Source of the DNA: an uncultured Flavobacteriaceae bacterium | Lineage (GTDB): Bacteria > Bacteroidota > Bacteroidia > Flavobacteriales > Flavobacteriaceae | Reading direction: 5' to 3' | Assembly: GCA_938010765.1 (NCBI GenBank) | Contig: CALLVX010000059.1 | Span: 1 to 53,467, forward strand | DNA: 53,467 nt | In this document: positions 1-53,467 of the stretch, one piece after another | Layout: each line of letters opens with the position of its first letter | How positions within the stretch are numbered: the stretch's first letter is position 1 | The notes under the pieces: generated by a model | Databases searched by the model: none | What the model was told of the DNA's origin: nothing | What the model saw: the letters and a program-made list of their open reading frames with translations, nothing else | Position numbers and translations under genes: made by a program

Positions 1-11
1 GAAAAAAAAGA

Positions 12-52
12 AGGCTGTTTAAATGCGAGGGCTTTCCCGTATTCAAACAGCC
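12..52 (-). terminator. Intrinsic terminator of etfBA
   Basis: An 8-bp outer stem (13-20 with 45-52) encloses a further GGG/CCC stem. Read on the minus strand it is followed by a T-rich run (complement of 1-10). It lies just past the etfA stop, as expected for the end of the etfBA transcript. Confidence 0.8.
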
Positions 53-78
53 CTTAAAGGCGTGCAAATTAACAAAAA

Positions 79-1047
79 TTAAGCGTTCTGCGCTTTAAAT
101 TCCTTTAATTTTTCAGTGAGCTGAGGAACGATTTCGAAGGCGTCTCCTACAATACCATAATCTGCAGCTTTGAAAAATGGTGCTTCGGGATCGGTATTGA
201 TGACCACTTTTGTCTTTGAAGAGCTCACCCCTGCCAAATGTTGAATGGCCCCCGATATACCAATTGCGATATACAAATTGCTTGCCACCGGCTTTCCTGT
301 TTGTCCCACATGTTCACCATGTGATCTCCAGCCCATATCGGAAACAGGCTTGGAACAGGCCGTGGCCGCCCCTAAAACTTCTGCCAATTCTTCTAGCATG
401 CCCCAATTTTCAGGGCCTTTAAGTCCGCGCCCGCCAGAGACTACAATGTCGGCATCGGCGATAGTCGCTTTCCCGACCACTTTATCTATCTCTATAGATT
501 TGGTGGTAAAGGCATCGTCACCCAAAGAAGGGTTATAGGCCTCAACAGTGGCCGTTGTCTGATTTTCAATAGCACCAAAAGCATTGTTCGATACACCGAT
601 TACTTTGTTGTCCGAGTTGATCTGTGTATGTGCAAAACCTTTGTTACTAAAGGCGGTTCTTTTTACGGTGAACGGACTCGTGCCTTCCGGTGCTGCTACC
701 ACATTCGGAGCATAGCCCGCGTTTAGTTTTGCCGCTACGATGGGCGCAAGGAATTTGGTATCTGCGCTCGAGCTAACAATGACCACTTGGGCTCCCTCAT
801 TTTGAGCGGCCCCGATGATGGCATGGGCGTATGCCTTGGCATTAAAAGTTTTTAAAGAATCGTCTGAAACGTTCAAGACTTTAGAAACACCATAAGCTCC
901 CAAACTTTCATTTTCGTTGGCATTCACTGAAATAGCTGTAACGGTAGTTCCCAATTGCTTGGCGACTTCGTGGGCATAGGAAGCAACTTCGAAAGCGTTT
1001 TTCTTGAATTTTCCGTTTTCTGATTCTGTATATACAAGTACTGACAT
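79..1047 (-). CDS. etfA: Electron transfer flavoprotein alpha subunit
   Basis: This is the FAD-binding subunit of the soluble electron transfer flavoprotein, which takes electrons from acyl-CoA and related dehydrogenases and passes them to ETF-ubiquinone oxidoreductase. The 322-residue protein has the usual length. The N-terminal half is the nucleotide-binding-like ETF fold. The C-terminal FAD domain carries the conserved GRGLKG stretch and the family signature LYIAIGISGAIQHLAG near residues 258-274. It lies 31 bp downstream of etfB on the same strand, so the two are surely one transcript, closed by the terminator at 12-52. The start (MSVLVYTES) is the normal family N-terminus. I see nothing unusual in the protein. 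Confidence 0.96.
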   Translation of the reverse strand: MSVLVYTESENGKFKKNAFEVASYAHEVAKQLGTTVTAISVNANENESLGAYGVSKVLNVSDDSLKTFNAKAYAHAIIGAAQNEGAQVVIVSSSADTKFLAPIVAAKLNAGYAPNVVAAPEGTSPFTVKRTAFSNKGFAHTQINSDNKVIGVSNNAFGAIENQTTATVEAYNPSLGDDAFTTKSIEIDKVVGKATIADADIVVSGGRGLKGPENWGMLEELAEVLGAATACSKPVSDMGWRSHGEHVGQTGKPVASNLYIAIGISGAIQHLAGVSSSKTKVVINTDPEAPFFKAADYGIVGDAFEIVPQLTEKLKEFKAQNA

Positions 1048-1078
1048 ATCAATAGGGTATTATAAGTATTATTTAAGA

Positions 1079-1819
1079 TTAGATGGCTTTGGCCTCATTG
1101 TGAAGTAAGTCTACGAGCTCGTCTACCGTGTCTACCAATTTTACGGCTCCTTTGGGCGCCGGCTTATCAAATTTTACATCAGTAGTACCATTTGTAGCGG
1201 TGATAGGTTCTATTACGTTGAGCGCCTTTTTTCGGGCCATCATGATGCCTCGCATGTTTGGAATTCGAAGATCGCTTTCTTCGACCAATCCTTTTTGTCC
1301 GCCAACGACCAATGGCAAACTAGTAGCAATTTTCTCCTTTCCTCCATCTATTTCACGAATAGCGGTCGCATTCGTACCATCAACTTCCAAGCTGATACAG
1401 GTATTTACGAAATTCATATCTAAAAGTGTGGCCAGCATGCCGGGAACCATACCTCCATTATAGTCAATAGATTCACGCCCGGCTATTACTAGATCATATC
1501 CACCATTTTTGACAACCTCGGCCAATTGTTGGGCAACAAAAAAACCGTCGGCAGGGGCAGCGTTGATTCGAACACCTTCATCTGCACCTATAGCCAACGC
1601 TTTTCGCATGGTTGGTTCTACAGAAGCATCGCCTACTGTGGCAATATGAACGGTAGCCCCTTGTTTTTCCTTGAACCACATGGCCCGTGTTAAACCAAAC
1701 TCATCATTGGGGTTGATTACGAATTGAACTCCGTTGGTGTCGAACTTGGTATCACCTTCGGTAAAGTTGATTTTAGAGGTAGTATCAGGCACATTGCTGA
1801 TGCAGACTAATATTTTCAT
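1079..1819 (-). CDS. etfB: Electron transfer flavoprotein beta subunit
   Basis: This is the AMP-binding partner of EtfA in the ETF heterodimer, which links beta-oxidation and amino-acid catabolism to the respiratory chain. The 246-residue protein begins with the typical MKILVCISNVPDT and contains the NPNDEFGLTRA region and the AGRESIDYNGG motif that contacts nucleotide. It is the first gene of the etfBA operon and is transcribed divergently from pdhB. The 170-bp intergenic region holds a 26-bp palindrome (1874-1899) that probably binds a repressor of this operon. Confidence 0.96.
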   Translation of the reverse strand: MKILVCISNVPDTTSKINFTEGDTKFDTNGVQFVINPNDEFGLTRAMWFKEKQGATVHIATVGDASVEPTMRKALAIGADEGVRINAAPADGFFVAQQLAEVVKNGGYDLVIAGRESIDYNGGMVPGMLATLLDMNFVNTCISLEVDGTNATAIREIDGGKEKIATSLPLVVGGQKGLVEESDLRIPNMRGIMMARKKALNVIEPITATNGTTDVKFDKPAPKGAVKLVDTVDELVDLLHNEAKAI

Positions 1820-1873
1820 TATGGTATACTTTATGTCGTTTATTTTCCTGCGCTAAGATAGGTAATTTTGTCT

Positions 1874-1899
1874 AATTTATTATGCACGCATAATAAATT
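1874..1899. promoter_or_regulatory. Operator-like palindrome between etfB and pdhB
   Basis: The 12-bp arm AATTTATTATGC at 1874-1885 is repeated perfectly inverted at 1888-1899, with two bases (AC) between. Such a TTATGC-NN-GCATAA palindrome in a divergent promoter region fits a dimeric winged-helix or TetR-type repressor. No regulator gene is adjacent. It lies about 55 bp upstream of etfB and 90 bp upstream of pdhB, closer to the etfB promoter region. The regulator and its ligand are not identified. Confidence 0.7.
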
Positions 1900-1948
1900 T
1901 TGTCTCTTTTTTTGACCGGATCGCTCCTTAATTCAACATATAATTCCC

Positions 1949-1956
1949 TATTTTTG
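1949..1956 (+). promoter_or_regulatory. Putative pdhB promoter -7 element
   Basis: TATTTTTG matches the Bacteroidota -7 consensus TAnnTTTG and lies 33 bp before the pdhB ATG. No good TTTG -33 box is at the expected distance. Confidence 0.5.
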
Positions 1957-1989
1957 CGTGCATTTTTGTTAAAGATACGCTGTAAAAAT

Positions 1990-2967
1990 ATGAAGACACT
2001 ACAATTTAGACAAGCGATTGCTGAAGCCATGTCGGAGGAGATGAGAAGAGATGAAAGCATCTACTTAATGGGTGAGGAAGTTGCCGAGTACAATGGAGCT
2101 TATAAGGCCTCAAAAGGAATGTTAGAGGAATTTGGAGAAAAACGTGTGATCGATACGCCTATTTCAGAGTTGGGGTTTTCCGGAATCGGGGTAGGTTCTA
2201 CCATGACAGGTAACCGGCCCATCATTGAATTTATGACGTTTAATTTCGCTTTGGTGGGAATTGATCAGATTATCAGCAATGCTGCAAAGATTCGCCAAAT
2301 GTCAGGAGGGCAATTCCCTTGTCCTATTGTATTTCGAGGGCCGACCGGTTCTGCGGGGCAGTTGGGAGCAACACATTCCCAGGCGTTTGAGAGTTGGTAT
2401 GCCAACTGTCCGGGACTAAAGGTAGTGGTGCCTTCTAATCCCGCTGATGCTAAAGGCTTGTTGAAGGCTGCAATTCGCGATGATGACCCGGTGATTTTTA
2501 TGGAGTCGGAACAGATGTATGGCGATAAAGGAGAAGTTCCCGAAGGGGAATATACAATTCCGTTAGGAGTTGCCGACCTGCGAAGGGAAGGCAGTGATGT
2601 GACAATCGTCTCTTTCGGTAAAATCATCAAAGAAGCCGACAAAGCTGCAGATGAACTGGCCAAGAATGGGATTAGTTGTGAGATAATCGATTTGAGAACA
2701 GTAAAACCGTTAGATTATGATGCAATTGTAACTTCTGTGAAGAAGACCAATCGCTTGGTAATTCTCGAAGAAGCGTGGCCTTTTGGCAACGTTTCAACAG
2801 AAATCACCTACCATGTACAAGAGAATGCATTCGATTACTTAGACGCGCCCATCCAACGAATAAATACGGCAGATACCCCTGCTCCCTATTCGCCGGTATT
2901 GCTTGCCGAATGGCTTCCAAACCACGAAGATGTGATCAAAGCTGTTAAGAAAGTGTTATATAAATAA
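1990..2967 (+). CDS. pdhB: Pyruvate dehydrogenase E1 component, beta subunit
   Basis: This is the beta chain of the thiamine-diphosphate-dependent 2-oxoacid dehydrogenase E1, most likely pyruvate, which feeds acetyl-CoA into central metabolism. The 325-residue protein has the transketolase pyrimidine-binding domain (MGEEVAEYNGAYKASKGM, SELGFSGIGVGSTMTGNRPI, then FRGPTGSAG) and the C-terminal transketolase domain (SFGKIIKEA, LRTVKPLDYDAI). The track allows an upstream non-ATG start at 1900, but MKTLQFRQAIAEAMSEEM is the conserved family N-terminus, so 1990 is chosen. The alpha subunit is not in the window; separate pdhA loci are common in Flavobacteriia. A strong terminator follows. Confidence 0.92.
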   Translation: MKTLQFRQAIAEAMSEEMRRDESIYLMGEEVAEYNGAYKASKGMLEEFGEKRVIDTPISELGFSGIGVGSTMTGNRPIIEFMTFNFALVGIDQIISNAAKIRQMSGGQFPCPIVFRGPTGSAGQLGATHSQAFESWYANCPGLKVVVPSNPADAKGLLKAAIRDDDPVIFMESEQMYGDKGEVPEGEYTIPLGVADLRREGSDVTIVSFGKIIKEADKAADELAKNGISCEIIDLRTVKPLDYDAIVTSVKKTNRLVILEEAWPFGNVSTEITYHVQENAFDYLDAPIQRINTADTPAPYSPVLLAEWLPNHEDVIKAVKKVLYK

Positions 2968-2995
2968 GAAAAATCTTATTGTAAAGCTACATTTG

Positions 2996-3029
2996 CTTCG
3001 CCGACAAAAAAGTTGGCGAAGTTTTTTTT
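2996..3029 (+). terminator. Intrinsic terminator after pdhB
   Basis: A 10-bp stem (2996-3005 with 3012-3021, including one G-T pair) and an A6 loop are followed by eight T. It separates pdhB from the downstream DUF5686 gene. Confidence 0.9.
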
Positions 3030-3063
3030 GGTATATTATTTGATTGATACGTTGCCAAGTTCA

Positions 3064-3170
3064 CTCGACAATCGAGACGTACACCTGCCGGCGTTAGGGC
3101 ATGTTCCGGCTCCTATGTCGAATCGAATATTAAATTACCGTTCAATATCTCGCGGGCTTACCTCGAGGTA
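3064..3170. repeat. GC-rich palindromic intergenic segment
   Basis: This stretch is richer in G+C than its surroundings and holds small perfect palindromes: CTCGA-CAA-TCGAG at 3064-3076 and TACCTCGAGGTA at 3159-3170. It looks like a remnant of a dispersed intergenic repeat rather than a promoter. Only one copy is visible, so the repeat nature is an inference. Confidence 0.35.
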
Positions 3171-3188
3171 GTTTACTTAATTAGATTG

Positions 3189-5684
3189 ATGAAAAATTTT
3201 CTTTTACCCATTCTGTTGCTAATTTCATTTGTGGCCATTGCACAGACAAAAGTAGGTGGTTTGGTGCTAGATGAGTTCAATGAACCGGTCGCTTTTGCCA
3301 ACGTAATTTTTAAAAATTCGACCGAAGGCACCATTACCAATGATGATGGTCGCTTCTATATGGAGTCAGATGCTACCTATGATACCTTGGTTATTTCCTT
3401 TATAGGATATGAAGATCAGGAGATTACCATTGCTCGGGTCAATTACAATATGGAAGTGGTACTAAAAGAATCTACCGAACAGTTGAACGAGGTAGTGGTC
3501 TTTTCAGGGAAGCAATCCAAAAAGAATAACCCCGCAGTTGATTTACTTAAGAAAATTTGGGCAAAAAAACGCCAGAACGGAATACGCCAATTTAAACAGT
3601 ACAGCTTTGATAAGTACGAAAAGGTAGAGTTTGATCTGAATACGATCGATAGTGCATTGATGAAGCGTAAGATTTTCAAGGGACTTGAATTTGTGTTCCA
3701 AGATTTAGATACTTCAAGGATAACAGGAAAAACCTACCTTCCTATATTTCTTAGTGAAACGTTTAGCCAGGTAAACGGCGATAACCTTTTGAAGGAGGAG
3801 AAAGAAAAGATTTTAGGAAATAAAAATTCAGGTTTTGATAACAACCAGGCAATCATCGCATTTGTCGATGATCTGTACCAAGACTATGATGTCTACGATA
3901 ACTATTTAAAGTTTTTTGACAAGAGTTTTACCAGTCCGTTGTCACGTACCGGGGTAGATACCTATAACTATGCATTGCGCGATAGCGCCTTTATCGATGA
4001 TAAATGGTGCTATAACATTGTGTACTACCCACGCCGTAAAAACGAATTAACTTTTAAAGGGGATTTTTGGGTAAACGATTCTACTTATGCGATTAAGAAC
4101 ATTAACCTAGAAGTTACTAAAAGTGCCAATATCAACTGGGTAAAAGAAATCTATATCGAACAGGAATTCGATGTGGTCAATGATTCGGTATTTCTCTTGA
4201 AACGTGATTATATGCTGAGCGACTTCAGTTTTCAAAAGAAAGAAAAGTCTAGAGGGGTCTATGGCAAAAGAACCACGGTGTACAATAACTATGTTTTTGA
4301 CAAAGAAAAACCGAAAGAGTTCTATCGGGAAGAACGAAATCCTTTTGACCCATCGGTAATGAATCAGGACAGTACCTTTTGGTCTCGTAACAGGCTCGAA
4401 TCGCTTAATAAAGATGAGAAGGGAATCTATCAATTGTTAGATACTTTAAAGACGGTTCCCAAGTTCAAATCGTACTATAACTTAATAAGTATTCTCGGGT
4501 CGGGCTATGTCGAGATCGATAAATGGAATGTGGATATTGGCAGTGTGTATGATGTCTTTGGATACAACGATGCCGAAGGGCCTCGAGTACGTCTTGGAGC
4601 TAGGACCTATTTCGGTGAGAACGATACTTGGCGTTTAGAAGGGTATACGGCTTATGGGTTTACCGATAAAAAGTTTAAGCATGGGGTTTCTGGAAAGTTT
4701 TTGTTAGACAAGGATAGTCGTCTTATTGTTTCCGGCGGACACCGCCGCGATATTGAACAGCTTGGGGTGAGTTTAACGGCCACGAACGATGTTTTGGGGC
4801 GAAGTATAGCATCTTCCTCGGTGCTGACCGTAGGAGCCAACAATAAGTTGACGAACATTAACCTAAGTGCCTTCAGTGTAGAAACCGAACCCATTACCAA
4901 TCTTCGAATAGGCTTGGGAGCTACTTTTCGAACCCTTAGTTCGGCGCTTCCAGAAGATTTTAGCCTCGACTATATTGATCCAAATTCCCCAACGGGAGAA
5001 ATCGCCTCGGAAATAAAACAGTTGGATGTCAATGCACTGCTAATCTATACCCCTGGTAAAAAGACGATAGGGTATGGGGTAGAACGAAGAGATATCAATG
5101 ATACCTACAGTACTATTCTATTAAATTATACAAGGGGTATACAAGGAACTCTTGATAGTGATTTCAACTACGATAAATTACAGTTCTCATACAGTCAACC
5201 TTGGCAGGTCGGCGGCTTTGGGAGATTGTATAGTACGATTGAATTGGGAAAGACTTTCGGTGATGTTCCTTTAGGGCTCTTGAACGTAATACCTGGGAAT
5301 CAAACCCTGTTTACCAACTACGGTACCTTTGCGAATATGGATTTTTATGAGTTCGTTACCGATACCTATGCGTCCTTACATTTAGAACATAACTTCAACG
5401 GGCGGCTTTTCTCAAGAATTCCATTTATGCGAAAACTCAACCTACGTGAAATAGTTGGCCTTAGAGGGGTTTGGGGACAATTGTCCGATAGCAATATCAC
5501 CTTAAGTAGCCCTACGAACATTCCCTTGATTTCACCTGACAAACGAATATACTATGAGTATTATGTGGGAATAGGGAATATCTTCAAGGTTTTTAGAATC
5601 GACTTTAACTTTAGGGGGAATTATCTCGACACACCCGATGCGCGACCTTTTGCTATCACCGGTACTTTTGGTTTTAATTTCTAG
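3189..5684 (+). CDS. DUF5686 protein with carboxypeptidase-regulatory-like domain
   Basis: A large secreted or outer-membrane protein of about 831 residues. A signal peptide (to AIAQ, near residue 19) is followed by a carboxypeptidase-D regulatory-like beta-sandwich (about residues 20-100; GLVLDEFNEPVAFANVIF, then ISFIGYED). The rest is the long DUF5686 region, whose C-terminal half is rich in alternating beta strands and ends in an aromatic residue (FGFNF). That is typical of outer-membrane beta barrels. Function is unknown. The same kind of N-terminal domain is found on TonB-dependent receptors of this phylum. The ATG at 3189 is preferred to the TTG one codon earlier. It lies downstream of pdhB but is separated from it by a terminator. 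Confidence 0.85.
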   Translation: MKNFLLPILLLISFVAIAQTKVGGLVLDEFNEPVAFANVIFKNSTEGTITNDDGRFYMESDATYDTLVISFIGYEDQEITIARVNYNMEVVLKESTEQLNEVVVFSGKQSKKNNPAVDLLKKIWAKKRQNGIRQFKQYSFDKYEKVEFDLNTIDSALMKRKIFKGLEFVFQDLDTSRITGKTYLPIFLSETFSQVNGDNLLKEEKEKILGNKNSGFDNNQAIIAFVDDLYQDYDVYDNYLKFFDKSFTSPLSRTGVDTYNYALRDSAFIDDKWCYNIVYYPRRKNELTFKGDFWVNDSTYAIKNINLEVTKSANINWVKEIYIEQEFDVVNDSVFLLKRDYMLSDFSFQKKEKSRGVYGKRTTVYNNYVFDKEKPKEFYREERNPFDPSVMNQDSTFWSRNRLESLNKDEKGIYQLLDTLKTVPKFKSYYNLISILGSGYVEIDKWNVDIGSVYDVFGYNDAEGPRVRLGARTYFGENDTWRLEGYTAYGFTDKKFKHGVSGKFLLDKDSRLIVSGGHRRDIEQLGVSLTATNDVLGRSIASSSVLTVGANNKLTNINLSAFSVETEPITNLRIGLGATFRTLSSALPEDFSLDYIDPNSPTGEIASEIKQLDVNALLIYTPGKKTIGYGVERRDINDTYSTILLNYTRGIQGTLDSDFNYDKLQFSYSQPWQVGGFGRLYSTIELGKTFGDVPLGLLNVIPGNQTLFTNYGTFANMDFYEFVTDTYASLHLEHNFNGRLFSRIPFMRKLNLREIVGLRGVWGQLSDSNITLSSPTNIPLISPDKRIYYEYYVGIGNIFKVFRIDFNFRGNYLDTPDARPFAITGTFGFNF

Positions 5685-5816
5685 GAATTTGGTCCTTGGA
5701 TGTTTTGATTGTTGGGTTCTTCTTAATTTTGGTATGGTAAAAATGTAGACTTGTGAATAATTCACTTCTAGAATCTTTTTAAGAGATACACTTTAGTCGA
5801 TAAGTAGGCGTTACAG

Positions 5817-5824
5817 TACTTTTG
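5817..5824 (+). promoter_or_regulatory. Putative ppa promoter -7 element
   Basis: TACTTTTG fits TAnnTTTG. A TTTA at 5792-5795 could serve as a weak -33 box with a 21-bp spacer. The ATG follows 19 bp after the element. Confidence 0.55.
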
Positions 5825-5843
5825 CAACCATTAATAGACAAAC

Positions 5844-6374
5844 ATGAGTAAAAAAGAAAAAGTAAGCACCTTTGATGTATTGATTGAAATTCCAAAGGGA
5901 AGCAGAAACAAATACGAATACGATTTTACCTTACATAAAATACGTTTTGATCGTACCCTTTTTTCATCAATGATGTACCCCGGTGACTATGGTTTTATTC
6001 CGGAAACCCTGGCATTGGATCAAGATCCTTTGGATGTGCTGGTGATGGGTACCGAACCTACCTACCCAATGGTGGTTATGGAGGTGAAACCAATTGGGGT
6101 TTTTCATATGACAGATGAAAAAGGTCCCGATGAAAAGATAATCTGCGTACCCATCTCAGATCCTATTTGGAACCAGAAAAACGATATCGGGGATCTAAAT
6201 CCACACCGCTTGAAGGAAATAGAACATTTTTTCCAGGTGTATAAAGATTTAGAGAAGAAAAAAGTAGACGTTGGTGGTTGGGGAAATGCAGCCGAGGCGG
6301 TTAAGATTTACCGGCAATGTGTAGCACGCTATGATGAAAGTGAACATAAAAAGAAGCGCACTTTTACGATATAA
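5844..6374 (+). CDS. ppa: Inorganic pyrophosphatase (family I, soluble)
   Basis: Cytoplasmic enzyme that hydrolyses pyrophosphate to phosphate and so drives biosynthetic reactions. The 176-residue length is normal for family I. The metal-binding signature appears as DQDPLDVLV near residues 54-62, with the usual [SGDN] position taken by Gln. It is preceded by PGDYGFIPET and followed by the MTDEKGPDEKI stretch and the C-terminal YKDLEKKKVDVGGWGNA. It sits directly upstream of the membrane pyrophosphatase hppA but has its own terminator, so the two are neighbours in function rather than one simple operon. Confidence 0.96.
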   Translation: MSKKEKVSTFDVLIEIPKGSRNKYEYDFTLHKIRFDRTLFSSMMYPGDYGFIPETLALDQDPLDVLVMGTEPTYPMVVMEVKPIGVFHMTDEKGPDEKIICVPISDPIWNQKNDIGDLNPHRLKEIEHFFQVYKDLEKKKVDVGGWGNAAEAVKIYRQCVARYDESEHKKKRTFTI

Positions 6375-6390
6375 TCAAAAATGACCTCAC

Positions 6391-6423
6391 AAAGCCACTT
6401 TTAATGCAAAAGTGGCTTTTTTT
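6391..6423 (+). terminator. Intrinsic terminator after ppa
   Basis: Perfect 12-bp stem (6391-6402 with 6408-6419), 5-base loop, then a T run. Confidence 0.9.
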
Positions 6424-6484
6424 ATTCTATTCAATTTTCTTACTTTAGCAGCCGTTAAAAAAAACTTAAAAACAACTAAATCAA

Positions 6485-8872
6485 ATGGAATATATTGTTC
6501 AGTTTTTACCAGCCTTTGGAATTCTTGCCTTGGCATTCGTGTTTCTAAAAAACATGTGGGTTTCCAAACAGGAGGTCGGTGACGCCAAGATGGCGCGAAT
6601 CGCCAAAAATATCGCAGACGGAGCCATGTCGTTCTTGAAGGCAGAGTACAAGGTCCTATCTATTTTCGTAGTTGCGGTCGCTGTACTACTTTTCTTCAAA
6701 GGAAGTAATGAAGAGGGCTCTAATGGCATGGTTGCGGTTTCTTTTATTGTCGGAGCTATTTGCTCTGCCTTGGCCGGTTTTATCGGTATGAAAGTAGCTA
6801 CCAAAGCGAATGTACGTACCACCAATGCTGCAAGACACTCTTTAGGGAGAGCCTTGGAAGTAGCGTTTGCAGGAGGTGCGGTTATGGGACTTGGTGTTGT
6901 AGGTCTCGGTGTTTTGGGATTAAGCGGATTGTTTATGATCTATAGTGGTCAAGGTTGGGCCATTGGTGAAGTACTGAATGTACTTTCGGGCTTTTCGCTT
7001 GGAGCTTCTTCTATTGCATTGTTTGCACGAGTAGGCGGAGGTATTTATACCAAAGCGGCCGATGTAGGAGCCGATTTAGTAGGAAAGGTAGAAGCAGGTA
7101 TTCCTGAGGATCATCCTTTAAACCCTGCTACGATTGCCGATAATGTAGGTGACAATGTGGGCGATGTAGCCGGTATGGGTGCAGATCTTTTTGAATCGTA
7201 TGTAGGTTCTATTATAGGTACAATGGTATTGGGTGCTGCCTTTACACAGATTCCTGCCTTTGCAGGAGCGTTTGATGGTCTGGGAGCGGTATACCTTCCA
7301 TTGGTATTGGCTGCGGTAGGTATTATAATGTCTATCATAGGAACCTTCTTTGTAAAAGTAAAAGATGGTGGTAACCCACAAACAGCATTGAATGTTGGTG
7401 AGTTTGGTTCGGCAGGGTTGATGTTGATAGCCTCTTATTTTATTATTACAATGATGCTACCTGAAAGCTGGGCTTTCAGCGGAGTTGAATTTACGTCAAT
7501 AGGCGTTTTCTACGCGGTTATCGCTGGTTTGGTTGCAGGTCTTGCAGTCGGGAAGGTGACCGAGTATTATACGGGTACCGGTTCAAAACCGGTAAACTCG
7601 ATTGTGCGTCAGTCAGAGACCGGAGCCGCAACCAATATTATTGCAGGTTTGGGTGTTGGGATGATGTCTACCATGATTCCTATTCTTTTAATTGCTGCCG
7701 CCATTTTGGTATCTCACCATTTTGCGGGTCTTTACGGAATTGCAATTGCTGCGGTAGGAATGCTGGCCAATACAGGAATTCAGTTGGCAGTAGATGCCTA
7801 CGGACCAATTTGTGATAATGCCGGTGGAATCGCTGAAATGGCTGAATTGCCAAAAGAGGTTCGTGAACGTACCGATAAATTAGATGCTGTGGGTAACACC
7901 ACTGCAGCAGTAGGGAAAGGTTTCGCTATTGCATCTGCAGCCTTAACGGCATTGGCGTTGTTTGCCGCATTTATGCAAACTGCAAACGTAACCGCTATCG
8001 ATGTTGCCAAGCCTACCGTAATGGCAGGCTTGTTAGTGGGTGGTATGCTTCCCTTCGTATTTTCTGCCTTATCGATGAACGCCGTAGGGCGTGCCGCGAT
8101 GGCAATGATCGAAGAGGTAAGAAGACAGTTCAGGGATATTCCACAGCTCAAAGCAGCTTTGGAAGTAATGCGGGCGGTCGATTCTGATATGACGAAGGCG
8201 ACACCAGAGCAAAGAGCTATTTTCGATGCCGCCGATGGCGTTGCCGAATATGATAAATGTGTGGCGATTTCTACACAGGCGTCAATCAAAGAGATGGTGT
8301 TGCCAGGTCTTTTGGCCATTGCAGTTCCCGTAGCGGTTGGTTTCCTCGGAGGCGCGGAAATGTTAGGCGGTCTTTTGGCCGGGGTAACGACCTGTGGTGT
8401 TTTGATGGCAATTTTCCAATCAAACGCTGGTGGTGCTTGGGACAACGCTAAAAAGATGATTGAAGAGAAAGGACAAAAAGGTACCGAGGCACACAAAGCG
8501 GCGGTTGTTGGTGATACTGTAGGTGATCCATTCAAAGATACTTCAGGACCTTCTTTGAATATCCTTCTGAAATTAATGTCTGTAGTAGCATTGGTAATTG
8601 CACCAAGTATTGCTATGAATGTAGACGGGATGGCTTTGAATGCGGATTCGAAGGAAACGAAAATCGAGGTGACCATGAACAATGACGGCGACCTAGCACA
8701 GGCTACCGTTGCTTATACGACTATCGTAAATGGAGAGGAAGTAACCGAGGAAAAAATAATCGAGGGAACAGAAGCTGAGGTGAAAGCCGAATTGGAAGCC
8801 TTGGAAAATACCACGGTTAAAACAGATGGAACTACTACTGAAATTACGATTGAGAAAGAAGTTCGGCAGTAA
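6485..8872 (+). CDS. hppA: Membrane-bound sodium/proton-translocating pyrophosphatase
   Basis: Integral membrane enzyme that couples pyrophosphate hydrolysis to ion pumping across the inner membrane. The 795-residue protein has about 16 hydrophobic segments and the catalytic signature [11 protein letters not shown] near residue 200, followed by the Asp-rich [21 protein letters not shown]. The motif [10 protein letters not shown] begins at Gly470. Ala at the first position after GNTT marks the potassium-dependent subfamily (Lys there marks independent enzymes), whose bacterial members usually pump Na+. The last roughly 80 residues, after IAPSIAMN, are a hydrophilic acidic, Thr-rich tail not needed for the core fold. 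The -7-like TACTTTAG at 6441 is a plausible promoter. A bidirectional terminator follows. Confidence 0.95.
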
Positions 8873-8893
8873 ACGAGTAACTTTTACGAACGA

Positions 8894-8943
8894 TTAAATA
8901 AAAAACGGTGCATTGCTTTAGCAATGCACCGTTTTTTATTTAA
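8894..8943. terminator. Bidirectional terminator between hppA and tonB
   Basis: A perfect stem of at least 21 bp (AAATAAAAAACGGTGCATTGC and its complement, loop TTTA at 8917-8920) is flanked by A and T runs on both sides. It serves the convergent genes hppA (plus) and tonB (minus). Confidence 0.93.
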
Positions 8944-8957
8944 AAGTCTTTTTTTCT

Positions 8958-9013
8958 TCTTTGTTCTTTCAGCGAAACCGTCTTTTCGTCTTTGTTCCTT
9001 AAGCGAAGCGGTC
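8958..9013. repeat. Two imperfect direct repeats, 31-bp period
   Basis: TCTTTGTTC-centred units of 25 bp at 8958-8982 and 8989-9013 differ at four positions (for example CAGCGAAACCG against AAGCGAAGCGG). They lie just past the tonB stop. Function is unknown. Confidence 0.5.
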
Positions 9014-9026
9014 CTTGCTCCTTTTT

Positions 9027-9725
9027 TTATTGTAGCTTAAACGTTATCGGAATACTGAACGGCACCCGAACCGGAGTACCTCTTTGTTTGCCCGGAGTCA
9101 TTTTTGGTAATTTATCGATGATTCTAGCGGCTTCTTTTTCAAGATTTTTATTGGGTCCGCGCATTCTTACTTCTCCAATACTCCCGTCTTTTTGAATTAC
9201 GAACATCACACTTACCCGCCCTTGAATACCTAGTTCTTGTTCCACTTCGGGATACCGGAAGTTTTTCACAATATGCTTCTGTAACATTTTTTGAAAACAG
9301 GCTTTCTTATTTGTGTCATTTTCGCAGCCAGGAAATACGGGAACATCCTCGATTACGTCAAATGGGATGGGCACATCTTCAAAAACTTCCTCCACGACTA
9401 TATCTTCATATTTGATTTCCTCGTCTGGGTCCGGTTCTGTTGATTCAATAATCGTTTCAACGATAGGCTCATCATCTTCCACTATTTCAATGATCTCAGG
9501 GGCTACCTGTGGCGGAGGGGGCGGTGACGTTTTTAGTTGCACAAAAGGCACCTCTTCTATGAGTTCGTCTTGCACATTCATTGAAAGATCATACTTGCCG
9601 GTGTCGTCGTACGTTTTCCATTCCAACGCTGCGTATACCAGCGACAATACGAGTACCAGGCCGGTAATGAAAAAGAGACCTCTGTTTTTGTTCAGGTCTG
9701 CCTGTGGGTTCTTTTTTTGTTCCAT
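9027..9725 (-). CDS. tonB: Energy transducer TonB
   Basis: Inner-membrane protein that passes proton-motive force from ExbBD to outer-membrane receptors. The 232-residue protein has a short cytoplasmic tail (MEQKKNPQADLNKNRG), one membrane segment (about residues 18-36, FFITGLVLVLSLVYAALEW), and a periplasmic Pro/acidic linker (PPPPPQVAPEIIEIVEDDEP). The C-terminal TonB domain has the typical FRYPEVEQELGIQGRVSVMF and PFSIPITFKL ending. A longer start at 9767 is possible, but MEQKKNP matches the usual N-terminus of flavobacterial TonB. ExbBD are not in the window. The TonB-receptor-like protein at 15051 could be a client. Confidence 0.93.
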   Translation of the reverse strand: MEQKKNPQADLNKNRGLFFITGLVLVLSLVYAALEWKTYDDTGKYDLSMNVQDELIEEVPFVQLKTSPPPPPQVAPEIIEIVEDDEPIVETIIESTEPDPDEEIKYEDIVVEEVFEDVPIPFDVIEDVPVFPGCENDTNKKACFQKMLQKHIVKNFRYPEVEQELGIQGRVSVMFVIQKDGSIGEVRMRGPNKNLEKEAARIIDKLPKMTPGKQRGTPVRVPFSIPITFKLQ

Positions 9726-9975
9726 TTTTCTATAAGTTTTGGCCTGTTGTAAGGCCAGGTTATACATTTATTCGAAAAGGCCACTATCTTTCTAGAATCG
9801 ATAGTTGGTTTTTAGACCTGGCAGTTGTTATTTTCTCAAATCTAACGCACACCTTTTAAAAAATAAAGGAGCAATGAGGGAAACGGGCTTTTGAATGAGG
9901 GAATGGGGAAAGTGAGGCTGCCACATGAGTTTTTTGATAGTAGATAGCAAGTTTAGAAAAAGTATCTTTGGGTAT

Positions 9976-10974
9976 ATGGGACTATTTGGCAAAAAAGACG
10001 AGCTACAGATTATTGCCTTTCAGACCTATGGTGCCGATAAACATTTGTATGCACGGGGCCGGGCATTGGAAGATGAAGAAATAGACTTGGCCGAAAAGGG
10101 ATGGTACGCCATTTTGAGAAATACGTACAAACGATTTGAGACCGATGAAATCAAAAGAGCTCCCCTTAGCTTGTTGTTGCCGAACGGAGTTTCTGTAACC
10201 GGAAACTCGGATAATCACGGCTATTATCTATTGGATCACTCCCTTGAAGATTTGGGTGGTCTCACCAATTCGGAAGGATGGCTGCAGTATGAAATATCGT
10301 ATGCAGATCCCGATATCAAAAGGGCGATTAAGAAAGAAAATCGTTTTCCGGGAGAGATGTTGATTCCGGCTCCGAATTCCGATTTTGGTGTTATCAGTGA
10401 TATTGATGATACGATTTTACATACTGGGGTCGCTTCTTTTTTAAAATGGAAGGCACTGTACAATACCTTTTTTAAAAATGCATCGATCCGTATCCCTTTA
10501 AAAGGGGCTGCCGAATTCTACCATCAATTGCATCGCGGCCGCACCGAAGACAAAGCGAACCCCATTTTTTATGTGAGCAATAGTCCGTGGAATTTGTATC
10601 GGTACCTAGCGTTTTTCCTAACTAAAAACAACTTCCCGAAAGGACCCGTTTTACTGCGTAGTATGGCTGCGACACTGGGGAAAAGAACCACGGTAAAACC
10701 GCATAAGACCCATGAAATAGAGAACATTCTGAATACCTACCCCGCACTCCGTTTTGTATTGATCGGAGATAGCGGAGAGCATGATGCCGATATTTATAAA
10801 AGAATTAATGAAGAGTACCCGAACAGAATTTTAGCCATTTATCTTCGAGATGTTGGGCATCGAAAACGAATGCGGCGCATTAAAGCGCTTTTTAAAGACT
10901 ATAAGACCCCAGTCTTTTTTATAGAAAATAGTGAGCAGGCCAGAGATCATGCAAGAAAGCTCGGACTCATTTAA
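9976..10974 (+). CDS. App1-family phosphatase (DUF2183)
   Basis: Probable cytoplasmic HAD-like phosphatase of the App1 (phosphatidate phosphatase) family. The catalytic motif D142-I-D-D-T146 lies in VISDIDDTIL, and a downstream HAD segment reads FVLIGDSGEHDADIY. The N-terminal domain (YARGRALEDEEIDL, LLPNGVSVTGNSDNHGYY) is the beta-sandwich usually seen before the App1 domain. The substrate in bacteria is unclear. The start at 9976 (MGLFGKKDELQII, 332 residues) fits relatives better than the ATG at 9925. TATCTTTG at 9963-9970 matches the -7 consensus and would give an almost leaderless mRNA starting near this ATG. It is convergent with the deoxynucleoside kinase. Confidence 0.82.
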   Translation: MGLFGKKDELQIIAFQTYGADKHLYARGRALEDEEIDLAEKGWYAILRNTYKRFETDEIKRAPLSLLLPNGVSVTGNSDNHGYYLLDHSLEDLGGLTNSEGWLQYEISYADPDIKRAIKKENRFPGEMLIPAPNSDFGVISDIDDTILHTGVASFLKWKALYNTFFKNASIRIPLKGAAEFYHQLHRGRTEDKANPIFYVSNSPWNLYRYLAFFLTKNNFPKGPVLLRSMAATLGKRTTVKPHKTHEIENILNTYPALRFVLIGDSGEHDADIYKRINEEYPNRILAIYLRDVGHRKRMRRIKALFKDYKTPVFFIENSEQARDHARKLGLI

Positions 10975-11002
10975 TTGTAGGATAAAGGCGGGCGGTCAAG
11001 AG

Positions 11003-11617
11003 TTAAAACAAGCCATTGATTTCTGCGTCGATTCTATTGATGACCGTACCCAAATCTTCAGGGTTGTCGACAAAATCAAGGTTGTCTACATCAATAATCA
11101 ATAAATTACCTTTTTCATAGGTATGAACCCAAGCCTCGTAACGTTCGTTCAAACGACTTAAGTAGTCGATCGAAATGGTGTTTTCATACTCGCGTCCCCG
11201 CTTGTGTATTTGCTTAACCAAATTAGGAATTGAACTCCGCAGATAAATAAGCAGATCTGGTGGTTGTACCAAACTCTCCATCAATTCAAAAAGACTCTTG
11301 TAATTGTTGAAATCCCTATTGGTCATAAGACCCATGGCATGCAAGTTGGGTGCGAAAATAAAGGCATCTTCATAAATAGTTCGGTCTTGAATTACATCTT
11401 TACCGCTTTCTCGAATGGTCAGTATCTGGCGGTACCGACTATTGAGGAAGTAGATTTGAAGATTAAAGCTCCACCGTTCCATCTGAGTATAGAAATCATC
11501 TAGGTACGGGTTGTCTACAACCTCTTCAAGATGGGAATCCCACTTGTAATGCTTTGCCAATAATTTGGTCAATGTGGTCTTTCCGGCGCCAATATTTCCT
11601 GCAACTGCAATGTGCAT
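11003..11617 (-). CDS. Deoxynucleoside kinase (dAdo/dGuo/dCyd kinase type)
   Basis: Phosphorylates salvaged deoxynucleosides with ATP. The 204-residue protein has the P-loop GNIGAGKT at residues 7-14, followed by the catalytic Glu-Glu (LEEVVDNPYLDDFY) and the family motif DRTIYEDAFIF. It ends with the Arg-rich lid (KQIHKRGREYENTI). Which deoxynucleoside is preferred cannot be read from the sequence. It stands alone on the minus strand, with 171 bp between it and the response regulator gene upstream. Confidence 0.92.
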   Translation of the reverse strand: MHIAVAGNIGAGKTTLTKLLAKHYKWDSHLEEVVDNPYLDDFYTQMERWSFNLQIYFLNSRYRQILTIRESGKDVIQDRTIYEDAFIFAPNLHAMGLMTNRDFNNYKSLFELMESLVQPPDLLIYLRSSIPNLVKQIHKRGREYENTISIDYLSRLNERYEAWVHTYEKGNLLIIDVDNLDFVDNPEDLGTVINRIDAEINGLF

Positions 11618-11788
11618 TCTCGCGTGATTTTAAGGGTTGGTTGTGGTTCAGAGTGATAGGGTACAATATACGAAGTATATCGAGTTTTGGAAAAAATATA
11701 CGTTTAAATACCTACGAAAATTATTTGTTGGATAGATGTGCAAAAAGACACTTATTTAACCAAAATGTGAAATAGTGAGAGGCAACCT

Positions 11789-12469
11789 TTAGCAAATCAG
11801 CTTATAACCGTAACCACGAATATTCACAATTTGAACGTTTTCGTCTTTATTAAGTTTTTTTCGCAGTTTGGTAATAAAGACATCCATGCTGCGGGCATTA
11901 AAAAAGTCATCATCTCCCCAAATCTTTTTTAGAATTTGTGAACGGTCGGTTACATCATTTCTTTTTTGTGCCAAATGATAAAGCAGTTCGGCCTCTCGAT
12001 GGGTAAGTACTTGCTGTTCTTCGCCGAGCACAAGTTGTTGTTTGGTATAGTTAAAGACGTACTCGCCAATGGTGATATGACTATTAGATCGGGTAAGGGT
12101 ATTTCGATTTAACAACGCATGAATACGAACTATGAGCTCCTCCATACTAAAGGGCTTTTTTAAGTAATCGTTGCCTCCATGTTCAAAACCCTCAACAACA
12201 TCTTTGGTCTGTGATTTGGCAGTTAGAAAGATAATGGGAATATGCTTGTTTTCGTGTCGAATCTCCTTGGCCAGGGTAAAACCATCCTTCTTCGGCATCA
12301 TGACATCGAGCACCAATAGTTCAGGCTTTTCACTTACATAGGTGCGGTACGCCGTTTCGCCATCCTCACAAATCAGGACCTCAAAGTTTCGTGTCTCTAA
12401 ACTTTCTTTTACAATTTGCCCCAGTACCGGCTCATCTTCTGCAAGTAGTATTTTAATTGTTCGGTTCAT
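11789..12469 (-). CDS. OmpR-family response regulator (RprY-like)
   Basis: Two-domain response regulator of 226 residues. The receiver domain has the acidic pocket (Glu11-Asp12), phospho-acceptor Asp55 in LLVLDVMMP, conserved Thr in FLTAKS and Lys in LKKPF. The C-terminal winged helix ends in QIVNIRGYGYKL. Its start overlaps the histidine kinase stop by four bases (ATGA), so the two are translationally coupled and form a cognate pair. Divergent neighbours are a GLPGLI protein and an outer-membrane barrel, likely targets. The paired 20-bp inverted arms at 14056-14132 are a candidate binding region. Confidence 0.94.
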   Translation of the reverse strand: MNRTIKILLAEDEPVLGQIVKESLETRNFEVLICEDGETAYRTYVSEKPELLVLDVMMPKKDGFTLAKEIRHENKHIPIIFLTAKSQTKDVVEGFEHGGNDYLKKPFSMEELIVRIHALLNRNTLTRSNSHITIGEYVFNYTKQQLVLGEEQQVLTHREAELLYHLAQKRNDVTDRSQILKKIWGDDDFFNARSMDVFITKLRKKLNKDENVQIVNIRGYGYKLIC

Positions 12470-13956
12470 AGGGTGATTTTGAATAACGTATTTTTCGTAT
12501 CCGATACCAAGTCAATAGCACCTTCGTGTTTTTCTATAATTTTCTTTGTGTAAAATAACCCGATGCCGAACCCTTTTACATCGTGCCGATTCCCCGTGGG
12601 AATACGATAAAACTTATCAAAGACTTTGTCACGTTGATTTTTATCAATTCCAATACCGTTGTCGACTACGGCGATTTCGACACGCTCCAATAAAGAATTT
12701 AAATTTACTTCGATAGTATCGCCGCCATATTTAATGGCATTATCGACCAGATTCGCTATCGCATTTTCAAAATGAAAAGGATCGATCTGAAAAGAAAGTT
12801 CTGAAACATTGGCCTTGAAGATAAGCCGCTTCCCATCGATTAATAGTTGGTACTTCTCAACCATCGTATTTAACATAAAAACAAGATCTACCGCTTCTTT
12901 GTTCAACAATAGCTTGTCACTATCCAAGGTTGCGGTCTCCAAAAGTTTTTCGACCATGAGGTTCAATTTGGTAAGTTGTTGGTTGGAGATATCGAGGTAG
13001 TTGTTTGTCTTTTCGGCATCATTGGCAGCGTTGAAACTTTTGATGCCTTCAATGGCCGTAAAGACCGTTGCAATAGGTGTCTTGAACTCGTGGGTGATAT
13101 TGCTAATAAGATCGTTCTTTATCTCGGCCAATTCCTTTTGCTTGTTAATAGTGTGCAACAGATACAACAAACAGCTAATGATACAAACAGAAAGTAAGAG
13201 GGACAAACCGATACTGGCCATACTTCGCTTTAGTATTGCCATGGTAGGATTGGAATAGAAAAGCTGTAGTTTTTGATCGCCCGGTAGATAGGTAGATTTG
13301 GAGAAGGTATTTAATTCAAATAGGGGGTCGGCACTGTTTGTAAAACTCCCAAGGATCGAATCGTTTTCAAAATGCTTCAATTGGTATTTGATATCAATTT
13401 CTTTTCGAGTTAGTTCCTTTCTCAATAAGGTGTCCAATCTCTTAAAATTAAGGGTATCTCTTGTAATCGAAAATATAATTTTGTTGGTTAGACTTCGAAT
13501 TCCTTTTATACTATCAACTTTCTTTTTTCCTTGAAGTATTGAAATAGCCGGTGATTTACCAGAAGTTGTCGTTCTTGCCGTCCGTGTCGAAATAGTCTTG
13601 CCAGAATCGAGTAATTTCGCAAATTTTTTCATTCCGGAAAATACATGAAGAGAATCATGGTCTTGTTCAATTTCTATAAAAGTAGAGTCACTTGCAGCAT
13701 GGTCCCAAAATGAAATGTTCTTCTTGGAAAGATGTAGACCTCCTATTGAATCCGAAACAAATGCAAAGAAATCGGTTTTCGCTAAATCGGAATAATAGGC
13801 CTCCACACCATTATCAAGACTTATTTGTACTTCATTGAGCAAGCGTTGCTTGTTCACCTTGTAGTTTTGAATATTCCAGTACAATTGCAGGCCAATGGTT
13901 GCCACTATGGTAGCGGCAATAAAATAAAGGAGTGCTTTGTGGTTTCGTTGTTTCAC
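12466..13956 (-). CDS. Sensor histidine kinase (RprX-like)
   Basis: Membrane sensor of 496 residues with transmembrane helices at about 8-26 and 246-268 and a periplasmic domain of about 215 residues between them with no domain I recognise. The cytoplasmic part has the HisKA box (His289 in SNITHEFKTP), N box (LVDNAIKYGG), G1 box (VDNGIGID), F box (DKFYRIP) and G2 box (GFGIGLFYTKKIIEKH), all intact. It is first in a two-gene operon with the response regulator and divergent from the GLPGLI and barrel genes. An envelope signal is likely, by analogy with RprXY, but is not shown by the sequence. Confidence 0.93.
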   Translation of the reverse strand: MKQRNHKALLYFIAATIVATIGLQLYWNIQNYKVNKQRLLNEVQISLDNGVEAYYSDLAKTDFFAFVSDSIGGLHLSKKNISFWDHAASDSTFIEIEQDHDSLHVFSGMKKFAKLLDSGKTISTRTARTTTSGKSPAISILQGKKKVDSIKGIRSLTNKIIFSITRDTLNFKRLDTLLRKELTRKEIDIKYQLKHFENDSILGSFTNSADPLFELNTFSKSTYLPGDQKLQLFYSNPTMAILKRSMASIGLSLLLSVCIISCLLYLLHTINKQKELAEIKNDLISNITHEFKTPIATVFTAIEGIKSFNAANDAEKTNNYLDISNQQLTKLNLMVEKLLETATLDSDKLLLNKEAVDLVFMLNTMVEKYQLLIDGKRLIFKANVSELSFQIDPFHFENAIANLVDNAIKYGGDTIEVNLNSLLERVEIAVVDNGIGIDKNQRDKVFDKFYRIPTGNRHDVKGFGIGLFYTKKIIEKHEGAIDLVSDTKNTLFKITL

Positions 13957-14055
13957 AATTCAAAAGTAATGACAATAAGCTGCCAATAGATCATTGCTTA
14001 ACACTCGTTAACAGTGGTTAACCTTTTTTCGTTTTATGATACCCCACATTTGCAA

Positions 14056-14132
14056 TGAAGTGGTTTAAACTTTTTATGTTTAAGTGAAAAAGGGCAATTT
14101 TTTAGCAAATGGAAAAAGTTTAAACCACTTCA
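14056..14132. repeat. 20-bp perfect inverted repeat upstream of the GLPGLI gene
   Basis: The arm at 14056-14075 (core AGTGGTTTAAACTTTTT) recurs perfectly inverted at 14113-14132, with a 37-base spacer. Each arm itself contains the palindrome GTTTAAAC. The pair sits in the divergent region between the two-component system and the GLPGLI gene, ending 29 bp before the latter's ATG. It could be a pair of response-regulator sites, or a long hairpin in the 5' leader if transcription starts near 14056 (CACATTTG at 14046-14053 is a poor -7 box). Confidence 0.85.
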
Positions 14133-14161
14133 ATGTAAAAGTTGAACTAAATATCCTCTCT

Positions 14162-15007
14162 ATGAAAACACTTGCCTTTATTTTTCTCGCACTCGGTCTA
14201 GGTTGTGGTAGCGATATAATCGCTCAAGATTTTACTGGCCTGGCCACCTATAAATCGGCCATGAAAATGCAATTTGTAACGGATAGCACTAAGGTAAGTG
14301 TTGAAGAACAAGATGAAATTAAGGCAAGCCTACGAAGGGCAATGCAAAAAGACTATGAACTTAGTTTTACACGAACCGAATCGAATTGGAAAGAATTGGA
14401 GAGTCTCGAAAAAGGTTCGGCACCAGGAAGTAGTTTTGAGATAAATATTGTTGGGATGGGCGGCGGTGGCGATGGGCTGCTTTACAAGAATACCAAGGAG
14501 AAAAAAATGTTGGAAACGGCAGATGCCTTTGGCAAGCTATTCTTAATATCGGGTGAGTTGGCACCCTATGAATGGGAAATAACATCGGATACCAAGCAAA
14601 TTGGAAAGTACACTTGCTATAAAGCGATCGCCAAACGCGAGGTGACCGAAATTCATATTTCGGATGTGAATGGCGAACGAGAAGAAAAAGAAGAGAAGCG
14701 TACCCAGGTAATCACGGCATGGTATGCACCTGAAATCCCCGTAAGTCACGGACCTGATGACTACTGGGGACTACCCGGACTTATTTTAGAGATCGGCAAT
14801 GGGAACCGAATATTAGTTTGTAATAAAGTGGTATTAAACCCGAAGGAAGTAGTCTCTATCGAAATTCCTTCGAAGGGTAAAAAAGTGACCTCAAAAGAGT
14901 ATGAAAAGATTATGAAAGAACAAGCGGAAAAAATAAATAAAATGTACAGTGGTGGCAAGAAGAAAGGTAAAAACGGCAATACGATGGAAATAAAAATACA
15001 AGGGTAA
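14162..15007 (+). CDS. GLPGLI family protein
   Basis: Secreted or periplasmic protein of 281 residues with a signal peptide (MKTLAFIFLALGLGCGSDIIAQ). It carries the name-giving motif GLPGLI at residues 203-208, in the context DDYWGLPGLILEI. The family is common in Bacteroidota and typically sits, as here, next to an outer-membrane barrel with a carboxypeptidase-like N-terminus and a two-component system. Function is unknown. A longer frame opens at 14084, but it would translate the inverted repeat and bury the signal peptide, so 14162 is chosen. The C-terminus is Lys/Gly-rich. The next gene starts 43 bp later and is probably co-transcribed. Confidence 0.9.
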   Translation: MKTLAFIFLALGLGCGSDIIAQDFTGLATYKSAMKMQFVTDSTKVSVEEQDEIKASLRRAMQKDYELSFTRTESNWKELESLEKGSAPGSSFEINIVGMGGGGDGLLYKNTKEKKMLETADAFGKLFLISGELAPYEWEITSDTKQIGKYTCYKAIAKREVTEIHISDVNGEREEKEEKRTQVITAWYAPEIPVSHGPDDYWGLPGLILEIGNGNRILVCNKVVLNPKEVVSIEIPSKGKKVTSKEYEKIMKEQAEKINKMYSGGKKKGKNGNTMEIKIQG

Positions 15008-15050
15008 TAGCATAAGCACCCGGCTCCCAAGGCCGTCAATCAATCAAAAA

Positions 15051-17735
15051 ATGAACAGGATACATATATTTCTCCTTTTGGGGCTAGGCTGCTTTTGCTA
15101 TACTGTGAGTGCACAAAAAATCACCGTAGATGGGTATGTCAAAGACAGCGTTAGTAATCTATTGGAATTAGCGAATGTAATTGCCATCAATAAAAATACC
15201 AATGGGATGGCCTCCTACGGTATTACCGACACTGATGGCCGATTTCGATTGATCTTGAAAAAAGACAGTCTTTATACGCTCAAGGTAAGCTACCTTGGGT
15301 TTGAAACTTGGGAAGAAAATTATTTGGCGACTGCTTCCCAATCGATTGATATTGTTTTGAAAGCCGCTACCAATCAACTAGATGGTGTAGAAGTTGTTGA
15401 GGATTTTCCCGTAAGTATTTCGGGGGATACCATTACCTATAAGGCCGATGCCTTTACGACCGGCAAGGAAAAAAAGCTCGAAAATGTATTGGAGCGGTTA
15501 CCAGGGTTTCAGATCGATGAGAATGGGCAGGTAAAAGTGCAGGGAAAAGAGGTTAGCAAGGTAATGGTAGAAGGGAAGGAATTTTTTGATGGCGATTCGA
15601 AAATGGCTACCAAGAACATTCCTGCAAATGCTGTTGATAAAGTTCAGGTGCTGCGCGATTTTAATGAAATAAGCCCTATGTCCGGGCTAACCGATAGCGA
15701 TGCCATTGCCTTGAATATTAAATTGAAAGATGGTAAAAAGAATCTTTGGTTCGGGGATGTTTCTGTAGGAGGAGGTCCTAAAGAACGTTATTTGATACAC
15801 CCAAACCTATTTTACTACTCGCCTAAGGCTAGTATTAATATCATCGGAGATTTGAACAATATTGGGGAGCAGGCGTTTAGTCTGCAAGATTACTTCAGAT
15901 TTAATGGCGGTCTTTCAAGTTTAATGGGCAGATCTGGATCTTCGTTAAATTTATCTGGTGATGAGACTGGTTTGGCACTCATGCAAAACAATCGGGCGCA
16001 AAATTCAATTTCAAGACTTGGGGCTGTGAATGTGGCCTTCAACCCAAGCAAGAAAATTAGTTTTTCTAGTTTTGGAATTATCTCAAGTACGGCGACCGAT
16101 TTGTTAAGTAATTCGCAACGTAGGTATGTTCGGGAATCTGGGAACAACCAAGAAAGTCTTAACTCGATTACGTTTCAGAAAAACACCGCTTCCCTGTTTA
16201 AAACTTCGGTGAAATATACTCCGAATGCAAAGTGGCACATTAACTATCAAGGTTTTTTGAAGGGTTCCAAAATAGAAAATAACAACCAATCTATTTCAAC
16301 TTTTTCTGAAACCAGTAACAACATTCGTTCTTTGAATACCAGAAGACCCTTTTCGGTACAGCAGATATTGAACGCATTTTACTCCAAAGATGATAACAAT
16401 GTATTTTCGTTAGAAACCAATTTACTTTACAAGCGACAGCGCACGGGATACGAACTTTTAACAGATTTACAGCCTTTTCAAGGAATTATACCCCTATCGG
16501 GAGAGGGGCCATTTGACCTAGTTCAAGAAAAGGAAGTTTTTACAAACAGGTTCGATAGTGAGTTTAACTACTATCGCGTTCTCAATAAAACCAACCATCT
16601 AAGTTTCAAAGCAGGAATAAGCATCAACGGACAACGATTGAATGCGGCGTTAAGAGAAAACTCGGGCACTGGTCAAAACCAAGATTTCGTAGATGCAAGG
16701 TTTCAAGGGGCGGTCGATTTGGATTTTACCGACGGTTACGCAGGTCTGGGCTATCGAGTGAAGTTTGGCAAGCTTACCTTGAACCCTGGTCTAACATTTC
16801 ATAATTATGCTATCGAAAATAGGCAAGGCAATATAGCTACCGTATTAAAAAAGACCTTACTGCTGCCTCAGATAGGAGGTAAGTATGTATTCAATTCTTC
16901 ACAAAGCATTCGATTTGGCTACGCACTACAAGCTGAATTCCCAGATATTCAAAAGGTAGCCAGATTAACGCAATTGGCCGGTTACAATAGTCTTTTTGAA
17001 GGAAATCCCAACTTAAAAAATGCTTGGTACCACAGCGCAAATTTGAATTATATGAACTTTAGCATGTTCAATTTTACCAACATTCATGGCGGACTCCAAT
17101 ATCAAAAAAAATATGAAAGTATTGGTAATACGATCAATTTTTTAGGACTTGACCGCCTTTCTACACCTATGAATATCACGGCACCGAATGAAATTTTTTC
17201 CTTATTTGGTTACTATGATAGGAGATTTTCATTGTTGATGGGAAAATTTGAAACAAGATGGACTTACAATAAATTCAACAATGAGACCGATGGGCGGGCA
17301 AACTTTAACCGCTCCTTCAATCAGAATTATAAATTGACTTTGGAGACACGTTTCAAAGAGGCACCCAATGTAGAGGTAGGCTTCGAAAAAAGAATAAATG
17401 ACTATGCCAGCGCTAACGTGGGCAATCGGTTTATAACTAACCGCCCTTTTGGAAATGTAGAATTGTACTTTCTTGAAAATTTTGCGCTGATAGCCGATTA
17501 TGAATATATTCAATACAGAGTCGATAGTGGTGCCTCAAATAGTACGTTTGATATAATGAACACAAGTTTATTTTATCAAAAAGAGGATAGTCATTGGGAG
17601 TTTGAATTTTCTGTACGTAATCTTTTAAATAACATATCCGTTCGGACAGATTCGTTTTCCGATAATTTAATTGGCACCAACGAATACTTGGTGCAGCCGA
17701 GATACTTTCTAATGTCACTAAAATACGCCCTATAG
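15051..17735 (+). CDS. TonB-dependent-receptor-like outer-membrane barrel
   Basis: An 894-residue outer-membrane protein. It has a signal peptide (to TVSAQ, about residue 22), a carboxypeptidase-regulatory-like domain (about 25-105; VDGYVKDSVSNLLELANV, VSYLGFETWEE), and a plug-like domain (about 115-220; ISGDTITYKADAF, LENVLERLPGFQIDENG, GKEFFDGD). A long beta-barrel ending in a strand (YFLMSLKYAL) follows. I do not see a clear TonB box. The substrate is unknown. The pairing with the GLPGLI gene suggests the two work together, perhaps in peptide or protein handling at the outer membrane, but that is inference. No terminator is evident after the stop. Confidence 0.87.
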   Translation: MNRIHIFLLLGLGCFCYTVSAQKITVDGYVKDSVSNLLELANVIAINKNTNGMASYGITDTDGRFRLILKKDSLYTLKVSYLGFETWEENYLATASQSIDIVLKAATNQLDGVEVVEDFPVSISGDTITYKADAFTTGKEKKLENVLERLPGFQIDENGQVKVQGKEVSKVMVEGKEFFDGDSKMATKNIPANAVDKVQVLRDFNEISPMSGLTDSDAIALNIKLKDGKKNLWFGDVSVGGGPKERYLIHPNLFYYSPKASINIIGDLNNIGEQAFSLQDYFRFNGGLSSLMGRSGSSLNLSGDETGLALMQNNRAQNSISRLGAVNVAFNPSKKISFSSFGIISSTATDLLSNSQRRYVRESGNNQESLNSITFQKNTASLFKTSVKYTPNAKWHINYQGFLKGSKIENNNQSISTFSETSNNIRSLNTRRPFSVQQILNAFYSKDDNNVFSLETNLLYKRQRTGYELLTDLQPFQGIIPLSGEGPFDLVQEKEVFTNRFDSEFNYYRVLNKTNHLSFKAGISINGQRLNAALRENSGTGQNQDFVDARFQGAVDLDFTDGYAGLGYRVKFGKLTLNPGLTFHNYAIENRQGNIATVLKKTLLLPQIGGKYVFNSSQSIRFGYALQAEFPDIQKVARLTQLAGYNSLFEGNPNLKNAWYHSANLNYMNFSMFNFTNIHGGLQYQKKYESIGNTINFLGLDRLSTPMNITAPNEIFSLFGYYDRRFSLLMGKFETRWTYNKFNNETDGRANFNRSFNQNYKLTLETRFKEAPNVEVGFEKRINDYASANVGNRFITNRPFGNVELYFLENFALIADYEYIQYRVDSGASNSTFDIMNTSLFYQKEDSHWEFEFSVRNLLNNISVRTDSFSDNLIGTNEYLVQPRYFLMSLKYAL

Positions 17736-17820
17736 AAAGAAAGATAATTCTTACACAACGAATTTCATCAGTTTTACAACAATTTTATCTGGAATAACTA
17801 AAGGGACAAAACAATTTTCT

Positions 17821-17828
17821 TACTTTTG
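17821..17828 (+). promoter_or_regulatory. Putative metK promoter -7 element
   Basis: TACTTTTG matches TAnnTTTG. It places the transcription start just ahead of the riboswitch that begins near 17841, which supports both calls. Confidence 0.6.
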
Positions 17829-17840
17829 ATCTCATAATAG

Positions 17841-17951
17841 GAGGAGGGATTTGACTGATTGCAACCTCAAAGTCTCAAAATTGTTTTGAGACCTGTCTTT
17901 CAAAGACAGATATCGATATAGTAATCGATATTTTAAAAATGCTAAAGCAGT
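17841..17951 (+). ncRNA. SAM-II-type riboswitch with long hairpin-bearing loop (metK leader)
   Basis: The conserved SAM-II core is visible. P1 is GAGG (17844-17847) with CCTC (17865-17868), enclosing GATTTGACTGATTGCA (17848-17863). The downstream strand TGCTAAAGCAGT (17940-17951) makes the pseudoknot: GCA 17861-17863 with TGC 17940-17942, and ACTG 17854-17857 with CAGT 17948-17951. Ordinary SAM-II has only a few bases between the two parts. Here the 71-base insert folds into three consecutive perfect hairpins (17872-17892, 17893-17909, 17910-17931). This resembles the long-loop SAM-II variant reported from Bacteroidota. Upstream of metK, SAM binding would reduce expression. A possible alternative pairing joins 17936-17947 and 17985-17995. 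Confidence 0.8.
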
Positions 17952-18026
17952 TGCTATTGATACAACAGTGTGTATTGATCCTCGCTTAGCACTTTCAGAT
18001 TCCTTTTGATAAAAATTTAAAAGACT

Positions 18027-19283
18027 ATGTCGTATTTATTTACCTCGGAATCAGTTAGCGAGGGGCACCCAGATAAGGTAGCCGACCAAATCAGTGATGC
18101 TTTGTTAGATAATTTTTTAGCATTCGACCCAGATAGTATGGTGGCTTGTGAAACCATGGTAACCACTGGGCAAGTTATTTTAGCAGGGGAAGTAAAAAGC
18201 GGTACCTATTTAGATGTACAGGGTATTGCCAGGGAGGTGGTGAATAAGATTGGTTATACCAAAGGGGAGTATCAGTTTAGTGGAGATTCTTGCGGAGTAA
18301 TCTCATTGATTCATGAACAATCGCAAGATATCAATCAAGGCGTAGATCGCGGTAAAAAGGAAGAACAGGGAGCAGGAGATCAGGGTATGATGTTCGGTTA
18401 TGCCACAAAGGAAACCAAGAACTATATGCCTTTAGCTCTTGATATTTCACATAAAATATTACAGGTATTAGCCGATTTGCGAAGAGCGGATAAGCAGATA
18501 AAATACTTAAGACCCGATGCAAAATCGCAAGTAACAATCGAGTATTCCGATGATAATATACCACAACGAATCGATACGATAGTGGTGTCTACACAGCATG
18601 ATGCGTTTGATAAAAACGATATGAAAATGCTGGCCAAGATAAAGAAAGACATCGTAGAAATCTTAATTCCAAAGGTCAAAAAACAGTTGCCTAAGAAAAT
18701 TCAGAATCTTTTCGATGATCAGATCAAATATCATATTAATCCTACTGGGAAATTTGTAATAGGAGGTCCGCATGGAGATACGGGATTAACAGGTCGAAAA
18801 ATCATCGTTGACACCTATGGAGGGAAAGGAGCTCACGGAGGTGGTGCTTTTAGCGGAAAGGACCCTAGCAAGGTAGATAGGAGTGCCGCATATGCATCTC
18901 GACATGTCGCTAAAAATTTGGTCGCGGCGGGAGTTTCAGATGAAATCTTGGTGCAGGTAAGTTATGCTATCGGCGTGGTTGAGCCTACTTCTATTTTCGT
19001 AGATACCTACGGTACTGCCAATGTTGATTTGAGTGACGGGGAAATTGCTCGGAAAGTAGAGAAACTTTTTGATATGCGCCCTTTTGCTATTGAAAAGCGG
19101 TTAAAACTCAGGAATCCGATTTATTTGGAAACCGCTGCTTACGGACACATGGGAAAAGAACCAAAATTGGTTAAAAAAGTATTCGAATCACCTTACAATG
19201 GTAGAATAGAAAAAGAGGTGGAACTCTTTACATGGGAAAAACTAGATATGGTCGAAAAGGTAAAAAAAGCCTTTAAATTATAA
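18027..19283 (+). CDS. metK: S-adenosylmethionine synthetase
   Basis: Makes S-adenosylmethionine from methionine and ATP. The 418-residue protein has the family signatures [12 protein letters not shown] (about residues 117-128) and the glycine-rich [18 protein letters not shown] (about 271-288). The N-terminal ATP-contacting [13 protein letters not shown] and the metal/potassium region are intact. It is somewhat longer than the 384-residue E. coli enzyme, as is usual in this phylum. It ends the metabolic route encoded by the rest of the block and is preceded by the SAM-II-like riboswitch, giving product feedback. A clear terminator follows. Confidence 0.97.
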
Positions 19284-19294
19284 TTTTTTGATAA

Positions 19295-19323
19295 AAAAGG
19301 GGGATTTTAAGATTCCCCCTTTT
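19295..19323 (+). terminator. Intrinsic terminator after metK
   Basis: The stem AAAAGGGGGA (19295-19304) pairs with TCCCCCTTTT (19314-19323) around a 9-base loop and ends in T. The -7 box for the next unit begins at its last base. Confidence 0.85.
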
Positions 19324-19330
19324 ATATTTG
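19323..19330 (+). promoter_or_regulatory. Putative promoter -7 element of the metY unit
   Basis: TATATTTG matches TAnnTTTG exactly and lies about 31 bp upstream of the SAM-I riboswitch. Confidence 0.6.
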
Positions 19331-19360
19331 CATCAGTAAAGTTCAAACACTTATTGAATA

Positions 19361-19498
19361 GTTATCAAGAAAGGTGGAGGGAATAGACCCTATGAAGCCT
19401 TAGCAACCCTTTGTATTCCCGATTGCTTATCGAGAACGAAGAAGGTGCTAAATTCTACCAAAATAACCATTTTTAATATGGAAATTAAGGCAGATAAC
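19361..19498 (+). ncRNA. SAM-I (S-box) riboswitch of the metY operon
   Basis: P1 pairs GTTATC (19361-19366) with GATAAC (19493-19498). The conserved S-box core is present: AAGAAAGGTGGAGGGA, then GACCCTATGAAGCC and TTAGCAACCCT, and later GAAGGTGCTAAATTCTACC. The 19284-19614 gap holds nothing else but the metK terminator, a promoter and this RNA. A short AT-rich hairpin (19505-19511 with 19516-19522) just after P1 ends in T-rich sequence and may be the expression platform, but it is weak. Confidence 0.95.
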
Positions 19499-19614
19499 AC
19501 ATACAAATTACATTTGTAATTTTCGTTTTCTTGTAACTTTTTGATTTTACCTACTCTAGATTGAGTTAGGTTTGGATTTTTTAATCTTATGTTCAATAAT
19601 TAAAAAACAAAATC

Positions 19615-20907
19615 ATGAGCGAACAAAAATTTTCAACAAACGCATTACACGCAGGTCACGATGTTACGGCGAATGGGGGTACTAGGGCAGTGCCGATTTA
19701 TCAAAGTACGGCCTATGTCTTTAAAAATGTTGATCACGCGGCCAATCTCTTTAACCTCTCGGAAGCGGGCTATATTTATACAAGATTAAATAACCCGACC
19801 AATGATGTACTTGAACAGCGCTTGGCAGCCCTTGAAGGCGGTATTGCTGCCGTTGCTACCGCGTCGGGTACCGCAGCCATTTCAACGGCACTTTTAGTAT
19901 TGCTGCGAACAGGGGATCATATTGTGGCATCTAGCAGTCTATATGGGGGTACCTATAATTTATTGGCGAATACCTTACCAAGGTTGGGCATTACCACCAC
20001 TTTTGTAGATCCTTCCGATCCTACAAATTTTGGCAAGGCCGTACAGGAGAACACGCGGGCCGTTTTCGTAGAATCGCTCGGAAACCCAAAGTTGGACGTG
20101 CTTGATCTAAAGGCAATTTCATCTGAAGCCAAGGCAGCTAAGATTCCTTTCATAGTTGATAATACCGTTGCCACCCCAGCCTTATTGAACCCGATCGAAC
20201 ATGGGGCAAATATCGTTATTCATTCGTTGACCAAATATATCAATGGCAACGGCACCTCATTAGGAGGGGTAATAATAGATGCCGGGACCTTCGACTACGG
20301 GAACGGTAAGTTTCCTGAGTTTACCGAACCTTCTCCAGGATATCACGGTTTAGTGTACCACGAAGCTTTAGGCCCCGCCGCATTTATCGCGAAGGTGCGA
20401 GTTGAAGGATTACGGGACTTCGGAGGGGCAGCAAGCCCCTTTAATTCTTGGCAAATTATACAGGGCTTGGAAACCCTGCCGATCAGAATGAAAAAACACA
20501 GCGAGAACGCCTTGGCACTTGCAGAATGGCTACAAACGAGGTCTGAGGTCGAATGGGTCAATTATCCTGGTCTAAAGACAAGTAAATACTATGCCCAAAC
20601 AGAAGCCTATTTGCCAAAAGGACAAAGTGGTATTGTTACCTTTGGAGTAAAGGGAGGGTTTGAATCTGCAAAGAAGATTGCCGATGAAACCAAGATATTT
20701 TCCTTGTTGGCAAACATCGGGGATACCAAGTCATTGATTATTCACCCGGCAAGTACCACGCATCAGCAATTGGGAGATGCCGAACAAGAAGCTACAGGAG
20801 TTACCAAAGACCTGATTCGCTTGTCGGTAGGTTTGGAAGACATTGAAGATTTAAAGACAGACCTCATCAACGCTTTCAATACGATCGACAAGTCTGTTTT
20901 AATATAA
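19615..20907 (+). CDS. metY: O-acetylhomoserine aminocarboxypropyltransferase (sulfhydrylase)
   Basis: PLP enzyme that makes homocysteine directly from O-acetylhomoserine and sulfide. The 430-residue length is typical of MetY and longer than the MetB/MetZ type. The PLP lysine is Lys207 in SLTKYINGNGTSLGG. Upstream are ASGTAAISTALL and the DNTVATPALLNPIEHGA loop. It is the first gene behind the SAM-I riboswitch and is followed by the MetX-ThrA fusion (96 bp) and metZ. The same operon thus makes the acylated homoserine and uses it, with sulfide coming from the cys genes downstream. Confidence 0.95.
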   Translation: MSEQKFSTNALHAGHDVTANGGTRAVPIYQSTAYVFKNVDHAANLFNLSEAGYIYTRLNNPTNDVLEQRLAALEGGIAAVATASGTAAISTALLVLLRTGDHIVASSSLYGGTYNLLANTLPRLGITTTFVDPSDPTNFGKAVQENTRAVFVESLGNPKLDVLDLKAISSEAKAAKIPFIVDNTVATPALLNPIEHGANIVIHSLTKYINGNGTSLGGVIIDAGTFDYGNGKFPEFTEPSPGYHGLVYHEALGPAAFIAKVRVEGLRDFGGAASPFNSWQIIQGLETLPIRMKKHSENALALAEWLQTRSEVEWVNYPGLKTSKYYAQTEAYLPKGQSGIVTFGVKGGFESAKKIADETKIFSLLANIGDTKSLIIHPASTTHQQLGDAEQEATGVTKDLIRLSVGLEDIEDLKTDLINAFNTIDKSVLI

Positions 20908-20929
20908 AATAATTTTTTTTTGGAATTCT

Positions 20930-20979
20930 TCCTCAGGGCGACCTTGGTCAACTAGTACCGATCGAAACCTGACTGAGGA
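20930..20979 (+). other. Structured metY-metX intergenic segment
   Basis: TCCTCAG (20930-20936) pairs with CTGAGGA (20973-20979), enclosing GACC-TT-GGTC and other small palindromes. There is no T tract after it, so it is not a simple terminator. It could be an mRNA processing or stability element between the first two met genes. Confidence 0.35.
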
Positions 20980-21003
20980 GACACTCCATAGCTAGACAAA
21001 TTC

Positions 21004-24000
21004 ATGCTACATCACTTAAATTTTCCTTCCTTTAGCACTATTGGCGGGGTATCACAAGAAATTGCACTTTCCTATCAATTGTTCGGGCAGGAGCTGCACT
21101 CGGCGCCCGTTGTTTTGGTCAACCATGCACTCACCGGAAATTCAAATGTTACCGGGGAAGATGGCTGGTGGTCTGCATTGATAGGGGAAGGTAAATGTAT
21201 AGATACGAATAGATATACCATACTTTCCTTTAATATTCCTGGGAATGGGCATGACAAATTTGTCATTGAAAATTACAAGGATTTCGTAGCCGGTGACATT
21301 GCCCATCTTTTTTTGCTGGCGCTCGAACGTCTTGAGATTCAAAAGCTATTTGCCATTATTGGAGGCTCTTTGGGTGGCGGTATTGCCTGGGAAATGGCTG
21401 CCCTGAACCCACAAATAACAGAGCATCTGATTCCCGTGGCCTCCGATTGGAAATCGACCGATTGGCTCATTGCCAATTGCCAGATTCAAGAACAGTTTTT
21501 GGTCAATTCAAAACAACCGGTACACGACGCACGCATGCATGCAATGCTATGTTATCGTACCCCCGAATCTTTTAAAGAGCGGTTCAAACGCAGTACAAAT
21601 GAGGAATTACAGGTGTTCAATGTAGAAAGTTGGCTATTACATCATGGCGAAAAATTACAGGAACGTTTTCAGTTATCGGCATACAAGTTGATGAATCAAC
21701 TGTTAAAGACCATTGATGTTGCCAGAGATGGCGACCAGAATTTCGAAGGCTTACAGAATAGCAATACCAATATTCATATTATAGGAGTCGACTCTGATCT
21801 GTTTTTTACCGCCAAGGAAAATAAGGACACTTTTAAACAGCTTGCTCAGGCGAATAGCAATGTTACCTATGGAGAAATTCATTCATTGCATGGGCATGAC
21901 GCATTTTTGCTCGAATTTGAACAAATGCAAAAATTGTTGTCGGACGTGTTCAACCAGAATGGCAAGAAGGATAAAAAAATAAAGGTGTTGAAGTTTGGCG
22001 GCAAATCGTTAAGCAATGGTGAAGGTCTGGGCAGAGTTTTAGATATTGTTGTCTCCAAGGTAAAGAGCGGGGAGAACATCGCAGTCGTATTATCAGCAAG
22101 AGAACAGGCCACTGATCAACTTGAGAAAATTTTATCGAAGGCAGTAGACGGCGAAGATTACAAAGAAGCCTTCGAAGCGTTTGAAAGCTATCAACAACAT
22201 ACTTTTTCAAATATTAATCTGGGAAAAGAGTTCAAAGCCTTGGCGCAACTTTTCGAAGGGGTGTCCTTATTGGGGGATTGTAGTGCAAAAATCAAGGATG
22301 AGGTTTTGGCCTATGGCGAATTGATTTCTGCCAAGCTCATTACAAAATTATTGATCGGGAAGGGTATCCAAGCCGAGTTGATCGACTCTAGAGAATTTAT
22401 AAAGACCGATGACAGCTATGGAGATGCCCAGCTGCTTGAAGAGGCTTCTAAAGAACTGGCCTTGCAACGGTTTTCATTATTGGGAAGCGATGTGGTGCCG
22501 ATAGTGACGGGTTTTATAGCTTCCACCGAACAAGGAGATACAACTACCTTGGGTCGTAATGGTAGTAACTATTCGGCAGCCTTGTTGGCCAACTTTCTAA
22601 ACGCAGGGGAATTACAGAACTATACCCATGTAGATGGTATTTATACGGCCAATCCTGATTTGGTGCATGAAGCAAGACGGCTCTCTAATTTATCTTATAC
22701 AGAAGCGAATGAGTTGGCTAGTTTCGGGACAACGATATTGCATGCAAAAACTATTATACCTTTAATTGAGAAGAACATTCCGCTTCGTATACTCAATACA
22801 TACAACGGGGACAATGAAGGAACCTTGATCAGTGCAAAATCGAGCAAAGAAGGGATTAAATCACTTTCGGTCATTGAAGATGTTTCGATGATCAATTTAG
22901 AGGGAAGGGGATTGTTAGGGAAAGTCGGCATTGATGCCCGTATTTTCAAAACCTTGGAAGCGCATAGTATCAGTGTGAGTATCATTTCACAAGGTTCTTC
23001 CGAAAGAGGAATTGGGTTGGTAGTACAAAGAAAAAGAGCGAAGAACGCCAAAAAAGCCCTAGAGAATGAATTTCGTAGTGATTTTAAGACCAATGATATT
23101 AATGCGATAAAAGTTATCGACGAGGTATCGGTTATTTCAATCATAGGCCAAGACTTGAGCACATTTCACAAGCCATACAATGCATTGATCAAAAATCAGA
23201 TAGTACCCTTACTTTTTAATAATACGGTATCTGGTAAGAACGTAAGTCTTGTAGTGAAGAAGACCGATTTGCATAAGGCCCTTAATGTGATGCACGGTCA
23301 AATTTTCGGAATTAGTAAGAAAGTAAATCTGGCCATTTTTGGCCATGGGAATGTGGGTGGAACATTGATCGATCAAATTCTTAAATCTGCGGTCACAATC
23401 GAAAAACGTAAGGGAATTGATTTGAACGTTTTTGCGGTTGCCAACTCCAAAAGGGTATTGTTAGAAAAAGATGGTATCAAAAAAGGATGGAAGACCGCAA
23501 TACAAACAAAAGGCCGCCCTTTTAGTGTCCCCGACATTTTTGCATTCGCGAAGAAGAATCATTTAGAGAACTTAATTGCAGTAGATAATACGGCTAGTAA
23601 TGACTTTGTGGCCAATTATTTTGAATTCGTAGAGCGGGGATTTGATTTGGTTTCCTCTAATAAAATAGCCAACACGCTCGGTTTTGATTATTACGAGCTA
23701 TTGCGAGAAGAATTGGCGAAAAATCAAAAACAATATTTGTATGAGACCAATGTTGGGGCAGGTTTACCGCTGATCGATACTATTAAATTATTACATCTAT
23801 CGGGCGAAAACATTACCCGAATTAAAGGTGTTTTCTCTGGGTCGTTAAGTTATATTTTCAATACTTTTTCCGAGGTCGATGCCCCTTTTTCGAGTATTTT
23901 AAAAGATGCGATGCAAAAAGGTTTTACAGAACCAGATTCCCGAGAAGACCTTTCGGGGAACGATGTTGGGAGAAAACTGTTGATTTTAGCACGGGAACTT

Positions 24001-24393
24001 GATTTGAGGAATGAGTTTTCTGATATCAACATCCAAAATCTTATTCCAGTGGCCTTGCAGAAAGAATCGGTAGATTTTTTTCTAAAAAACCTTGATTTAC
24101 TGGATGATACGTTTAATGAGATAAAGAAAAATCAGAAAACGGGCCATGTCTTGCGATATGTGGGAGATTTACATGGGAATCTACAAAAAGAGAAAGGACA
24201 ACTAGACGTGATCTTGGTATCGGTGCCCAAAGAAAGTGCTTTGGGGCAAGTAAAAGGATCCGATTCTATAATAGAGATCTATACCGAATCCTATGGGGAA
24301 AATCCGCTGGTGATTCAAGGGGCGGGTGCCGGAGCGGCCGTAACGGCTAGGGGTGTTTTTGGAGATATATTGCGAATAGCAGAGAAAGGGTAG
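21004..24393 (+). CDS. Trifunctional MetX-like acyltransferase / aspartokinase / homoserine dehydrogenase
   Basis: One 1129-residue protein covers three steps around homoserine. Residues 1-320 are an alpha/beta-hydrolase of the MetX type: the nucleophile Ser122 in GGSLGGG, with a probable acid Asp in VDSD (263-265) and His298 in HGHDAF. Residues 326-620 are aspartokinase, with KFGGKSL in place of the usual KFGGTS and LGRNGSNYSAALLA for the GRGGSD loop. About 630-770 is an ACT-type regulatory linker. From 773, homoserine dehydrogenase starts with the NAD(P) loop FGHGNVGG. No frameshift is seen, so the fusion is real here. AK-HSD fusions (ThrA) are common; an N-terminal MetX domain is much less so. 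It lies in the SAM-I-controlled operon between metY and metZ. Confidence 0.9.
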   Translation: MLHHLNFPSFSTIGGVSQEIALSYQLFGQELHSAPVVLVNHALTGNSNVTGEDGWWSALIGEGKCIDTNRYTILSFNIPGNGHDKFVIENYKDFVAGDIAHLFLLALERLEIQKLFAIIGGSLGGGIAWEMAALNPQITEHLIPVASDWKSTDWLIANCQIQEQFLVNSKQPVHDARMHAMLCYRTPESFKERFKRSTNEELQVFNVESWLLHHGEKLQERFQLSAYKLMNQLLKTIDVARDGDQNFEGLQNSNTNIHIIGVDSDLFFTAKENKDTFKQLAQANSNVTYGEIHSLHGHDAFLLEFEQMQKLLSDVFNQNGKKDKKIKVLKFGGKSLSNGEGLGRVLDIVVSKVKSGENIAVVLSAREQATDQLEKILSKAVDGEDYKEAFEAFESYQQHTFSNINLGKEFKALAQLFEGVSLLGDCSAKIKDEVLAYGELISAKLITKLLIGKGIQAELIDSREFIKTDDSYGDAQLLEEASKELALQRFSLLGSDVVPIVTGFIASTEQGDTTTLGRNGSNYSAALLANFLNAGELQNYTHVDGIYTANPDLVHEARRLSNLSYTEANELASFGTTILHAKTIIPLIEKNIPLRILNTYNGDNEGTLISAKSSKEGIKSLSVIEDVSMINLEGRGLLGKVGIDARIFKTLEAHSISVSIISQGSSERGIGLVVQRKRAKNAKKALENEFRSDFKTNDINAIKVIDEVSVISIIGQDLSTFHKPYNALIKNQIVPLLFNNTVSGKNVSLVVKKTDLHKALNVMHGQIFGISKKVNLAIFGHGNVGGTLIDQILKSAVTIEKRKGIDLNVFAVANSKRVLLEKDGIKKGWKTAIQTKGRPFSVPDIFAFAKKNHLENLIAVDNTASNDFVANYFEFVERGFDLVSSNKIANTLGFDYYELLREELAKNQKQYLYETNVGAGLPLIDTIKLLHLSGENITRIKGVFSGSLSYIFNTFSEVDAPFSSILKDAMQKGFTEPDSREDLSGNDVGRKLLILARELDLRNEFSDINIQNLIPVALQKESVDFFLKNLDLLDDTFNEIKKNQKTGHVLRYVGDLHGNLQKEKGQLDVILVSVPKESALGQVKGSDSIIEIYTESYGENPLVIQGAGAGAAVTARGVFGDILRIAEKG

Positions 24394-24413
24394 TAAATAA
24401 AAAATAGCATAGT

Positions 24414-25577
24414 TTGGAAAAAAAGTTTGAAACAAAAGCAATTAGAACCCAAATAGAACGAAGTCAATTTTTGGAACATTCGGTACCCATGTACCTAACC
24501 TCAAGCTTTGTTTTTGAAGATGCGGAAGATATGAGGGCTTCTTTCGCCGAAGAAAAGGAAAGGAATATTTACTCGCGCTATTCGAACCCGAATTCTTCTG
24601 AGTTTATAGAGAAAGTATGCCAAATGGAAGGTGCCGAGGATGGCTTTGCTTTTGCCTCGGGCATGGCCGCCGTTTTTTCGACCTTTGCGGCGCTTCTAGA
24701 GAGTGGGGACCATATTCTTTCAGCGCGTAGTATTTTTGGTTCAACACATACCCTGTTAACACAATTTCTGCCCAAATGGAATATTGGACATTCCTATTTT
24801 AAAATCGACAACCTCGATGAGATCGAACAACTGATTACACCAAAAACAAAGGTGATCTATGCCGAATCACCTACGAATCCCGGGGTCGATGTGTTAGATT
24901 TAGAAGCTTTGGGGAAAATAGCAAAGAAGCACCGGTTGATTTTGATTATAGATAACTGTTTCGCATCGCCTTACTTGCAGCAACCCATAAAATTTGGAGC
25001 CGATTTGGTCATACATTCAGGCACCAAGTTAATGGACGGCCAGGGAAGGGTGCTAGGCGGTATTACTGTGGGTAGTAAGGCGCTGATAGATAAGATATAC
25101 CGTTTTTCTAGGATTACAGGACCGGCTTTGTCTCCTTTCAATGCCTGGATACTTTCAAAAAGTCTAGAAACATTGGGTCTCAGAGTAGATCGCCATTGTG
25201 CGAATGCCTTGCAATTGGCCGAGTTTCTTGAAAGGCACAAGAATGTAAATTGGGTGCGGTATCCCTTTCTAAAATCACACCCGAAATATGAAATAGCTAA
25301 AAAGCAAATGAAGCTAGGGGGGTGTGTAGTAGCTTTTGAGGTAGCTGGGGGGCTAGAGGCCGGCCGCAAATTCTTCGATGCGATTCAGTTGCTATCACTT
25401 TCGGCGAATTTGGGAGATTCTCGAAGTATCGTTACCCACCCTGCATCTACAACGCATAGTAAATTATCTATTGAAGAGCGTACGGCAGTAGGTATTACCG
25501 ATGGTATGGTACGTGTTTCTGTTGGTTTGGAGCATATAGACGATATTATCGATGATATTGCTCAGGCATTGAAATAA
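24414..25577 (+). CDS. metZ: Cys/Met-metabolism PLP enzyme, O-acylhomoserine sulfhydrylase type
   Basis: A 387-residue PLP enzyme of the cystathionine gamma-synthase/MetZ group. The PLP lysine is Lys205 in HSGTKLMDGQGRVLGG, with ASGMAAVFSTFAALLESGDH and DNCFASPYLQQPIKFGAD upstream. It best fits O-succinyl/acetylhomoserine sulfhydrylase (MetZ), but cystathionine gamma-synthase activity cannot be excluded. The start codon is TTG at 24414. No ATG gives the conserved N-terminus (FETKAIRTQIERSQFLEHSVP), and the TTG lies 20 bp after the preceding stop. It is the second homocysteine-forming enzyme in the operon beside MetY. Confidence 0.88.
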   Translation: MEKKFETKAIRTQIERSQFLEHSVPMYLTSSFVFEDAEDMRASFAEEKERNIYSRYSNPNSSEFIEKVCQMEGAEDGFAFASGMAAVFSTFAALLESGDHILSARSIFGSTHTLLTQFLPKWNIGHSYFKIDNLDEIEQLITPKTKVIYAESPTNPGVDVLDLEALGKIAKKHRLILIIDNCFASPYLQQPIKFGADLVIHSGTKLMDGQGRVLGGITVGSKALIDKIYRFSRITGPALSPFNAWILSKSLETLGLRVDRHCANALQLAEFLERHKNVNWVRYPFLKSHPKYEIAKKQMKLGGCVVAFEVAGGLEAGRKFFDAIQLLSLSANLGDSRSIVTHPASTTHSKLSIEERTAVGITDGMVRVSVGLEHIDDIIDDIAQALK

Positions 25578-25581
25578 AAAA

Positions 25582-25607
25582 CGCTGAACCTTTAAAATGA
25601 TACAGCG
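25582..25607. terminator. Weak hairpin between convergent metZ and lipoprotein gene
   Basis: CGCTG (25582-25586) pairs with CAGCG (25603-25607), flanked by A-rich and T-containing sequence. The short stem makes it only a plausible terminator. Confidence 0.4.
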
Positions 25608-25631
25608 CTTTGAATTTGGTGTTTTACTAGT

Positions 25632-26165
25632 TTAGCGCTCTAGAGTAATAGTAAGCTCTCCGGTCGTCGTAATTTTAGAACTGGCATCGGCCTCTACTAC
25701 TTCGTTATAATCCATTTGTAGTACCAATTTGTTTTCTGAAGCCTCGATTAGTTTGGCGCGCGTTTCTTTTCCATCATTTGTCATGATGATTTCGGAACCG
25801 TCAATTTTCCATGAGGAAGACTCCAGCGCCGAATAGGCCGGTGCTTCCTGGGTATATTTTTGTCCTAGCAAGGTATAGGTGTTTACAATAGTATAAAATC
25901 CATCACTTACAACTGTTTTGGGTTCATCGTTGAAAACGACGGTCATGTCATAATCCTTGCCATACGAAGTGTAGTCTTGCGTTAATTTTTGCCCTGAACT
26001 TTCGGTGGTAGAGGTACCTTCTTCAATTTCATAGCCGGTAACGTCCCAAGTACCTAGGAGCGATTGTTGTTCCACGATCACTCCGGGCGTTGTAGCGTCA
26101 TCTTTTTCACAGGATACGAATAACGCACCTACGGTCAAGAATACGAAAAGATTTAGCTTTTTCAT
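25632..26165 (-). CDS. Lipocalin-like lipoprotein
   Basis: Predicted lipoprotein of 177 residues. The signal peptide ends in a lipobox with Cys19 (LFVSC), followed by an acidic and Thr-rich linker (EKDDATTPG). The body starts with LLGTWDVTGYEIEEG and has the beta-rich pattern (SSSWKIDGSEIIMTNDGK, NKLVLQMDYNE) of lipocalin-like domains of this phylum. Ligand and role are unknown. It diverges from the Rrf2 regulator gene and is convergent with metZ. There is no functional link to either that I can show. Confidence 0.8.
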   Translation of the reverse strand: MKKLNLFVFLTVGALFVSCEKDDATTPGVIVEQQSLLGTWDVTGYEIEEGTSTTESSGQKLTQDYTSYGKDYDMTVVFNDEPKTVVSDGFYTIVNTYTLLGQKYTQEAPAYSALESSSWKIDGSEIIMTNDGKETRAKLIEASENKLVLQMDYNEVVEADASSKITTTGELTITLER

Positions 26166-26359
26166 GGTATTTTAAGATTTGGGTGAACTGGTAGAACGTG
26201 GCCTTTTGTTTAAAAAGTGTATTAATTACCGCTTTTTCGATGTAAAGTAAATTGGTACTGTAGTACGTCGATGATTTTAGCCCGATCTACATATTATTGG
26301 GAGTAAATGAGCAGAAACAAATGGTTTCAGAAGGCCTATTATTTGCCTATCTTCGTTAT

Positions 26360-26770
26360 ATGCTCTCGAAAAAAACAAAATACGGTTTAAAGGCATTGAC
26401 CTATCTAGCTTCGCAGCAAGGAAATACTCCGGTTCAGATTTCGGGAATAGCAAAACATGAAAATATATCCCAAAAGTTTCTAGAAAGCATTTTACTGTCG
26501 CTAAGGAAAACAGGGTTTTTAGGTTCAAAAAAGGGAAAGGGCGGAGGCTATTATCTTATTAAAGACCCGAAAGAGATTTTGATGACCGATGTAATGCGCG
26601 TGTTAGAAGGCCCAATTGCAATGGTTCCTTGCGTAAGCCTTAATTTCTATGAAAAATGTGACGACTGTCCTGATGAGGCTAGTTGTTCGGTACATCGATT
26701 AATGCTCGAAGTACGCGATAGTGCTTTAGAAGTATATCGCAGTAGAACGCTTGCCGATTTAATCTTCTAA
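26360..26770 (+). CDS. Rrf2-family transcriptional regulator
   Basis: Winged-helix regulator of 136 residues that probably controls the sulfate-assimilation genes next to it. The N-terminal helix-turn-helix runs MLSKKTKYGLKALTYLA to KGGGYYLIKDP. Four cysteines follow at residues 91, 100, 103 and 109 (PCVSL, then CDDCPDEASC), where IscR-type members bind an Fe-S cluster. The spacing C-X8-C-X2-C-X5-C is not that of IscR (three Cys), so it may be a cluster or redox sensor of its own kind, or CymR-like. The start at 26360 is chosen because the upstream in-frame extension (from 26297) is not part of the family. Three similar operator-like motifs lie downstream. Confidence 0.9.
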   Translation: MLSKKTKYGLKALTYLASQQGNTPVQISGIAKHENISQKFLESILLSLRKTGFLGSKKGKGGGYYLIKDPKEILMTDVMRVLEGPIAMVPCVSLNFYEKCDDCPDEASCSVHRLMLEVRDSALEVYRSRTLADLIF

Positions 26771-26835
26771 ACGAATTAAGACTACTTTACGAATTTCATT
26801 ACACTATTCGTGATCCACTATCGATAATATTATTA

Positions 26836-26858
26836 ATCTACTAAATCTATAGGGTAAT
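26836..26858. promoter_or_regulatory. Operator-like motif copy A upstream of the cys genes
   Basis: CTACTAAATCTATAGGGTAA belongs to the same family as copies B and C: (C)CTA-Y-TAAAT-N-(T/G)ATAGG. It lies about 100 bp before the DUF2061 gene and is the least symmetric of the three copies. A binding site for the adjacent Rrf2 regulator is inferred. Confidence 0.55.
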
Positions 26859-26903
26859 TATAAATTTTAAATATTTTTAACATCCTAGATACTAAAATAG
26901 GTT

Positions 26904-26911
26904 TATTTTTG
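26904..26911 (+). promoter_or_regulatory. Putative promoter -7 element of the cys operon
   Basis: TATTTTTG matches TAnnTTTG. Its expected start point falls inside operator copy B, as for repression by occlusion. Confidence 0.55.
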
Positions 26912-26913
26912 TT

Positions 26914-26936
26914 TATCCTACTAAATAGATAGGATA
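26914..26936. promoter_or_regulatory. Operator-like motif copy B, perfect palindrome arms
   Basis: TATCCTA (26914-26920) and TAGGATA (26930-26936) are perfect inverted arms around CTAAATAGA. The site overlaps the predicted transcription start of the DUF2061-cysH unit. This is the size and shape of an Rrf2-family site. Confidence 0.7.
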
Positions 26937-26956
26937 ATAAGATTAAGTTATTTTAG

Positions 26957-27229
26957 ATGATTATAGACCAACTCGTTTTAGATAAAAAAAAGCCAAAAGG
27001 TAAATATCGATCAGACAAGAATTCTGAACGTCCCATTCGTAGTGTGGCCAAGGCCGTAAGCTGGCGTATCATAGGAACCCTAGATACCTTGTTGATATCC
27101 TACCTCCTCACCGGAGAGGTAATCTTGGCCGCCTCGATTGCCAGTATCGATTTTGTAACGAAAATGATACTTTACTTTTTTCATGAACGCCTTTGGAACA
27201 CTATTAACTGGGGGAAACAAAACGCTTGA
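26957..27229 (+). CDS. DUF2061 small membrane protein
   Basis: A 90-residue protein with a basic N-terminal tail (KKKPKGKYRSDKNSERPIRS) and two short hydrophobic stretches (about residues 38-50 and 52-68). The core SVAKAVSWRIIGTLDTLLISY matches DUF2061. Its function is unknown. It is the first gene behind operator B, and the TGA stop lies 3 bp before the cysH ATG, so the two are tightly coupled. The position suggests a role in sulfate or sulfite handling at the membrane. No sulfate permease is present in this window. Confidence 0.85.
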   Translation: MIIDQLVLDKKKPKGKYRSDKNSERPIRSVAKAVSWRIIGTLDTLLISYLLTGEVILAASIASIDFVTKMILYFFHERLWNTINWGKQNA

Positions 27230-27231
27230 TT

Positions 27232-27855
27232 ATGCGATTATTAAATGAACAGATTAAAAATTTGAATGCGCAATTCGCCGATACGAGTCCCGTAACGATT
27301 GTTGAATGGGCTATAAAACAATCGAATCGACCTGTTGTTACTACCAACTTTCGTCCGTATGAAGTAGCGATTTTGCAAGTGGTAGCTTCTGTAAAACATG
27401 ATATTCCCGTGATTTGGTGCGATACGGGGTATAATACCCCCAACACCTATCGCCATGCCGAGGAAATCAATAGTAGGTTGAAGTTGAATATTGATTTATA
27501 TGTTCCTAAGCAGACTACGGCCCATAGAGATGTAGTAATGGGTATTCCTGGAATAGATAGCCCCGAGCATGCAGAATTTACCGAACAAGTAAAATTAGAG
27601 CCTTTTCGAAGGGCAATGATACAACACAAACCAGATGTTTGGTTTACGAACCTGCGAAAAGGACAGACCGCACTACGTGATTCTTTGGATATTTTGAGTC
27701 TCACAAAAGAAGGAGTTTTAAAAGTGAGTCCATTTTATCATTGGGATGATACACGATTAGATGCGTATTTAATCGAAAAAAACTTGCCCAACGAGCATAC
27801 ATATTTTGATCCAACCAAGGTGTTGGAGAATCGGGAATGTGGCTTACATATCTAA
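27232..27855 (+). CDS. cysH: Phosphoadenylyl-sulfate reductase family (CysH)
   Basis: Reduces activated sulfate to sulfite with thioredoxin or glutaredoxin. The 207-residue protein has the catalytic Cys203 in the C-terminal ECGLH motif and the PAPS/APS-binding DTGYNTPNTYRHAEE and LRKGQTALRDSL. Only two cysteines are present. The CC...CxxC cluster ligands that mark 4Fe-4S APS reductases are absent, so by sequence it is of the PAPS type. No APS kinase (cysC) is in the window and CysN has no CysC domain, so PAPS would have to come from a kinase elsewhere. The start at 27232 is an ATG; the frame also opens six bases earlier with TTG. Confidence 0.9.
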   Translation: MRLLNEQIKNLNAQFADTSPVTIVEWAIKQSNRPVVTTNFRPYEVAILQVVASVKHDIPVIWCDTGYNTPNTYRHAEEINSRLKLNIDLYVPKQTTAHRDVVMGIPGIDSPEHAEFTEQVKLEPFRRAMIQHKPDVWFTNLRKGQTALRDSLDILSLTKEGVLKVSPFYHWDDTRLDAYLIEKNLPNEHTYFDPTKVLENRECGLHI

Positions 27856-27931
27856 GCACTGAAAAACAAATGAATTAAAACAAGGTGGTAGAAGCTTGTA
27901 GTTGAGCTTAACACTTGAACTTGAATTTAGC

Positions 27932-28831
27932 ATGAAAGACACATCACATATTAATCCGTTAGAGAACGAAGCTATTTATATTTTTAGAGAGGTGGCCGCA
28001 CAATTCGAACGTCCGGTACTCTTGTTCTCTGGTGGAAAAGATTCTATCACTTTGGTTCGCTTAGCTCAGAAAGCTTTTTGGCCTGCTAAGATTCCCTTTC
28101 CGTTAATGCATATAGATACCGGTCATAATTTTCCCGAAACAATCGAGTTTAGAGACCGTTTGGTCGAGGAATTGGGCTTGGAGCTAATTGTGAGAAATGT
28201 ACAGGATTCTATAGATCAAGGAAAGGTCAAAGAGGAATCGGGGCGTTATTCGAGCCGTAACTCTTTACAGACGACCACACTTTTAGACGCCATCGAGGAG
28301 TTTAAGTTCGACGCTTGTATGGGAGGTGCAAGGCGAGATGAGGAAAAAGCAAGGGCAAAAGAACGAATTTTTTCGGTTAGGGACGATTTTGGACAGTGGG
28401 ACGAAAAAAACCAACGCCCTGAATTGTTCGATATGCTAAATGGGCAAATTGAACTTGGGCAGAATGTTCGGGTTTTTCCGATTTCGAACTGGACAGAGTT
28501 AGATGTATGGTCTTATATAGAAGCGGAGGAGATTGAAATTCCTTCGATTTATTTCGCACATAAAAGAAAAATCTTTTTGAGGGACGGCCTAATTTGGTCG
28601 CATTCCGATTTTGTTTACCAAGAAGATGACGAAGAAGTATTGGAGCGTATGGTACGCTTTAGAACCGTGGGAGACATGAGTTGTACCGCGGCTGTATTCT
28701 CCGAAGCGTCCGATATTGCTTCGGTAGTGCAAGAAATTCGAGATTCGACCATTTCGGAACGAGGAGCACGTATCGACGATAAAAGGTCAGAGGCGGCCAT
28801 GGAGAAACGAAAACAACAAGGGTATTTTTAA
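27932..28831 (+). CDS. cysD: Sulfate adenylyltransferase subunit 2 (ATP sulfurylase)
   Basis: Catalytic subunit that makes adenylyl sulfate from ATP and sulfate together with the GTPase CysN. The 299-residue protein has the PP-loop SGGKDSITLVRLA, the substrate region HIDTGHNFPETIEFRD, and GGARRDEEKARAKERIFS. The C-terminus RKQQGYF is typical. The start at 27932 (MKDTSHINPLENEAIYIFRE) is the family start; the longer frame from 27902 is not. It lies between cysH and cysN, with 76 bp on each side. Short similar sequences (GCTTAACA) occur in both gaps. Confidence 0.95.
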   Translation: MKDTSHINPLENEAIYIFREVAAQFERPVLLFSGGKDSITLVRLAQKAFWPAKIPFPLMHIDTGHNFPETIEFRDRLVEELGLELIVRNVQDSIDQGKVKEESGRYSSRNSLQTTTLLDAIEEFKFDACMGGARRDEEKARAKERIFSVRDDFGQWDEKNQRPELFDMLNGQIELGQNVRVFPISNWTELDVWSYIEAEEIEIPSIYFAHKRKIFLRDGLIWSHSDFVYQEDDEEVLERMVRFRTVGDMSCTAAVFSEASDIASVVQEIRDSTISERGARIDDKRSEAAMEKRKQQGYF

Positions 28832-28908
28832 CATACTGGTTGAAGCTTAACATTTAATGCAAGGGTAGCGGTAGCGCCTTTTTTTGAATTAATACTGATT
28901 ACTAAGAA

Positions 28909-30156
28909 ATGGAAGTACTAAAAATAGCAACGGCAGGAAGTGTAGATGACGGTAAAAGTACCTTGATCGGGCGGATTCTTTACGACACAAAATCCTTGAC
29001 TACCGATAAATTGGAAGCCATTGAGAAGACTAGCAAGAAAAATGGGTATGACTACCTTGATTTCTCGTTGGCAACAGATGGGTTAGTGGCAGAAAGGGAA
29101 CAGGGAATCACAATTGACGTTGCCCACATCTATTTTTCAACAGCTAAAAAGAGTTACATCATAGCCGATACCCCGGGCCATGTAGAATACACGCGAAACA
29201 TGGTAACGGGTGCTTCGACTTCGCAAGCGGCGATTATTTTAATAGATGCAAGAAAAGGAGTTATCGAACAAACAAACAGACACTTTTTTATAAACAATCT
29301 ATTGCGCATCAAAGATGTAGTGGTCGCAATCAATAAAATGGATTTGGTCGATTTTTCTGAGGAAAAGTACAACGCAATAAAGAACGATTTTGAGAAACTG
29401 ATGAAGAAGCGTGAATACCAAGAACAAAACATTACGTTTATTCCGGTCAGTGCCCTTAAAGGGGATAACGTGGTGCATAAATCCGAAAATACCCCATGGT
29501 ACAGCGGTACCACACTTTTGGAACACTTAGAAGACTTGGATCGAAAGGATATCTACAATGTAGGTACTCCTAGGTTTCCGGTACAATACGTGATCAGACC
29601 AAAGACAGCTGAGCACCATGATTTCAGAGGTTTTGCCGGGAAGGTATACGGGGGGGAATTAAGTGTGGGAGATGAAGTAGTAGCATTGCCCTCCCAAACT
29701 AGATCAAAGATCAAAGAAATTTTCTTTTACGATAAAAAGTGTGAAACTGCTTCCAGGCGGTCATCCGTGACCATTACCCTAGAAGACGAAATCAACTTAA
29801 GTAGGGGAGACATGTTAGTGAAGGTCAACGATCTTCCTGCAATAGATAAGCGTTTTACGGCTACTATTTCTTGGATGGATTCAGTAGGGTTGGCGGCCGG
29901 AAAGAAATATGTACTGCAACATGGCGTAAACAAAGTTTTGGCCAAAGTTGCTTCGGTAGATCATAAAATTGCTCCAGACTATTCAGGTGTTGACACAGGC
30001 GTACAAGTACTTGGTATGAACGACATTGCCCAAGTAAGTTTTCAACTGAACAGACCTATCTTTTTTGACAAGTTCAAAGACCATAGAACAAACGGATCTT
30101 TTATTCTCATTGACACCCAAACAAATAGTACGGTTGGCGCTGGCTTTATTAGTTAG
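28909..30156 (+). CDS. cysN: Sulfate adenylyltransferase subunit 1 (GTPase)
   Basis: GTPase subunit that drives ATP sulfurylase. The 415-residue protein shows the P-loop GSVDDGKST, the switch region EREQGITIDVAH, DTPGH, and NKMD, followed by EF-Tu-like beta-barrel domains. It ends after the barrels without the APS kinase domain seen in CysNC fusions. A possible short stem (GCG-GTAG-CGC) followed by seven T lies in the 77-bp gap upstream (about 28867-28886) and could reduce read-through from cysD. Confidence 0.95.
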   Translation: MEVLKIATAGSVDDGKSTLIGRILYDTKSLTTDKLEAIEKTSKKNGYDYLDFSLATDGLVAEREQGITIDVAHIYFSTAKKSYIIADTPGHVEYTRNMVTGASTSQAAIILIDARKGVIEQTNRHFFINNLLRIKDVVVAINKMDLVDFSEEKYNAIKNDFEKLMKKREYQEQNITFIPVSALKGDNVVHKSENTPWYSGTTLLEHLEDLDRKDIYNVGTPRFPVQYVIRPKTAEHHDFRGFAGKVYGGELSVGDEVVALPSQTRSKIKEIFFYDKKCETASRRSSVTITLEDEINLSRGDMLVKVNDLPAIDKRFTATISWMDSVGLAAGKKYVLQHGVNKVLAKVASVDHKIAPDYSGVDTGVQVLGMNDIAQVSFQLNRPIFFDKFKDHRTNGSFILIDTQTNSTVGAGFIS

Positions 30157-30209
30157 AAGCTTTTAGAAAGCAGGTAATATAGAAATTTGTGAAATCATTT
30201 CATTAATTA

Positions 30210-30226
30210 CCTATTAAATCTATAGG
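30210..30226. promoter_or_regulatory. Operator-like motif copy C before the sulfite reductase gene
   Basis: CCTATTAAATCTATAGG, with inverted arms CCTAT and ATAGG, ends 6 bp before the ATG of the sulfite reductase gene. It shares TAAATCTATAGG with copy A and the outline of copy B, which supports one regulon under the Rrf2 protein. Confidence 0.65.
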
Positions 30227-30232
30227 AAATAT

Positions 30233-32323
30233 ATGCAAAGTTTTAGAACAGAATTAGAGAACACCGTTGTTGAGAAAGACATCATAGAATTGGAGGCAAA
30301 AATTCGCCAGTTTAATGAAGGTAAGGTGGATGAGGAAAAATTTCGAAGCCTACGATTGGCCCGTGGGGTATACGGGCAACGACAGCAGGGAGTTCAAATG
30401 ATTCGAATAAAGTTACCCTATGGTAAGGTAACATCAAATCAGTTAAAGCGTATTTCGGATGTTGCCGATGAATACTCAACAGGCCGTCTGCACATTACCA
30501 CGCGCCAAGACATTCAGATTCACTATGTAGACTTGAATAGGACTCCGCAATTATGGGCCGAACTAGAAAAAGACGAGGTTACACTACGAGAAGCTTGCGG
30601 TAATACGGTTCGGAACGTAACGGCCAGTGAAACAGCAGGGATCGATCTTGATGAGCCTTTTGATGTTTCCCCCTATGCAGACGCGGTCTTCAAGTATTTT
30701 CTAAGGAATCCCATCGGACAGGAAATGGGGCGAAAATTCAAGGTTTCGTTTTCTTCAAGCGATACCGATACCGGACTTTCGTATATGCATGACCTAGGTT
30801 TTATTGCAAAAATTAAAAATGGTGTTCGAGGTTTTAAAGTAATGATAGGTGGTGGTTTGGGGTCCCAGCCGCGCCATGCAGATACTTTATTTGATTTTTT
30901 ATCCTCTGATCAGATTATACCCTTAATGGAAGGGGTTATTCGAGTTTTTGACCGATATGGCGAGCGTAAGAGTAGGGCCAAGGCCAGGATGAAGTTTTTG
31001 TTGAAAGCTATCGGTTTGGACGGATTCAAAAGTCTTTTGGAAGCGGAACAGAAAGCGGTGCCAAATGTATCTGTACCGATCGATACTTGGGGCTATCCGC
31101 AACCAAAGCTTTCCGATGTTGCAACGCCGACCGTTAAAATAGAGGATAATCAGGCATTTCAACAATGGAAATCTACCAATTTGGTGCCTCAAAAACAGCC
31201 CGGTTTTGTAGCTATAGGTATTAAAGTATTGTTGGGAGATTTCTATACGGACAAAGCCCGACAATTGGCAGATTTGGTGGCAATCTATGCAGCCGGGGAG
31301 ATTCGACTTTCCTTGCGCCAGAATATTTTGATACCCTATGTGAAAGAAGAATCGGTGCCCTTTTTCTATACCGAGTTGGAAAAACTAGGATTTGTAGAGG
31401 CAGGCTACAATACCGCTGCCGATATTACTGCATGTCCAGGAACCGACACCTGTAATTTGGGCATAGCCAGCAGCACAGGTATTGCCGAAGAACTGGAGCG
31501 GCTTATCAAAGCAGAGTATCCGTATTACGTGGGTAACCCGGATGTGGTCATTAAGATAAGTGGTTGCATGAATGCCTGTGGGCAACACAACATGGCAAAC
31601 ATTGGTTTTCAAGGAATGAGTATTCGCACTAAGGACAAATTGGTAGCCCCGGCCTTACAGGTGCTTCTTGGTGGTGGAAACATCGGAAATGGTGAAGGAC
31701 GATTTGCCGATAAGGTAATTAAAATCCCTAGTAAACGCGGCCCAGAGGCTTTGCGATTAATACTGAACGATTTTAATACAAATGGTAAAGGTGCCAACTA
31801 CGCGGACTATTATCAAGAAAAAGGAGAGCATTACTTCTATGATCTATTAAAGCCATTGGCAGATATAACCAACCTTTCAACCGAAGATTTTATAGATTGG
31901 GGAACAACCGAAAGGTATGAAAAGGCCATTGGTGTAGGGGAATGTGCCGGCGTAGTAATAGATTTGATCGCAACGCTCTTGTTCGAAAGTGAAGAAAAAA
32001 TACAAAATGCCCAAAACGAATTGGAACAGGAAAATTGGGCGGCCAGTATTTATTATTCATATACATCTATGGTAAATTCAGCAAAAGCATTGTTGACCTC
32101 CGAGAATGTAAAAACCAATACGCACGCAGCGATCATAACTGATTTCAATGAAAAATTTATTGTTTCCGAAAAACTTAAAATCAAAGGAAGTTTTGAAGAT
32201 TTGGTACTTCAATTGAACAAGAATGCACCTACCGGAGATTTTGCTGAAAGCTATTTGAAAGATGCGAAGGCATTTTTGAAGAAAGTTGAGGGCTATCGAA
32301 AATTAGAATTGGAACATGCATAA
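30233..32323 (+). CDS. Ferredoxin-type nitrite/sulfite reductase with C-terminal HEPN-like domain
   Basis: Six-electron reductase making sulfide from sulfite (nitrite cannot be excluded but the operon points to sulfite). The protein has 696 residues. Two ferrodoxin-like plus siroheme/4Fe-4S halves carry the cluster ligands Cys401 and Cys407 (CPGTDTC) and Cys445 and Cys449 (CMNAC). Catalytic basic residues lie in LARGVYGQRQQG and RLHITTRQDIQIHY. Residues from about 570 to 696 are an added all-helical domain (ENWAASIYYSYTSMVNSAKALL) of HEPN type. Its role is not known; it lacks an obvious RX4-6H nuclease motif. The gene overlaps cobA by 8 bp, tying it to siroheme supply. Confidence 0.92.
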   Translation: MQSFRTELENTVVEKDIIELEAKIRQFNEGKVDEEKFRSLRLARGVYGQRQQGVQMIRIKLPYGKVTSNQLKRISDVADEYSTGRLHITTRQDIQIHYVDLNRTPQLWAELEKDEVTLREACGNTVRNVTASETAGIDLDEPFDVSPYADAVFKYFLRNPIGQEMGRKFKVSFSSSDTDTGLSYMHDLGFIAKIKNGVRGFKVMIGGGLGSQPRHADTLFDFLSSDQIIPLMEGVIRVFDRYGERKSRAKARMKFLLKAIGLDGFKSLLEAEQKAVPNVSVPIDTWGYPQPKLSDVATPTVKIEDNQAFQQWKSTNLVPQKQPGFVAIGIKVLLGDFYTDKARQLADLVAIYAAGEIRLSLRQNILIPYVKEESVPFFYTELEKLGFVEAGYNTAADITACPGTDTCNLGIASSTGIAEELERLIKAEYPYYVGNPDVVIKISGCMNACGQHNMANIGFQGMSIRTKDKLVAPALQVLLGGGNIGNGEGRFADKVIKIPSKRGPEALRLILNDFNTNGKGANYADYYQEKGEHYFYDLLKPLADITNLSTEDFIDWGTTERYEKAIGVGECAGVVIDLIATLLFESEEKIQNAQNELEQENWAASIYYSYTSMVNSAKALLTSENVKTNTHAAIITDFNEKFIVSEKLKIKGSFEDLVLQLNKNAPTGDFAESYLKDAKAFLKKVEGYRKLELEHA

Positions 32324-33071
32324 AGAAGCTAAATTAACAGTTGTTGGTGCTGGCCCTGGAGATCTAGAGTTGATTACCTTAAAAGCGGTAAAAGCGTTGG
32401 AGTGTTCCAAGGTAGTGCTTTATGATGCCTTGGTAGATCCAAGACTGTTAGCGTATGCCCCAAATGCAGAGCATATTTTTGTTGGGAAGCGAAAAGGATG
32501 TTATGCCTACCAGCAGGCGCAGATCAACGAACTTATTGTGGAGATGGCGCATGCGCATGGGCACGTGGTGCGTTTAAAAGGAGGAGATCCTTTCGTATTC
32601 GGAAGAGGGGCAGAGGAAATGGCATATGCAGCTGAAAGTGGACTTTCGGTTGCCATGGTCCCAGGTATTTCTTCTTGCCTTTCGGTACCGGCGACGCAAA
32701 GTATACCGGTTACCAAACGGGGAGCGACAGAAAGTTTTTGGGTGATTACCGGCACTACAAAAGAACACCGCTTATCATCAGATGTGGCCTTGGCGGCCAA
32801 AAGCAATGCAACCATTGTTATTCTTATGGGGATGGGTAAGTTATCGGAAATAGTTTCGCTATTTGAAAAAGAAGGAAAATCAGAAACCCCTATTGCGATC
32901 ATTCAAAATGGAACCTTGGCCAACGAAAAAATAGGAGTAGCGACCATTGGGACCATCGAAAAAGAGGTGGCGAGAAAAAAAATGTCAAACCCAGCAATTA
33001 TTATTATTGGAGAAGTAGTAAAACATCGACAGATAATGACACAATTGGAGTTCAAGCATGCTGTAATATAG
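32316..33071 (+). CDS. cobA: Uroporphyrinogen-III C-methyltransferase
   Basis: Methylates uroporphyrinogen III twice with SAM to give precorrin-2, the first step to siroheme for the sulfite reductase it overlaps. The 251-residue protein has the signatures VGAGPGDLELITLKAVKAL and RLKGGDPFVFGRGAEE and the PGISSCLSVPATQSIPVTKR loop. It is the stand-alone CobA/SUMT type without the CysG dehydrogenase-ferrochelatase part. That second enzyme is not in this window. The methyl donor is the product of metK upstream. Confidence 0.95.
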   Translation: MHKEAKLTVVGAGPGDLELITLKAVKALECSKVVLYDALVDPRLLAYAPNAEHIFVGKRKGCYAYQQAQINELIVEMAHAHGHVVRLKGGDPFVFGRGAEEMAYAAESGLSVAMVPGISSCLSVPATQSIPVTKRGATESFWVITGTTKEHRLSSDVALAAKSNATIVILMGMGKLSEIVSLFEKEGKSETPIAIIQNGTLANEKIGVATIGTIEKEVARKKMSNPAIIIIGEVVKHRQIMTQLEFKHAVI

Positions 33072-33127
33072 CCGCAATTAGAATAAGAGTATAAGCCCTT
33101 TAATGAGGGAATTGAAACAATAGAAAA

Positions 33128-34189
33128 ATGATACAAACAGATATTTTAATAATAGGAGCCGGACCTACTGGCCTTTTTACCGTATTTGAAGCGGGTTTGC
33201 TAAAACTTAAATGCCATTTGATCGATGCATTACCGCAAGCTGGTGGGCAGTGTTCAGAGATATATCCTAAAAAGCCAATCTATGATATTCCTGCTTTTCC
33301 TGAAATATTGGCAGGGGATTTGGTACACAACCTTATGGAGCAGATTCGACCCTTCGAACCGGGGTTTACTTTTGGCGAGCGTGCCGAAACCTTGGATAAA
33401 ACGGAGGATGGCTCTTTTGTTGTGACTACGAACAGAGGAACTAAACACCAAGCACCCGTAGTAGTTATAGCGGGTGGTCTCGGTTCTTTTGAACCGCGGA
33501 AACCACCGATTGAAAATATTGTTGATTTTGAAGATAAAGGAGTAGCGTATATTATAAAAGATCCAGAAGTATATCGCGATAAAAAAGTGGTCATTTCTGG
33601 TGGGGGCGACTCGGCCTTGGATTGGGCGATCTTTTTAGCAGACATTGCTTCGGAGGTGTCTTTGGTACATCGGCGAAACGAATTTCGCGGAGCGCTTGAT
33701 TCTGTTGAAAAAGCATCTGAACTGGCCAAAGTGGGTAAAATTAAATTATTTACAGAGGCAGAAGTAAAGAAGCTGTATGGTGATGATCATCTGGAGGCCG
33801 TAGTAGTTAAGCACAATGATACAAATAAAGGTGAAACCTATGTCGAGACCGATGCATTTATTCCCTTGTTTGGCCTTTCACCAAAATTAGGGCCTATCGG
33901 TAGCTGGGGCTTGGAAATTGAGAAAAATGCGATCAAAGTAAATAATGCCAAGGATTATCAAACAAATATACCTGGTGTTTTCGCGATTGGTGATGTGAAT
34001 ACGTACGAAGGGAAACTAAAGCTTATACTATCGGGCTTTCATGAGGCCGCGGTGATGTGCCAATACGCCTATCAATTGATTAATCCGGGAAAACGCTATG
34101 TAATGAAGTATACTACCGTGGGTGGTGTAGAAGGCTTCGACGGCTCTAAAAAAGAAGCAAAAAAAGAAGTAGTACAGAGTATTTCGTAA
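33128..34189 (+). CDS. Ferredoxin-NADP reductase, thioredoxin-reductase-like type
   Basis: FAD enzyme of 353 residues with two Rossmann folds: GAGPTGLFTVFEA near the N-terminus for FAD and SGGGDSALDWA for NADPH. A C-terminal FAD contact (FAIGDVN) follows. It lacks the CxxC redox pair of thioredoxin reductase (only CSE in AGGQCSEIYPKKPIYDIP) and matches the type-2 ferredoxin/flavodoxin-NADP reductase family. As the last gene of the sulfate block it probably supplies electrons through ferredoxin to the sulfite reductase. A strong terminator follows. Confidence 0.88.
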   Translation: MIQTDILIIGAGPTGLFTVFEAGLLKLKCHLIDALPQAGGQCSEIYPKKPIYDIPAFPEILAGDLVHNLMEQIRPFEPGFTFGERAETLDKTEDGSFVVTTNRGTKHQAPVVVIAGGLGSFEPRKPPIENIVDFEDKGVAYIIKDPEVYRDKKVVISGGGDSALDWAIFLADIASEVSLVHRRNEFRGALDSVEKASELAKVGKIKLFTEAEVKKLYGDDHLEAVVVKHNDTNKGETYVETDAFIPLFGLSPKLGPIGSWGLEIEKNAIKVNNAKDYQTNIPGVFAIGDVNTYEGKLKLILSGFHEAAVMCQYAYQLINPGKRYVMKYTTVGGVEGFDGSKKEAKKEVVQSIS

Positions 34190-34207
34190 GACTGATTTTT
34201 TAATAAT

Positions 34208-34250
34208 AATGACCTTCACAATTTAGATATGGTGAAGGTCATTGTTTTTG
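34208..34250 (+). terminator. Terminator at the end of the sulfate-assimilation block
   Basis: A perfect 12-bp stem (34208-34219 with 34232-34243) is followed by GTTTTTG. Confidence 0.88.
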
Positions 34251-34323
34251 CCCATGCCAAGTAAATTCACCTAATTTCTTCTAAAAACCCAGTACTTTCC
34301 TTGTTTTTCACCAAGTTGTACTG

Positions 34324-34331
34324 TTACTTTG
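34324..34331 (+). promoter_or_regulatory. Possible promoter -7 element of the metH unit
   Basis: TTACTTTG is one base off TAnnTTTG and lies about 29 bp before the SAM-I riboswitch. Confidence 0.4.
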
Positions 34332-34359
34332 TACTTAGTTCATTACCAAACTGTAATTT

Positions 34360-34460
34360 GTTATCAAGAAAGGCGGAGGGAATAGACCCTATGAAGCCTT
34401 AGCAACCCTTTGCCAAAAGAAGGTGCTACGTTCTATTGCGCTCTAAGCGTGACAGATAAC
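34360..34460 (+). ncRNA. SAM-I (S-box) riboswitch of the metH operon
   Basis: The core is almost identical to the metY riboswitch over about 50 bases (AAAGGCGGAGGGAATAGACC, then CTATGAAGCCTTAGCAACCC). P1 pairs GTTATC (34360-34365) with GATAAC (34455-34460). It is followed by a hairpin AAAGAC-TACC-GTCTTT (34464-34479) with a pyrimidine run, and by a 10-bp inverted repeat (34528-34537 with 34555-34564) nearer the start codon, either of which may be the expression platform. The 34190-34578 gap holds only the terminator, promoter and this RNA. Confidence 0.95.
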
Positions 34461-34578
34461 TTAAAAGACTACCGTCTTTCCTTTTCCATTCTTGATATGT
34501 GTTAATATAATTTGATGTATAATCTTACATTTTGAAAAGTATTTTATTAATATATTTCAAAATGAATGCGATAAGACA

Positions 34579-35589
34579 ATGGCCAATATTCAAAAAATTC
34601 TGAAAGAAAGAATTCTAATATTAGATGGTGCAATGGGTACTATGTTGCAGCGCTATAAATTCGAAGAAGCCGATTTTAGAGGGGAACGCTTCAAAGAGTG
34701 GGAGCATCCGTTGCAGGGGAATAATGATTTATTATCCTTAACACAACCAGAAGCAATAGCTGAAGTGCATCGCAAGTATTGCGCCGCTGGTGCAGATATC
34801 TTGGAGACGAACACATTTTCTAGTACTACCATTGCGATGGCCGATTATTATATGGAGGAATTGGTCTACGATCTTAACTTTGAATCTGCGAGAATAGCAA
34901 AGAGCGTGGCGGATGAATTTACAGCAAAAGAGCCGCTTAAACCGCGCTTTGTCGCGGGCAGTATCGGGCCAACGAATAAAACGGCAAGTATGTCGCCCGA
35001 TGTAAATGATCCAGGGTTTCGAGCAATTTCTTTCGAAGAACTGCGAGTTGCCTATAAGCAGCAGGTAGAAGCCTTGCTAGATGGGGGAGCCGATATACTA
35101 TTGGTAGAAACTATTTTTGACACCTTGAATGCCAAAGCCGCCCTTTTTGCAATAGAGGAAGTAAAGGAAGAGCGTTCAATAGACGTGCCTATCATGGTCA
35201 GTGGAACAATTACCGATGCTTCGGGAAGAACATTATCGGGCCAAACAGCAGAGGCATTTTTAATCTCGATTTCCCACATTCCGGTCCTTTCGGTTGGGTT
35301 CAACTGCGCCTTGGGCGCCGATCAATTAGTGCCACATTTGGAAGTATTATCGAAAAGAACGGACTATGCCGTATCGGCACACCCAAATGCGGGCTTACCA
35401 AATGCTTTTGGGGAATACGATGAAACTCCGGAACAAATGGCAGAGCAAATAAAAGAATATGTAGAAAAAGGGTTAGTGAACATCGTGGGAGGATGCTGCG
35501 GCACGACTCCCGAACATATCACAGCCATTGCCCAGTTGGTTAAAGAGTACAAGCCGAGGACAATTAAAAAAATAAGTATATCGGTATGA
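34579..35589 (+). CDS. metH: Methionine synthase homocysteine-binding module (MetH N-terminal part)
   Basis: Zinc-dependent homocysteine methyltransferase domain of cobalamin-dependent methionine synthase as a separate 336-residue protein. The zinc ligands are Cys243 (GFNCALG) and Cys306-Cys307 ([10 protein letters not shown]). The N-terminus [11 protein letters not shown] is that of the family. In E. coli this is the first third of the single MetH chain; here the split is genuine, with stop at 35587-35589 and a coupled gene starting inside it. It is the first gene behind the second SAM-I riboswitch. Confidence 0.94.
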
Positions 35590-35867
35590 TTTTAGAGGCA
35601 GCTATCTTATACATTAAAGAAGGACAAGCGCTAAAGTTCCAAGAGAATTTTGGTTTGGCAGAACCTATAATAATGAGCAGAAAGGGGTATCGTTCCCATG
35701 AGCTGAAAAAATGCCTTGAAAAGGAAAATCAATACCTTTTACTTGTTCGATGGGATACCTTGGAAGATCATGAAACGGGTTTTCGAAAGTCACCCGGCTA
35801 TGAAGATTGGAAAAAACTGCTACACCATTTCTACGAACCTTTTCCGGAAGTATTACACTATAGCTAA
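35586..35867 (+). CDS. Small ABM-fold (dimeric alpha-beta barrel) protein
   Basis: A 93-residue protein like the antibiotic-biosynthesis-monooxygenase family: VEAAILYIK-type first strand ([22 protein letters not shown]), a middle strand [21 protein letters not shown] and the C-terminal helix [15 protein letters not shown]. It overlaps the end of metH part 1 by four bases (ATGA) and ends one base into the ATG of metH part 2 (TAATG), so translation of all three is coupled. Function is unknown. The place between two halves of methionine synthase suggests a role with that enzyme, or simple insertion at a junction. Confidence 0.8.
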
Positions 35868-38584
35868 TGAGCGAATCAAAACCAAAATACCTGAAATTAT
35901 CGGGGCTAGAACCCTTGGTGGTAACTCCTGAAAACAACTTTATAAATGTTGGGGAGCGGACCAATGTTGCAGGTTCAAAGAAATTTTTAAGACTCGTAAA
36001 GGAAGAAAAATTCGAGGAGGCATTGGATGTGGCACGAAATCAAGTCGAAGGGGGCGCGCAGATTATCGATATCAATATGGATGATGGCCTCATAGATGGT
36101 AAGGAGGCAATGGTGAAATTTTTGAACCTGGTAATCGCCGAACCCGATATTGCGCGAGTTCCGATTATGATCGATAGTTCAAAGTGGGAAATCATCGAAG
36201 CGGGGCTACAGGTAGTTCAGGGAAAATGTGTTGTAAATTCTATAAGTTTAAAAGAAGGAGAAGAACAGTTTGTGCAACAGGCCAAATTGATTAAAAGATA
36301 TGGTGCCGCCGTTATAGTAATGGCCTTTGATGAGGTGGGGCAGGCTGATAACTATGATCGCAGGATCGAAATTTCGAAACGTTCATATGATGTTTTGGTC
36401 AACAAAGTAGGCTTTGCTCCCGAAGACATCATCTTTGATTTAAACATTTTTCCCGTTGCAACGGGTATGGATGAGCATAGGTTGAATGCAATCGATTTTA
36501 TAGAGGCGACTAGGTGGGTACGAGAAAATTTACCTTTTTGTAGTGTGAGTGGCGGCGTAAGTAATGTGTCCTTTAGTTTTCGAGGTAACAACCCTGTTCG
36601 AGAGGCAATGCACTCTGTATTTCTGTATCACGCGATCAAGGCAGGAATGAACATGGGAATCGTAAACCCCACCATGCTCGAAGTATATGATGATATTCCA
36701 AAAGACCTATTAGAACGTGTTGAGGATGTGATTTTGAATCGCCGCGATGATGCTACCGAACGATTGCTCGATTTTGCAGAAACGGTTGTTGGTAAGGCGA
36801 AGGAAAGTAAGGTGGATCTTTCATGGCGAGAAGAGCCGTTGCAAGACAGGATTACGCGGGCATTGGTAAAAGGAATCGACCAATACATCGTAGAAGATGT
36901 GGAGGAAGCGCGTATAAATGCCGAGAAACCTATCGAGGTGATCGAAGGGAATTTGATGACGGGGATGAATGTCGTTGGTGACTTGTTCGGAAGTGGAAAA
37001 ATGTTTTTACCACAGGTGGTGAAGTCGGCCAGGGTGATGAAAAAGGCCGTGGCATATTTACTGCCTTATATCGAGGAAGAGAAGTTGCGGAACCCGCAGG
37101 TGGGAGACTCAGAGGGGGCCGGAAAGATTCTTATGGCTACCGTAAAAGGCGATGTGCATGACATTGGCAAAAACATTGTAAGTGTCGTATTGGCCTGTAA
37201 CAATTATGAAATAGTAGACTTAGGTGTCATGGTGCCGCCCGAAAAAATCATTGCGGAAGCTATCAGCCACAATGTAGATATAATTGGTTTAAGCGGTTTA
37301 ATTACCCCTTCTCTAGACGAAATGGTACACTTGGCAAAGGAGATGCAACGTAAGAACTTTACGGTGCCCTTGTTAATTGGTGGAGCTACGACAAGTAAGG
37401 CGCATACCGCTGTGAAAATCGACCCACAATACGGCCAGGCCGTGGTTCATGTAAACGATGCTTCACGGGCCGTAACCGTTGTAGGCGACTTGCTAAAGAA
37501 AGAAAGCAGGGATGCGTATAAACAGAACCTGAAAGACGACTATGAAGTTTTTCGCGATAAATTTTTAAAACGATCCGTTAAAAAGGAATACAAAACAATC
37601 GAGGCTGCCAGAAAGAATAAATTCAAAATTGATTGGAGCACTTTCGAAATGGCACCGCCTAAAACCATAGGCATTCAGGTTATCAAAGAGATGGATTTAG
37701 AAAAATTGGAGCCCTTTATAGATTGGACACCTTTTTTCAGAAGCTGGGAACTGCATGGGAAATACCCCGATATCTTACAAGATAATGTCGTAGGGATACA
37801 GGCAACCGAACTTTTTGCCGACGCCCAAGCAATGTTGAAAAAAGTACTTTCCGAAAAGCAACTGTCGGCGCGCGGTGTATTTGGGCTTTTTCCTGCAAAT
37901 AGTATTAATGATGATGATATTGAAGTTACCCCTATTGCGAACGGTTCAGTTGGGGTAGAGAACAATAAAAAGTTCGTTTTTCGAACCTTGCGACAACAAT
38001 TGCAAAGAAGAGAGGGAGTGCCAGATTATGCACTGGCAGACTTTATTGCTCCAAAAGAAACGGGGAAACAAGATTATATAGGTTGTTTTTGTGTTAGTAC
38101 GGGATTTGGTACCGCAGAACTCGCTGCTGAATATGAAAAAGACCTCGATGATTATAGTTCTATTATGATCAAGGCACTGGCAGATCGTTTGGCCGAAGCT
38201 TTTGCCGAGTATTTACATAAAAAAGTACGTATTGAACATTGGGGGTATGCTGCAGATGAAACACTTAGCAATGACGAACTCATTAACGAATCCTATAAAG
38301 GCATACGGCCCGCTCCAGGGTACCCGGCATGCCCTGATCATTTGGAAAAATTGACGATATGGGAGTTGCTGCATGTAGAGGAACGTATTGGAGTGCAGTT
38401 GACAGAGAGCCTAGCGATGTGGCCCGCAGCATCGGTTAGTGGGTACTATTTTGGAAACCCCGAGGCCCGTTATTTTGGCCTTGGTAAAATTAAGAAAGAT
38501 CAGGTAGTCGATTTTGGAAATAGAAAAGAAATATCGGTGGAGAAGGCTACAAAATGGCTTGCCCCAAATATTGCGGATGAATAA
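35867..38584 (+). CDS. metH: Methionine synthase folate/cobalamin/activation module (MetH C-terminal part)
   Basis: This carries the remaining modules of cobalamin-dependent methionine synthase in 905 residues. First is the pterin-binding domain ([32 protein letters not shown], then MIDSSKW). Next come the cobalamin cap and the B12 domain with ligand His431 in DVHDIGKN. The C-terminal reactivation domain has the SAM-binding [12 protein letters not shown]. All key motifs are intact. It works with the separate homocysteine module upstream. The cobalamin requirement means the cell must import or make B12; no B12 genes or B12 riboswitch are here. Confidence 0.95.
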
Positions 38585-38615
38585 GGCGTTAGGGATAGAG
38601 GCATTGTTGGAGCTC

Positions 38616-38633
38616 TCCCGATAGCTATCGGGA
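38616..38633. repeat. 18-bp perfect palindrome between metH and metF
   Basis: TCCCGATAGCTATCGGGA is a perfect palindrome without a T tract. It resembles short palindromes scattered between genes in many flavobacterial genomes. Only one copy is in this window. The rest of the 164-bp gap shows no gene. Confidence 0.6.
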
Positions 38634-38748
38634 AGCGACTGCCGAAAGCCCGGGGCGCATGCCAACGCACAAATTGTAAAATTGGGATTTTAATTGCACA
38701 TTCATCAACTAGTTGCCAATAAAGAATCCCCGTGAATGATATAAAAGA

Positions 38749-39702
38749 ATGAAAGTAACAGAACATATTGAAAGTGCTAAAGGAAACGCCCTGTTCTCCT
38801 TCGAGATTATACCCCCTTTAAAAGGCCGTAATATTCAAGAGCTTTATAACAACATTGACCCTTTGATGGAGTTTAAACCGCCTTTCATAGATGTGACGAC
38901 CTCCCGCGAGGAATATGTGTACATTGAGCGCAACGGATTATTGGATAAAAAGCTTACCCGGATGCGTCCCGGTACCCTCGGGATCTGTGCTTCGATTAAA
39001 CATAAGTACGATGTAGATACCGTACCGCACGTGCTTTGTGGTGGTTTTACCAAGGAAGAGACCGAATATCTATTGGTTGACTGTCATTATTTAGGTATCG
39101 ATAATATAATGACGCTTCGAGGAGATGCCATGAAAGATGAAAAATATTTTATGCCTACCAAAGGCGGACATGAGTTTACGATTGATTTGGTTCGGCAAGT
39201 CAGCAATATGAACTGTGGTCAATACCTTCATGAAGAAGTCGAGACCGATAATTGTGCCGATTTTTGTATTGGCGTAGGCGGCTACCCTGAAAAGCATTTA
39301 GAAGCGCCCTCTTTAAAATCAGATCTAAAGCGTTTGAAAGAGAAAGTGGAAGCAGGGGCCGATTATATTGTCACCCAAATGTTCTTTGACAATAAAAAGT
39401 ATTTTGAATTTGTGGCGGCCGCCAGAGAAATGGGAATAAGTGTGCCTATTATTCCCGGGATAAAACCCATAGCGACCAAAAGGCATTTACAGTTGCTGCC
39501 GCAAGTTTTCAGAATCGATATACCACAAGACCTAATCGAAGCTGTGGAAGCCTGCACCAATAACAAAGCGGTGCGACAGGTAGGCGTGGAGTGGGCCATT
39601 TCACAGTCGAAGGAATTAAAGAATGCTGGGGTGCCCGTACTGCACTATTACTCTATGGGCAAGTCAGATAACGTAAGGGCAATTGCACAAGCGCTTTTTT
39701 AG
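38749..39702 (+). CDS. metF: Methylenetetrahydrofolate reductase
   Basis: Flavoenzyme that makes 5-methyltetrahydrofolate, the methyl donor for MetH. The 317-residue protein has the family start FSFEIIPPLKGRNIQELY, the central DNIMTLRGDA and AGADYIVTQMFFDN, and PIIPGIKPIATKRHLQLLP. It follows metH part 2 in the same direction and probably belongs to the same SAM-controlled unit, although 164 bp with a palindrome separate them. Confidence 0.96.
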   Translation: MKVTEHIESAKGNALFSFEIIPPLKGRNIQELYNNIDPLMEFKPPFIDVTTSREEYVYIERNGLLDKKLTRMRPGTLGICASIKHKYDVDTVPHVLCGGFTKEETEYLLVDCHYLGIDNIMTLRGDAMKDEKYFMPTKGGHEFTIDLVRQVSNMNCGQYLHEEVETDNCADFCIGVGGYPEKHLEAPSLKSDLKRLKEKVEAGADYIVTQMFFDNKKYFEFVAAAREMGISVPIIPGIKPIATKRHLQLLPQVFRIDIPQDLIEAVEACTNNKAVRQVGVEWAISQSKELKNAGVPVLHYYSMGKSDNVRAIAQALF

Positions 39703-39755
39703 GTTGGTTGACCAAAAGATCCAATGCATAAGTGGAGTTAAATTAGGAATAGTTT

Positions 39756-39763
39756 TACCTTTG
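39756..39763 (+). promoter_or_regulatory. Putative -7 element before the deacylase gene
   Basis: TACCTTTG matches TAnnTTTG and ends directly before an ATG (39764). Transcription would start near the next ATG at 39770, implying a leaderless mRNA. Confidence 0.45.
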
Positions 39764-40864
39764 ATGTCTATGAGCTTAAGGGTGTGCCTACTTTTGTTGT
39801 TACTGATCGCTAGTGACTGCTTTTCACAGAAAGGAAAGCAGCAACAGTATGTGTTCGAAGCCAGCCCTTTCCAAGGTTCTATTATTTTACATAATACAGA
39901 TATTTCGCATCTGATTAGCGAACATCCAAACGGCTTGATTTTAGGGTACAGTCGAAAAACTTACGGGTTCGAAGATTGGCAGCAACGCTATAACTATCCG
40001 GATCTTGGAGCATCATTTATCTATCAAGATACCCATAACCCTACTTTGGGGAAAACCTATGGCCTTTTTGCCCATTTTAATTTCTATTTTTTAAAACGGA
40101 ACTTGCAGTTACGTATGGCGAACGGAATCGCGTATGCTACCGCCCCCTATGATCGGGTAGATAACTTTCGAAACAATGCCTATGGCTCCAAATTTCTAAG
40201 CACGACCTATTTAATGTTGAACTACCAAAAGGAACGTATTTTTAAAAGATTGGGGGTAAAAGCAGGGATTTCTATCATACATTATTCGAATGCGAACGTA
40301 AGGGCTCCAAATACATCTACGAATACCCTGGCCTTTAATGCCGGGCTTGTATATTCGATCGGTACCGATGAACCTGACTATATAAAAAGGGAGAAGGTTA
40401 AAATAATTGAACCCGTCAAGTATAACATTGTCCTGAGGGGAGGAATCAACGAAAGTGACAATATCGGCTCTGGGCAATATCCTTTTTATATCATTTCGGG
40501 TTATGTTGACAAGCGTGTGGGACGAAGAAGTGCCCTTCAAGTAGGGACAGACATTTTCTTTAGTAATTTTTTGAAAGAATTAATAGAATACCAGAGCATT
40601 GCATTTCCTGAAAATGAAGTGTCGGCAGATACCGATTATAAACGGGTGGGCCTCTTTGTTGGGCACGAACTTTTTATTAATAAATTAAGCATCACCACCC
40701 AATTAGGATATTATGTGTATTATCCCTTCGATTTTGAGGGGAAACTCTATAACCGCGTGGGACTAAAGCGTTATTTCGGAAACAAATGGTTTGGCGAGAT
40801 TTCTTTGAAGTCGCATGCCGCCGCTGCAGAAGCTGTCGAATTCGGAGTAGGACTACGACTATAA
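39764..40864 (+). CDS. Acyloxyacyl hydrolase / PagL-like lipid A deacylase
   Basis: Outer-membrane protein of about 366 residues related to the PagL lipid A 3-O-deacylase family. A signal peptide (LRVCLLLLLLIASDCFSQ) is followed by a beta-rich body with the H-x-S-N motif (IIHYSNANVRAPNTSTN) that holds the catalytic His-Ser of PagL. The C-terminus is a barrel-type FGVGLRL. The protein is longer than the roughly 160-residue PagL, so it may have extra strands or another substrate. The open frame reaches back to 39683, but this would precede the signal peptide. The start is 39764 or 39770. Confidence 0.75.
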   Translation: MSMSLRVCLLLLLLIASDCFSQKGKQQQYVFEASPFQGSIILHNTDISHLISEHPNGLILGYSRKTYGFEDWQQRYNYPDLGASFIYQDTHNPTLGKTYGLFAHFNFYFLKRNLQLRMANGIAYATAPYDRVDNFRNNAYGSKFLSTTYLMLNYQKERIFKRLGVKAGISIIHYSNANVRAPNTSTNTLAFNAGLVYSIGTDEPDYIKREKVKIIEPVKYNIVLRGGINESDNIGSGQYPFYIISGYVDKRVGRRSALQVGTDIFFSNFLKELIEYQSIAFPENEVSADTDYKRVGLFVGHELFINKLSITTQLGYYVYYPFDFEGKLYNRVGLKRYFGNKWFGEISLKSHAAAAEAVEFGVGLRL

Positions 40865-40994
40865 GGCGAAAATGGTGCTTGAAAAAGAGTATGTAAATGG
40901 TGAAAAAGACAATGTTTTAAATGTGAAGTAAGAAATTATGAGCATAGATTTAAAATTGAGTTCGATAAATTCCCTTTTTCGATCAAGGAGTAGG

Positions 40995-41759
40995 ATGCTG
41001 CGCTATTTAGGGCAGATTTTCCCTGGGATTCTTAGTTTCGGTTTACTTGGCGGCTGCAACTCTGAATCGGCACCCGATTGTTTTCAAAGTGCGGGAGATT
41101 TGGTACGAGATGAGTTGGTGGTGGCCCCTTTCACGCAAATCACCGTTTTCGAAAATATATCCTTAGTGCTAACGCAGGGCGAAATTCAAAAAGTTGAAAT
41201 TGAGACAGGAGAGAATCTTAGGGAAGAGGTCAGTGCCGTAGTCGAAGGAGGTCGTTTGTTGTTAAGGGACACAAACGATTGTAATTTTTTTAGGGCGTAC
41301 GGGAGTACCAAAATATATGTGACCGCACCTAATATTACCGAAATACGTAGTAGTTCGGGATGGCCTATTACCAGCAATGGAACGCTTTCTTATACAAGCT
41401 TGCAGTTGATATCCGAAAGCTTCATAAACGCAGAGTCAGAAACTACCGATGGGGAGTTCGATTTGAATGTCGTCGCCGAAGATTTAAACGTGCTCGTGAA
41501 CGGAATTACCTATTTTAAAATTCGCGGGTCCACTACCAATCTAAGTGTAAATATTGCTGCGGGCGATTCGAGGATCGAGGCAGAAAGCTTGGTAGCTCAA
41601 AATGTCCTCGTAAACCATCGGGGATCTAATGATATTTTGGTGGATCCACAAGCAACGATTACAGGAGTTATCCGAGGTACGGGAGATGTCATTGCCAAAA
41701 CACGACCAACAGAAGTGGCCGTTGAAATATTGTATAAAGGTCGTTTGCTATTTAGATAG
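40995..41759 (+). CDS. DUF2807 (head GIN domain) lipoprotein
   Basis: Predicted lipoprotein of about 254 residues: signal peptide MLRYLGQIFPGILSFGLLGGC with a lipobox Cys, then the beta-helical DUF2807/GIN region (VVAPFTQITVFENISLVLTQ, IYVTAPNITEIRSSSGWP, EAESLVAQNVLVNHRGSNDI). Such domains are repetitive beta structures of unknown function at the cell surface. An ATG at 40938 in frame would add 19 residues with several Arg. I prefer 40995, which follows GGAG-containing sequence and gives a normal lipoprotein signal. It lies 130 bp after the deacylase gene. Confidence 0.8.
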   Translation: MLRYLGQIFPGILSFGLLGGCNSESAPDCFQSAGDLVRDELVVAPFTQITVFENISLVLTQGEIQKVEIETGENLREEVSAVVEGGRLLLRDTNDCNFFRAYGSTKIYVTAPNITEIRSSSGWPITSNGTLSYTSLQLISESFINAESETTDGEFDLNVVAEDLNVLVNGITYFKIRGSTTNLSVNIAAGDSRIEAESLVAQNVLVNHRGSNDILVDPQATITGVIRGTGDVIAKTRPTEVAVEILYKGRLLFR

Positions 41760-41813
41760 GCATGAAGCCTTTTCCATGCTGAAAAATATATCGTTTAAGT
41801 TAATCGAATACCC

Positions 41814-42959
41814 TTGAATCCGATCACGAAATACCTGAAAAATCTCTTTGCCAAGCAACGGCTTCTTGGTGAGGACCCGTCGCTTTCAGGTTTGGCAAAG
41901 GCCAATACGCTTTTAGCGAAATTGATTTCCGAGAAAAGAGTGCCAGGGTTGGCGATTACTGTGCTGCAATCTGGTAAAACTGCTTTTCAAAAGGGGTTTG
42001 GCCATAGTGATTTGGATACAAAGACCCGTATTGATCCAAAGCGTACCGTTTTTAGGATTGCCAGTGTTTCGAAGCCCATTGCCGCTACTGCTTTGGCATA
42101 CATGGTAGCCGATGGCGTTATTGACCTAGATACTTCTTTTTACCAATATGTGCCTTATTACCCTCAAAAAAAGTACGACTTTACGATTCGCCAGTTGGCC
42201 GGTCACACTGCGGGGCTCAGAGGATATCAGGGAATTGAATATGGCCTTAATAAACCCTATCACATTAAGGAAAGTATTGTCTTGTTTAAAGAAGACCCTT
42301 TGTTGTTCGAACCGGGTACCGATTATAATTATAACAGTTATGACTGGGTGCTGCTATCGCTGGCAATGCAAGAGGCGAGCGGCATCCCTTTTGAAAAATA
42401 TGTACAGGAGAAAGTATTGGATCCATTGCAAATGAGACATACTTTCGCACCGCTTTGTCATACAGAAGTGCAAGCGCCCAGTGCCAACACCACTACCCAA
42501 GTAAACACCGTTTCGGATGTAGGCGAAGCGCAGATTGCTACCTTTTATTCGAAAAACAAGTTGGGCTTTCGAAAGGCCATTCCCGTAGACAACTTTTATA
42601 AATTGGCGGGGGGCGGGTATCTTTCTACTTCCGAGGATATTGCTCGTTTCGGACAGGCTTATCTTAATGGAGAAGTATTAAACGAATCGGCCTTGGCGCC
42701 ATTTCTGACCGCAGAGACCGTTCAAGGGAAGTCGACCTACTACGGTTTGGGTTGGCAAGTAAGTGAAGATGCCAAAGGACGAAAGTATTATGGGCATGTA
42801 GGGAATGGCGTAGGCGGGTATTCCAACTTTTTTGTATACCCTAAAGAGCAACTGGTCTTTTCAATTTTAATGAACTGTACCGACCCTAAAATTCAAGATG
42901 TTTTGGATACGGTAGTCGAAGTAATTATTTCTGCAGTAAGTGAGGATCTTATCTCTTGA
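41814..42959 (+). CDS. Serine hydrolase of the beta-lactamase/D-Ala-D-Ala peptidase C type
   Basis: A penicillin-binding-protein-like serine hydrolase of about 381 residues. The SxxK motif is Ser84-Val-Ser-Lys87 (RIASVSKP), a Tyr motif follows in YNYNSYDW, and the third motif is HVG in YYGHVGNGVGG. The family includes peptidases, esterases and beta-lactamases; the substrate cannot be told. No clear signal peptide is seen, so it may be cytoplasmic or the start may be wrong. The annotated start is TTG at 41814, with no ATG nearby in frame. It is followed by the LuxR-type regulator. Confidence 0.82.
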   Translation: MNPITKYLKNLFAKQRLLGEDPSLSGLAKANTLLAKLISEKRVPGLAITVLQSGKTAFQKGFGHSDLDTKTRIDPKRTVFRIASVSKPIAATALAYMVADGVIDLDTSFYQYVPYYPQKKYDFTIRQLAGHTAGLRGYQGIEYGLNKPYHIKESIVLFKEDPLLFEPGTDYNYNSYDWVLLSLAMQEASGIPFEKYVQEKVLDPLQMRHTFAPLCHTEVQAPSANTTTQVNTVSDVGEAQIATFYSKNKLGFRKAIPVDNFYKLAGGGYLSTSEDIARFGQAYLNGEVLNESALAPFLTAETVQGKSTYYGLGWQVSEDAKGRKYYGHVGNGVGGYSNFFVYPKEQLVFSILMNCTDPKIQDVLDTVVEVIISAVSEDLIS

Positions 42960-43032
42960 CCCTGTTGTAAATAATCAGCTAAGTTTTTGTCATTCAGTTG
43001 TCATTGTTTTCACAATCTATTAATTTAGGGCT

Positions 43033-44019
43033 ATGGGAAAAAAAGGCCTTCTTCTTGGTTTGTTTTTATACGGCCTTCTAGTCGTGGCCCAAACCTCTGT
43101 TTCCGGGCAGCTCGATACAGCGTTGGTGCCAACGAATCAGCAGGTGCATTTGGGTCTTGTTTCAATTGATGAGTTGTCGGAGAAGGTTGTCAAAAAACCT
43201 ATTGGTAGCGTATCGATCGATGCAAACGGTTTTTTTTCCTTTCCCCCGCTAAAAATCGATGATAAGGACGCCGTTTATCGTATTTATGTAGAAAGGGTAA
43301 CACGGGCATTGGAGCGCACTTTGGGGAAAGAACAACGCTTTATCCTTTCAAATAATGATCGTATTCGTTTTGAAAAAGGAGACGCCCCCTTTTCAAGCTA
43401 TAGCAACACGAACAAAGCGGATGCCGAATGGAAACGTTTGCGAAAATACGAGGCTACCTTGTTTCAAAGACGGGGTGCAGATTCTGATAGTATTTCTTTT
43501 GCCTATGTGAACGGGGTAAAAGAGTACGCCAAAGATTCGTTACGGATTTTGATGGTTAAATTGATCGGGATCAAACAGCTCGATACTAAAGATCTCTTGG
43601 AGAAAGACATTGCTAAAAATCCTGCTTACTATATAGCCTTATTAAAAGAGTTAAAGAAAAGTGACTTGGATCGTAGTGACTACCTATTTTTGGAAAATAA
43701 GCTTGCCTTCCTGACCGCGGAGACTGCTGAGAATAAATTTCGGGCAAGTACAATTTTGAATCTAGTGCTTTTAGGGCTTTTAACAGCATTGGTATGGATG
43801 CTTCTACATCAAAGAAATCGAAAGAAAACATGGGGTCTTACCGATTTAAGTAAACAAGAACGAACGATTCAGCACCTTATTTTAGAAGGAAAGAGCAACA
43901 AAGAAATCGCAGGTACGCTCTTCATCAGTTTAAGTACCGTAAAAACACATATTACCAATATCTACAGTAAATTACAAGTATCTAGCAGGAAAGAACTATT
44001 CCAAAGATCGCAAAATTAG
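43033..44019 (+). CDS. Membrane-tethered LuxR/GerE-type regulator
   Basis: A 328-residue protein with an N-terminal signal or anchor (LLLGLFLYGLLVVAQ), an extracytoplasmic region of about 210 residues with no recognised domain, a transmembrane helix at about 240-258 (TILNLVLLGLLTALVWMLL) and a cytoplasmic C-terminal LuxR-type helix-turn-helix (LSKQERTIQHLILEGKSNKEIAGTLFISLSTVKTHITNIY). It looks like a one-component transmembrane regulator that senses something outside the membrane. The first 90 residues (SVSGQLDTALVPTNQQVHLG) are beta-rich. No target is evident. The DUF2723 gene follows 83 bp later. Confidence 0.82.
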   Translation: MGKKGLLLGLFLYGLLVVAQTSVSGQLDTALVPTNQQVHLGLVSIDELSEKVVKKPIGSVSIDANGFFSFPPLKIDDKDAVYRIYVERVTRALERTLGKEQRFILSNNDRIRFEKGDAPFSSYSNTNKADAEWKRLRKYEATLFQRRGADSDSISFAYVNGVKEYAKDSLRILMVKLIGIKQLDTKDLLEKDIAKNPAYYIALLKELKKSDLDRSDYLFLENKLAFLTAETAENKFRASTILNLVLLGLLTALVWMLLHQRNRKKTWGLTDLSKQERTIQHLILEGKSNKEIAGTLFISLSTVKTHITNIYSKLQVSSRKELFQRSQN

Positions 44020-44102
44020 GCGGGGTACTAGTCCCTAAATCCTACCATTAAAAATTCCAAGACATACAATTCTAAAGGTCATTTGTAAAAAATTTCTTTT
44101 AG

Positions 44103-47100
44103 ATGTCGGCAAACCAGTTTGAACGCTTAAATAGGGGTCTGGGTTGGGTGGTCTTCGGAATTTCGTTAACGGTATACCTGCTAACTGTAGAACCAACGGT
44201 AAGTTTTTGGGATGCTGGGGAGTACATCGCTACCTCGGCCAAACTTCAAGTAGCGCACCCTCCTGGAGCCCCATTACTGCAAATGATAGGTAGTTTTTTC
44301 GCCTTGTTCGCTTCTTCGCCCGACGAGATTGCCAAATGGGTGAACTACGTGTCGGTAGTTTCAAGTGCCTTTACGATTCTATTTCTTTTTTGGACGATTA
44401 CCCATTTCTTGGTAAAGATAAATGCATCGAACGGGTCCAAAAATTCTTTTTCCGGTGGTGTCATTTTGTTTAGCGCGTTCGTAGGGGCACTCGCCTTTAC
44501 TTTTTCAGATAGCTTTTGGTTCAATGCTACGGAGACAGAGGTGTATTCTATGGCAAGTCTGGTCATGGCTTTGCTACTCTGGCTAGGGCTTAAATGGGTA
44601 GATGACTTAGACCATCCCAGAGGTAACAAATGGCTACTTCTCATAGCCTTTGTTGTTGGCCTAACCTTTGGTGTTCAGTTTATGGGGTTTTTAGCAATTC
44701 CATCCGTCGGCTTGCTCTTTTACTTTAAGCGAACCCGTAGGGTAGGTGCGAAAAATTTTATTATCGCAAATTTAGCGGTGGTCGTAGTGTTGTTATTGGT
44801 CTTTAAGTTCTCCTTTACATATGTGCTTAAACTGTTTGGCTGGGGAGAGGTGTTCTTTGTAAATACATTTGGGTTGCCATTTAATTCGGGAAGCGCAATC
44901 GTAGGTATTTTTTTAGGGCTTTTGTTTTATACGGGTCTTTACATCACACAGAAAAAAAAGTATTTTAACCTCCATACGGTTTTACTGGCATTATTGTTTC
45001 TAATGCTCGGTTTTTCATCCTGGCTGATGCTTCCTATTCGAGCAAGTGCACAGGTGGTCATCAACGAAAACAATCCTTCTGATGCCCGTTCATTGCTTGC
45101 CTATTTCAATCGGGAACAATACCCAAGTACCGACAGTCCGTTTTACGGGGCCTACTATACCGATATGTTTGCTGCTTCTGGCAAAGCTCGCGACGACCGC
45201 CCCAAGTATGAGCGAAACGAAACTACCGGTTGCTATATAATCGTAAATAAACCAAAAGATGCCTGGCATGGCCCAAATGAAGCACATATAGGGTTCTTAC
45301 CGCGTATGTGGAGCAGCTTAAATGCAGAAAACTATATACGTTACTATGGCCCCGTGGAATTTACCATAAAACCGGCGTTCAAGAATAGTTCCGAATTGGG
45401 GGCAGCGGTCGCAAAACTAAGGAAGGATTATACTGAAAAGCGAATTGAAGTTACTTCCTATATAGAGAGTCTGAAGAGTCTAAGCGAATATATAGAGGTG
45501 CAGCCGCCGAGCCTGTTGCAAAATATAACCTATATGATAGATTATCAATTTGGTTATATGTATTGGCGCTACTTTATGTGGAATTTTGTGGGAAGACAAA
45601 ATGATGAACAAGGGCGCTACGATGGCAATGGGGAATGGATTAGCGGAATCGATGTCTTAGATGGTTTAAGACTTGGCAACGAAGGTCATTTTACAAAAGA
45701 GCAACGAGAAAATAAAGGAAGAAACACCTATTTCTTTTTACCCATGCTTTTAGGTGTTTTGGGAGTATGCTTTCAAATTCAGAGGGGACTAAAAGATTTC
45801 TGGGTGCTATTCGTATTTTTTTTGTTTACGGGAATTGCAATTCAATTTTACACCAATCCCCCTATATTTCAACCACGTGAACGGGACTACTCTTTGGTAG
45901 GTTCTTTTTATATTTTTACTATTTGGATGGGTATAGGTGTCTATGCCTGTTTTCAAGTATTTCTGAAGTGGTTTAAAAACCGCCCGAAAATTCCAATTAT
46001 TGTTACCGGCACGCTATTGCTGATTCCATTGCTAATGGGGTATCAAAATTGGGATGATCATGACCGTTCTAAGCGCGATACTGCGCTTGTAATGGCAAAA
46101 ATGTATCTCGATTCTACTCAAGAAAATGCAGGGGCCATTCTATTTACTATTGGCGATATTGATACGTTTCCCTTATGGTATGCGCAAGATATTGAAGGGT
46201 ATCGAACCGATACCCGAATTATTTGTACCACTTATTTTGGAACAGACTGGTATATCGACCAGATGAAGCGAAAGGCATATAAGAGTGAACCAATACCCTC
46301 CCAACTCGAACATGAACAATATCGATATGGTACGCGCGATGTGGTCTATTACCATCCATTAACCGAGAAGCGTTGGGATATCAACGACTTTTTAAAGTGG
46401 GTTGGCAGTGATCGCCCCGAAACAAAAGTGCGAAGCATTTTAGCAAAGAATGGAGCAGATCTAAGTGCGTATTCGGAAAACTACTTGGACATGACGTTCT
46501 ACCCAACCAACAAGATTCGGGTGCCCGTAAACAAGGCAACTGTTCTGGCCAGCGGTCTAGTGAAAAAAAAGGATAAAAACCTGATTGTTGATTATATTGA
46601 CATAGAATTGCCCAAAACCGCCATAACGAAAACACGACTGCTTATGTTAGATGTTTTGGCCAATAACGATTGGCAAAGGCCTATTTATTTTTCTGGTGGG
46701 AGTTTTGACGAGGAAGAATATATATGGATGAGTGATTACCTGCAATTAGACGGACTCATTTATAAACTGGTGCCGATCAAGACGACAAATGAACACATAT
46801 ATGAAAAAGGGCGTATCGATGCCGATTTAACCTATAATATTGTAAATAACTGGGATTGGGGATCTGCTGGCGACCCCAGTATCTATCATGATCCGCAGAC
46901 TAGAAAACAGTTTGGGGTATCGAACCGAATTGTATTGGCTCGTTTACTAGAACAGCTGTTGAAAGAAGAAAAATGGGACAAAGCAAAGCGGCTACTAGAT
47001 CTTTCAGAAAAAAAAATCCCGACAGATTTTTACGGTTTTCACTCCTTGGTAGAACCATTTTTAGATGGGCATTACAAGCTGGACCAAACTACCAAAGCCC

Positions 47101-47333
47101 GAGTTTTATACAAAAAATTGCGACAGGTATATCGCGAAAGGCTCAACTGCCAAGCCAAACTATCGATAGCGGCCCAATACGAGCATATTGAGGCTATTTT
47201 TAGGAATCTTCAAGCATATGACGGTATTATCAAAATAATAAGTTCGTATGAAAATACATCCTTTATAGAACCGGAAATAGAAGAGTTTAACTTCTATTTA
47301 GAACAGTTTCAGCAACTGTTAGATCAGGGCTGA
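44103..47333 (+). CDS. DUF2723 membrane protein (protein O-mannosyltransferase-like)
   Basis: A 1076-residue protein with about ten or more membrane helices in its first half, then a long soluble region. The N-terminus PTVSFWDAGEYIATSAKLQVAHPPGAPL contains the Asp-Ala-Gly-Glu and His-Pro-Pro-Gly elements of the DUF2723 family, which is related to lipid-linked-sugar-dependent mannosyltransferases (PMT fold). It probably transfers a sugar to protein or lipid outside the membrane. The acceptor is unknown. Flavobacteriia carry O-glycosylated secreted proteins, so a role there is plausible but inferred. Confidence 0.88.
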   Translation: MSANQFERLNRGLGWVVFGISLTVYLLTVEPTVSFWDAGEYIATSAKLQVAHPPGAPLLQMIGSFFALFASSPDEIAKWVNYVSVVSSAFTILFLFWTITHFLVKINASNGSKNSFSGGVILFSAFVGALAFTFSDSFWFNATETEVYSMASLVMALLLWLGLKWVDDLDHPRGNKWLLLIAFVVGLTFGVQFMGFLAIPSVGLLFYFKRTRRVGAKNFIIANLAVVVVLLLVFKFSFTYVLKLFGWGEVFFVNTFGLPFNSGSAIVGIFLGLLFYTGLYITQKKKYFNLHTVLLALLFLMLGFSSWLMLPIRASAQVVINENNPSDARSLLAYFNREQYPSTDSPFYGAYYTDMFAASGKARDDRPKYERNETTGCYIIVNKPKDAWHGPNEAHIGFLPRMWSSLNAENYIRYYGPVEFTIKPAFKNSSELGAAVAKLRKDYTEKRIEVTSYIESLKSLSEYIEVQPPSLLQNITYMIDYQFGYMYWRYFMWNFVGRQNDEQGRYDGNGEWISGIDVLDGLRLGNEGHFTKEQRENKGRNTYFFLPMLLGVLGVCFQIQRGLKDFWVLFVFFLFTGIAIQFYTNPPIFQPRERDYSLVGSFYIFTIWMGIGVYACFQVFLKWFKNRPKIPIIVTGTLLLIPLLMGYQNWDDHDRSKRDTALVMAKMYLDSTQENAGAILFTIGDIDTFPLWYAQDIEGYRTDTRIICTTYFGTDWYIDQMKRKAYKSEPIPSQLEHEQYRYGTRDVVYYHPLTEKRWDINDFLKWVGSDRPETKVRSILAKNGADLSAYSENYLDMTFYPTNKIRVPVNKATVLASGLVKKKDKNLIVDYIDIELPKTAITKTRLLMLDVLANNDWQRPIYFSGGSFDEEEYIWMSDYLQLDGLIYKLVPIKTTNEHIYEKGRIDADLTYNIVNNWDWGSAGDPSIYHDPQTRKQFGVSNRIVLARLLEQLLKEEKWDKAKRLLDLSEKKIPTDFYGFHSLVEPFLDGHYKLDQTTKARVLYKKLRQVYRERLNCQAKLSIAAQYEHIEAIFRNLQAYDGIIKIISSYENTSFIEPEIEEFNFYLEQFQQLLDQG

Positions 47334-47368
47334 AACTATTTTTGTTTAATAAAAAATAGTTATCTTTA
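47334..47368 (+). promoter_or_regulatory. Putative promoter of the small protein gene at 47377
   Basis: TTTG at 47341-47344 and TATCTTTA at 47361-47368 resemble the -33/-7 pair with a 16-bp spacer. The region also forms an AT-rich 10-bp inverted repeat (47334-47343 with 47352-47361). Confidence 0.4.
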
Positions 47369-47376
47369 AACAAAAA

Positions 47377-47844
47377 ATGAAATTGCTACGTACTATTTTA
47401 CCCATCCTTTTTATTAATACTTTTTTTATCAATATAAGTGCTCAGGAAATCACCGCATTCCCGACTATGTTCGGGGAACATTTTTACCAAGACAAAGAGA
47501 AAATTGATTGGAAAGAAGTAGAATCGCTCATGGAGACCAACCCTATAGCACTTTCGCATTGGAAAAAATCTAAAAAACAGTTCATGGGCGCTTTTGCCGC
47601 TCAAACGGCCAATCTGGGTTTTGGTATTTGGTTTTTGGTAAATGAAAACAACGACAAGAGCACTACGGCTCCTATTATTGGCTTTGCAAGTACCGCCGTG
47701 GTTGGTTCTATCTTATATTTTCTTTCCTCCAAATCAAAAAAGAATGCAATATTGGAATACAACGATGGGCTTGATAAGACGACGACTTTTAAATTGGTGC
47801 CCAGAAGTAATGAAAATGGGGTAGGCCTGGCCTTAAAATTTTAG
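47377..47844 (+). CDS. Small exported or membrane protein of unknown function
   Basis: A 155-residue protein that I do not recognise. A signal peptide (LLRTILPILFINTFFINISAQ) is followed by an acidic stretch (DKEKIDWKEVESLME) and two hydrophobic segments (about residues 70-85 and 98-113), so it may sit in the membrane. The C-terminus FKLVPRSNENGVGLALKF has the alternating pattern of a beta strand ending in Phe. It is convergent with gldA. Confidence 0.7.
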   Translation: MKLLRTILPILFINTFFINISAQEITAFPTMFGEHFYQDKEKIDWKEVESLMETNPIALSHWKKSKKQFMGAFAAQTANLGFGIWFLVNENNDKSTTAPIIGFASTAVVGSILYFLSSKSKKNAILEYNDGLDKTTTFKLVPRSNENGVGLALKF

Positions 47845-47848
47845 ATTT

Positions 47849-47872
47849 CTTGCTTCCTTTTGCGAAAGCAAG
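47849..47872. terminator. Hairpin between convergent small gene and gldA
   Basis: CTTGCTT (47849-47855) pairs with AAGCAAG (47866-47872) around a 10-base loop. There is little T tract on either side, so its termination strength is uncertain. Confidence 0.45.
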
Positions 47873-47891
47873 ATCAATATTTATCTTCGGA

Positions 47892-48785
47892 TTAACTGGT
47901 AAGTTGAGTGAACAAACTTTCTAAATTTTTGTTCTTGCGACTTAATTGCAAGGTTTTTAGTTGATTGTCATGAGCAAAATCAAATACAGCGGCCCGCATA
48001 TCTTTTGAGGTATTGAAGCCTATCTCGTAAACAAAGCCTGAGACGTTCCGTACACTGGTTACATGTAAAAGTTGTTTTAAAAAAGCCTCTTCGACCCGAA
48101 AATCGAATTCTACTTCTATTACCTGTTCCTGCTCCTCACGCAGATCTGACAGTTTCTTATCGGCTACCAGTACGCCATTGTTGATTATCAAAACACGATC
48201 ACATACGGCTTCGACTTCTTTCATGATATGTGTTGAAAGCAAAATGGTCTTTTCTTTTCCTATTTCGCGTATAAGTTTTCGTATTTCCAATAACTGGTTA
48301 GGGTCTAGGCCAGTGGTGGGTTCATCCAAAATCAATACATCCGGTTCGTGCAGCAAGGCCGCGGCCAAGCCCACACGTTGTCGGTACCCCTTAGAAAGTT
48401 GACCAATCTTTTTGTGTGCTTCAGCTGTCAAACCCGTTTGAGTTATTACTTCTCCGATCCGTGCTTTTGCTACCTTGTATACCTCGGCGTTGAAAGTCAG
48501 GTACTCCTTCACATACATGTCTAGGTACAAGGGGTTGTGCTCGGGTAAGTAACCAATACTTTGTTGAACTTCTTTTTTTTGCTTTAAGACGTCGAATGAA
48601 TTTACATGGGCTTCCCCTTCATCTGCCTCGTGATACGTAGTTAAAACCTTCATCATGGTAGATTTTCCTGCACCATTTGGTCCAAGAAAACCTACTACTT
48701 CACCACGGCCCAGTTCAAACGAAACATTGTCTAACGCCTTTTGACTTCCAAAAGCTTTTGTAATATTTTTTACCGTTATCGACAT
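47892..48785 (-). CDS. gldA: Gliding-motility ABC transporter ATP-binding protein GldA
   Basis: ATPase subunit of the GldAFG ABC transporter needed for gliding in several flavobacteria. The 297-residue protein matches GldA in length and start (MSITVKNITKAFGSQKALDNVSF). Walker A is GPNGAGKST, the signature is LSKGYRQRV, and Walker B is VLILDEP, followed by the His switch LLSTHIM. The frame opens at 48827 but relatives start at 48785. gldF and gldG are not adjacent here, as is usual for gldA in this family. TATTTTTG at 48802-48809 on the minus strand is a good -7 box. Confidence 0.92.
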   Translation of the reverse strand: MSITVKNITKAFGSQKALDNVSFELGRGEVVGFLGPNGAGKSTMMKVLTTYHEADEGEAHVNSFDVLKQKKEVQQSIGYLPEHNPLYLDMYVKEYLTFNAEVYKVAKARIGEVITQTGLTAEAHKKIGQLSKGYRQRVGLAAALLHEPDVLILDEPTTGLDPNQLLEIRKLIREIGKEKTILLSTHIMKEVEAVCDRVLIINNGVLVADKKLSDLREEQEQVIEVEFDFRVEEAFLKQLLHVTSVRNVSGFVYEIGFNTSKDMRAAVFDFAHDNQLKTLQLSRKNKNLESLFTQLTS

Positions 48786-48801
48786 CTCCATAGATTTTAG
48801 C

Positions 48802-48809
48802 CAAAAATA
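48802..48809 (-). promoter_or_regulatory. Putative gldA promoter -7 element
   Basis: On the minus strand this reads TATTTTTG, an exact TAnnTTTG match, 17 bp before the gldA ATG. Confidence 0.55.
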
Positions 48810-48848
48810 CATAATAAACCTAGACACCTTTATTAGGTATATGCGTAA

Positions 48849-48989
48849 ATACCCTCAATGCAATTTCTATTTTTCATATTCAACGGATATTTAGGTGGTT
48901 AAAAAATATTGGATTGGCTGATTCTAACTAGCTTTATAACCAATGGACATTTAGCTGACACAAAAAAAATGATTTTGCATTGGGGGTAT
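48849..48989. repeat. 141-bp segment bounded by 15-bp inverted repeats
   Basis: ATACCCTCAATGCAA (48849-48863) recurs inverted at 48975-48989 with one mismatch. Inside, GGATATTTAGGTGG and GGACATTTAGCTGA form a direct pair. There is no ORF. It fits either two distant regulator sites between gldA and the aromatic operon or a small non-autonomous element. Otherwise the 48786-49063 gap holds only the gldA promoter. Confidence 0.55.
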
Positions 48990-49063
48990 TCTACAGAAAA
49001 TTATACTATACTAGAAGCAAATCTCTCTAAACTCGAAAAAACTAAAAAAAATCCACTCTAGAA

Positions 49064-49093
49064 TTTGATTATTGATTTTAATTGTTACTTTAG
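49064..49093 (+). promoter_or_regulatory. Promoter of the aromatic operon leader
   Basis: TTTG (49064-49067) and TACTTTAG (49086-49093, one base off TAnnTTTG) are 18 bp apart, a normal Bacteroidota spacing. Transcription would begin about 49100, a dozen bases before the leader-peptide ATG. Confidence 0.65.
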
Positions 49094-49111
49094 CCAAAGT
49101 TTAAGTGTACA

Positions 49112-49183
49112 ATGATTAAGCAATATTTCTATAACGGTTTTTATTTTCACTTCTTTTTTAGAAGTGGAACGGGACTGTCATAG
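49112..49183 (+). CDS. Phe/Tyr-rich leader peptide of the aromatic operon (pheL-like)
   Basis: A 23-codon ORF with ATG at 49112 and TAG at 49181-49183. It has Tyr5-Phe6-Tyr7, Phe10-Tyr11-Phe12 and Phe14-Phe15-Phe16, so 9 of 23 codons are aromatic (6 Phe, 3 Tyr), with His13 among them. This is the composition of a sensing leader such as enterobacterial pheL. It lies directly between a promoter and an attenuator upstream of pheA. The three Phe codons in a row are inside a 6-bp hairpin (CACTTC 49148-49153 with GAAGTG 49161-49166). Its product is not expected to have a function of its own. Confidence 0.85.
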   Translation: MIKQYFYNGFYFHFFFRSGTGLS

Positions 49184-49234
49184 TATATTGAAAATTGATA
49201 TGATATAAAAGTCCCGCGAACAGCGGGACTTTTT
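49170..49234 (+). ncRNA. Transcription attenuator (antiterminator/terminator) before pheA
   Basis: The terminator stem is GTCCCGC (49211-49217) with GCGGGAC (49223-49229), loop GAACA, followed by TTTTTT-type sequence. The competing antiterminator is CGGGACT (49170-49176) with AGTCCCG (49210-49216), 7 bp perfect. The two share 49211-49216 and cannot coexist. The antiterminator's first arm lies in the last codons of the leader ORF, so a ribosome reaching the TAG would cover it and allow termination. A ribosome stalled at the Phe codons would leave it free and allow read-through. Confidence 0.85.
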
Positions 49235-49303
49235 TGTTTTAAATTTTTTTAAGCTTTCTTGATTTCGACAAGAGCAGGAATAGTTTCGATAACCAACGAC
49301 CGA

Positions 49304-50131
49304 ATGAGATTAAAAATAGCCATACAGGGAATAAAAGGATCGAACCATCATCAGGTGACTCGGGAGTACTTTGGCGATGATGTGCAGTTGGTAGAATGCA
49401 TGTCTTTTGATTATTTGGTAGAACGCTTACTCGATGCTACAGCCGACAAGGGAGTAATGGCCATCGAAAATTCTATCGCGGGATCCATTATTCCGAACTA
49501 TGCACTAATCTTCCATAATAACCTTCATATTATCGGAGAATACTATCTCAATATCAATCACAACCTTATGGCTTTAAAAGGGCAGGAAATTCGAGGTATT
49601 GAGGAAGTGCGATCACACCCAATGGCATTGTTACAGTGTAAGGAATTTTTTAAAGCATATCCGCATATAAAATTGGTAGAAGATGTAGATACGGCCGAAA
49701 CGGCCAAGCGTATTCAAGAACTACAACTGAAGAAGGTTGCGGCCATTGCACCAGAAGTGGCTGCCGATTTGTACGAGTTGAACATCGTAGCGCCGGGGAT
49801 ACAGACCATTAAGAATAATGCTACCCGCTTTATTATTGTTAAAACAAAAAATAAAGAATTGCCCGAGGCCGATATTAACAAGGCTTCTATTCGGTTCGTA
49901 ACCGACCATAAACGGGGTAGTTTGGCGGCTATACTGAATGTGATGAGCGATTGTCTTTTGAATTTAACAAAGATTCAATCCCTCCCAATTATCGAGACAC
50001 CTTGGAAATATGCCTTTTTTGTGGATGTTACTTTTGATAAATATGAGAATTTTAAAAAGGCAAAATCGCTTTTGAACATCATGGCAGAGGATTTTAAAAT
50101 ACTAGGGGAATATAAAAACGGAAGGTTATGA
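49304..50131 (+). CDS. pheA: Prephenate dehydratase
   Basis: Makes phenylpyruvate for phenylalanine. The 275-residue monofunctional enzyme starts at the ATG at 49304 (MRLKIAIQGIKGS). The frame extends to a TTG at 49259 that is not used by relatives. The catalytic Thr-Arg-Phe is T174-R-F176 (NATRF). The C-terminal ACT domain runs from about 195 (SIRFVTDHKRGSLAAIL). The Phe-binding ESRP motif of classical PheA is QSLP (Gln225-Pro228) and GALV is GSLA, so feedback inhibition may differ. It is first behind the attenuator and overlaps the next gene by ATGA. Confidence 0.94.
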   Translation: MRLKIAIQGIKGSNHHQVTREYFGDDVQLVECMSFDYLVERLLDATADKGVMAIENSIAGSIIPNYALIFHNNLHIIGEYYLNINHNLMALKGQEIRGIEEVRSHPMALLQCKEFFKAYPHIKLVEDVDTAETAKRIQELQLKKVAAIAPEVAADLYELNIVAPGIQTIKNNATRFIIVKTKNKELPEADINKASIRFVTDHKRGSLAAILNVMSDCLLNLTKIQSLPIIETPWKYAFFVDVTFDKYENFKKAKSLLNIMAEDFKILGEYKNGRL

Positions 50132-51273
50132 TACGTACCGCCGATCGCTTACATACGGTTGAAGAATATTACTTCTCAAAAAAGTTGAGAGAAGTTCGCG
50201 GCCTGATCGCAGAAGGAAGGCCCGTAATTAATATGGGTATTGGTAGTCCCGATTTGGTGCCGTCAAAAGAAATTGTGGAAAGTATTCAGCAAGCGGTTTC
50301 GGAACCAGGAGCGCACCAGTATCAAAGTTATCAAGGACTCCCCGCACTTAGGGAAGCAATAGCTACTTTTTATCAGAAGAAATTTGGCGTGGAGGCCAAC
50401 CCGGTCAATGAAATTCTGCCTTTGATGGGGTCAAAAGAAGGAATCATGCATATTAGTATGGCTTTCCTAAATCCTGGTGATGAAGTACTGATTCCAAACC
50501 CTGGTTACCCCACGTATACATCGGTAACCAAGTTGGTAGGTGCAACTCCCAAGTATTATAATCTTCGAGATGACAATGGTTGGTTTCCGGATTTAGAAGC
50601 CTTGCAGGAATTAGATCTAAAGAAGGTGAAACTAATGTGGGTCAGTTACCCCCATATGCCAACTGGAGCGATAGCGACCAAGACGCAATTTGAAGCTTTG
50701 ATCACTTTCGCAAAGAAGAACGATATTCTATTGGTCAATGATAACCCCTATAGTTTTGTCTTGAACACAACCCCATTGAGTATGTTGGCAGTTGAAGGTG
50801 CCAAAGAGGTGGTACTTGAGTTAAATTCGTTGAGCAAGACCTTTAATATGGCAGGTTGGCGCGTAGGAATGGTCTTGGGAAGTGTAGCGCACATCAACGC
50901 GATTTTAAAAGTAAAAAGCAACATGGATTCTGGTATGTTCTATGGGATTCAGAAAGGAGCCATTGCGGCTTTAAAAAGCCCTCAAAGTTGGTTCGATGAA
51001 TTGAATAGAACCTATCATTCCAGGAGGAAATTGATTTTTGAATTGGCAGATAGGCTTCAATGTGTCTACGATACGAATGCGGTAGGAATGTTCGTATGGG
51101 CCAAACTACCTTCAGAAATTGAATCGGCAGAACAGTTCATCGATAAGGTGTTATATGACAAGAATATTTTTATTACTCCCGGGACTATCTTCGGCAGTAA
51201 CGGGGAAGGATATATTCGCTTTTCGCTTTGTGTAACGGAGGAAAAAATACAAGAAGCAATCAATAGATTTTAA
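50128..51273 (+). CDS. Class I/II aminotransferase (aromatic)
   Basis: PLP aminotransferase of 381 residues with the PLP lysine Lys237 in NSLSKTFNMAGWRVG, the NPGYPTYTSV loop and the NDNPYSFV Asp-Tyr region. The place between pheA and tyrA, with a four-base overlap with pheA, makes transamination of phenylpyruvate and 4-hydroxyphenylpyruvate (or of prephenate) the likely job. From sequence alone an aspartate or alanine type cannot be excluded. Confidence 0.88.
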   Translation: MIRTADRLHTVEEYYFSKKLREVRGLIAEGRPVINMGIGSPDLVPSKEIVESIQQAVSEPGAHQYQSYQGLPALREAIATFYQKKFGVEANPVNEILPLMGSKEGIMHISMAFLNPGDEVLIPNPGYPTYTSVTKLVGATPKYYNLRDDNGWFPDLEALQELDLKKVKLMWVSYPHMPTGAIATKTQFEALITFAKKNDILLVNDNPYSFVLNTTPLSMLAVEGAKEVVLELNSLSKTFNMAGWRVGMVLGSVAHINAILKVKSNMDSGMFYGIQKGAIAALKSPQSWFDELNRTYHSRRKLIFELADRLQCVYDTNAVGMFVWAKLPSEIESAEQFIDKVLYDKNIFITPGTIFGSNGEGYIRFSLCVTEEKIQEAINRF

Positions 51274-51299
51274 ATAACAGAGGTTAACGCTAGGATAGA

Positions 51300-52148
51300 A
51301 TGAACGTTTTTATTATCGGTATCGGTCTTATAGGGGGGTCTTTTGGGAAGGACATCAAACGCTTGCGCCCTCAAACCAAAATTTATGGTATTGATATTAA
51401 TGAAGACCATTTGGAAAAGGCCTTAGAATTAAATATCATCGATGAAAAATCGAACTATGAAGGGCTAGGTATGGCCGATATGGTGATTGTTGGAGTTCCT
51501 GTAGATATTATGTTAAGCGAGCTGCCGAAAGTTCTCGATTTGATAAATGATGATTGTGTTGTATTCGATGGGGGTTCTACCAAAAGTCTTATTTGCAAGG
51601 CGTTGGAAAATCACCCTAAGAGACGTAATTACCTTTCATGTCACCCCATAGCAGGAACGGAATTTTCGGGCCCAAGTGCCGCAATCGAACTACTATATGA
51701 AGGCAAAACCAATATTATTTGTGAAGTAGAAAAAACGACTTTTAAATTGCAAGAGCAAGCATTAAAATTATTTACTGAAATTGGTATGCGTATTCGTTAT
51801 ATGGATCCGGTTTCACATGATAAACATATTGCCTACGTATCGCATTTATCGCATATTAGTTCGTTTATGCTCGGTAAAACTGTCATAGAAAAAGAAAAAA
51901 ACGAAAAAGATAGTTTTGATATGGCAGGTAGTGGCTTTGCTTCTACCGTGAGATTAGCTAAAAGCTCACCAGCCATGTGGACCCCCATTTTCAAGCAAAA
52001 CAAAGAAAATGTGATTGAAACGTTAGAAGAATACATTACCAATCTTCAACATTTCAAAGAATTAATGAAACAAGACGATTTTACTGAAATTTACAACGAG
52101 ATGGAAAGTACAAATCATATAAAACAAATATTAAACGGCATAAAATAA
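51300..52148 (+). CDS. tyrA: Prephenate dehydrogenase
   Basis: Oxidatively decarboxylates prephenate to 4-hydroxyphenylpyruvate for tyrosine. The 282-residue enzyme has the NAD loop GIGLIGGSFGKDI at the N-terminus, the catalytic SCHPIAGTEFSGP region and DPVSHDKHIAYVSHLSH (His of the dehydrogenase). There is no ACT domain. The first half uses mixed Leu codons like its neighbours, while the last third turns AT-rich and TTA-dominated, as in the next gene, so a recombination boundary may lie inside it (about 51.7 kb). Confidence 0.94.
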   Translation: MNVFIIGIGLIGGSFGKDIKRLRPQTKIYGIDINEDHLEKALELNIIDEKSNYEGLGMADMVIVGVPVDIMLSELPKVLDLINDDCVVFDGGSTKSLICKALENHPKRRNYLSCHPIAGTEFSGPSAAIELLYEGKTNIICEVEKTTFKLQEQALKLFTEIGMRIRYMDPVSHDKHIAYVSHLSHISSFMLGKTVIEKEKNEKDSFDMAGSGFASTVRLAKSSPAMWTPIFKQNKENVIETLEEYITNLQHFKELMKQDDFTEIYNEMESTNHIKQILNGIK

Positions 52149-52168
52149 ACGCCACAATAAGTAGAAAA

Positions 52169-53251
52169 ATGAAGAATACAAAAGAATTAAGAACATGGTT
52201 GGATGATATGAAGCTCGATCATCCACTAGTAATAGCAGGGCCTTGTAGTGCAGAAACCGAAGAGCAGGTTTTAAAAATTGCACACGAACTAAAAGATTCT
52301 GATGTAAGCTATTATCGTGCTGGTATATGGAAACCAAGAACTAGACCTGGAAACTTTGAAGGGGTTGGTGCCTTAGGTTTAAAGTGGTTACAAAAAGTAA
52401 AAGAAGAAACAGGAATGAAAACCTGTACGGAAGTAGCAAATACGGCTCACGTAAAGTTAGCTTTAGAACATGACATTGATATGTTATGGATTGGTGCTCG
52501 TACTGCCGTTTCTCCTTTTATTATGCAAGAATTGGCCGATGCTTTGCAAGGTACTGATAAACCTGTATTAGTAAAAAACCCTATCAATCCAGATTTGGCT
52601 TTATGGTTAGGTGGTATTGAAAGATTATATACGGCTGATATTAAAAATTTAGGTGCCATTCATAGAGGTTTTTCTACTTATGAAAAAACAAAATATAGAA
52701 ACGTACCAGAATGGCAATTGGCTATTGAGTTTAAAAACAGATTTCCAGATTTACCTTTAATCAATGATCCATCTCATATTACCGGTAAACGTGATATGGT
52801 TTTTGATGTATCTCAAACAGCTTTAGATTTAAACTTTGACGGATTAATGATCGAAACACACTTTGATCCAGATAACGCTTGGAGTGATGCCGCACAACAA
52901 GTAACACCAGATGCTTTAAAGCAAATGATGAAAGATTTAAAAATCAAGAAAGTAACCAACGAAGAGGATGCTTATAAAGATGCTTTAAATAACTTACGTG
53001 CTCAAATTAATGTTGCTGACAACCAGTTAATTGATGTAATGGGTAAACGAATGAAAGTTGCCGATCAAATTGGTGCTTTAAAGAAAGAAAAGAATGTTGC
53101 CGTATTACAAAACAAACGTTGGAACGAGGTTTTAGGTAACATGATTTTAGAAGGCGAAAAAGTAGGTTTAAGTGAAGAATTTGTTTTAAAAATGTTTAAA
53201 GCAATTCACCAAGAATCTATCAATCATCAAGAAAAAGTGATTAACGGATAA
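52169..53251 (+). CDS. Bifunctional DAHP synthase / chorismate mutase
   Basis: First enzyme of the shikimate route fused to chorismate mutase, 360 residues. Residues 1-265 are the type I-beta (KDO8P-like) DAHP synthase: HPLVIAGPCSAET, YYRAGIWKPRTRPGNFEG, GARTAVSPF, LVKNPINPDLALW, NDPSHITG. The C-terminal 85 residues are an AroQ chorismate mutase (LRAQINVADNQLIDVMGKRMKVADQIGALKKE). This architecture is common in Bacteroidota. Together with pheA and tyrA the operon goes from E4P/PEP entry and chorismate to Phe and Tyr. Leu codons are overwhelmingly TTA, unlike the genes before it. Confidence 0.94.
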   Translation: MKNTKELRTWLDDMKLDHPLVIAGPCSAETEEQVLKIAHELKDSDVSYYRAGIWKPRTRPGNFEGVGALGLKWLQKVKEETGMKTCTEVANTAHVKLALEHDIDMLWIGARTAVSPFIMQELADALQGTDKPVLVKNPINPDLALWLGGIERLYTADIKNLGAIHRGFSTYEKTKYRNVPEWQLAIEFKNRFPDLPLINDPSHITGKRDMVFDVSQTALDLNFDGLMIETHFDPDNAWSDAAQQVTPDALKQMMKDLKIKKVTNEEDAYKDALNNLRAQINVADNQLIDVMGKRMKVADQIGALKKEKNVAVLQNKRWNEVLGNMILEGEKVGLSEEFVLKMFKAIHQESINHQEKVING

Positions 53252-53263
53252 TTTTCTTCGCAC

Positions 53264-53309
53264 TTAAAACAAAAAAAACCGCCAAATGGCGGTTTTTTTT
53301 GTTTTAAGA
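53264..53309 (+). terminator. Terminator of the aromatic operon
   Basis: Perfect 21-bp inverted repeat (53264-53284 with 53289-53309), loop AAAT, GC core CCGCC/GGCGG flanked by A8 and T8. It could act in both directions. Confidence 0.95.
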
Positions 53310-53356
53310 ACTCATTTAGTTATTGTACTTTCATACCGCAACCAAACTAACAATAC

Positions 53357-53467
53357 ATGAATACCATTAAAACCATTGATGATGTTATAAAAACATTACA
53401 AAATATTATTGATGAGTCTATCAAAAATAATAGTCCGCTCGGCTATTTTGCCGCGCTATATAAAAAA
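53357..53467 (+). CDS. DUF5995-like protein, partial (runs off the window)
   Basis: Only the first 37 codons are present. MNTIKTIDDVIKTLQNIID and then SPLGYFAALYKK resemble the N-terminus of the DUF5995 family, where the GYFAALY segment is conserved. The family's function is unknown. The AT-rich codon use is like the preceding aroG-type gene. The call rests on a short stretch and should be taken as tentative. Confidence 0.5.
   Translation, partial: MNTIKTIDDVIKTLQNIIDESIKNNSPLGYFAALYKK

Follow-up and report, generated by a model that had tools for sequence, protein, structure and literature searches.

The window, a 53,467-nucleotide stretch of DNA from an uncultured Flavobacteriaceae bacterium, carries near its end a run of four genes:

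49304-50131, plus strand: pheA, prephenate dehydratase (PF00800, E 2.6e-56)
50128-51273, plus strand: class I/II aminotransferase (PF00155)
51300-52148, plus strand: tyrA, prephenate dehydrogenase (NF006307 above cut-off; PF02153, PF20463)
52169-53251, plus strand: DAHP synthase fused to chorismate mutase (PF00793, PF01817)

NCBIfam prephenate dehydratase models match pheA below their cut-offs, and the best NCBIfam match of the aminotransferase is an LL-diaminopimelate aminotransferase model, also below cut-off. Judged from the operon in which it lies, this aminotransferase probably has aromatic specificity. The ORF before the pheA leader region (47892-48827, ABC-transporter ATPase-like by eye) is on the minus strand. 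Because that gene is divergent, the terminator described here belongs to the 5′ UTR of the pheA operon and not to the upstream gene. The leader region contains the following features:

49064-49067, plus strand: −33-like TTTG element of a predicted promoter, read in the sequence
49086-49093, plus strand: −7 box TACTTTAG, differing at one position from the TAnnTTTG box of flavobacteria
49112-49183, plus strand: leader peptide ORF, MIKQYFYNGFYFHFFFRSGTGLS and a stop codon, read in the sequence and like the leaders before pheA genes of the same family
49148-49166, plus strand: possible upstream (perhaps pause) hairpin, 49148-49154 with 49160-49166, from complementarity in the window sequence
49170-49176, plus strand: antiterminator arm 1, CGGGACT, in the last ORF codons, from an alignment of 68 sequences
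49180-49206, plus strand: inner hairpin extending the antiterminator, from the predicted fold of 49157-49219
49207-49233, plus strand: intrinsic terminator, 11 bp with loop GAACA and a T-rich tract to about 49240
49210-49216, plus strand: antiterminator arm 2, AGTCCCG, part of the terminator 5′ arm, from covariation

A sequence-only reading of this DNA had described a 23-codon leader with six Phe and three Tyr codons and a Phe run at codons 14-16, and recomputation bears this out; the Tyr codons are 5, 7 and 11, and the peptide has no Trp. With nine of 23 codons specifying Phe or Tyr, the ORF has the enrichment in codons for the operon's products that an attenuator calls for. Its composition alone is not decisive: among 589 short-ORF starts in the window, four ATG ORFs of 12-40 amino acids, the leader included, have at least six and at least 35% aromatic residues. 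Conservation is what decides.

The element TTTG or TTG marks the −33 region of Bacteroidota promoters. Ahead of the leader, TTTG is followed after an 18-nt spacer by TACTTTAG, in keeping with the promoter that had been read there, which remains a prediction. In 139 of 183 leaders the motif TAnnTT[AT]G occurs at most 45 nt ahead of the ATG, against eight of 183 shuffled ones, and the commonest gap from box to ATG is 18 nt. Parts of a Flavobacterium psychrophilum study place the sigma-A box at −12 to −5 (PMC9723704), so that transcription is predicted to start near 49098 and to leave a 5′ UTR of about 14 nt. No Shine-Dalgarno sequence is visible by eye in this UTR. According to the same parts of that study, translation initiation in Bacteroidota uses features other than Shine-Dalgarno pairing (PMC9723704).

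The gene pheA was present in 10/10 genomes of the genus, 268/299 sampled genomes of the family, 56/119 of the order sample and 53/198 of the class sample. The comparison drew on 234 upstream loci, reduced to 220 by the removal of three on cut contigs (L120, L236, L196) and then of 11 duplicates, and to 219 by the removal of a locus that was the window again (L214); L215-L217, repeats of genomes already included, were retained. The family loci first read (27 + 60) came from the better pheA matches and are a non-random sample, and from the named collection the best 80 of 585 confirmed pheA loci were used. A strict detector, which called for an ORF of 14-40 amino acids with at least seven and at least 28% aromatic residues and a terminator with at least four GC pairs, found the element in 157 of 220 pheA upstream regions, in none of 1100 dinucleotide shuffles and on one of 220 antisense strands. 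A relaxed detector (ATG starts only, at least six and at least 25% aromatic residues, a terminator with at least three GC pairs within 60 nt) found it at 194/219 loci, as against 1/1095 shuffles and 3/219 antisense strands. Many Flavobacterium loci, with weaker terminators, were missed by the strict detector and recovered by the relaxed one. By sample, relaxed counts (strict in brackets) were 10/10 (10) for the genus, 87/87 (81) for the family, 71/71 distinct loci (43) for the named collection, 13/24 (11) for the order and 13/27 (11) for the class.

The leader ORF, whose presence ahead of pheA in other Flavobacteriaceae had been put forward as a check, is indeed kept there. With the relaxed detector, leader and terminator accompany all 97 pheA genes that the better matches supplied for genus and family. 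They also accompany 25 of the 27 usable loci in a set of the most divergent family pheA genes, chosen against sampling bias (30 were taken; L350, L355 and L356, which lacked the 5′ end or had it at the edge of a contig, were dropped). At the other two of these 27 loci, L327 and L353, both in the window's family, leader and terminator were not found; the same holds, with the relaxed detector, for 11/24 order-level and 14/27 class-level loci. In family f15, three of four examined loci lacking a detector match have a related MNRLENTFNSFYFIYDR leader. Five loci of family f16 in the order (L129-L133, genomes of about 600 kb) retain pheA, and leader and terminator were not found at them, L132 having an aromatic-rich ORF with no terminator; loss of the leader would be in line with genome reduction in symbionts. 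With 150 candidates scored per genome, a covariance model built on the element gave one match each at E ≤ 0.001 in 15 of 21 genomes, most of which had themselves supplied rows of the model, and none in six. The match in the window genome is 49112-49240; weaker matches lie directly before pheA in G307 and G306 and before a pheA motif in G011 and G012.

Aromatic residues dominate the peptides across clades. In 184 distinct leaders, identical ones having been taken out beforehand, Phe makes up 26% of residues, Tyr 14% and Trp 2.5%, where base composition would predict 7, 7 and 0.9%, and Trp is present in 105 of the 184. The earlier statement that the operon makes exactly the amino acids sensed is in this light slightly narrow, with a DAHP synthase/chorismate mutase also encoded and Trp in so many leaders. 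Sixty-seven distinct 23-codon leaders, picked by an aromatic pattern that itself fixed the aromatic positions and Asn, Ser or Thr at codon 8, have the consensus M-T-K-Q-Y-F-W-N-G-F-Y-F-Y-F-F-F-K-R-G-T-G-L-L. The window leader lies outside the 67, since its His13 fails the filter, and forms row 1 of the 68-sequence alignment A2. In the 67 leaders, Phe codons 6, 10 and 12 alternate between TTT and TTC with Phe retained; codon 14 is TTC in every one, which suggests a possible constraint at the RNA level on the last codons.

Some other residues are also retained in these window-type leaders: Gly9 in 49/67, Gln4 in 35/67, and Asn8 in 63/67, where the filter demanded Asn, Ser or Thr. Such residues would be expected if the peptide acted by its sequence beyond aromatic supply, through nascent-chain arrest or in trans like peTrpL, a precedent described in parts of PMC7298713. 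We consider this improbable, since leaders of other clades, such as MTVHYTYFNNWFYFFFSKRNEALYV, MLQNVWQGFYFYFYFFSKRRDFVSYC and MNTFFTYFNFWFFYFGKKVRVVL, are aromatic-rich but lack those residues, the C-terminal part tracks the RNA arm in differing frames, and the terminator/antiterminator pair explains where the parts lie. Arm 1 takes the forms GGGACT, GAGACT, GAGGCTT, AGGATT and AGAGCGGTC across clades. Where GGGACT occurs close to the end of the ORF, 68 of 69 leaders share a single frame for it; AGGATT uses another frame in 20/20 leaders, and this variation by clade argues that the arm is selected as RNA and not as peptide.

The two exclusive stems on which ribosome-mediated attenuation would depend can be followed in the alignment. 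Arm 1 pairs with arm 2 at seven of seven positions, so that the perfect 7-bp antiterminator previously proposed, with its first arm in the last codons, is confirmed on recomputation. The terminator, as an attenuator requires, lies between the leader ORF and pheA; its stem joins 49207-49217 to 49223-49233 by 11 pairs around a 5-nt loop and is followed by the T-rich tract. That it overlaps the antiterminator had been recognised, while the stem assigned to it at the time (49211-49217 with 49223-49229) was too short. In A2, 94.7% of antiterminator cells are paired, as against at most 58.8% in a slid control. Both sides change in four of its seven pairs, a figure matched by 7/500 shuffles, and in seven double-change cells, matched by 0/500, in each case with shuffles that ignore kinship. 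For the terminator, both-side changes occur in 7/11 pairs and 35 cells, and no shuffle, kinship again being ignored, reaches as high. Among 87 family leaders, from which kinship was not removed, arms pair with their own partner at 17.52 compared with 14.95 when permuted (sd 0.28; maximum of 2000, 16.01). Compensatory changes of the kind that the sequence-only reading had named as a check are therefore found in both stems, and the antiterminator shares an arm with the terminator that it excludes. A constitutive partial terminator in a plain 5′ UTR, merely lowering pheA expression, would also bring a strong terminator to this place, yet it would not entail a covarying exclusive antiterminator with conserved, ORF-linked spacing, and we give it almost no credence.

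The segment 49157-49219, which holds the antiterminator, has a predicted fold of −15.8 kcal/mol (z −3.05), and the fold z-score of 49155-49240 is −3.6. The RNAalifold structure contains the terminator, with a 4-bp fragment in the pause-hairpin region, and leaves out the antiterminator, an omission expected for exclusive stems. For a pause or protector hairpin, two registers in A2 (columns 37-42/53-58 and 37-43/49-55) have 88.7% and 72.3% of cells paired; their covariation is not clearly above shuffles, being matched by 82 and 50 of 500, and is confounded by coding constraint. The stretch 49170-49177 takes in arm 1 and the base directly after it, the third position of codon 22; this base is a G in 62 of 67 window-type leaders, although the antiterminator leaves it unpaired. 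Taken together with the possible hairpin, some 10 nt farther upstream, it resembles a his/trp-type RNA polymerase pause site.

The spacing of the parts links the ORF to the stems. Arm 1 follows the last aromatic codon of the cluster at a distance of 9.5 ± 1.9 nt (n=194), a geometry partly conditioned by the arm 1 search, which starts at that codon. Relative to the ORF end, arm 1 varies with an sd of 6.5 (n=194), and in some leaders it straddles or follows the stop. A near-fixed gap from codon to arm with a drifting stop is expected if a stalled ribosome must just free arm 1. With the E. coli footprint length and an assumed toeprint of +16, a ribosome covers up to 12 nt beyond the first base of its A-site codon. 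On that assumption the edge of the stalled ribosome stops short of arm 1 by 0 or 1 nt in 112 of 184 leaders, and by 0 nt in the window.

A folding model was applied to the RNA made before the terminator 3′ arm. With the ribosome stalled, the mean modelled antiterminator probability is 0.885 (above 0.5 in 178/184 leaders); with the ribosome at the stop, a state in which arm 1 is mostly masked by construction, it is 0.014 (2/184); with no ribosome it is 0.645 (123/184). The corresponding values for the window are 0.99, 0 and 0.96. Geometry, within its partly conditioned search, and folding model agree with the earlier proposal that a ribosome at the stop would hide arm 1 and one stalled on Phe codons would leave it free. 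Any ligand that hid arm 1 could throw the same switch, whether a protein or a metabolite bound to the antiterminator in the manner of TRAP or a riboswitch, with the short ORF incidental. This is very unlikely, for the aromatic ORF is conserved, its spacing to arm 1 is near-fixed while the stop drifts, and the leader has no Rfam family at gathering score: a search of 48800-49700 gave 15 matches up to E 5, none at gathering score, riboswitches and T-boxes included.

The element is thus very probably, as far as sequence comparison can tell, a genuine leader-peptide attenuator, kept in nearly all family members examined, and comparison across relatives gives its mechanism good support. We hold it highly probable that, by way of the translating ribosome, it attenuates transcription of the pheA-aminotransferase-tyrA-DAHP synthase/chorismate mutase operon. 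Transcription would start at about 49098 and a ribosome would begin the leader at 49112. When Phe-tRNA and Tyr-tRNA are ample, the ribosome would reach the stop codon at 49181-49183, cover about 49163-49193 and hide arm 1; the 11-bp terminator at 49207-49233 would then form and the transcript would end at about 49235-49240. When Phe-tRNA (or Tyr-tRNA) is scarce, the ribosome would stall when an aromatic codon occupies its A site. A stall at the last Phe codon (49157-49159) would put its leading edge at about 49169, one base short of arm 1, leaving this arm to pair with 49210-49216, block the terminator and let RNA polymerase enter pheA. Since the complete terminator stem is longer than the antiterminator (11 versus 7 bp), antitermination would have to be kinetic. 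The parts, their conservation, covariation and spacing come from computation, and stalling, premature termination and its relief are what these lead us to infer for cells. Sensing of Tyr through codons 5, 7 and 11 is likely, though secondary, and in relatives Trp may add to the sensing. Transcription-translation coupling in Bacteroidota is assumed; if the model is true, that coupling would be close.

The E. coli pheA and trp leaders share with this element an ORF with an amino-acid run, an overlapping antiterminator and terminator, and the kind of operon controlled. Their Rfam families were considered and not reached: at 34.1 bits RF01859 (Phe_leader) falls short of its gathering score of 55, and at 25.2 bits RF00513 (Trp_leader) falls short of its 41. 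In E. coli, arm 1 follows the stop, and an untranslated trp leader does not read through. In the flavobacterial leader, by contrast, arm 1 for the most part sits within the tail of the ORF, the 1:2 pause/protector hairpin is without covariation support, the 5′ UTR of about 14 nt has no visible Shine-Dalgarno sequence, and codons for Phe, Tyr and often Trp occur together. The modelled no-ribosome probabilities (mean 0.645, window 0.96) and the lack of covariation in a protector suggest, as a prediction, that an untranslated leader reads through; a leader of this default-on kind would read through where otherwise it would terminate. A distinct Bacteroidota design, with ribosome loading about 14 nt from the start and independent of Shine-Dalgarno pairing, no protector hairpin, a default-on state and joint sensing of Phe, Tyr and often Trp, is a tentative proposal that may well fail. 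If true, a single leader would respond to the supply of Phe and Tyr, with Trp added in over half of the relatives, and would govern an operon containing DAHP synthase, an enzyme of the common pathway.

A report on flavobacterial 5′ elements in ISME Commun. 2021 is reportedly the work of Guerin et al. In the parts considered here it counts 64 5′ regions with structure in F. psychrophilum and presents strong clues that leader peptides attenuate amino-acid operons of that species; pheA and hisG each have a structured 5′ element that also occurs in other Flavobacteriaceae genera and has no Rfam hit (PMC9723704, ISME Commun. 2021). Its pheA element agrees with the one in the window in gene, family, suggested attenuation and lack of an Rfam hit, so far as those parts go. 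The two are probably the same, and the observation is not wholly new. The same main-text parts hold no sequence, arms, covariation or mechanism for the pheA element. The earlier remark that no characterised Phe/Tyr case was known in Bacteroidota is to be qualified by this prior account of the element (PMC9723704).

Leader-peptide attenuation is known mainly from Proteobacteria and Actinobacteria, according to parts of PMC2965389 (2010), whose main text does not contain the words ‘Bacteroidetes’ or ‘bacteroid’. Other ribosome-mediated attenuators outside Proteobacteria, those of Actinobacteria (parts of PMC1262725) and of hisS/hisZ in Firmicutes (parts of PMC2965389), belong to other phyla and other genes. 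Sections of PMC4833913 and PMC7366714 deal with Bacteroidetes leader genes or sORFs, and the pheA element was not found in those sections. Surveys cited in part of PMC4833913, Lyubetsky 2007 and Lopatovskaya 2010, may hold earlier predictions in Bacteroidetes.

The pheA leader may have counterparts in its own genome. Candidate leaders with terminators precede hisG (His-rich MTNNNVHHHFYHCAQAR; L254, G000:C193), a trpE-like gene that is below its family cut-off and cut by a contig end (Trp-rich MNNLNINTWWWYNSRKKS; L323, G000:C150:14502-14611), and ilvD (Ile/Val-rich MKRILLIVILSIVVP; L324, G000:C74:4546-4653). In relatives, a His-rich ORF occurs at 11/18 hisG loci and a Trp-rich ORF, in one case doubtful, at 5/17 trpE loci; ORFs rich in Ile, Leu or Val are so frequent that a count of them would mean little. 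The His, Trp and Ile/Val leaders are possibly a set of attenuators in the window genome. A conserved and complete case, with these leaders beside it, would offer a concrete model of amino-acid control in Bacteroidota, and annotation of the leader peptide would be possible in most pheA-bearing genomes of the Flavobacteriaceae.

Elsewhere in the window, riboswitches precede three other ORFs, whose likely identities were read by eye. A SAM-II riboswitch (17835-17955, plus strand; 47.9 bits against a gathering score of 44) lies before a metK-like ORF (18027-19283). Two SAM-I riboswitches, both plus-strand matches at the Rfam gathering score, lie at 19359-19500, before an O-acetylhomoserine sulfhydrylase-like ORF (19615-20907), and at 34358-34462, before an ORF like the N-terminal part of metH (34579-35589). 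An 1129-amino-acid ORF (21004-24393, plus strand) resembles, again by eye, a fusion of homoserine O-acetyltransferase with aspartokinase-homoserine dehydrogenase.
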